Positions 1 through 32,824 of a stretch of DNA of 32,824 nucleotides are shown in pieces. A model generated the notes under the pieces. That model searched no databases. It was not told the DNA's origin and saw nothing but the letters and a program-made list of their open reading frames with translations. Location: assembly GCA_001873285.1 (NCBI GenBank), contig MNYV01000044.1:1-32824 (forward strand), in the 5' to 3' direction. The first letter of the stretch is position 1. Each line of letters opens with the position of its first letter. Source of the DNA: Nitrospirae bacterium CG2_30_53_67 (GTDB taxonomy: Bacteria > CG2-30-53-67). A program made the position numbers and the translations under genes.

Positions 1-20
1 GCTCTGGAGATTCTCGGCAT
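1..20 (-). CDS. Start of a RAYT/Y1 transposase gene running off the left edge (partial)
   Basis: On the minus strand an ATG at 20-18 opens the same MPRISR start as the truncated copy at 86-256, and the frame leaves the window after six codons. Because the truncated upstream fragment looks like a duplication product, the full transposase gene may lie just outside the window. Only the start is visible, so intactness cannot be judged. Confidence 0.4.
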
Positions 21-80
21 GGGCCAATGGTAAACAATGCAGAATGTGAAGTCAAGTAAAAATGGGCGCTGTCCCTATTT
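1..80. repeat. Direct repeat, left copy (duplicated start region of a RAYT gene)
   Basis: This 80-base stretch recurs at 237-315 with a single-base length difference in an A run (five A versus four A near 57-61). Read on the minus strand, each copy holds the upstream region and the first codons (MPRISR) of a REP-associated tyrosine transposase. The outer edge carries GGGCGCTGTCCCTATTT, which from memory I associate with RAYT genes in Desulfobacterota; that association is not checked here. Confidence 0.9.
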
Positions 81-85
81 AAACC

Positions 86-256
86 CATCAGGCAGTAGGC
101 CCATATTTTGAGTGAATATTTGCTGCTGTATGTCTTGAGCCATTCAAGATAAAACAGGTAATCGTCTTTTCTTTCAAAGACGCTCTGCCGGTAATTGCCC
201 CGTTGGGTGATGTGATGAGGAAAACCTACAGCTACGGCTCTGGAGATTCTCGGCAT
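86..256 (-). pseudogene. N-terminal fragment of a REP-associated tyrosine transposase (Y1_Tnp, IS200-like)
   Basis: Translation from the ATG at 256-254 gives a protein beginning MPRISRAVAVGFPHHITQRG, followed by NYRQSVFE and IWAYCLM. This is the N-terminal half of the Y1 transposase fold in RAYT proteins, with the characteristic HHITQRGN segment. After CLM, where family members continue into the catalytic HVH (HUH) motif, the sequence jumps into the left repeat copy at about 85, so the HUH histidines and catalytic tyrosine are missing. The frame stays open through the repeat to the window edge, encoding unrelated residues. It cannot be an active transposase. RAYT proteins normally act on REP palindromes as single-copy domesticated transposases. 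Confidence 0.8.
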
Positions 257-315
257 GGGCCAATGGTAAACAATGCAGAATGTGAAGTCAAGTAAAATGG
301 GCGCTGTCCCTATTT
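237..315. repeat. Direct repeat, right copy
   Basis: Second copy of the 80-base repeat at 1-80, identical apart from one A missing from an A run. It supplies the ATG (254-256, minus strand) and first codons of the truncated transposase fragment at 86-256. The two copies and the 156 bases between them make a partial tandem duplication with a unit of about 236 bp. Confidence 0.9.
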
Positions 316-331
316 ATAAAAAGTTATTTCC

Positions 332-415
332 ATGATGAAATATAAGATACTCGCTATCATTACGATAGCGGTTTTATCGGGATGTGCATCAGTGAGACTG
401 AAACAGCTCGGATAA
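332..415 (+). CDS. Possible 27-residue lipoprotein
   Basis: An ATG ATG AAA start opens MMKYKILAIITIAVLSGC followed by ASVRLKQLG and a stop. The basic start, hydrophobic core and LSGC lipobox form a textbook lipoprotein signal peptide, with the lipidated Cys at residue 18 and only nine or so mature residues. A serine at +3 would favour outer-membrane sorting in species that use the Lol rule. There is no strong Shine-Dalgarno, and the 3' part may be missing, so this could be either a genuine entericidin-like mini-lipoprotein or the 5' remnant of a longer gene. It lies directly beside the duplicated transposase sequence, which fits truncation. I know of no specific function. Confidence 0.4.
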   Translation: MMKYKILAIITIAVLSGCASVRLKQLG

Positions 416-533
416 ACGTCTTTCTCACCGATGTTCATGAAGAAATTGTGTCTTTGTGGCTCAGGTTTTTTTGCTATGCACAAAATGGGTTTTACGGTAT
501 ATTGTGGAAAAAATACAGGGCAGGGTGCGGACG

Positions 534-1850
534 ATGCAGGAGACCCAGGAGCAAGGATTGCAGATTGCGGAGCCTGAAGGACCGTTTGAGGCCATGGACC
601 GGGCCTTTCTGATCCTGCGTATTCTGGTTTTGTTCGGCGGTTTCGGATGGATTTATTTTGCGCCTCTTTCCATTGACAATAAAGCACAGGTCCTTCTGGT
701 TTTCGTATTTTATTCCTTTTACACGGCTGCGCTCTATATCACTATTTTCTTCAATCAGGAACGGATTCGTGTCTTCTATATTGTGGGGCTGATCTTTGAT
801 CTGATCTTCATCTTCCTCCTGTTGATGCTGACAGGAGGGGCTGCAAGCAGTTTTTTCATCGGTTTTTATATTCTGGTGGCCCTCCATTCCTTTTATTACG
901 GTCTCACGGTCGGGCTGCTTGTGTCGTTTGCATCGAGCCTGATCTATTTTGTAAGTTATGTGAACAGCGGGTTTCCCATACACTGGACCGATTTCGCGCT
1001 CAGAATCAGCTTTCTTTTCTTGCTTTCCATCATGGCAGGACTCCTTACCGGCAAGATGAAGCAGGATAGAGAGAGGATTGATCACTTAAATCAAAAACTG
1101 AACGAGTCGCTTCTGGATCTTGAAAAAGTACACAAGAAGCTGATTGAGACGGCCAAGCTCACGGCGCTTGGCCGGATGACCGCGGACGTGGCCCACGAGA
1201 TCAGAAACCCCTTGGTGACCATCGGAGGATTTGCAAGACGGTGCAACAGCAAGATAGACCCGAACTCTCCGGAAAAGAAATATTCCAAGATCATTGTTGA
1301 TGAGGTTGAACGGCTGGAGAAGATTCTCCGGGACCTTTTGGTTTTTTCCAAAGGCCCTGAACGGACCCCTAAAATGATCTCGATCCGCCCGGTTCTTGAG
1401 AAGAGTCTGGAGATTCAAAATGACGATATAAAGGAAAAAAAGATCCGGGTGGTCAGGGAGTATGCGGAAAACCTTCCTGAAATCATGGGAGACGAAGAAG
1501 AGCTCAATCAGGTCTTTGTGAATATGATCCTGAACGCGGTGCAGGCCATGACGTTCGACGGAGTGCTTACCCTCAAGGCCGGATCCCATCTTCGAGACGG
1601 GGTGGAGTGGCTGTGCATTGAGATTCAAGACACGGGTGTGGGGATACCCGAAGAGAACCTGGACCGGATCTTCAATCCTTTCTTTACGACAAAAAGAATC
1701 GGAGAGGGAACCGGCCTCGGTCTTTCAGTCAGCCGCAGGATCGTGGAGGAACACCAGGGGAAGATCGAAGTGGAAAGCGAGCTCGGCAAGGGGAGCGCCT
1801 TCCGGGTTCTCCTGCCGGCGTTCTCCAAGAAGGAGGAGCGTACGGCATGA
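534..1850 (+). CDS. Membrane-bound sensor histidine kinase
   Basis: A two-component sensor kinase of the inner membrane. The N-terminal 175 residues hold about six hydrophobic segments with short loops and no periplasmic domain, so the signal may be sensed within the membrane. A coiled-coil linker (DHLNQKLNESLLDLEKVHKK) leads to a HisKA H-box, VAHEIRNPL, with the phospho-accepting His near residue 221. The ATPase domain has an N-box (NMILNAVQAM), G1 (IQDTGVGIP), an F-box (FFTTK) and G2 (GTGLGLSVS), so it appears catalytically complete. I start it at the ATG at 534; an upstream in-frame ATG at 456 would add 26 residues of unconvincing sequence. The stop overlaps the start of the next kinase gene (ATGA), so the two are probably co-translated. 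No receiver domain is attached. Confidence 0.88.
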   Translation: MQETQEQGLQIAEPEGPFEAMDRAFLILRILVLFGGFGWIYFAPLSIDNKAQVLLVFVFYSFYTAALYITIFFNQERIRVFYIVGLIFDLIFIFLLLMLTGGAASSFFIGFYILVALHSFYYGLTVGLLVSFASSLIYFVSYVNSGFPIHWTDFALRISFLFLLSIMAGLLTGKMKQDRERIDHLNQKLNESLLDLEKVHKKLIETAKLTALGRMTADVAHEIRNPLVTIGGFARRCNSKIDPNSPEKKYSKIIVDEVERLEKILRDLLVFSKGPERTPKMISIRPVLEKSLEIQNDDIKEKKIRVVREYAENLPEIMGDEEELNQVFVNMILNAVQAMTFDGVLTLKAGSHLRDGVEWLCIEIQDTGVGIPEENLDRIFNPFFTTKRIGEGTGLGLSVSRRIVEEHQGKIEVESELGKGSAFRVLLPAFSKKEERTA

Positions 1851-3655
1851 AAAAAGAACTCTTCCAGTTTCTCTCGAAACATCCGGTGTTCCGGAAGCTG
1901 CGGCTTGCTGAAGAAGATCGTAAAGACCTGGCCCGCTCCATAGAGGACGAGTACCTGGTCGGGTTCCTCTCCGGAATGATCCGGGAGATCGAGGAGATCA
2001 TGGGGATTGATCCCAACCTGGAGCAGAAAAAGATATTGGAGATCGCAGCAGAGAGGATCGTGAGGGATCTTCAGGCTGATGCGGCCTCGATACGGCTCTT
2101 CGATCCCGAGAGTATGAGGATGACCAGTTTCGGCTCCTATCGTTTTTCCGAAGATGAGCGGGCCTCATCCATTCCGTTCAGAGAATCCATCGCCGGCAAA
2201 GTCGTTGAGCAGAACCAAAGCATCATGGTTCCGAGTATTCTCAAGAACCCCGATTATCAGAATAAGGAGATTGTGCAGAAGCGGGGACTCAACTCCCTGC
2301 TTGCCGTTCCGCTTCGAATTTCAAAGTTCATGGGGGTAGAAAACGACGTCCTCGGTTCCATTCAAATCTACTACAAAGAGGACAACCGGTATTTCGAGCC
2401 TTTGGAGGTGATTCATGCGGAGCTGCTTGCCCGCCGTGTCAGTTTTGTGCTGGCCAAGAAGAAGATCCTTGATCTTCAGAGGCTGAATGACAGGAAGGAG
2501 AAGATCGTCAATAAGATTTTCATAAAATTGAGCAACCGGGAGGGGATTAAGCTCAAAGATCTCTTTGTTCTGCTGATCCCGGAACTGGGCGAATATTTGT
2601 CCATACAGATTTGCGCTCTTTTTACGGTTTCCAGGGACCGGCAGTTTATCCGCATGGAGGCGGGCTATCCCCTGGACCGGACCTACCACGATCCTGGATA
2701 CACCTTTACCGTCAGCCATCACCCTTACTTCCAGGCGGTGATTCACGGCGCCGAAGCCTGCGGGGATTACCCCTTTGAGCGGATCGCCCCGTCTTATTTG
2801 CTGATCAAGGACCCGCAGAAGAGCCGCCTGAGCAGTCCGGGTATGCGGGAATTCGTTGAACGGTATCACATCCACTCGATACTCCTTGTGCCGCTCAAGG
2901 CCGATGAGGAGATCCGGTACATGATGATGTTCTATGCCGCGGATCAACGGCAGTATTTTGCGGATGAGGAGATTGAGCTTCTGACCTTCTTCGGGAGGGA
3001 GATTATGAAGGCGTCAAGACTGGAACTGCTGGACGATGTCCTGCATGACTTCAAGAGCCCTGCCATTGCCATATCAGGTTTTGCTTCGCGCGCCAGGAAG
3101 TTGATCGAATCAAAGAACATACAAGAGGTCAGAGACAAGCTTGTATCCTATCTCGATATCATGGTCAGGGAGACCGACCGTCTTCAGGATATGGTCTTTG
3201 CCGTTGGTCTTGAAGGGAGGGAGGAGGTTTTAGATCTCAGCCAGGCCGTTCAAAAGAGACTGGAGATCAATCAGGAGACCATACTCGAGATGAGGCGTAA
3301 GAATATACAAGTCACGCCGCCTGAACTTGAACCGGATCTTCCGGTGTATTGCTCTCACTTCGGTCTTGAGCGGGTCCTTGATAATCTCCTGAGCAATGCC
3401 ACCCAGGCCATACCGGATGAGGGAGGCATCCTTTCTGTGAGGACTGATCGAGAGGGGGGCATGGCCTGTCTCAAGGTCCGGAATACGGGAGAGATACCGC
3501 AAGAGAAGATCGAACAGGTCAGAAAAGGCGAGGTCAAAGGACGCGGGCTTAATATCATCTATCGTTTTATCCTGGCCAACCATGGGAGGATGGGACTCCA
3601 TACCGAATCAGGCCAGACCGAATTCACCATCAAGATTCCGCTGCATCAGGCATGA
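1847..3655 (+). CDS. GAF-domain histidine kinase-like protein with degenerate ATPase box
   Basis: A soluble protein of 602 residues whose start overlaps the previous kinase by four bases. After a helical N-terminus, residues about 50-205 read as a GAF domain (AAERIVRDLQADAASIRLFD to SIQIYYKE), and 230-385 as a second, more divergent GAF-like domain. A HisKA-type segment follows, VLHDFKSPAIAISG, with His at 400. The HATPase domain has an N-box (NLLSNATQAIP), but its G1 box reads VRNTGEIP, where the usual Asp of DxGxG is Asn and the second Gly is Glu. The G2 region is reduced to KGRGLNII. Nucleotide binding may be weakened, so it could be a phosphotransfer or scaffolding partner of the membrane kinase encoded just upstream. 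This inference rests on motif comparison only. Confidence 0.82.
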   Translation: MKKELFQFLSKHPVFRKLRLAEEDRKDLARSIEDEYLVGFLSGMIREIEEIMGIDPNLEQKKILEIAAERIVRDLQADAASIRLFDPESMRMTSFGSYRFSEDERASSIPFRESIAGKVVEQNQSIMVPSILKNPDYQNKEIVQKRGLNSLLAVPLRISKFMGVENDVLGSIQIYYKEDNRYFEPLEVIHAELLARRVSFVLAKKKILDLQRLNDRKEKIVNKIFIKLSNREGIKLKDLFVLLIPELGEYLSIQICALFTVSRDRQFIRMEAGYPLDRTYHDPGYTFTVSHHPYFQAVIHGAEACGDYPFERIAPSYLLIKDPQKSRLSSPGMREFVERYHIHSILLVPLKADEEIRYMMMFYAADQRQYFADEEIELLTFFGREIMKASRLELLDDVLHDFKSPAIAISGFASRARKLIESKNIQEVRDKLVSYLDIMVRETDRLQDMVFAVGLEGREEVLDLSQAVQKRLEINQETILEMRRKNIQVTPPELEPDLPVYCSHFGLERVLDNLLSNATQAIPDEGGILSVRTDREGGMACLKVRNTGEIPQEKIEQVRKGEVKGRGLNIIYRFILANHGRMGLHTESGQTEFTIKIPLHQA

Positions 3656-3681
3656 TTTGTAAAACTGAACCCTTGAACCCT

Positions 3682-4065
3682 TCAGTCCACTTTATCCAGG
3701 GCCTTGCGGACGGCATCATCCAACTCCTGCATGACGAAAGGTTTCTGGATGAAACCCTGAATGCCTTCGTCAATGAGGGTTTTCGCTTTCCCTTCCCGGC
3801 TGTATCCTGATGAGAGGAGAATCCGGACATGGGGATTGATCTCACGGAGCCTTAGTAAGGTTTCCTCACCGCTCATTCCCGGCATCATGAAGTCAAGGAT
3901 GACAAGATCAATCTGATCTTTATTTTCCTGCAGGATCCTGCATGCCTCAAGTCCGCTGGTCGCGGTCCATACATGGTATCCTAATGATGTGAGAATCCTT
4001 TCCGAGAGGCGGACGAGGGTCGGATCATCATCTACCACAAGAATATTTTCTTTTTTATTTTGCAT
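3682..4065 (-). CDS. Single-domain response regulator (REC only)
   Basis: A 127-residue CheY-like receiver domain with no output domain. The acidic pocket VVDDD is at residues 10-14, the phospho-acceptor Asp is D58 in VILDFMMPG, Ser85/86 follow beta-4 and Lys108 lies in IQKPF. All switch residues are present. The final residues (QELDDAVRKALDKV) are typical alpha-5. It is convergent with the two kinases (26 bases between stops), so it is not co-transcribed with them although it may serve them. Upstream lies the terminator of the transaldolase gene; a TATAAT at about 4093-4088 on the minus strand could belong to its own promoter, but no good -35 is visible. A weak AAGAGA precedes the ATG. Confidence 0.92.
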   Translation of the reverse strand: MQNKKENILVVDDDPTLVRLSERILTSLGYHVWTATSGLEACRILQENKDQIDLVILDFMMPGMSGEETLLRLREINPHVRILLSSGYSREGKAKTLIDEGIQGFIQKPFVMQELDDAVRKALDKVD

Positions 4066-4102
4066 AGTCTCTTTCTTTTATTAAAAATTATAAAATCAGT
4101 AA

Positions 4103-4130
4103 ATCACCCCAGCCTGAAGACAGGGGTGAT
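4103..4130 (-). terminator. Hairpin terminator of the transaldolase gene
   Basis: ATCACCCC (4103-4110) and GGGGTGAT (4123-4130) form a perfect 8-bp stem that abuts the transaldolase stop codon. An alternative inner pairing of CCTG with CAGG is also possible. On the minus strand the hairpin is followed by an A/T-rich tail (TTTACTGATTTTATAATTTTT), so it resembles a rho-independent terminator separating this gene from the downstream response regulator. Confidence 0.7.
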
Positions 4131-4775
4131 TCATTTGGGCACCTTCTCCCAGTCTTTGAGGAATCGGGCAAGCCCGGAAGTGGTGAGAGGATGTTCCATG
4201 AGTTGTTTCATGACATTGAGCGGGATGGTAGAGATATCGGCTCCGATCAGGGCCGCTTCGAGGACATGAAGGGGATTCCGGATACTGGCCACAATGATTT
4301 CCGTCTCATAGGCATAATTCTGGTAGATGGTATCGATCTGCTCGACCAGTTCCATGCCCACTTTGCTGATGTCGTCCAGCCTTCCCACAAAGGGGCTGAC
4401 ATAGGCGGCGCCGGCCTTGGCCGCAACCAGGGCCTGAGTTGGGGAAAAGACAAGCGTCACATTGGTTTTGATCCCCTCGGTGCTGAGAACCCTGACGGCC
4501 TGCATGCCCGCTTGTATCATCGGGATCTTGACCACGATATTCGGATGGATCTCGGCGAGGCTTCTTGCCTCCTTGAGCATTCCTTCGGTATCGGTGCTCA
4601 CCACCTCGGCATTGATCGGACCGTTGACGATGGTGCAAATCTCTTCAATGACATCCCTGAATGCCCTCCCTGTCTTGGCAACGAGAGAAGGGTTTGTGGT
4701 CACACCATCCACCATCCCAATGGACATCCCTTCTCGGATCTCGGATACATCGGCTGTGTCCATAAAAAATTTCAT
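4131..4775 (-). CDS. tal: Transaldolase / fructose-6-phosphate aldolase family protein
   Basis: A 214-residue class I aldolase of the small transaldolase (TalC/FSA) subfamily, a cytosolic enzyme. Such proteins transfer a dihydroxyacetone unit between sugar phosphates in the non-oxidative pentose phosphate pathway or cleave fructose 6-phosphate. Family signatures include [13 protein letters not shown] at the start, [19 protein letters not shown] with the Schiff-base lysine at K83, and [20 protein letters not shown]. Length is normal for the subfamily. AGGAGG lies four bases before the ATG. The gene is flanked by its own promoter (4881-4909) and terminator (4103-4130), so it is a single-gene unit. 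Sequence alone does not separate transaldolase from aldolase activity. Confidence 0.93.
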
Positions 4776-4880
4776 GGGGCCTCCTTAAAAATGGTTTAAA
4801 TTTCCAATGATGATTATGACGTTCATCCGGGGCCGTAAACGACCCGATACGTTACGCTGGTTATTTTATTAAAGATTTAA

Positions 4881-4909
4881 ATTATAAAGTTTTTCAAAGA
4901 AGATGTAAA
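4881..4909 (-). promoter_or_regulatory. Sigma-70-type promoter of the transaldolase gene
   Basis: On the minus strand, TTTACA (4909-4904) is separated by 17 bases from TATAAT (4886-4881), a near-consensus -35/-10 pair. It lies just beyond the stop codon of the CCG-domain protein gene and about 105 bases upstream of the transaldolase start, indicating independent transcription with a leader of roughly 100 bases. Confidence 0.75.
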
Positions 4910-4916
4910 GAATATT

Positions 4917-6239
4917 TTATTTTTTTGATCGCTTATCGGAAAAAGGGGATATGGCCGCAAACGCCGTATCAGAGACCCGCAGTGCGGAATTTAGGAGTTC
5001 AGAGACATGAAGGACGCGGGTTTTCAAACCCGCCCGTTTCAGCAAGTCCGTAAGATGGATCATACAAGAAGGGCAGGCCGTGGCCACCACTTCGGCTTCC
5101 GTCTCCCGAATCCGTTCGACCTTGTGCCTTCCGATCTTCAGCGAGAGATCGTAATGGCTCATGGAAAAGAGCCCCCCTCCTCCACAGCAACGGTCTGCAT
5201 CCCGCATCTCGACGAACTCGACGCCGGGAAGGCTTTTGAGGATCACCCTGGGGGCCTCCCTGACCCCCATCCCATGGTTCAGATGACAGGGATCATGATA
5301 GGTCACGCGGAGCAGGGGCCGGGTTTCTTCATTGAGAATAAGATCTTTCATCAGGTTCTTGGATATCAGGAATTCCTGCAGATCCATCACTTTTCCCGGC
5401 AGGGGATCTGCGCTGCTTTCTTGAAAGAATTTCGGATAGAGTTCACGGAGCATGTACCCGCAGGTTGCACAGAGGGTGATGACGGCATCCGTTTCATAAG
5501 CGGTGAGGGCGGCAAGGTTGGTTTTCATGGCTTTTCCCGCTGTCTCATAGTCTCCCATAAAGAGCATAGGCGCTCCGCAGCAGGTCATGTTCTCAGGCAC
5601 GATCACCTCAAATCCTGCGCGGTTCAAAATCCGTATGGCGGATTCTCCCCAATGCGGGAAAAAGAGATCCACGGCACATCCATAGAACAAGGCGACCCGG
5701 CCTTTGGGTTCTGATGTCGGACAGTTGACCAGGCGCCGTTTGCGGAAGGGTTTCGCGGACGCCGGGGGGATCTGCCTTGCTGCGCCGTTTTGGACATAGG
5801 GGAGGAGAGGGCGGATGGGCCGGACCCTTGAAAGGGGAGTATAGAGTTTTCTTCCCATGATGTCCATCAGGTGAGCAGAGGTTGTGAGTATCCCCGGGTT
5901 TGAAAAGATCTGCCTTGAGATGAGTTTCTGATAGAAGGGGAGACCCTTCTCACGGCTCAGGATGATTTTTGCGGCCAGATTGGCCAAGTCTGCCGATGAC
6001 CCGGCCGGGCATTGCGCTGAACAGGCCTTGCAGCCGATGCAGGAGGAGAGGATGTCATTGAGATGGTCGGTCAGTTCAAGTTTCCCGGAAAGAACGGAGT
6101 CCAGCAGGGCCATCCTGCCCCGGGCGACCTGTGTCTCATCCGGGTTTTCGATATAGACCGGGCAGACGGACTGGCATGCGCCGCATAGAATACACTTTTT
6201 GACTTCTTTTTCAAATTGTTTCAGGAGGTCTTTTGTCAA
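4917..6239 (-). CDS. Fe-S oxidoreductase with two CCG domains (GlcF/HdrD-like)
   Basis: A 440-residue iron-sulfur electron-transfer protein. The N-terminus carries two [4Fe-4S] motifs, CILCGACQSVCP (residues 16-27) and CIGCKACSAQCP (about 67-78). Two cysteine-rich CCG domains follow, with YGCAVDLFFPH/NMTCCGAP/CATCGYML in the first and DPCHLNHG/DRCCGGGG/ACPSCMIH in the second. This layout matches the GlcF subunit of glycolate oxidase and HdrD-type proteins, which pass electrons from a flavin dehydrogenase to a membrane or thiol acceptor. No FAD-linked partner (GlcD) is in the window. It is the last gene of a minus-strand operon, 22 bases after ccsB, so it may feed electrons to a c-type cytochrome pathway; that link is inference from position. 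Confidence 0.88.
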   Translation of the reverse strand: MTKDLLKQFEKEVKKCILCGACQSVCPVYIENPDETQVARGRMALLDSVLSGKLELTDHLNDILSSCIGCKACSAQCPAGSSADLANLAAKIILSREKGLPFYQKLISRQIFSNPGILTTSAHLMDIMGRKLYTPLSRVRPIRPLLPYVQNGAARQIPPASAKPFRKRRLVNCPTSEPKGRVALFYGCAVDLFFPHWGESAIRILNRAGFEVIVPENMTCCGAPMLFMGDYETAGKAMKTNLAALTAYETDAVITLCATCGYMLRELYPKFFQESSADPLPGKVMDLQEFLISKNLMKDLILNEETRPLLRVTYHDPCHLNHGMGVREAPRVILKSLPGVEFVEMRDADRCCGGGGLFSMSHYDLSLKIGRHKVERIRETEAEVVATACPSCMIHLTDLLKRAGLKTRVLHVSELLNSALRVSDTAFAAISPFSDKRSKK

Positions 6240-6261
6240 GAGTAAAGCCTATCCCTCCGGG

Positions 6262-7542
6262 TTATCCTGCGGCGTAACTGTGCAGGCCGGATAGAACGAT
6301 ATTCACCCCCAGGAATGTGAAGAGAACCACGACAAAACCAAGAATAGAGATGTATGCCGTCCTTCGTCCGTGCCATCCGATGGTGATACGAGCATGAAGG
6401 TAAAGGGCATAGACGATCCAGGTGATCAGAGACCACGTCTCCTTGGGATCCCAGGACCAGTAGGTCCCCCATGCATAGTTTGCCCAGATGGCTCCGGTAA
6501 TAATGACCAGGGTCATTAAGGGGAAAGCGACCATGATTGTCTTATAGGAGAGGTTGTCCAGAATTTTTTTGTCGGGGAGCGCCGGAACAAACAGGTTATA
6601 GTTGAGATGAATAACCAGATAGATCAGGGTTGCGCCCCATGAGATGAACAACATGGTCATTTCATAGGGATTGGCATGCAAACTCACTTCAGGAATTTCA
6701 CGGATCTTGATAAGCAGCAGGAGAATGGACGCGCTCTGCAAAAGAAATGACGCGATCAGCGCCCCAAAAGAGACCCTGGATAATTTCTTGTTTTCAAAAA
6801 CCAGGGAGGCGATATAGAGGATCATGGTGAGCATATAAAGACAGAAGACCACACGGAAAAAGGCGCCGGCATCGGGGATCGTGATCTCAACCGGGGTCTC
6901 TGTCCCGGGGTAATAAACCGGGTAGAATTTCCCATGTTCTTCCATCATCTGATTCATCCTGTAGACGCCTTGGGTCAGGATGGACATCTTGCTCACAATC
7001 ATGGAAAAGCATCCGATGATGGAAACGCTGAGGGCAAAAAACTCCATCCGGACCTTATCCTTAATCAGGTAGAGAATGCTGAATCCGAAGGCGACCACGA
7101 AGGAGGCATAGGCCACGGAGGAGACGGCCACATGAAAATGGAGCCATGCGCTCTGAAGGGCCGGGACCAGAGGCTCGATCTCTTTATCCGGTGAGAGAGA
7201 GGCGATTCCCATGGCGGCCAGCGATATGGGGAGGACAAAGGCGCCGGCAATCCTGATCTTGTACTTGAATTCAATCACCAGATAGACTAGGGCGATCCCC
7301 CAGGCAAAGAAGAGAAGCGTTTCGTAGAGATTGGTGAAGGGGGGATGCGCGAGACCGGCCTCGATCCATCGCAGGATCAATCCTGCGGTCAGAGCGGCGA
7401 CGCCGATGGTTGTCGAACCGGTTGCCGTATTTCCTATGAGCGCTTTCCGCGCGCCCAGGAAGATCACATAGAACATCGTTGCAATCAAAAAGGTGATTCC
7501 AGCCAGATTGAACAACGTTTGACTGATTTCAAAGAGGCCCAT
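6262..7542 (-). CDS. ccsB: Cytochrome c biogenesis protein CcsB (ResC/CcsA-type, WWD domain)
   Basis: A polytopic inner-membrane protein of 426 residues from the System II cytochrome c maturation pathway. With ResB it exports haem and ligates it to apocytochrome c on the outer face of the membrane. The tryptophan-rich WWD signature is clear near the C-terminus: WANYAWGTYWSWDPKETW, followed by a transmembrane helix and YLHARITIGW with a haem-coordinating-type His. A further conserved-type His lies in the loop SAWLHFHVAVSS. Many hydrophobic helices are visible and length is slightly longer than typical. It starts 11 bases after the resB stop, so the pair is translationally linked. CcsA, CcsB and ResC are used inconsistently for this family; the call here is the WWD-domain member. 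Confidence 0.93.
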   Translation of the reverse strand: MGLFEISQTLFNLAGITFLIATMFYVIFLGARKALIGNTATGSTTIGVAALTAGLILRWIEAGLAHPPFTNLYETLLFFAWGIALVYLVIEFKYKIRIAGAFVLPISLAAMGIASLSPDKEIEPLVPALQSAWLHFHVAVSSVAYASFVVAFGFSILYLIKDKVRMEFFALSVSIIGCFSMIVSKMSILTQGVYRMNQMMEEHGKFYPVYYPGTETPVEITIPDAGAFFRVVFCLYMLTMILYIASLVFENKKLSRVSFGALIASFLLQSASILLLLIKIREIPEVSLHANPYEMTMLFISWGATLIYLVIHLNYNLFVPALPDKKILDNLSYKTIMVAFPLMTLVIITGAIWANYAWGTYWSWDPKETWSLITWIVYALYLHARITIGWHGRRTAYISILGFVVVLFTFLGVNIVLSGLHSYAAG

Positions 7543-7553
7543 AATCTTCTCCC

Positions 7554-9188
7554 TTATGCCTTGAGGCGGTTTTTCAGCTCGTTGAATTTCTTTTCAAAGG
7601 CCATTTGATTTTTATGTGTAGTTCCTGCCAGTACAATCTCGTTTCCGCTGATCCGCGCCCATATCCGTTGGTGGGAGTGGAAAAAGGAGATGAGGAGTCC
7701 CACCACCAGGAGGCTGCACCCGATCCAGACCGTTTCCACGCCGGGGTCATAGGCCACCTGGATCCCGGTATACTGAGATCCCCAGTAGTCTTTGAACCGG
7801 ATGTCAAAATGACCGGTCTTTACGCTGTGTTCGGGATAATTCGGAAAGATCCAGCCGCTGAACAGGATACTTTCTCCTTCCTTGCCCATGACATAGACAG
7901 CCGGATTGATCATCTCATCGGAGCGCTGCGCGACATGCCCGTTCATAATTGTAAAATCAGGGACAAAGCTTTTCACCAGGATTTCGGTCCCGGTTCCTTG
8001 AATGGTAAAAGAACCGTCAACAGGCGTACGATAATCCTGCGGCGGAAGACCGGGAGAAGAGACCGACAGCGCCACCTGGCCCGGCTTCCCGGTCCGGCCG
8101 TAACTGGACTGATAGAAATAGATCTTGTCCACAATGAGCGGATTGTTGACCTCGATGGTTTTTTTCGCGATCTCCTTGCCGTCGCGCATCACGGCCAGAT
8201 CGCTTGTATAGTCCTTTGGACGGCCTGTGTTCGGATAGTAGCTGAGAGAAAAATCATCGCATCGAATGGAAAAGGGTAAACTTTTGAATTTCTTGCCGTC
8301 GTTGATCATCTCTGCCTGTCCCGCCTGCTCACCTTTGGAAAACATGGCTCGCAGAGAAGCCGGAACCGTATCGATCATTCTATCCTCTCTGAGGTACATC
8401 TGGTTTGTGGTCTCGCCTTCTTCGATGGCCATGTACCCCTTGAATCCGAAGATGCTGCCGATGATGGCGCCAATAAAGATGACCACAATGCTCGTATGGG
8501 TAATGTAGACACCGAACCGGCTGATGAGCCACTGGTTCAAAAAGAGATGAATAGCCCCATCTTGTTCCGTGCGTATCACCCTGCCTCGGAAGTTCAAGAG
8601 TACGACATAGGAGATCGGAACCACGATAAAAGCGATGAACTCCAGAGGGCTCATCGGATATTTCAGGGTAAGAAAGACGGCAAGAACCATAGAGAGGATA
8701 TCCGTCAGGATGATCCACGGGGGGATCCGGATGTCATGCCGCAGGAGACGTTCAACCTGATCCTGGGGGTTCCCTTCCATCCTGAACGTTTCGGTAAAGG
8801 GATAATGCTTCTCTTCCCCCTTTTCAAGGATGGGTTTGATGCTGTGTGCAAATCGGATGACTCTGGGCAGCCTTTCGATGGTGCATACGATCAGGTTCAG
8901 AAGAAGGAGAAGAATAATGGTCAGGAACCAAGGGGTATGGTACATGTCAAAGAGGCCCAGCAAATTAAAGACCTGGATCGTGGTCTCACTGTAATCCCGG
9001 GCATACTTTGCCGGATCAGCCCCCTGCTCAATGATGGTCCCTGCAATCGAAACAAGACCCAGGGCGATGAAGAGGAATACGGTCAGTTTGATTGAATTGA
9101 ATGAATCATAGACACTTGAGATAACCCCGCTCTTTTTATTGGATCGGTCTTTCCCCCCGGACTGCGGCTGATCTGCTTGTTTTTCCAA
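7554..9188 (-). CDS. resB: Cytochrome c biogenesis protein ResB (Ccs1 family)
   Basis: A 544-residue inner-membrane partner of CcsB in System II cytochrome c maturation. It has three N-terminal hydrophobic segments (KLTVFLFIALGLVSIAGTII; WFLTIILLLLLNLIVC; a pair near FIAFIVVPISYVVLLNF and THTSIVVIFIGAIIGSIFG), a large extracytoplasmic domain and a C-terminal helix (IGCSLLVVGLLISFF), the ResB topology. The family-typical segment YSETTIQVFNLLGLFDMYHT follows the first helix. The start appears to be TTG at 9188-9186, because AGGAGGTGA ends only a few bases upstream and no in-frame ATG precedes the first helix. It is the first gene of the resB-ccsB-Fe-S operon, behind the promoter at 9219-9248. 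Confidence 0.93.
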   Translation of the reverse strand: MEKQADQPQSGGKDRSNKKSGVISSVYDSFNSIKLTVFLFIALGLVSIAGTIIEQGADPAKYARDYSETTIQVFNLLGLFDMYHTPWFLTIILLLLLNLIVCTIERLPRVIRFAHSIKPILEKGEEKHYPFTETFRMEGNPQDQVERLLRHDIRIPPWIILTDILSMVLAVFLTLKYPMSPLEFIAFIVVPISYVVLLNFRGRVIRTEQDGAIHLFLNQWLISRFGVYITHTSIVVIFIGAIIGSIFGFKGYMAIEEGETTNQMYLREDRMIDTVPASLRAMFSKGEQAGQAEMINDGKKFKSLPFSIRCDDFSLSYYPNTGRPKDYTSDLAVMRDGKEIAKKTIEVNNPLIVDKIYFYQSSYGRTGKPGQVALSVSSPGLPPQDYRTPVDGSFTIQGTGTEILVKSFVPDFTIMNGHVAQRSDEMINPAVYVMGKEGESILFSGWIFPNYPEHSVKTGHFDIRFKDYWGSQYTGIQVAYDPGVETVWIGCSLLVVGLLISFFHSHQRIWARISGNEIVLAGTTHKNQMAFEKKFNELKNRLKA

Positions 9189-9218
9189 GTCACCTCCTGA
9201 AGAAAATATTCAGAACAA

Positions 9219-9248
9219 ATTATATCTTTAATGGGTTCTCCCTGTCAA
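9219..9248 (-). promoter_or_regulatory. Consensus sigma-70 promoter of the resB-ccsB operon
   Basis: On the minus strand TTGACA (9248-9243) and TATAAT (9224-9219) are both perfect consensus hexamers with an 18-base spacer. The -10 lies about 30 bases upstream of the resB TTG start, leaving room for the AGGAGGTGA ribosome binding site. Confidence 0.85.
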
Positions 9249-9315
9249 ACATTTTTAAGGAGCAGGCGTCCTGTGCCGCGAACGACATCTCTGACCGGGC
9301 TGCCCTTCCTTTGAT

Positions 9316-9344
9316 TTGTCTTGGCGCATGAGATGTGTTATGAT
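9316..9344 (+). promoter_or_regulatory. Likely promoter of yjbQ
   Basis: TTGTCT (9316-9321) and TATGAT (9339-9344) are spaced by 17 bases, a reasonable -35/-10 pair ending 26 bases before the yjbQ ATG. Confidence 0.6.
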
Positions 9345-9370
9345 CCAGCAGTCAGGGAGGGACAAGAGAG

Positions 9371-9769
9371 ATGGATGAGATCCATACGATTCAGACCAGC
9401 AGCCGGATCGAGATGGTTGACATCACCCCGATGATTCATCGGATGGTGGAGAGGTCGGGCGTGAAAAACGGCCTATGCGTCATCTATATTCCACATACCA
9501 CGGCTGCAGTGACCATCAATGAGAATGCCGATCCGGATGTGAAGATGGACTTGTTGCAGCATTTATCCTCCCTGATCCCGGTAACAGGAGGCTACAGGCA
9601 CATGGAAGGAAATGCCGATGCCCACATCAAGGCCGCTCTTATCGGGTCTTCTGAAACGATCCTGATTGTGAATGGGCGTTTGATATTGGGGGCTTGGCAA
9701 TCGGTTTTCTTCTGCGAATTTGATGGTCCAAGAACCCGGAAATACCATGTCAAGGTGATAGAAGGGTGA
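9371..9769 (+). CDS. yjbQ: YjbQ family protein (UPF0047, secondary thiamine-phosphate synthase type)
   Basis: A 132-residue member of the UPF0047/YjbQ family, a compact beta fold. Signatures are all present: IPHTTAAVTINENADPDV near the middle, YRHMEGNADAHIKAALIG, and LGAWQSVFFCEFDGPR near the end. Some family members can replace thiamine-phosphate synthase when overproduced, but their normal role is unsettled. No other thiamine genes are nearby. A GGGAGGG lies about nine bases before the ATG, and a promoter is visible at 9316-9344. The stop codon is embedded in the left arm of the hairpin at 9766-9796. Confidence 0.93.
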   Translation: MDEIHTIQTSSRIEMVDITPMIHRMVERSGVKNGLCVIYIPHTTAAVTINENADPDVKMDLLQHLSSLIPVTGGYRHMEGNADAHIKAALIGSSETILIVNGRLILGAWQSVFFCEFDGPRTRKYHVKVIEG

Positions 9770-9796
9770 TCCCCCCGGAATTTCCGGGGGGATCAC
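9766..9796. terminator. Bidirectional hairpin between yjbQ and the ferredoxin gene
   Basis: GTGATCCCCCCGGA (9766-9779) and TCCGGGGGGATCAC (9783-9796) are perfect 14-base inverted repeats around a three-base loop. The hairpin lies between convergent genes and includes the yjbQ stop codon. It is very GC-rich but has only short T tracts on either side, so it may act as a shared terminator of both transcripts. Confidence 0.75.
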
Positions 9797-9800
9797 GATT

Positions 9801-9986
<186 letters not shown>

Positions 9987-10066
9987 TCATACAGTCAATC
10001 AGATCCTTCCGGCGATTTAAGGACATCAGCAAGAGACGCCTGATTGAAACCGAAAGAGATCATGGA

Positions 10067-10285
10067 TCAAACGGATTCAACACCCACCACTCCTGGAACC
10101 TCTTTTTTCAGGAGCTGTTCGATGCCGTTTTTTAATGTCATCTGGGACATGGGGCAGCCCCCGCATGCGCCGGTCAGACGTACCTTAACCAGGCCGTCCA
10201 CCACGTCAACCAAGTCCACGTTTCCTCCATCCCGCTTAAGAGAGGGGCGGATTTTTTCCAAAGCCTTTTCAATCTCTTCTCTCAT
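10067..10285 (-). CDS. NifU-like C-terminal domain protein (Nfu-type Fe-S scaffold)
   Basis: A 72-residue stand-alone NifU C-terminal domain, a cytosolic carrier that binds a [4Fe-4S] cluster between two monomers and passes it to target proteins. The family hallmarks are IRPSLKRDGGNVDLVDV and the cluster ligand motif GACGGCPMS. AGGAGG is eight bases before the ATG. The gene has a good promoter immediately upstream, and a ferredoxin gene follows on the same strand, a plausible client. Confidence 0.95.
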   Translation of the reverse strand: MREEIEKALEKIRPSLKRDGGNVDLVDVVDGLVKVRLTGACGGCPMSQMTLKNGIEQLLKKEVPGVVGVESV

Positions 10286-10327
10286 GATTTAATCCTCCTC
10301 AAAATGTCCGGATACAAAACCATACTA

Positions 10328-10356
10328 AATATATTATCTTATTATTGAATTGTCAA
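10328..10356 (-). promoter_or_regulatory. Promoter of the Nfu-type gene
   Basis: On the minus strand TTGACA (10356-10351) and TATATT (10333-10328) are 17 bases apart. The -35 overlaps the stop codon of the upstream unknown gene, so the Nfu gene is transcribed separately from it. Confidence 0.75.
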
Positions 10357-10976
10357 GGGCTATCTGAGGTCCTATGAAAAGGAATCCCTTCGTAGCGGTC
10401 ACCCGTCAGGTGAGTAAAAGCAATCTGGTCAAATAGTTTTCCGGCGGAAAATATATCCGAGGCAGATTGAACCATCCCGAGCTTATTGAAATAAAGGTTC
10501 CGACTGACATCAAAACGGTCAAATTCAAAAGTGCCGTCTTTGAGAAGGATTTTTTCTGGTTCTGCATGTCCAGCGGTTCTTTGGCATCCCTCCCAGGTCA
10601 GAATCACGGAAACACCCTGGATCTTGGATGCTCCCAGCAAATAGAAGGAAAACCTCCGGCTATATAGAGACCTGATCATCTGATCAGCCAGAATTTCATC
10701 AATAGAATGGGGGTCTTGCTGCATGATTTTTGAAAGCCGTCCCGGATGAATCTTCAAAGAGATGACGAGGTAATGGTTCTCCTCGTCCATGTATGCCCCA
10801 TGATACAAGAAATCCTGGAAGGTATCCTGTAAAAACTCCTGGATGGTTTCTTCGTCACCTTTCTTTTCATAGGAAACGGCAAATGCCGATTGGATATTTA
10901 AAAAAACAAGGAAGAAAAGGAAAACCGGGAATATGGACCGGCTATGGTTTGACGGGTTTGTATTTTTTATATGCAT
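10353..10976 (-). CDS. Secreted protein of unknown function
   Basis: I do not recognise this 207-residue protein. It opens with a basic region and hydrophobic core ending QSAFA, a clear Sec signal peptide with cleavage likely after AFA, so the mature protein should be periplasmic or envelope-associated. The mature part is soluble-looking, with a helical start (EETIQEFLQDTFQDFLYHGA), a strand-rich middle (HYLVISLKIHPG, FSFYLLGASKIQGVSVILTW) and a single Cys. There are no metal or cofactor motifs I can name. The ATG directly follows the TAG of the preceding gene, so the two are almost certainly co-translated. Confidence 0.75.
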   Translation of the reverse strand: MHIKNTNPSNHSRSIFPVFLFFLVFLNIQSAFAVSYEKKGDEETIQEFLQDTFQDFLYHGAYMDEENHYLVISLKIHPGRLSKIMQQDPHSIDEILADQMIRSLYSRRFSFYLLGASKIQGVSVILTWEGCQRTAGHAEPEKILLKDGTFEFDRFDVSRNLYFNKLGMVQSASDIFSAGKLFDQIAFTHLTGDRYEGIPFHRTSDSP

Positions 10977-11171
10977 CTATTCAAAACACCCCAACTGGCA
11001 GCGGCTGATTTTAATATGAATTCGATTACAGACCTCGCCGACTCTTTGTCTGGATACGTTCTCCTGTAGAGCGATCTGAAATGCCGTTTTACAAGGGAGA
11101 CGGCCGTTTTCCAATTGGCTCTTGATGACCTCTTCCAATTTTTTTTCCAAGTCCGGATGCAGTAATTCCAT
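10977..11171 (-). CDS. Small conserved helical protein, possible DNA-binding helix-turn-helix
   Basis: A 64-residue protein of unknown function. The segment LPCKTAFQIALQENVSRQRVGEVCNR resembles a helix-turn-helix, and the C-terminus ends with ISRCQLGCF, a Cys-x3-Cys close that I have seen in short conserved proteins of anaerobes. With the extra Cys in LPCK, this could bind a metal or form a disulfide; that is speculation. I start at the ATG at 11171; an in-frame TTG six codons upstream is also possible. The stop codon TAG is immediately followed by the ATG of the secreted protein. Confidence 0.65.
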   Translation of the reverse strand: MELLHPDLEKKLEEVIKSQLENGRLPCKTAFQIALQENVSRQRVGEVCNRIHIKISRCQLGCFE

Positions 11172-11203
11172 ATTTTTTAACCTGCACAATTTCTAAAAAA
11201 AAT

Positions 11204-11233
11204 AATATATCAAAATCAAATGTCCATTTGCAA
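11204..11233 (-). promoter_or_regulatory. Possible promoter of the 11171 gene
   Basis: On the minus strand TTGCAA (11233-11228) and TATATT (11209-11204) are 18 bases apart, about 33 bases upstream of the start codon. The -35 matches consensus only partly. Confidence 0.5.
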
Positions 11234-11249
11234 GATGATTTTTCATCCC

Positions 11250-11373
11250 GGGTGTGCGACAAATTTATGGGTAAATATTTCTCTAAGAGCGTCATTCCCC
11301 GACTGGATCGGGGGAACGGACAATGACAAACATATGTAACCCTGATTTGTACCCGCAAATTTGTCGCAGACCC
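11250..11373. repeat. 124-bp element with about 24-base imperfect terminal inverted repeats (MITE-like)
   Basis: The left end, GGGTGTGCGACAAATTT then ATGGGTAAATAT, is matched by the reverse complement of the right end, GGGTCTGCGACAAATTT then GCGGGTACAAAT. The core 12 bases TGCGACAAATTT (11255-11266 and 11357-11368) match perfectly. A REP-like hairpin sits in the middle. There is no coding capacity. The layout suggests a non-autonomous miniature transposable element or an intergenic palindrome family. It makes up the middle of the roughly 400-base gap between the 11171 gene and the lipoprotein operon; the rest of the gap holds the promoters at 11204-11233 and 11475-11502 and otherwise A/T-rich sequence. 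Confidence 0.65.
11291..11327. repeat. REP-like GTCATTCCCCGA hairpin
   Basis: GTCATTCCCCGA (11291-11302) pairs through its CCCCGA with TCGGGG, and GTCATT is mirrored by AATGAC at 11322-11327. The same GTCATTCCCCGA...TCGGGGAA pattern recurs at 32517-32574, so it is a dispersed repeat in this genome. Confidence 0.65.
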
Positions 11374-11474
11374 TTCCATCCTTGATAATTTTCCATCCTT
11401 AATCCCGATATAAAAATTCCAATTGGGGGGATTCCTAAAAGTGGAAGAAGTCTTTTTTTTATTTTATCATTCAC

Positions 11475-11502
11475 TTGACAAAATTTCGCATCAGGGTAAA
11501 AT
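11475..11502 (+). promoter_or_regulatory. Promoter of the lipoprotein-OmpA operon
   Basis: TTGACA (11475-11480) and TAAAAT (11497-11502) are separated by 16 bases, leaving a leader of about 65 bases before the lipoprotein start at 11577. Confidence 0.7.
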
Positions 11503-11576
11503 GGTTGCAAACTTTTTTATTTTCCAAAGAAATAACCCATTATTTTAAACATACTCATTGAAAGGGGGTGAAGGGG

Positions 11577-11855
11577 ATGAAACCATTCATGGAAACGGTA
11601 AGTCTTATCGTCGTCGGGCTTTTTATATCAGGATGCGCGGTTTATACGCCTAAAGACATCCAGTCCGTAGAACAGTTGGTCTCCGAGGCTGCTTCCGCCG
11701 GGGCGGAGAAGAAGGCAGCCTATGAGTATTACAGCGCCGTGGAACATCTGAACGTCGCAAAGGATGAACTCTCTGAGGCGGACGACAAGAACGCCAAGGT
11801 ATTCGGCGAAAAGGCTCAAGCCATGGCTGAAAAGGCCATACAGAAATCTAAATAA
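11577..11855 (+). CDS. Small lipoprotein, DUF4398-like
   Basis: A 92-residue envelope lipoprotein. The signal peptide runs to a lipobox FISGC, so the mature protein starts at Cys and is anchored by lipid. The mature part is a charged, alanine-rich helix (EQLVSEAASAGAEKKAAYEY, ELSEADDKNAKVFGEKAQAM) resembling the DUF4398 helical repeat common in lipoproteins encoded next to OmpA proteins. AGGGGGTGA precedes the ATG at 11577; an upstream in-frame GTG at 11568 is less likely because it lies in that ribosome binding site. The next gene begins 14 bases after the stop, so the two form one operon. Confidence 0.82.
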   Translation: MKPFMETVSLIVVGLFISGCAVYTPKDIQSVEQLVSEAASAGAEKKAAYEYYSAVEHLNVAKDELSEADDKNAKVFGEKAQAMAEKAIQKSK

Positions 11856-11869
11856 AGGAGGTGATGACG

Positions 11870-12559
11870 ATGTCCGTTAAAAGAATTTTTTTATTGTTTA
11901 TTACGGGATTTTCTCTGATGTTGTTCGGTTGTACTTCGATGGCCACCAAACAGGCCATACAGGGTGATTACGATAATGCGCTTCGAGTCTTTCATGCGCT
12001 TCCTGCCAATGCAAAGGAATGCGCTCCTCAGGAATATGCCAAATCCGAAGCCACCCTGGCGCATGTGGAAGAAGAATTATCGGAAAACCATTGGAGCTTC
12101 GCAAGAAAATATATTCCCATGGCCGATGAACAGGTTCGGGATACGGCGGCGGCAGTGAAAAGGAGATGTCCTGAAACGGCAAAGGAATCGCCTCCACCTC
12201 CTCCGGCTGAAAAGCCTGCCTTTATTCTTGAAGGGATCACCTTTGATTTTAACAAGGCGACCATCAGGCCTTCTTCTGAGCCTACCCTGAAAGAGGCCGG
12301 CTCGGTCATGCAGAGGTTCTCTTCGGTTAAGGTCCGGATTGAAGGACATACCGACAGTATCGGTTCTGAGAAATACAATCAGAACCTCTCAGAAAGAAGG
12401 GCGAACGCGGTAAAAGATTACCTGGTGAAAAACTTCGAGATTGATCCGAGCCGCATTGAAACAGTGGGGTTCGGAAAAAGCAAGCCCCTCGCGGATAACA
12501 AGACCGATGAAGGTCGTGCCAAGAATCGCAGGATCGAATTCGTGGTCACGGCTCAATAG
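11870..12559 (+). CDS. OmpA-family peptidoglycan-associated lipoprotein
   Basis: A 229-residue lipoprotein with an N-terminal signal ending in the lipobox MLFGC, a helical region (residues about 25-105), a proline-rich spacer (SPPPPPAEKP) and a C-terminal OmpA domain. That domain shows ITFDFNKATIRPSSEPTLKE, the peptidoglycan-binding motif RIEGHTDSIGSEKYNQNLSE and GRAKNRRIEFVV. It should bind meso-DAP peptidoglycan in the periplasm while tethered to the outer membrane, as Pal does. The start is set at ATG 11870, six bases after a perfect AGGAGGTGA; earlier in-frame GTG 11861 and ATG 11864 fall in or beside that site. The preceding lipoprotein is a likely partner. Confidence 0.92.
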   Translation: MSVKRIFLLFITGFSLMLFGCTSMATKQAIQGDYDNALRVFHALPANAKECAPQEYAKSEATLAHVEEELSENHWSFARKYIPMADEQVRDTAAAVKRRCPETAKESPPPPPAEKPAFILEGITFDFNKATIRPSSEPTLKEAGSVMQRFSSVKVRIEGHTDSIGSEKYNQNLSERRANAVKDYLVKNFEIDPSRIETVGFGKSKPLADNKTDEGRAKNRRIEFVVTAQ

Positions 12560-12569
12560 GCTTACAGGT

Positions 12570-12612
12570 CCGGAGGGGAGGGGACTTCCCTCCGGGCATC
12601 TGTTTTATTTTT
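12570..12612 (+). terminator. Rho-independent terminator after the OmpA gene
   Basis: CCGGAGGG (12570-12577) pairs with CCCTCCGG (12588-12595), followed by a T-rich tail TGTTTTATTTTT (12601-12612). It closes the lipoprotein-OmpA operon and overlaps the 3' end of the convergent gene at 12605. Confidence 0.8.
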
Positions 12613-13144
12613 CAAGGACGAGATTGACATCACTGATCAGGTTCGAAAGTTTTTTACCATCCTGGGATACTCGATCTTCACCCTGAGCAGAGAAGGGGAT
12701 CATGCCCTCCTTCTCTCTATAGACGTTGTAGATCCCTTTCGGTCCCGAATTAAGGAACAAAAGCGCATAGTCTCCCTTGTTCAGAACGGGTGAATGGGTC
12801 CTGACCTGTTTCATCCCGTTTATACATCCTCCCCATGTCTCAATGGTCACCGTATCTCCGGGCCGGATTCGGCCCTTAACATTTTTTTCTACCAGGAATT
12901 TTGTATGGGTGATGATATTCATGCTGGTCTCGGCCCAACAACACTGGTTCACCAGAACCTTTCCGAAGATGATGACCTCTGAGTTTCTGCTCAGGGCATC
13001 GAGGTCTGTTGACCACGAGAGGGTCGGGGAACTGAGGCATAAGGAAACAAGGAGCAGAGAAAGGGACAGAGAGAAGCGATTTGATCGGGATGTCGTCGGG
13101 TTAAAAATGCTGTAAAACGGAGATAAAATGCTTAAATAGCTCAT
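12605..13144 (-). CDS. Secreted protein of unknown function
   Basis: A 179-residue protein with a long N-terminal region containing the hydrophobic core FSLSLSLLLVSLCLSSPTLSWS, probably a Sec signal peptide with an extended start. The mature part has a pattern I have seen in exported proteins: SEVIIFGKV, then FLVEKNVKGRIRPGDTVTIE, a WGGCINGMKQ loop and KGDYALLFLNSG. This resembles the beta-rich N-terminal module of some secreted metalloprotease-associated proteins, but no catalytic motif is present. It contains several cysteines (NQCCWAE, GGCING). AAAAAGG lies six bases before the ATG. It has its own strong promoter, so it is an independent unit. Confidence 0.78.
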   Translation of the reverse strand: MSYLSILSPFYSIFNPTTSRSNRFSLSLSLLLVSLCLSSPTLSWSTDLDALSRNSEVIIFGKVLVNQCCWAETSMNIITHTKFLVEKNVKGRIRPGDTVTIETWGGCINGMKQVRTHSPVLNKGDYALLFLNSGPKGIYNVYREKEGMIPFSAQGEDRVSQDGKKLSNLISDVNLVLEK

Positions 13145-13170
13145 TTTGAACCTTTTTAATTCCTAATTAA

Positions 13171-13200
13171 ATTATAAACCTATCAATTCAACTCTGTCAA
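13171..13200 (-). promoter_or_regulatory. Consensus promoter of the 13144 secreted-protein gene
   Basis: On the minus strand TTGACA (13200-13195) and TATAAT (13176-13171) are both perfect, with an 18-base spacer, ending about 27 bases before the start codon. The surrounding region to 13303, upstream of lnt on the other strand, shows no other clear signal. Confidence 0.85.
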
Positions 13201-13303
13201 AACAAAATTTGATTTTTAAACCTTTTCAGCGCAGAATACGTTTTTGTTTTTATGGACCCGTACCTCGACGATGATCAGGAATCGCTCAATCTGATAAAAC
13301 ATT

Positions 13304-15770
<2,467 letters not shown>

Positions 15771-15819
15771 TTAGGTTCTCTTTAGAAGAAGGTGAGCAAT
15801 TCCGGACAAAATCAAGTTT

Positions 15820-17289
15820 CTATCGAGGCTCCACTTCCTGCTGCAGTCTTTGTATCTCTTTTTTGATCAGCACTTCAGCAAGATCGGGTATGACATCCCA
15901 TGCGATTCGCTCAATGATTTCGGATGCCATCTTGTTGACCATATCGGCAAGTATTCTCCGGACCGTTTCTTCATCGAGAGACGGCGCGGGTCCGGAGGCC
16001 ACCCTGTCCTGAAGGGGTTTCTCCACCACTTCCTTGGAAATCGCTTCAGGCTCGCCCCCGAAGGTGGTGAGTTCCGGAGACCATTCCGACGTGGTTGCGC
16101 CCCGTGTCGGGAAGACGTCCTCGAAGGATTCCCCGGCATCTTCAGAAAAAGCGGCGGCAGCGGGTTTCCCCTCGATGGGTTTTACCGAAGAAGTTTCGCG
16201 TTCTTCTTCCACCGCGCGGATGATTTCATCATCTGATAGGTCTGTTTGCGGTTCTTCAGAGGAGGATGAAGTCCCGGCGGATTCATCCTCGGCCATGAAG
16301 GCGTCCAAATCCACGGCATGGGTTTCAACCCGGAACGGTTTTTCTTCCCGGACCTCTTCGAGTTTAAGAAGATCGGGTCCCTCTGCATACTCCTCGGGGA
16401 TCTCGTAAAGATTCACCTCTTCCTCATCGACGAGTTCTTCGTCGATTTCCTGCGTTTCGGAAGAGGTTGAAAGCTCATCATACATGGGATACTTTTCCTC
16501 GGAAGGCGTTCGAAGATCATCGGTTGTTTTTGTTTCCGCAGGTTCAGAAATATTTTCAAGAGATTCAGGAGAGATTTCTTCCGGAACCGTCTGCTCGAAG
16601 GTTTCCGTAATGAGTTCTTCGGCGGTTTTCTCTCCGGGCGTGACAGAGGAATCCATCAGCGCCGTCTCTTCGAATCCGGGTAGTTCATCCGGAAGAGCCT
16701 CATCGGTCTCTTCATGCGGGGTAAAACCTGATGCAGAGACTTCTTGTCGGTTATCCAATGCCTCTTCCGTCCCGGTCATGAACTCGTCGGTCAGTTCAAA
16801 TTCGAATTCTTCCTCTTCCACCTTTTCAGGTCCAGGCGCTCCGGCTTTCATTCCGGACTCCAAAGAAGGGACAGCTTCGTCCTTTGTTTGGGAGAGGAGG
16901 GCTTCTTTGACCGGCTCTCTTTTTTTCTCCAGACAGGCTCGGATCTTCCTGGTCAATTCTTCGGATTCAAAGGGTTTTATAATATGGTCATCCGCGCCGA
17001 CCAGGGTTCCCCGATCCTGATCAAAGGTCTCGAAGGTGCTGCAGAGGAGAATGACCGGCACATGGGACAGGGATGGCTGCTGATGGATCTTTCCGCAGAG
17101 TTCGTAGCCGTTCAGTTCCGGCATCACGATATCGGCCAAAATCAGATCGGGTTTGATCTCATCAGCTTTTTGCAGGGCTGAAGCGCCGTCGGAGACCATG
17201 GTGAGATCGTAGTCCTCGTCGGCGAGTGTGAGCTCCACAACCTTCTGAATGGTGACACTGTCATCAGCCAATAAAATTTTTTTACCCAT
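15820..17289 (-). CDS. Response regulator with long acidic linker and conserved C-terminal helix
   Basis: A 489-residue protein. The N-terminal receiver domain is intact, with ADD near residue 10, the phospho-Asp at about D53 in LILADIVMPELNG and the Lys in IIKPFESEEL. After residue 125 comes about 300 residues of low-complexity sequence very rich in Glu, Asp, Ser and Thr, likely disordered. The C-terminal 60 residues are ordered and helical: VRRILADMVNKMASEIIERI, then AWDVIPDLAEVLIKKEIQRL. I recognise that last motif from REC proteins of Desulfobacterota, Myxococcota and Acidobacteriota, where it probably mediates an interaction. No DNA-binding or enzymatic output domain is present. The start is ATG 17289, preceded by GGGAGGGGG. 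The gene has its own promoter. Confidence 0.85.
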   Translation of the reverse strand: MGKKILLADDSVTIQKVVELTLADEDYDLTMVSDGASALQKADEIKPDLILADIVMPELNGYELCGKIHQQPSLSHVPVILLCSTFETFDQDRGTLVGADDHIIKPFESEELTRKIRACLEKKREPVKEALLSQTKDEAVPSLESGMKAGAPGPEKVEEEEFEFELTDEFMTGTEEALDNRQEVSASGFTPHEETDEALPDELPGFEETALMDSSVTPGEKTAEELITETFEQTVPEEISPESLENISEPAETKTTDDLRTPSEEKYPMYDELSTSSETQEIDEELVDEEEVNLYEIPEEYAEGPDLLKLEEVREEKPFRVETHAVDLDAFMAEDESAGTSSSSEEPQTDLSDDEIIRAVEEERETSSVKPIEGKPAAAAFSEDAGESFEDVFPTRGATTSEWSPELTTFGGEPEAISKEVVEKPLQDRVASGPAPSLDEETVRRILADMVNKMASEIIERIAWDVIPDLAEVLIKKEIQRLQQEVEPR

Positions 17290-17371
17290 GGATGCCCCCT
17301 CCCACTGGAAAGGCAAGAATCAAACCCGAAGATGGATAACCTATTGAAATAACAAAATACCAGATGAATCA

Positions 17372-17400
17372 ATCATAGTATAGATCAGGCTGAATTGCAA
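17372..17400 (-). promoter_or_regulatory. Promoter of the acidic-linker response regulator gene
   Basis: On the minus strand TTGCAA (17400-17395) and TATGAT (17377-17372) are 17 bases apart, about 83 bases upstream of the start codon. This makes the gene independent of the recG-relA operon upstream. Confidence 0.65.
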
Positions 17401-17456
17401 GATTAAATTTGGTGAAAGTTGATATGCGGCAATGGGTTAAGCCCTTCTTCATGGTT

Positions 17457-18323
17457 TCAAGCCCGTTCAGAGGTTTCTGATCCGCCGGTCAGGGTCTGAA
17501 AGGCATATCGGATCTGCCGGGTGATCGGCCCGACCCCCAGTTTTTTTTGGTTAATCCGGCTGACCGGCATGACCTCATAGGTGGTGTTGGTCAGAAAAAT
17601 CTCATCTGCGGTGTCGAGCTTTTCAGAGGGGAAGAGACCTTCTTCCACGGGGATCCCTTTTGTTGCGGCAATTTCCAGGACCACTTTTCTTGAGATTCCA
17701 TCGAGTATCCCGGCGGACAGTGCGGGGGTAAAAAGGATCCGATCTTTTACAAAAAAGATGTTGCTGACACTCCCCTCGGCAAGAAATCCGTCATGGTTGA
17801 GGAGGATTCCTTCATCCGCCCCGGATTTTTTGGCCTCGATCTTAGCCAGGATGTTGTTCAGAAAATTTGTGGACTTGATGCCCGGATCGAGCGCCTCCGG
17901 GAGGTTTTTTCTGATATGGACCCACGCGATAGGTATCCCCTTCTCAACCATCTTTTCCGGGTAGCCGGAAAAAGGCCGAGTCAGCACGGTCATGGTGGGC
18001 CCTTTGCACAGATCCGGGTCCAGGCCCGCCGGTCCAACCCCCCTGGAGATGGAAAGGCGGAGAACCGCGTCCCCGCATTCATTGGCGTTAAGGCATTCCT
18101 TAAGGACGGCTCTCAGGGCCGGACGGTCCCATGACATGGTGAGGCGGATCCTGCGGGCCGACTCAAACAGCCGGTCGAGGTGATCCATGATCCTGAAGAT
18201 GCGGCCGGAGTAGGAACGAAGGGTTTCAAAGATACCGTCCCCATAAAGAAAACCATGATCGAAGACCGAAATTCTGGCTTCCTCTTCCGGAAAGAACTCT
18301 CCATTGATAAAAACCTTTGACAT
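17457..18323 (-). CDS. Class IV aminotransferase (IlvE / D-amino acid transaminase / PabC family)
   Basis: A 288-residue PLP enzyme of fold type IV. Signatures include FDHGFLYGDGIFETLRSY near the N-terminus, the HLDRL helix, IKSTNFLNNILAK with the probable Schiff-base lysine near residue 149, EGSVSNIFFV, and DEIFLTNTTYEVMPVSRI. The family includes branched-chain aminotransferase, D-alanine transaminase and aminodeoxychorismate lyase, which sequence motifs alone do not separate; I lean towards a branched-chain aminotransferase-like enzyme. It begins one base after the stop of the REC-GGDEF gene, so it is the last gene of the four-gene operon that starts at recG. Its link to nucleotide signalling is not obvious. 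Confidence 0.88.
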   Translation of the reverse strand: MSKVFINGEFFPEEEARISVFDHGFLYGDGIFETLRSYSGRIFRIMDHLDRLFESARRIRLTMSWDRPALRAVLKECLNANECGDAVLRLSISRGVGPAGLDPDLCKGPTMTVLTRPFSGYPEKMVEKGIPIAWVHIRKNLPEALDPGIKSTNFLNNILAKIEAKKSGADEGILLNHDGFLAEGSVSNIFFVKDRILFTPALSAGILDGISRKVVLEIAATKGIPVEEGLFPSEKLDTADEIFLTNTTYEVMPVSRINQKKLGVGPITRQIRYAFQTLTGGSETSERA

Positions 18324-18324
18324 A

Positions 18325-19257
18325 TCAGCCTCTGTAAATTTTGTAATGACTTCCTTCCATACTTTTAACCTTCTTTTTGACTTGGGCGACCTTGTGGCCG
18401 ATCTCTGAAAGATTTTGAAAGGATTTTTTTTCGTTGATAACCACAGCGATGGAAATGGTCATGATGGGGAACTTCTTTTTCTTCCCGGAGCGGTCAGCCG
18501 CCGTAAAACCGCCGCGTTCGAGATGTTTGGGTTGATAATGAGACCGGATCTTTTCATCAAACTCGCGTATGATCTTCTGACAGATGACTTCCGCACGTTC
18601 AGGACGGGTGATGACGAGGAAATCGTCTCCGCCGATGTGACCGATAAAATCGCCTTCTCCCCCTTCCAGAATAACGACACCGGCGATGATCCGTCCGGCC
18701 ATCTGGATGACTTTGTTGGCCGAATCGAATCCATAGGTGTCGGCATAGGCCTTGAAGTTGTCCAGGTCCGGGTAACAGATGGCAAAGGGCTCTTCTTGCT
18801 CGAGTCTCCTTAAAATCTCTCTCTCCACCGCAGCGTTCCCCGGCAGGTTGGTGGTGGGGTTTCTATCGGCTTCCCGGACCGTATGGCGGATCAATGCCTG
18901 GACCCTTGCAACCAGTTCCCTGTTGTCAAAGGGTTTGCAGAGGTAATCGTCGGCCCCGGCATCCAGGCCGTGAACCCTGTCTTCCACGCTCGCCTTGCCG
19001 GAGAGCATCAGGATCGGAATCCTGGAGAGGAATATGTTCTTCTTGATCCGGTCGCAGATCTCCAATCCGGTGATCTCCGGCATGTTGGAATCCAGGATCA
19101 GAAGGTCGGGCGGTCCCTGTTCGATGAGTTTCAATGCATCGAGCCCGGAACTCGTCGTGATACAGTCATATCCGGACCGGTTCAGAACAAAATTGACGAG
19201 CCCGAGGACGTTTTCTTCGTCATCTACGGCCAGGACTTTGTATTTTTTTATAACCAT
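18325..19257 (-). CDS. Response regulator with GGDEF-family domain (atypical)
   Basis: A 310-residue REC-GGDEF protein. The receiver domain (1-120) has VDDEE, phospho-Asp D56 in LILDSNMPE, Ser86 and the Lys in CKPFDNREL. The GGDEF-like domain starts at NPTTNLPGN. Metal-binding PDLDNFK is kept and the signature reads GGDDF (209-213) instead of GGDEF or GGEEF. The guanine-contacting Asn of the usual FKxxND motif is Ala172 (FKAYADTYGF). The inhibitory I-site RxxD is GEGD, lacking Arg. It may be a weak diguanylate cyclase or a non-catalytic effector. It lies nine bases after the relA stop and one base before the aminotransferase start, so its expression is tied to ppGpp synthesis. Confidence 0.85.
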   Translation of the reverse strand: MVIKKYKVLAVDDEENVLGLVNFVLNRSGYDCITTSSGLDALKLIEQGPPDLLILDSNMPEITGLEICDRIKKNIFLSRIPILMLSGKASVEDRVHGLDAGADDYLCKPFDNRELVARVQALIRHTVREADRNPTTNLPGNAAVEREILRRLEQEEPFAICYPDLDNFKAYADTYGFDSANKVIQMAGRIIAGVVILEGGEGDFIGHIGGDDFLVITRPERAEVICQKIIREFDEKIRSHYQPKHLERGGFTAADRSGKKKKFPIMTISIAVVINEKKSFQNLSEIGHKVAQVKKKVKSMEGSHYKIYRG

Positions 19258-19266
19258 CTATTCCAC

Positions 19267-21456
19267 TCACGATCCGGTCAACCGTTTCACATCAATGACT
19301 TCCTTGATCTGGGAGATGGCATGCATGATCCTGTCCAGATCCTGCCTGTTCCGGATCTCCAACTCGAAGATGCAGAGGGAACGGCCGTCTTTTTGCGTGC
19401 GGATATCGGCTGCGCTGATATTGATGTTCTCGGAAGAAATCCTTGCGCTGATATTGGCGAGTATTCCGGGACGGTTGGTGGTCAGGACCGATATTCGAAC
19501 CGGATGAATTCTTTCCTCCTTGATCTCCCACTCCACCTCCACGATACGGTCGGAGTGAACGGCGCCGCCCCCGACGTTGGAACAATTCATTCTGTGGATG
19601 GATACCCCGCTGCCCCTGGTAATGAAGCCGATGATTTCATCGCCGGGGACCGGGTTGCAGCACTTGGAGAAATGAATCAGGATATCCCCGATGCCATGGA
19701 CCTTGATCCCGTCAATCAGCATTTTGCCGGCCTTACGGGGTTTGACGGGGATGGGTTCGAGACCCTCCTGGGGGAGGAAACGGTTCAAGACCTGTTTCGC
19801 GGAGATTTTGCCGAAACCCACGGCAGTGATCATCTTGTCCCAATGAGAAAATCCGAAATCAGAAGCCGCCGCCTGGATCTCACCGGACTTCAGGATCTTG
19901 GAGAGCGTGAGTCCGTGTTTCCGGGCCTCCCTTTCCAGGATTTCGCGCCCGAGATCGTGGCTCCGTTTCTGTTCTTCCTCTGTCAGAAAGTGGCTGATAC
20001 GGTTCCTTGCTTTGGTGGTTTTTACGATCTTCAGCCAGTCCTTACTGGGGGCTTGATTTTTCGACGTGAGGATCGAGACCGTATCGCCGGTTTTTAAGGC
20101 AGTCTTCAGGGGGACCATCCGGTTATTCACCTTGGCGCCGGTACAGCGGTTCCCGATATCGGAGTGGATGCTGTAGGCGAAGTCCAGGGGCGTGGACCCG
20201 CTGGGAAGTTCCTTGATGTCTCCGGTAGGCGTAAAGACATAGACCGATTCCTCGAAAAGGTCGGTCTTGACACTCTCCATGAATTCACGCGGGCTCTTCA
20301 GTTCCTGCTGCCATTCCAGAAGCTGTCTCAGCCAGGCAAACTTCTGCTCTGTTGAGAGAGAAGTCTTGATTCCCTCTTTATACTTCCAGTGCGCGGCGAT
20401 TCCGGTCTCGGCGATCCAATGCATCTCCTGGGTCCTGATCTGAAATTCCACTTTCTGTCCGTCAGGGCCCATGACTGTGGTATGAAGGGATTGGTACATA
20501 TTCGATTTGGGGACGCCGATATAGTCCTTGAACCGGCCCGGGATCGGTTTCCAGAGGGAATGGATCATCCCCAGAATGGCATAGCATCGGCTGCTGGTGT
20601 CGGTGATGATCCTAAGGGCGGTCAAGTCAAAAAGTTCATCAAAGGAGAGGCCGCGTTTTAAGATCTTCTGGTAAATGCTGTAGAAATGCTTGGGACGTCC
20701 CTCAACCACTCCGGGGATCCCCTGGGCCGCCATCTCCTTTTTGACCATGTCGATCACCTTCTCGATGTAGGCGCTCCGTTCTTTCCGGTTTTGCGGCACA
20801 CGTTCTTCAAGCTCTTTATATATGGAAGGGTGAAGAACCTCCAGACAGAGGTCCTCCATTTCACTTTTGACCCGAGCAATACCGAGACGGTTGGCAAGAG
20901 GGGCATAGATATCAAGGGACTCCTGGGCGATGTCGCACTGTACGGCCGCATCAAAACCATGGATGTTCCTCATCAACTGGAGGCGTTTGGCCAGGTTCAG
21001 CAGAACCACCCGGAGATCCTGGGCCATGGACAGGATCATTTTTCGAAAATTTTCAGCCTGCTCTTCGATGCGCTTTTTGAACCGGATCTGACTGGTACGG
21101 GCCACATTTCTCACCAGCCTGGCTGTTTCATCTCCGAACTGTTCCCGGATATGATCGTCGGTGCGGTATCCCTGCATGGTCAGGTTTTCAATCAGAGCCG
21201 CAATGATGGTATCTTCGTCCGCGTTAAGTTCCGCGAGGATCTTCGCGGTCTCCAAGGCGTCTTCAATGCCGGCAGGGTATGGATCCTCTTTCGCGGCGGG
21301 GGTATGATGCTCCAGATATAAAAATGCCTTACGGATCCTTGACGGGTCCATGTCGGTATGGTTCAGGGCCGACAGATCCAACAGGGACTTCAGGCGGTCC
21401 TCATGCCGGCAGGCGGGCAGCTCGGAATGAGTCTTGGATGGAGAGTCCGGTTTCAT
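19267..21456 (-). CDS. relA: RelA-type (p)ppGpp synthetase with degenerate hydrolase domain
   Basis: A 729-residue long RelA/SpoT homologue, the stringent-response enzyme that makes (p)ppGpp from ATP and GTP or GDP. Domains in order: degenerate HD hydrolase (about 40-190), synthetase (about 240-350), TGS (about 413-475), a zinc-finger/conserved-cysteine region (HFSKCCNPVPGD) and ACT (about 650-729). The synthetase keeps GRPKHFYSIYQK, the metal-ligand Asp in DELFDL (D277), RFKDYIGVPKSNMYQSLHTT and the Glu of VEFQIRT (E337). In the hydrolase the HD pair is EN (90-91), the ED pair is lost and the Asp of the LADRLHNMR motif is Lys157. It should therefore be synthesis-only, as in enteric RelA. It starts two bases after the recG stop. 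Confidence 0.93.
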   Translation of the reverse strand: MKPDSPSKTHSELPACRHEDRLKSLLDLSALNHTDMDPSRIRKAFLYLEHHTPAAKEDPYPAGIEDALETAKILAELNADEDTIIAALIENLTMQGYRTDDHIREQFGDETARLVRNVARTSQIRFKKRIEEQAENFRKMILSMAQDLRVVLLNLAKRLQLMRNIHGFDAAVQCDIAQESLDIYAPLANRLGIARVKSEMEDLCLEVLHPSIYKELEERVPQNRKERSAYIEKVIDMVKKEMAAQGIPGVVEGRPKHFYSIYQKILKRGLSFDELFDLTALRIITDTSSRCYAILGMIHSLWKPIPGRFKDYIGVPKSNMYQSLHTTVMGPDGQKVEFQIRTQEMHWIAETGIAAHWKYKEGIKTSLSTEQKFAWLRQLLEWQQELKSPREFMESVKTDLFEESVYVFTPTGDIKELPSGSTPLDFAYSIHSDIGNRCTGAKVNNRMVPLKTALKTGDTVSILTSKNQAPSKDWLKIVKTTKARNRISHFLTEEEQKRSHDLGREILEREARKHGLTLSKILKSGEIQAAASDFGFSHWDKMITAVGFGKISAKQVLNRFLPQEGLEPIPVKPRKAGKMLIDGIKVHGIGDILIHFSKCCNPVPGDEIIGFITRGSGVSIHRMNCSNVGGGAVHSDRIVEVEWEIKEERIHPVRISVLTTNRPGILANISARISSENINISAADIRTQKDGRSLCIFELEIRNRQDLDRIMHAISQIKEVIDVKRLTGS

Positions 21457-21458
21457 TT

Positions 21459-23615
21459 TTATCCCACGCGAATCAGTTCAGTCTTCTCTGCGTAACGTCT
21501 CCGAATCTCCGAGATCATACGCTGGTTCCCGGGCTCATGAAGCAAAGGATCCCGCTGGATCCGTGAGAATGCTTCTTGACGGGCGGCCTCCAGAATCCGG
21601 ATGTCCCGTACGATATTTCCGATCCTCATATCCGGCATGCCCGACTGCCTCTTGCCGAAAAACTCCCCGGGACCCCGGATGGAAAGATCTTCCTCTGCGA
21701 TCTCAAAACCGTTCGAGGTTTTTGCCATGATCGAAAGCCTTCTTGACGCCTCTTCAGTCATCCGTCCTTGCGCCACAAGATAGCAGAAGGATGCATATCC
21801 GGCCCGTCCCACTCTCCCCCTGAGCTGGTGGAGCTGCGCCAGACCGAACCTCTCGGCGTGTTCGATCACCATGATGGTGGCATTCGGGACGTCGATGCCC
21901 ACCTCCACAACGGTTGTGGCGACCAGGATCTGGACTTCTTTCCGCTTGAAGGCCTCCATGATCTTCTCTTTTTCTTCGGGGCGCATCCTGCCGTGAAGCA
22001 GACCGACGATACGGTGAGGGAAGATCTCCCGTGCAAGATGTTCCGACATCTCCTTGGCGGCGGCAAGATCACTTTTCTCAGTCTCCTCAACCAACGGGTA
22101 GATAATGAAGGCCTGGCGTCCTTCCCGGATCTCCCGGTCTATATGCCTGTAGACTCTCTGCCTTTCTCTGCCCCGGACGATTTCCGTTTTTACGGGAGAA
22201 CGTCCTGATGGCATTTCGTCGATCACCGAGCAATCCAGATCCCCGTATACCGTCAAGGAGAGGGAACGGGGGATCGGGGTTGCCGTCATGACCAGCAGGT
22301 CCGGCGCCTCTCCCTTTTGCATGAGCGCGGAACGCTGGATCACGCCGAACCGGTGCTGTTCATCAATAATGACCAGCCCGAGTTTTCGAAAAACCACTTC
22401 TTTTTGAATCAGGGCCTGGGTTCCCACCACCACGTCAATCTTCCCCTGCCGGATCGCTTCACGGAGGGCTTCTTTTTCCCGGCCTTTGACCAGACGCGAA
22501 AGAAGCGCGGTCTTTTTCCCGAGCCTATCAAAAAAACCATGAAAGTGGAAATAGAGCTGTTCCGCCAGGATTTCGGTCGGGGCCATGACCGCCACCTGAT
22601 ACCCGTTCTCCATGGCTATTCCTGCCGTGACCGCCGCAACCACGGTTTTACCGCACCCGACGTCCCCCTGAAGAAGCCGGCTCATCTGTATGGGCCTCCC
22701 CATGTCGCGTTTGATTTCAAGGATGACGCGTTTTTGCGCAGCCGTCAAAGGAAAGGAGAGGCTGCGGATCAGGTCCTTCTCCGCATTCGTGTTGACCTGA
22801 AAGGAAATGCCCCGGACCCCCTGGATTCTCCCCTGCCTGTGGATGGCCAGGAGCATCTCAAAGAGGAGAAACTCCTCAAAGATCATCCTCTTGTGATAGC
22901 GGCTCCTGCCGGCATTCAAGCTTTCCACAGAGTCTTCCGGTCCGGGAAAATGGAGGTTGAGCACCGATTCCCGCTGTTTCGGAAGGTGGTATGCGGTGAC
23001 GATCTCCTCGGGGAGAGACTCCTCGATCTCATCGGCATGGGAGGCAAGGAGATCATAAAGAATGGTGCGGATACGGCGCTGTGTCAGGCCTGCCGTGGTG
23101 TGGTAAATCGGCACGATCCGGTTGGTGTGTATGGTCTCTTCTTCCCCCTCCTGAAGGATCTCGTATTCCGGGTTTTCCATTTCCACCGCATGGTTGAAGG
23201 TGTCCCGTTTCACCTTACCGCTTAAGATCACTTTCTGCCCGGTCTGAAAGACCTTTTTCAGGTAGGCCTGATTGAACCATTTGGCCGTCATCCATCCGGA
23301 GCGGTCCTCGATCAGGATCTGAAGAATACGAAACCGTTTTCTGGGAGTGGTGGTGAGGTCAACATTTTTGACCATCCCCTGTACCGTGACAAAACCCTCT
23401 TCAGGGAGTTCAGCGATGTGAAGGAGATTCCTGCGGTCTTCATACCGGTACGGAAAGAAAAAAAATAGATCTTCCACGCGATGGATGTCGAGTTTGGCCA
23501 TCAGGCCTGCTATGCGGACGCCAACCCCTTTAACGTAACGAACAGAATGGGACAGGATGGAGTCGGAGGAGGTGCGATCTTTTGTGATCAGAAAATGGTC
23601 CAAGACTCTGTTCAT
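21459..23615 (-). CDS. recG: ATP-dependent DNA helicase RecG
   Basis: A 718-residue superfamily 2 helicase that remodels stalled replication forks and branched DNA. The N-terminal wedge/OB domain includes YVKGVGVRIAGLMAKLDIH and the strand-rich region to residue 220. Motif I is LLQGDVGCGKTVVAA, Ia APTEILAEQ, II IIDEQHRFGV, III MTATPIPRSL, and the C-terminal motifs include VVEVGIDVPNATIM and QLRGRVGRAG. RecG's terminal region (GPGEFFGKRQSGMPD) is present, and length is typical. It is the first gene of the operon recG-relA-REC/GGDEF-aminotransferase; its TAA is followed by two bases and the relA ATG. The ribosome binding site is weak, and no strong promoter is seen upstream. Confidence 0.97.
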   Translation of the reverse strand: MNRVLDHFLITKDRTSSDSILSHSVRYVKGVGVRIAGLMAKLDIHRVEDLFFFFPYRYEDRRNLLHIAELPEEGFVTVQGMVKNVDLTTTPRKRFRILQILIEDRSGWMTAKWFNQAYLKKVFQTGQKVILSGKVKRDTFNHAVEMENPEYEILQEGEEETIHTNRIVPIYHTTAGLTQRRIRTILYDLLASHADEIEESLPEEIVTAYHLPKQRESVLNLHFPGPEDSVESLNAGRSRYHKRMIFEEFLLFEMLLAIHRQGRIQGVRGISFQVNTNAEKDLIRSLSFPLTAAQKRVILEIKRDMGRPIQMSRLLQGDVGCGKTVVAAVTAGIAMENGYQVAVMAPTEILAEQLYFHFHGFFDRLGKKTALLSRLVKGREKEALREAIRQGKIDVVVGTQALIQKEVVFRKLGLVIIDEQHRFGVIQRSALMQKGEAPDLLVMTATPIPRSLSLTVYGDLDCSVIDEMPSGRSPVKTEIVRGRERQRVYRHIDREIREGRQAFIIYPLVEETEKSDLAAAKEMSEHLAREIFPHRIVGLLHGRMRPEEKEKIMEAFKRKEVQILVATTVVEVGIDVPNATIMVIEHAERFGLAQLHQLRGRVGRAGYASFCYLVAQGRMTEEASRRLSIMAKTSNGFEIAEEDLSIRGPGEFFGKRQSGMPDMRIGNIVRDIRILEAARQEAFSRIQRDPLLHEPGNQRMISEIRRRYAEKTELIRVG

Positions 23616-23685
23616 GAATCTCGCTCATCAGCGTATGGGTTTTCTCTGAATGAATCGGCATAAGAAAGAAACCTAAAGAAATTAT

Positions 23686-23889
23686 TTAAGAATCTTTGAA
23701 CAAGTTGTTGAGTTCTTTGATCAATTCATTAATTTCTACACCGTGAGCTATCGCGCCCTGCTCAATGGTCTCGCCTGCAGCCCCCATGCACCCTATACAG
23801 CCCATCTCATATTTGGCAAGGACTTCGGCAGCCTTGGGATGGGCCTGAATGGCCTGGATAAAGGACATATCTTTTGTAATTTTTTGCAT
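23686..23889 (-). CDS. DUF1858 / hybrid-cluster-associated redox disulfide domain protein
   Basis: A 67-residue protein of the DUF1858 type, a small helical domain with a redox CxxC. Features seen: ITKDMSFIQAIQAHPKAAEVL, the motif YEMGCIGCMGA and a C-terminal helix VEINELIKELNNLF. Such proteins occur alone in many anaerobes and as an N-terminal domain in iron-sulfur proteins; their role is thought to be redox-related but is not settled. I start at the ATG at 23889, preceded by GGGAG; an in-frame upstream start adds four residues inside that site. Confidence 0.88.
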   Translation of the reverse strand: MQKITKDMSFIQAIQAHPKAAEVLAKYEMGCIGCMGAAGETIEQGAIAHGVEINELIKELNNLFKDS

Positions 23890-24002
23890 AACATCTCCCA
23901 TCCATTCATTGATGAAGAAAAATTATCTTGCGATCCTTTCGGTTCTATGATAATTTTTCCAAATTATAATCGGTTTTATGAGTATATAAAAGGAGACATT
24001 CC

Positions 24003-24194
24003 ATGTCAAGGAAATGTGAGATTTGCGGGAAAGGGCGGCTGACCGGCAACAATGTCAGCCATGCCAACAACAAGACCAAAAAGGTTTCTTATCCCAATAT
24101 CCAGAGTGTCAGGGCTATTCATCAGGGAAGCGTCAGGAAGATGAACGTCTGTACACGGTGCATTCGTTCCGGCAAGGTCCGGAAGGCATCTTAA
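24003..24194 (+). CDS. rpmB: 50S ribosomal protein L28
   Basis: A 63-residue large-subunit ribosomal protein. [20 protein letters not shown], then [20 protein letters not shown] and [11 protein letters not shown], is the L28 family throughout. It is the C+ form, with two CxxC pairs (CEIC and CTRC) that form a zinc ribbon. AAAAGGAGA lies five bases before the ATG. The gene is alone and divergent from the DUF1858 gene; no L33 gene is adjacent. No clear terminator is seen, only a weak CCCTG/CAGGG pairing at about 24239-24261. Confidence 0.97.
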
Positions 24195-24254
24195 GGAAGT
24201 TTATGATCCGGTCCAGGAGAAGCATGAACAGGCGTTTCCCTGCATCCGGGTTTC

Positions 24255-25502
24255 TCAGGGACACGGAATAAAGGAAAATCCGGAAGGGATGACCCCGACC
24301 TTCAAATTCTTTCCAAATTGATCTTGAGCCCAGTTCAGCGCATCCAAATAATGTCCGAAAAATATCAAACAGGGAAATCCGCCTTTTGGAATGTTAGGCG
24401 TGATGAAGCACAACCGTCCGGTCCTGGATGCCTCGATGACTTTGTATGTGCGGTGTTCGCCGGGTTTCCTGAATCCATAGGCATCCGGTAAACCGCTCTT
24501 CTTCAACAGGCTTTCGAAATTCTTTTCAGCCTGGCTTTCTCCTTGGGCATTGAGGCCGGCGAAAACACAGATGATCCCCCCTTTCTTGATCAGGCGTTTT
24601 TTTTCCAGGACATAATTAAAAAGACGCGAGGCCTGGTACAGACTCCGATCCTTGGGGGAATCGCAACCCACGAACAGCAGATCGAATGGATCCCGGACTC
24701 TATAGGAATAGATCTCTCTTGCAGCCTTTACAGATTCTGTAAAAGACCTTCTTGCTTCTCCCATCGAGTAAAAAGCGATCTCCTTTTGCTGGTTGTTGAC
24801 CAGATTTAAAGAGTAGACCGGGATATCCAGTTTTCTGCAGACCTCCCATAGAAAATGCTGAAAAGGGTTGGCACGGATATTCGAAACCCTGACCCCCTTC
24901 TGTGAAATGTATTCCGGCGAATGTGTATGGAGGATGGTTTCCTGACCCGCCAATCCGATAGCGAGGCATTTGACGCCGCCGCTGAACCCTGCATAAAGAT
25001 GGGGCTCCACCACGCCGACGGTGATGATGACATCATAAGAAAAAAGCCTCCTGTTCAGGGTGGCGGGGACTCCATGTATGATCGACAAGGCAATGACTTC
25101 TTTTGGAGAGTGCTGAACGATCTGATTCTCCCTAATCAAGGGTTCTCCCAAAAAGTCCATGAGGCCGGTTCCGGATAGCCTTTGATGAAGTCCCAGAGAA
25201 ATCATGAATTCAAATCCGCCGGTGATCTTTTTCAATTCTCCTGCAATGGGTTTCAGGATGGCCCTGGAATGGAAATCCCTGGTAGGGTCGGGAATCACGA
25301 TACCGACTTTCTTGTTGGAGAAGGCGCTGTGGTTCTTCCTGAAAAAAGTTCTGATGGAGGTTTGCAGAGAAGAAATGGGTATGCCGGGCTGAGCGTCCTG
25401 ATTATAAAGAAAATCAACTCGGGCCTCTTTTCTAAAACGTAAACGGATTTTGTTTTTTCCTGAGAAGACAAAGCATGAGCCGATATTTTTAATGTCAGCC
25501 AT
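24255..25502 (-). CDS. LarA-family protein (nickel-dependent lactate racemase-like, DUF2088)
   Basis: A protein of about 415 residues of the LarA family, whose characterised members use a nickel-pincer nucleotide to racemise lactate or other 2-hydroxy acids. Family motifs are present: IPDPTRDF, SLGLHQRLSG with the first active-site His, EPHLYAGFSGGVKCL with the nickel-ligand His and the cofactor-attachment Lys, and HTHSPEYI. The cofactor-synthesis genes larB, larC and larE are not in the window. Substrates vary across the family, so lactate is not certain. I start at ATG 25502, where LarA similarity begins; an in-frame TTG overlapping the glutamate synthase stop (TGATTG at 25586) would add 27 residues encoded across a hairpin. 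It follows the glutamate synthase on the same strand. Confidence 0.85.
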   Translation of the reverse strand: MADIKNIGSCFVFSGKNKIRLRFRKEARVDFLYNQDAQPGIPISSLQTSIRTFFRKNHSAFSNKKVGIVIPDPTRDFHSRAILKPIAGELKKITGGFEFMISLGLHQRLSGTGLMDFLGEPLIRENQIVQHSPKEVIALSIIHGVPATLNRRLFSYDVIITVGVVEPHLYAGFSGGVKCLAIGLAGQETILHTHSPEYISQKGVRVSNIRANPFQHFLWEVCRKLDIPVYSLNLVNNQQKEIAFYSMGEARRSFTESVKAAREIYSYRVRDPFDLLFVGCDSPKDRSLYQASRLFNYVLEKKRLIKKGGIICVFAGLNAQGESQAEKNFESLLKKSGLPDAYGFRKPGEHRTYKVIEASRTGRLCFITPNIPKGGFPCLIFFGHYLDALNWAQDQFGKNLKVGVIPSGFSFIPCP

Positions 25503-25522
25503 TTGAATTGACGGCGGCGGAA

Positions 25523-25572
25523 TGAATCCGCATGGGGAAGATGGATGGTCCCATTCTCCCCATGCGGATTCA
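25523..25572 (-). terminator. 16-bp perfect hairpin between the glutamate synthase and LarA genes
   Basis: TGAATCCGCATGGGGA (25523-25538) and TCCCCATGCGGATTCA (25557-25572) are exact reverse complements around an 18-base loop. It lies 11 bases after the glutamate synthase stop and 20 bases before the likely LarA ATG. No T run follows it on the minus strand, so it is a weak intrinsic terminator at best and may be a processing or attenuating hairpin. Confidence 0.6.
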
Positions 25573-25583
25573 GTTGAAGTCAA

Positions 25584-27176
25584 TCAGCCCTTGAGAATCT
25601 TCAGCGCCTCCTTGCGGTACGAATCCATCACGTATGGAATACCCGTGACCTTCTCGCACTCTTCGGTCAGTGACATGAGGTCGTTCCTCGTGATGGAAGA
25701 GACATTGAAGCAGCGTGCGCCGGCCATGATCTGCTGAAGGCCGATCCTGAGCTTGTCTGAGAAACTGACGATGCCGATGGCGCCGAGCGGGATCTTCTTG
25801 ATCTCAGCCTTGCCCACCATCTCCACGACCTTTTCGTAGCAGACGAAGATCTCTTCAACGGTGGATCCGTAGGCGCTCACGGTCTTGGGCAGGTCTTTCT
25901 CCTTGATCCACTTGTCGATGTTTTTGCCGACCATACCCGGGATCATCAATGCCCGGCCCATGCAGACCGCCTTGGTGTAGGGGCCGCCGAGAGCCAGCGC
26001 CTTGAAGATGCCGTCTTCGGAGCTGAAACCTCCGGCAAAGGCCAGATCCGGGACCTTCTCCCCCTGCTTGTCCAGGATCTTTGCGAAATCATACGCGGCG
26101 GAATGGAGATAGAGAGACGGTATGCCCCATTCCTCCATCATCCTCCAGGGGCTCATGCCCGTGCCTCCGGGTGCGCCGTCTATGGTCAAAAGGTCAATCT
26201 TGGCCTTGGAGCCCCACTTGATGGCCATGGCCAGTTCTCTCAGGCCGTAGGCCCCGGTCTTCAAGGTGATCCTCTTGAATCCCAGTTTCCTGAGCCTTGC
26301 CGCCTCGGCATAGAATCCGTCTTCATCAATAAATCCCATACGGCTGTGTCGTTCGAATTCCTTGAGGGCGCCGGCCTTGAAGGCCTGCTGGTTGACCGGA
26401 TCCGAGGGGTCAGGCGTGACGATATAGCCTCTCTTCTGGAGTTCGAGGGCCCGTTCCAGGGAGTTGACCTTGATCTCACCTCCGATGCACTTGGCGCCCT
26501 GTCCCCATTTCAGTTCAATGGTTTCGATCCCGTGCTTGTTGATGATGTATTCGGCCACCCCCAGGCGTGTGTCCTCGACATTCATCTGAATGAGGATCTC
26601 ACCCATGCCTTTGTGGTAGCGCCGGTATGCCTCGATCCTGCGGTCCATGTCCGGCGCTTCTTTCACTTTTTTGTTCTTGTCCAGGACGAGTTTGGGGTCG
26701 ATTCCGCAGACGTTCTCCCCGCAGACGATGGTCACGCCGGAGAGTGCGGCGCCCACGGCAAAGTGCTCCCAGTTCTTTCTCGCGATCTCCGTGGATCCTA
26801 GAGCGCCGGTGAACACGGGAAGGCTCATCTTGACTTTCTGGGTCCAGCCGTATTCGGTTTCGGTGTTGACATCCGGGAAACGCGCCGTATCCGAATTCCC
26901 CTTCACGCCTTTGGGAAGACCTTTGGCCCCCAGGGCATAGCCGTGGATATTAAGATGAGAGTAATCAATCGGGTAGTTCTTGTCCCCGCCGGCCGTGATT
27001 TCTCCGAAGGGGCCGGGATAGATCACTTCGCGCCCGCGGAACGTGGCCCTGAAAATTTCGCAGTTGCCCCGGCATCCGTCCATGCAGCGGGTGCAGATTC
27101 CGCTTACGGGCGCAACACTCTTTGAACGGTTGAACGTTAATGTCGCTTCGTTGGAATTGGGTTGTTGTAAGTTCAT
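25584..27176 (-). CDS. FMN-binding glutamate synthase family protein (archaeal-type GltB core)
   Basis: A 530-residue protein corresponding to the FMN/Fe-S catalytic core of glutamate synthase large subunit, lacking the glutaminase and GXGXG domains. The alpha/beta-barrel FMN site is recognisable from KWGQGAKCIGGEIKV, TIDGAPGGTGMSPW and LAFAGGFSSEDGIFKALALG. Near the N-terminus a cysteine-rich motif, CTRCMDGCRGNC (residues 28-39), may bind an iron-sulfur cluster. The C-terminus has AGARCFNVSSITRNDLMSL. Enzymes of this type reduce 2-oxoglutarate plus ammonia to glutamate with partner subunits, but several stand-alone members are uncharacterised. AGGAGGAGG is six bases before the ATG. It is divergent from nrpR, which suggests nitrogen control. 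Confidence 0.9.
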   Translation of the reverse strand: MNLQQPNSNEATLTFNRSKSVAPVSGICTRCMDGCRGNCEIFRATFRGREVIYPGPFGEITAGGDKNYPIDYSHLNIHGYALGAKGLPKGVKGNSDTARFPDVNTETEYGWTQKVKMSLPVFTGALGSTEIARKNWEHFAVGAALSGVTIVCGENVCGIDPKLVLDKNKKVKEAPDMDRRIEAYRRYHKGMGEILIQMNVEDTRLGVAEYIINKHGIETIELKWGQGAKCIGGEIKVNSLERALELQKRGYIVTPDPSDPVNQQAFKAGALKEFERHSRMGFIDEDGFYAEAARLRKLGFKRITLKTGAYGLRELAMAIKWGSKAKIDLLTIDGAPGGTGMSPWRMMEEWGIPSLYLHSAAYDFAKILDKQGEKVPDLAFAGGFSSEDGIFKALALGGPYTKAVCMGRALMIPGMVGKNIDKWIKEKDLPKTVSAYGSTVEEIFVCYEKVVEMVGKAEIKKIPLGAIGIVSFSDKLRIGLQQIMAGARCFNVSSITRNDLMSLTEECEKVTGIPYVMDSYRKEALKILKG

Positions 27177-27207
27177 TTTGTTCCTCCTCCTATGTTGGAA
27201 ATTGAAA

Positions 27208-27217
27208 CGGCTTGCCG
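27208..27217. promoter_or_regulatory. Inverted repeat CGGC-TT-GCCG in the glutamate synthase leader
   Basis: CGGCTTGCCG has perfect CGGC/GCCG arms and lies about 31 bases upstream of the glutamate synthase start. It shares half-sites with the sites at 27467 and 27609 but has a shorter centre, so it may or may not bind the same factor. Confidence 0.35.
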
Positions 27218-27241
27218 CAAGAGACTCTTGATATAAAACCT

Positions 27242-27253
27242 ATCACCTCCTTA
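27242..27253 (-). promoter_or_regulatory. Perfect Shine-Dalgarno without an obvious start codon
   Basis: TAAGGAGGTGAT on the minus strand complements the 16S rRNA 3' end across twelve bases, yet the next 5-12 bases hold no ATG, GTG or TTG. An ATA seven bases on would open a 14-codon frame ending at the TAG that overlaps the glutamate synthase ribosome binding site. It could be a leader-peptide start, a ribosome standby site or chance. Confidence 0.35.
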
Positions 27254-27324
27254 TCGAATAGATTGAGTAAGAAGTCCGTTGATTCAGGTTGTATCCTGAC
27301 CGGAAAATGCATCGTCAATTTTAC

Positions 27325-27337
27325 CCGCATTATGCGG
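27325..27337. promoter_or_regulatory. Inverted repeat CCGCATTATGCGG
   Basis: A 13-base palindrome (CCGCAT-T-ATGCGG) near the middle of the divergent intergenic region, overlapping one of three TTGCCGCA-type words. It is a candidate operator or a chance palindrome. Confidence 0.35.
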
Positions 27338-27466
27338 CAATGGATTACCAATACTATTAGGAAGCTGCAGGAGAGTCAATAAAAAAAGTCTGAAAAATAG
27401 CCTGCAAAAACCCTTATGACGTGGCAGGTCTTGGTTCGTATCGTCTTTTCGCCCCCTGGCCATTAA

Positions 27467-27480
27467 CGGCAATTTTGCCG
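27467..27480. promoter_or_regulatory. Candidate operator CGGCAA-TT-TTGCCG
   Basis: Six-base arms CGGCAA and TTGCCG are perfectly inverted around TT. A near-identical site occurs at 27609-27622. NrpR in methanogens binds GGAA-N6-TTCC-type palindromes; the arms here are similar in style but the spacing is two bases shorter, so assignment to NrpR is inference. Confidence 0.45.
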
Positions 27481-27608
27481 GATAGGATGTTGCTTTCGCC
27501 GGCAGGCTGTCGGCTGGATATGATGCCGATTCGCCTTAATGGAAGTTTCTTGCAACGATTCAAACAGGAAAGGGGTAGAATGCCCGGATCTTTGTCTCTC
27601 AAGGTTTG

Positions 27609-27622
27609 CGGCAAAATTTCCG
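27609..27622. promoter_or_regulatory. Candidate operator CGGCAA-AA-TTTCCG upstream of nrpR
   Basis: One base from perfect symmetry, and 13 of 14 bases identical to the 27467 site when read on the other strand (CGGAAATTTTGCCG). It lies 43 bases before the nrpR ATG, a position suited to autorepression. Confidence 0.45.
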
Positions 27623-27665
27623 TTTTTTATTTGAAAATAATCGCCGGATCCTGTATTTTTTCTTT

Positions 27666-28673
27666 ATGAGTGAAAAAACGGAAAAAAAAGAATTGGCTAT
27701 TCTGCGGCTCCTGCAGAAAGCACAAGGACCGCTCACCAGTTTAAATTTGATTGAGAATCTCCAAGCCATGGGACACGAGGTCAGCGAGCGGACGGTCCGA
27801 TATTATTTTAAGGAGATGGACCGTAAAGGCCTGACCAAAAACCTCGGCAAAAAAGGCCGGATCATTACAGAGTCGGGCCTCAAGGAATTGGGCGATGCAA
27901 GGGTCTTTGACAAGGTCGGCTTTCTGACCGCCAAGATTGATCAGTTGACCTACCGGATGAGTTTCGATCTTCATAAGAAGAGCGGGACGGTCATTGTTAA
28001 TGTCAGTCTCTTCCATCCCGGTCGGCTTCTCCAACTTTGCCCGCTGATCCAGCGGGTCTTTGATGCGGGGTATGCCATGGGCGCCATGATGGCCCTTTTC
28101 AGGCACGGTGAACGGGTGGGGGACATCATCATTCCAAAAAACATGGTGGGGCTCGGCACCGTTTGTTCCATCACACTGAACGGCGTTCTTCTGGCCCACG
28201 GGATTCCCACCCACTCCAGTTTCGGCGGCTTACTGGAGCTTCGAGATCACAAACCCACACGATTTGTGGAGATCATCAGATATGACGGGACCAGCCTGGA
28301 CCCCCTTGAAGTATTCATCAGAAGCGGGATGACCGATTACTCCGGGGCGACCGAAACCGGGAACGGCCGTATCGGGGTGGGTTTCAGGGAAGTGCCGTCG
28401 GACAGCCGGGATCGTATTCTGTCGCTGATGCACGAACTCGAGGAAGCGGGACTGGGAGGCTTCTTGATGATCGGCTGGCCCGGACAACCTCTGTTGGAAA
28501 TTCCGGTGATGGAGGGAAGATTGGGGGCCATTGTCATCGGCGGCCTGAACCCCGTCGCCATTCTTGAAGAAAAGAACATCAAGGTAAGATCAAGGGCCAT
28601 GGCCGGCATGGTGGAATATGAGAGATTATTTCATTACGGTGAGATGGAGGAACGGATCCGGAAAATCATTTGA
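27666..28673 (+). CDS. nrpR: NrpR-family transcriptional repressor (DUF128)
   Basis: A 335-residue regulator with an N-terminal winged helix (residues about 5-70: EKKELAILRLLQKAQGPLTS, then VSERTVRYYFKEMDRKGLTK) followed by one NrpR/DUF128 domain. Domain landmarks are FHPGRLLQLCPLIQRVFDAG, GERVGDIIIPKNMVGLGTVC, GVLLAHGIPTHSSFGGLLEL and LGAIVIGGLNPVAILEE. In methanogenic archaea NrpR represses nitrogen-assimilation genes and releases DNA on binding 2-oxoglutarate; bacterial members are less studied. I start at ATG 27666; a TTG at 27606 would add 20 residues of unlikely sequence. It faces a glutamate synthase gene, which supports a nitrogen role. It ends four bases from the convergent transporter gene. 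Confidence 0.9.
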   Translation: MSEKTEKKELAILRLLQKAQGPLTSLNLIENLQAMGHEVSERTVRYYFKEMDRKGLTKNLGKKGRIITESGLKELGDARVFDKVGFLTAKIDQLTYRMSFDLHKKSGTVIVNVSLFHPGRLLQLCPLIQRVFDAGYAMGAMMALFRHGERVGDIIIPKNMVGLGTVCSITLNGVLLAHGIPTHSSFGGLLELRDHKPTRFVEIIRYDGTSLDPLEVFIRSGMTDYSGATETGNGRIGVGFREVPSDSRDRILSLMHELEEAGLGGFLMIGWPGQPLLEIPVMEGRLGAIVIGGLNPVAILEEKNIKVRSRAMAGMVEYERLFHYGEMEERIRKII

Positions 28674-28677
28674 CGGA

Positions 28678-30108
28678 TCAGATCAAAAGGGTTGCCCAGA
28701 GATAGGCCGCGGCCAGAGAGAGGTAGGCCAGGAAACTCACGGCGAGAAGCCATTGCGATGTCTTCCCGGGACGGGACCAGGCCGGAAGGCCGGGGAGGAG
28801 GCAGCGGTAGTTTAGAAGGTAGAGGGCGGCGGGAAAGATGACCGTGCCGACGAATCCGATGACCGCGCTGATCAGGATCAGGGGTCCCGGCGCGTCGATC
28901 AGCATGGTGAGCGACGTGATGATCGTCAGAACCCCAAGGAAGATGTAATACCAGTGCCGCATGGCAAAACGCCGGCTCCTTGGAAAAAGGATATAAACAA
29001 TATCCGCCTGGATGCGGCTTACGGCGTCCGCGGTGGCGAGCCAGGTGTCGGTGAGAAAGGCCGCGGCCACGATCAGGAAGATCACGCGTCCGAGAGGGCC
29101 CCAGCTCACCTCGAAAAAGCGGCTCTGCACCACAGCCAGTTCGTAATCCTGAGGGAGCAGTCCCTTGGGGAAGAGGAGGGCGTAGGATAGGAGACAGGTC
29201 ATGAGGGTCGTGAAGAGATTCCCTCCGATACCGATCAGGGTGTCCAGAGAAAGAAAACGCTGCCACGACTTCCACCGGACTATGTTTTCAGGGGAATCGT
29301 CAGGCAGGTTCCCCCGGGTCGTGATGGTCTCCGGTTTGCCCGTGATGGGACCGGTGATCCGTCCGGCATGCGAGGCCATGCCGCTCCCCTTGTCTCGGAG
29401 CCAGTAGGAATAAAAGAGGATCCAGAACCCACCGAGCCCGGCGAAGGTGATGGCCGTCAGAAGTTTGGTGGCATCCCGGTTGTCCCAGGGCCGGGGGATC
29501 GGCCCCGGGGGGCCGAAGAGGCCCTTGAAGAATTCCGGCGCCGCACTTAAGACATCCGGCTGAAGGCATGCCCACATCAGTCCCGCGACCGTGATCAGCG
29601 CCACGGCCTTCATGAAGTTTTCGATCATGGTGTAGATCACGCGGCTGAAAAGAATCGCGGTCAAAAAAACCGCAATGGAGGCATAACCCCAGAAAAGGGT
29701 CTGGCCCCTCGGGCTCCAGTCATGAGGGAAATGCGTGAGCGCCGCCAAGGCGGTCCCGCCTGCCGAGGCGAATGCCCCGAACCAGAGAAAAGAAAGCGTC
29801 ATCAGGATCCAGAGAAAAATACCGAACCACCGGTTCAGCCGGATGAAGCCGTGGAAGATGCTTTCACCGGTGAGCAGGGTATAGCGTCCGATCTCCAGAT
29901 TCAGGGGATACTGGAGCAGGCAGGCCGGAATGAGAAGGAAGAGAAAGGTCAGACCGTATTTGGCAATCATATACGGCCACCAGATCAGTTCCCCGCTCCC
30001 CTGAGCCAGTGCCATCCAGATGATGCCGGGACCCAGTGCCGCCCACCATCCCGGAAAGAAGGGGAGGGGCTTGCGGCCAAGCGATTGGAACCTGTTTGAA
30101 TCGGGCAC
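28678..30108 (-). CDS. Nramp-like divalent metal transporter family membrane protein
   Basis: A 476-residue inner-membrane protein with about eleven hydrophobic helices. The first helix region, ALGPGIIWMALAQGSGELIW, has the Nramp-type GPGxxxxxxxxGSGE pattern, but the classical metal-binding DPGN is replaced by AQGS, placing it in the divergent Nramp-related group whose substrates (for example Mg2+) differ from Mn2+/Fe2+. The sixth-helix region reads TFAGLGGFWILFYSYWL, without the usual MPH(N/H) metal motif. A charged loop near residues 240-285 separates halves. The start is GTG at 30108-30106, with GAAGGGG six bases upstream. It converges with nrpR and is upstream of no obvious metal regulator, so its substrate cannot be named. 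Confidence 0.75.
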   Translation of the reverse strand: MPDSNRFQSLGRKPLPFFPGWWAALGPGIIWMALAQGSGELIWWPYMIAKYGLTFLFLLIPACLLQYPLNLEIGRYTLLTGESIFHGFIRLNRWFGIFLWILMTLSFLWFGAFASAGGTALAALTHFPHDWSPRGQTLFWGYASIAVFLTAILFSRVIYTMIENFMKAVALITVAGLMWACLQPDVLSAAPEFFKGLFGPPGPIPRPWDNRDATKLLTAITFAGLGGFWILFYSYWLRDKGSGMASHAGRITGPITGKPETITTRGNLPDDSPENIVRWKSWQRFLSLDTLIGIGGNLFTTLMTCLLSYALLFPKGLLPQDYELAVVQSRFFEVSWGPLGRVIFLIVAAAFLTDTWLATADAVSRIQADIVYILFPRSRRFAMRHWYYIFLGVLTIITSLTMLIDAPGPLILISAVIGFVGTVIFPAALYLLNYRCLLPGLPAWSRPGKTSQWLLAVSFLAYLSLAAAYLWATLLI

Positions 30109-30125
30109 GTGAAACCCCTTCGCTG

Positions 30126-30407
30126 TTATCTCCCCTTGAAGATGGATCCCAGAATCCCGCGCACGATCTGCCGCCCTATCCGGCTGCCGATGCTCCGCGC
30201 CACACGGAGATATCCAGAGGGTTCTGCGTTACAAAATAGATGCCGACACCCTTTGGACCGGATCAGGCGGACCACCTGCTCAACCTTTTCCAGCAGCGCC
30301 TTGGGCGCATCCTTAAACAAGAGATGCGCCTCATCGAAGAAGAAAACAAAGGGGTTTCCCCCTGTCCGACAAAAATACCCGGAGTCCCGGTCATATTCGG
30401 CGCCCCT
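30126..30407 (-). pseudogene. Remnant of a DUF853/YjgR (HerA-like) ATPase gene
   Basis: One open frame encodes FVFFFDEAHLLFKDAPKALL then EKVEQVVRLIRSKG, the Walker B region of YjgR-type HerA-like ATPases. It then jumps to RVARSIGSRIGRQIVRGILG, the extreme C-terminus of the same family, joined by about 14 unrelated residues. Roughly the whole stretch between Walker B and the C-terminal tail is missing, as is everything before the Walker B region, including the P-loop; the frame is closed upstream by a stop at 30408-30410. The residues just before Walker B (EYDRDSGYFCRTGG) are not ones I recognise from the family. It is a decayed, internally deleted gene. Confidence 0.75.
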
Positions 30408-30501
30408 TCATGAAGAGCATGGTCTATTCGAGCATAATTAGATGATTCTATTACCCTGTTTATCCCTGTTTGTCAACAGCTTTGACACGGGAATATCATG
30501 G

Positions 30502-30531
30502 TTGACATAGGGTCTGCATTAGTGGTATGAA
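30502..30531 (+). promoter_or_regulatory. Possible promoter of the hybrid kinase gene
   Basis: TTGACA (30502-30507) and TATGAA (30526-30531) lie 18 bases apart, about 108 bases before the TTG start. The -35 is perfect, the -10 matches four of six. The stretch 30411-30638 otherwise holds no gene. Confidence 0.45.
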
Positions 30532-30638
30532 AAGAATGGTTCTTTCGTAAGAAAGTTGAACGGCTATAGAAATTAAAAATAAAGAATCAAAAATCAAAAT
30601 GACATTTCCCGATCAGGATATAACTGCCGGAGGTTCTC

Positions 30639-32474
30639 TTGATTCCAGTCATCCTTTTCCTTCTCTCCATCGGACTGCAACTCACAGCGGCCCTGTTTGC
30701 CCTTCTGCTGATCCGTACAACAGGCCGAAAGCTTGCGTGGATTTTTCTTTCTATGGCCATGGTGCTGATGATATGGCGCCGTGTGGTGTCCTTTGTTTCA
30801 CTGCTTGCCGCCGGCAAGGCCATAACTTTTGAACTTCCTGAACTCATCGCCCTCATCATTTCCTGCCTCATGCTGGCGGGTGTCCTTCGCATCGGGGTTT
30901 ACTTTCGATCCATCCGGAGAGCGGAAGAAGATCGCCAAAAGGCGGAGGAGGATCTGCGCAAGAGCGACGCAAAGTTCCGACAAATCTCCGGCCAGTTCCA
31001 CGCCCTGCTCGATGCCATTCCGGACAACCTCACGCTCCAATCGCCGGATCTCAAGGTGCTCTGGGCGAACAACGGCGCGGCCGACGGACTGAACAAAAAA
31101 CCGGAGGATCTGGTCGGCGCTTACTGCTACACCCTTTGGCACAACAGGACGGAGCCATGCCATCCCTGTCCTGTTCTAAAAAGCTTTTCTACGGGAAAAC
31201 CAGCCTCCGAAACTGTCACCACGCCTGACGGCAGGATATGGGAACTCAGGACGGCGCCGATTCAAGAGTCCGGACGCGTCATCAATGTGATTGAGGTCGG
31301 CAGGGACATCAGCGAACATCGGAAACTGGAGGCGCAATATCTTCAAGCTCAGAAGATGGAAGCCATCGGACAGCTTGCGGGGGGCGTGGCGCATGACTTC
31401 AACAATATCCTTACAGCGGTTATCGGTTATGGACATCTGGCCCTTATGCAGACGGCCAAAGACGACCCGCAGCGGGTGAACATCGAAAACATGCTTGAGG
31501 GGGCAGAGCGGGCTGCCCGCCTTACCCAAGACCTTCTTCTCTTCAGCAGAAAACAGGCGAGCGAGCTGAAGCCTGTGGATCTGAACACCGTGGTTAGTCA
31601 GGTCGAGAAATTTCTAAAGAAGGTCATCGGAGAAGATATTGAATTTCAAACCAATCTAAAAGACAGGCCGATAACGGTCCTCGCCGACCCCCATCAGCTT
31701 GAGCAGGTGCTGATGAATCTCGCAACCAACGCCCGTGACGCCATGCCGAAAGGCGGTGTTTTTACCGTTCAAACGGAACAGATCAATCTGAACGAAGATT
31801 TCACAGCGTTCCACGGCTTCGGCAGGCCCGGCCGTTATGCGATGATGACCGTGTCGGACACCGGTACCGGCATGGATAAAGAGATGCGTCAGCATATCTT
31901 CGAGCCCTTCTTCACAACCAAAGAGGTCGGCAAAGGCACGGGTCTCGGCCTGGCCGTGGTGTACGGCATCATCAGGCAGCATGGGGGTTACATCAACGTT
32001 TACAGCGAGCCCGGCAAGGGCGCCACGTTTAAAATATACCTGCCGGCCATCGCGTCGGAAGTGAAAGAAGATAAAAAAGCGCATGAGGAGGGACCGCCGG
32101 CGGGGGGCTCGGAGACGATCCTGGTTGCAGAGGACGATGAATCGCTGAGGAAACTTTACAGAATCGTACTGAAGCGTTTCGGCTACACGATCATCGAAGC
32201 CGTAGACGGTGAAGACGCTGTGAGGAAATTTACCGAGAACAAGGAGAGCATCCACCTTCTACTGTTCGACCTCATCATGCCGAAGATGAGCGGTAAAGAG
32301 GCCCATGATGAGATCATAAAGATGAATCCCGGCATCAAGGCCCTTTTCATGAGCGGGTATTCGGCGGATATTCTGCAAAGAGAAAAGTTGGCCGGAAGCG
32401 GCATAGACCTTGTCCTGAAGCCTGCCACGCCGGATACCCTTCTGAGGAAGGTCCGGGAAATGCTTGACCGTTGA
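30639..32474 (+). CDS. Hybrid PAS histidine kinase with C-terminal receiver domain
   Basis: A 611-residue membrane-attached hybrid kinase. Three hydrophobic segments (2-26, 31-58, 68-88) are followed by a coiled coil ([20 protein letters not shown]), a PAS domain (about 115-225), HisKA with [15 protein letters not shown] (His252), HATPase with N-box [11 protein letters not shown]1 VSDTGTGMD and G2 [10 protein letters not shown], and a receiver with phospho-Asp D544 ([12 protein letters not shown]) and the Lys in LVLKPATP. The PAS domain holds a four-cysteine-type cluster, [16 protein letters not shown], which might bind a metal or sense redox. The start is TTG at 30639 with GGAGG five bases before it and no nearby ATG. 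No separate partner gene adjoins it; output must be through its own receiver or another protein. Confidence 0.92.
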
Positions 32475-32516
32475 TGAGTTCAATACATGATTATTATCTT
32501 CTCGCATCCCAGTTCC

Positions 32517-32574
32517 GTCATTCCCCGACCTGTCTGCGTGCGGACACGCACAGGCAGTTCGGATCGGGGAATCC
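32517..32574. repeat. REP-like GTCATTCCCCGA hairpin, longer form
   Basis: ATTCCCCGA pairs with TCGGGGAAT (32564-32572), enclosing an inner stem CCTGT-ct-GCGTG with CACGC-ACAGG around a CGGA loop. The outer arms match the hairpin at 11291-11327, so both belong to one dispersed family, here with an added inner stem. Confidence 0.7.
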
Positions 32575-32599
32575 AGGGGTCAAGGGGGTCAGACCTACA

Positions 32600-32824
32600 G
32601 TGCGACCGGGCAAGGTCGTATCATCCAGCGGGTGAGAATCCCGCCCCGGAAGGTAAGCCAGCCACCGGGTAGCGAGTCTTTGGAGGGAGGGTGGTAACAT
32701 CTTTCTTTAAGCGTAAGATAGCAAGCAGGCAGGCCGTAAGCCGATTGGTTGAAGGGATTGAGCCCCGAAAGTGACGCGTTGGGAAGGACGACACTGTTGT
32801 AGAAGTGGAAGTCAACATGGGACG
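32600..32824 (+). mobile_element. 5' end of a group II intron (domain I), cut by the window edge
   Basis: From 32600 the sequence reads GTGCGACC, the canonical GTGYG intron 5' end, then passes through features conserved in bacterial group II introns: GCGGGTGAGAATCCCGC, GGAAGGTAAGCCAGCCACCG, GGTAGCGAGTC, GGCCGTAAGCCGATTGG and, close to the edge, TAGAAGTGGAAGTCAACATG. This is domain I ribozyme sequence, and an intron-encoded reverse transcriptase would be expected further right. The upstream exon ends GGGGTCAGACCTACA, directly after the REP-like hairpin, so the insertion is intergenic. Intactness cannot be judged. Confidence 0.88.

Follow-up and report, generated by a model that had tools for sequence, protein, structure and literature searches.

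Predicted operators of a bacterial NrpR: one half-site at two spacings

The nrpR locus and its palindromes

The control region of an nrpR gene from Nitrospirae bacterium CG2_30_53_67 contains inverted repeats of a single half-site, GGCAA/TTGCC, at two spacings, and we consider it highly probable that these palindromes serve the bacterial NrpR encoded next to them as operators. The sites are very likely places where NrpR binds; most likely the wide site is used for repression of nitrogen assimilation, and the narrow sites for control of nrpR itself. We infer NrpR binding, repression, autoregulation and the effector from sequence comparison and from analogy with methanogens. The locus was analysed within a window, meaning the whole 32,824-nucleotide stretch of DNA under study, in which a gene at 27666-28673 (plus strand) encodes a protein of 335 amino acids from an ATG at 27666. 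Pfam assigns this protein a winged-helix domain (HTH_12, PF08461, E 6.8e-16) and one regulatory domain (NRD1_2, PF01995, E 3.3e-79, 265.9 bits against a cut-off of 25), and it also matches PDB entry 3nek, nitrogen repressor-like protein MJ0159 (E 2.4e-24). It is a member of the NrpR family, which is already known, and residues R42, V44 and R45 of its putative recognition helix are invariant in an alignment of 16 of the 19 NrpR proteins found. A TTG at 27606 was rejected as the start of nrpR; it overlaps one of the palindromes (site C, below), and the N-terminus shared by related proteins (MSEKT/MSDKT in the window, G001, G031, G060, L009 and L010) begins at the ATG.

Divergent from nrpR, across 489 intergenic bases, lies a glutamate synthase-like (gltB-like) gene (25584-27176, minus strand; 530 amino acids; Glu_synthase domain PF01645, 3.1e-14), which we infer to be a target of NrpR. 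Directly downstream of it is a LarA-like gene (24255-25583, minus strand; Pfam Lar_N, 1.8e-25) that possibly forms one operon with it; the score of the Lar_N protein is far under the cut-offs of named racemase families.

Two near-identical palindromes had been reported in this region by the first-pass annotation, and both are present: narrow site B, CGGCAA-TT-TTGCCG (27467-27480, core 27468-27479), and narrow site C, CGGCAA-AA-TTTCCG (27609-27622, core 27610-27621), stand 142 bp apart and match at 13 of 14 positions in reverse complement. Their spacing was said to be two bases shorter than that of the methanogen site, which is correct, since both are GG-N8-CC, against the GG-N10-CC of GGAA-N6-TTCC. 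The same annotation had proposed bacterial NrpR operators of a distinct spacing class; this core idea is supported, but it was incomplete, as it missed a wide, methanogen-type site of the GG-N10-CC form, site A, at 27336-27349 (GGCAA-TGGA-TTACC; GGCAATGGATTACC, or GGTAATCCATTGCC when read on the minus strand). All three predicted operators are conserved in G001, a genome of the same genus, in which sites A and C are identical (14 of 14 bases each) and site B shares 13 of 14 bases, compared with 393 of 489 bases for the region as a whole. Related half-sites had also been pointed out at 27208. The sequence CGGCTTGCCG is present at 27208-27217, but one of its halves is broken in G001, and the dyad search described below yields no such class; it was thus rejected as a fourth operator.

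Within a single genome the palindromes are modestly improbable when taken alone, which is suggestive only. The pattern CGGMAAWWTTKCCG matches just 27467-27480 and 27609-27622 in the 2,362,572 bases of the window's genome and its backwards control matches one place; the motif is therefore not spread across the intergenic DNA of this genome, a spread that the annotation had named as counting against its idea. When up to three mismatches were accepted, the motif was at chance frequency in the window, with 6 copies against 5.47 expected. The 489-base intergenic region holds two perfect 6-2-6 dyads, and at least one such dyad occurs in 178 of 1000 Markov shuffles; it also holds three pairs of 14-mers that are reverse complements of each other but for one base at most, and at least one such pair occurs in 4 of 60 shuffles. 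Because these single-genome statistics are weak, the case for operators rests on comparison between genomes.

Recurrence over nrpR control regions

Our comparison used 19 full-length bacterial nrpR genes, two of them from the window's genome. PF01995 scored over its cut-off in 16 of 386 genomes searched, including the window's own, and six NRD matches below the cut-off were excluded from the set of control regions. The limits of the 19 regions were set from gene starts; G272 and G132 were represented by the DNA that precedes the whole operon. An unbiased search of these regions for all 5-mer dyads with spacers of 0-12 ranked GGCAA-N2-TTGCC first, in 11 of 19 regions, followed by GGCAA-N4-TTGCC and CGGCA-N4, which tie at six regions each, CGGCA-N4 being a one-base shift of the narrow site; the maximum reached by any dyad in 200 Markov shuffles was four regions. 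When the half-sites were relaxed to GGYAA/TTRCC, spacer 2 was found in 14 of the 19 regions, so that the motif does recur upstream of other nrpR genes, as the proposal of the first-pass annotation required, and spacer 4 was found in 10. Spacers 9, 12 and 13 gave single matches, and spacers 0, 1, 3, 5-8, 10, 11 and 14 gave none in the 19 regions. The five regions with no exact narrow site are those of G061, G132, G087, G356 and G228.

Wide and narrow sites have the same half-site and flank preferences (19 narrow and 12 wide sites, a set that excludes G047:C33 and one site lacking 4-nt flanks). The third base of the half-site is C at a frequency of 0.87 in narrow and 0.79 in wide sites and T otherwise, the search pattern having allowed only these two bases. 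The description of the motif as CGG...CCG was not exact: the GGCAA/TTGCC core is conserved, but the outer C occurs in just 63% of narrow half-sites (46% of wide ones), and an outer G never occurs. A second narrow site, with zero to two mismatches to GGCAA/TTGCC, is present in G031, G060, L009, L010, G156 and G293. The distances from narrow site to narrow site are 142, 152, 73, 78, 139, 210 and 42 bp and have no common phase; looping set by helical phase is therefore not supported. In G060, an extra palindrome, GGCATTTCTGCC, is found at positions 2045-2056 of locus L062, 23 bp upstream of narrow site B.

The window's genome (G000) encodes a second NrpR, 45% identical to that of the window, on contig C76 (locus L020, 5033-6058, minus strand). 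Its intergenic region has two narrow sites, at 6155 and 6197, which are 42 bp apart and one of which lies on the predicted -10 element, and among its divergent neighbours is a protein that combines a glutamate synthase domain and ferredoxin-type domains. The phylum sets of the window (eight genomes), G031 (three), G293 (two) and G222 (three) are disjoint, and the records for L009 and L010 are titled Deltaproteobacteria bacterium and Desulfocapsa sp., respectively, indicating that the sites extend beyond a single phylum. Chance palindromes, RNA hairpins or dispersed repeats with no regulatory role would fit the weak single-genome statistics and the genome-wide counts of the window's genome, which equal their control (below), but they would not account for recurrence over at least four phylum sets, for two exact spacers or for placement at predicted promoters. 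Already disfavoured by the dyad search over the 19 nrpR regions, such an origin strikes us as extremely improbable.

Association with nitrogen-assimilation genes and NrpR presence

The nrpR genes are linked to glutamate synthase-like, glutamate dehydrogenase (gdh), glnA and PII genes, with sites in between. A gltB-like gene adjoins nrpR and the sites in the window, G001, G031, G060, G156 and G293; glutamate dehydrogenase does so in L009 and G222 and, judged by a similar sequence start, in L010; and a gltB-like/gdh/glnA cluster does so in G272. Two clusters are without a narrow site, gltB-like/nrpR/PII in G061 and gltB-like/nrpR/PII-like/glnA (glnA confirmed) in G132, the latter with two wide sites. 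A wide site of G132, GGTAATCGGTTACC, reads GGTA...TACC. This reading resembles the Methanosarcina NrpR operator, GGTA-N6-TACC, as do those of some other bacterial wide sites, with the difference that Methanosarcina promoters are archaeal. In addition, proteins that carry a PEP-synthase ATP-binding domain are repeatedly encoded close to nrpR (L009 1363-3975, L078 7352-9976 and L079 3186-5783), as recognised by Pfam in L009 and L079 and by weak NCBIfam matches in L078. The protein at 7896-9161 of L080 has KaiC, helix-turn-helix and cupin domains, and its start resembles that of the PEP-synthase neighbour by eye.

We compared gltB-like upstream regions between genomes with and without NrpR, taking the genomes of the gltB-like search to be among those searched with the NrpR profile. 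Matches to the gltB-like gene at E 1e-60 or better occur in 60 of 372 genomes, and 63 of the 64 matches were used, the one in G287 being excluded as it begins at a contig end. Exact sites within 600 bp upstream were found in 9 of 16 rows from NrpR-positive genomes versus 2 of 47 from NrpR-negative genomes (Fisher 2.1e-5, with no correction for kinship, so that p-values treat these related sequences as more independent than they are). When regions shorter than 300 nt were excluded and two G047 rows set apart, spacer 2 occurred in 7 of 16 NrpR-positive versus 1 of 41 NrpR-negative regions and spacer 4 in 8 of 16 versus 0 of 41. The seven NrpR-positive rows without an exact site are G132, G002, G004, G087, G128, G061 and the second copy of G272. 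As for the two NrpR-negative exceptions, G234 has one narrow site, and in G047 an NrpR-related fragment adjoins the sites (40% identity over 45 residues, E 2.6e-7 when compared with this one short subject).

Several sites stand at genes distant from nrpR. The gltB-like gene with sites is on another contig in G356 and about 62 kb away on the same contig in G228, and sites also precede the amt gene of G356 and the glnA gene of G128, both of which are on a different contig from nrpR. Among 23 amt and 17 glnA upstream regions, 3 of 40 have a spacer-2 or spacer-4 site (G356 amt, G128 glnA and, 836 nt away, G001 amt), and G061 has a spacer-8 match. The two amt matches and one glnA match of the window's genome are without an exact spacer-2 or spacer-4 site within 900 nt upstream. 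The predicted targets of bacterial NrpR are glutamate synthase-like and glutamate dehydrogenase genes and sometimes glnA and amt.

A different regulator that travels with the nitrogen genes could bind the sites in place of NrpR, and candidates can be named in the recurring PEP-synthase domain protein and in the KaiC-type neighbour of G132, which has a helix-turn-helix. We regard this as quite improbable; the sites follow the presence of NrpR, including at genes distant from nrpR, and they recur at the paralogous nrpR, where no such protein was seen within the surrounding 11 kb.

The regulon of the window's genome looks confined to the two nrpR divergons, with the qualification that exact matching may miss weaker sites. 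Genome-wide, GGYAA-N2..4-TTRCC, a pattern too strict to include site C or the site on the -10 box at the second nrpR, is not above its reversed control in this genome (22 versus 28), nor is a further count (6 versus 5), and two relatives that lack NrpR are similar (7 versus 9 in G003, 6 versus 11 in G005). All 22 matches were inspected, and a broad NrpR regulon in this genome was rejected. Those outside called genes or in nrpR divergons are the wide site and narrow site B on C44, a narrow site on C76, and matches on C36 and C162 with no evident nitrogen neighbour; genes were called by a simple longest-ORF procedure, whose calls wrongly extend over some promoter sites. In some other genomes GGCAANNTTGCC exceeds its reversed control (G272, 20 versus 1; G060, 13 versus 1; G031, 13 versus 3; G128, 12 versus 4), and the 20 places in G272 might reflect a larger regulon there. 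The AT-core places of G031 and G060 that were inspected away from nrpR fall inside called genes.

Promoter placement and the two spacings

Both promoters of the divergon are predicted by consensus match alone. The sigma70 promoter of the gltB-like gene (27351-27379, minus strand) has a -35 box TTGACT at 27374-27379, a 17-bp spacer and a -10 box TAGTAT at 27351-27356, and wide operator A begins 1 nt past the -10 box, covering the predicted start site. The nrpR promoter (27631-27659, plus strand) has a -35 box TTGAAA at 27631-27636, a 17-bp spacer and a -10 box TATTTT at 27654-27659. Because this -10 box ends 6 nt before the ATG, the nrpR transcript of the window may be leaderless. No ribosome-binding site is evident by eye at 27654-27666, and G031, L009 and L010 are alike in this respect, also by eye. 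In random windows of the same regions the best promoter score was at least 9 in 250 of 1,280 cases; single predicted promoters are therefore weak evidence, and it is the recurring distances that carry the argument.

A site over the transcription start is where a classical repressor would sit. We scored this arrangement by requiring a -10 box followed within 0-3 nt by a wide-type site (one mismatch allowed), together with a TTG -35 box and a promoter score of at least 8 out of 12, and found it in 8 of 21 NrpR-positive regions versus 1 of 47 NrpR-negative regions, the latter being G047. Not all wide sites are placed in this way. Those of G356 and G228 lie upstream of the best promoter, stopping 2 bp short of its -35 box and away from the start site, and in G132, G222 and G272 no wide site stands directly at a -10 box. 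In the proposed mechanism, NrpR on the wide operator at 27336-27349 would block RNA polymerase at the gltB-like start site. The narrow operators at 27467-27480 and 27609-27622, upstream of the predicted nrpR promoter, would serve autoregulation and possibly aid repression of the target. Methanogen NrpR is released by 2-oxoglutarate (PMC11957540); by analogy, a rise of this compound in nitrogen shortage would release the bacterial protein from its sites.

The narrow sites also keep a recurring position. Among 14 loci with an exact narrow site, seven have it ending exactly 9 bp before a best-scoring -35 box, namely both G000 copies (a tie in the second), G001, G031, G060, L009 and L010, and two have it at 10 bp, G222 and G272, in the latter facing the first gene of the operon. 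A fixed distance upstream of the -35 box is typical of polymerase contact, and the recurring 9-bp distance, which spans four lineages and includes the tied paralogue, hints at such contact here. The narrow site could accordingly be an activator site of nrpR, fixed about 50 bp before the start, with the wide sites repressing the targets. This we consider unlikely; five of the 14 loci lack the 9- or 10-bp distance by score (G156, 3 bp; G293, 7; G002, 20; G004, 11; G128, none scored), with G002 and G004 fitting a 9-6-17 arrangement by eye only, given a weak -35 box and a degenerate upstream site. As read by eye, the G128 site follows a promoter-like sequence and precedes the start codon. Moreover, the second nrpR, G002 and G004 have a further narrow site on the -10 box, 42 bp downstream of the upstream one, which favours autorepression in this paralogue clade, and archaeal NrpR is described as a repressor (PMC11957540).

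Comparison with the methanogen system separates shared from distinct features. A 2012 paper describes NrpR as apparently restricted to euryarchaeota (PMC3584215). NrpR of Methanococcus maripaludis binds GGAA-N6-TTCC (PMC2723118; also PMC4335013), and its listed targets are nif, glnK-amtB, glnA, molybdate transport and an alanine symporter (PMC2723118). Common to both systems are the PF01995 domain, an inverted repeat with GG/CC ends, the equal GG-N10-CC length of the bacterial wide site and nitrogen-assimilation targets, which in bacteria are predicted. The bacterial half-site differs in being GGCAA rather than GGAA, and bacteria have the second, narrow GG-N8-CC class, sigma70-type predicted promoters and predicted targets among which glutamate synthase-like and glutamate dehydrogenase genes predominate. 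We found no bacterial NrpR operator in the open-access literature searched, a scope outside which key older papers fall. For the bacterial branch of NrpR, whose other descriptions come from methanogens, the sites offer an operator code that can be tested.

In the simplest reading, bacterial NrpR would keep the archaeal spacing at its targets and use a narrower version at its own promoter. Going further, the spacing itself could encode the job, with the wide 14-bp site for repression of targets at the start site and a derived narrow 12-bp site, about 50 bp upstream, for nrpR, possibly as an activator site; this proposal is tentative, and we hold it to have somewhat less than an even chance. If it is true, a spacer code of one regulator would separate autoregulation from target control. 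CRP-type regulators tolerate two half-site spacers, N6 and N8, and are similar in that a single dimeric regulator accepts one half-site with either of two spacers, which differ by two bp. They belong to an unrelated protein family, and in bacterial NrpR, unlike in that system, the spacing sorts with the kind of promoter, providing a natural system in which two spacer lengths of one half-site are divided between two promoter kinds.
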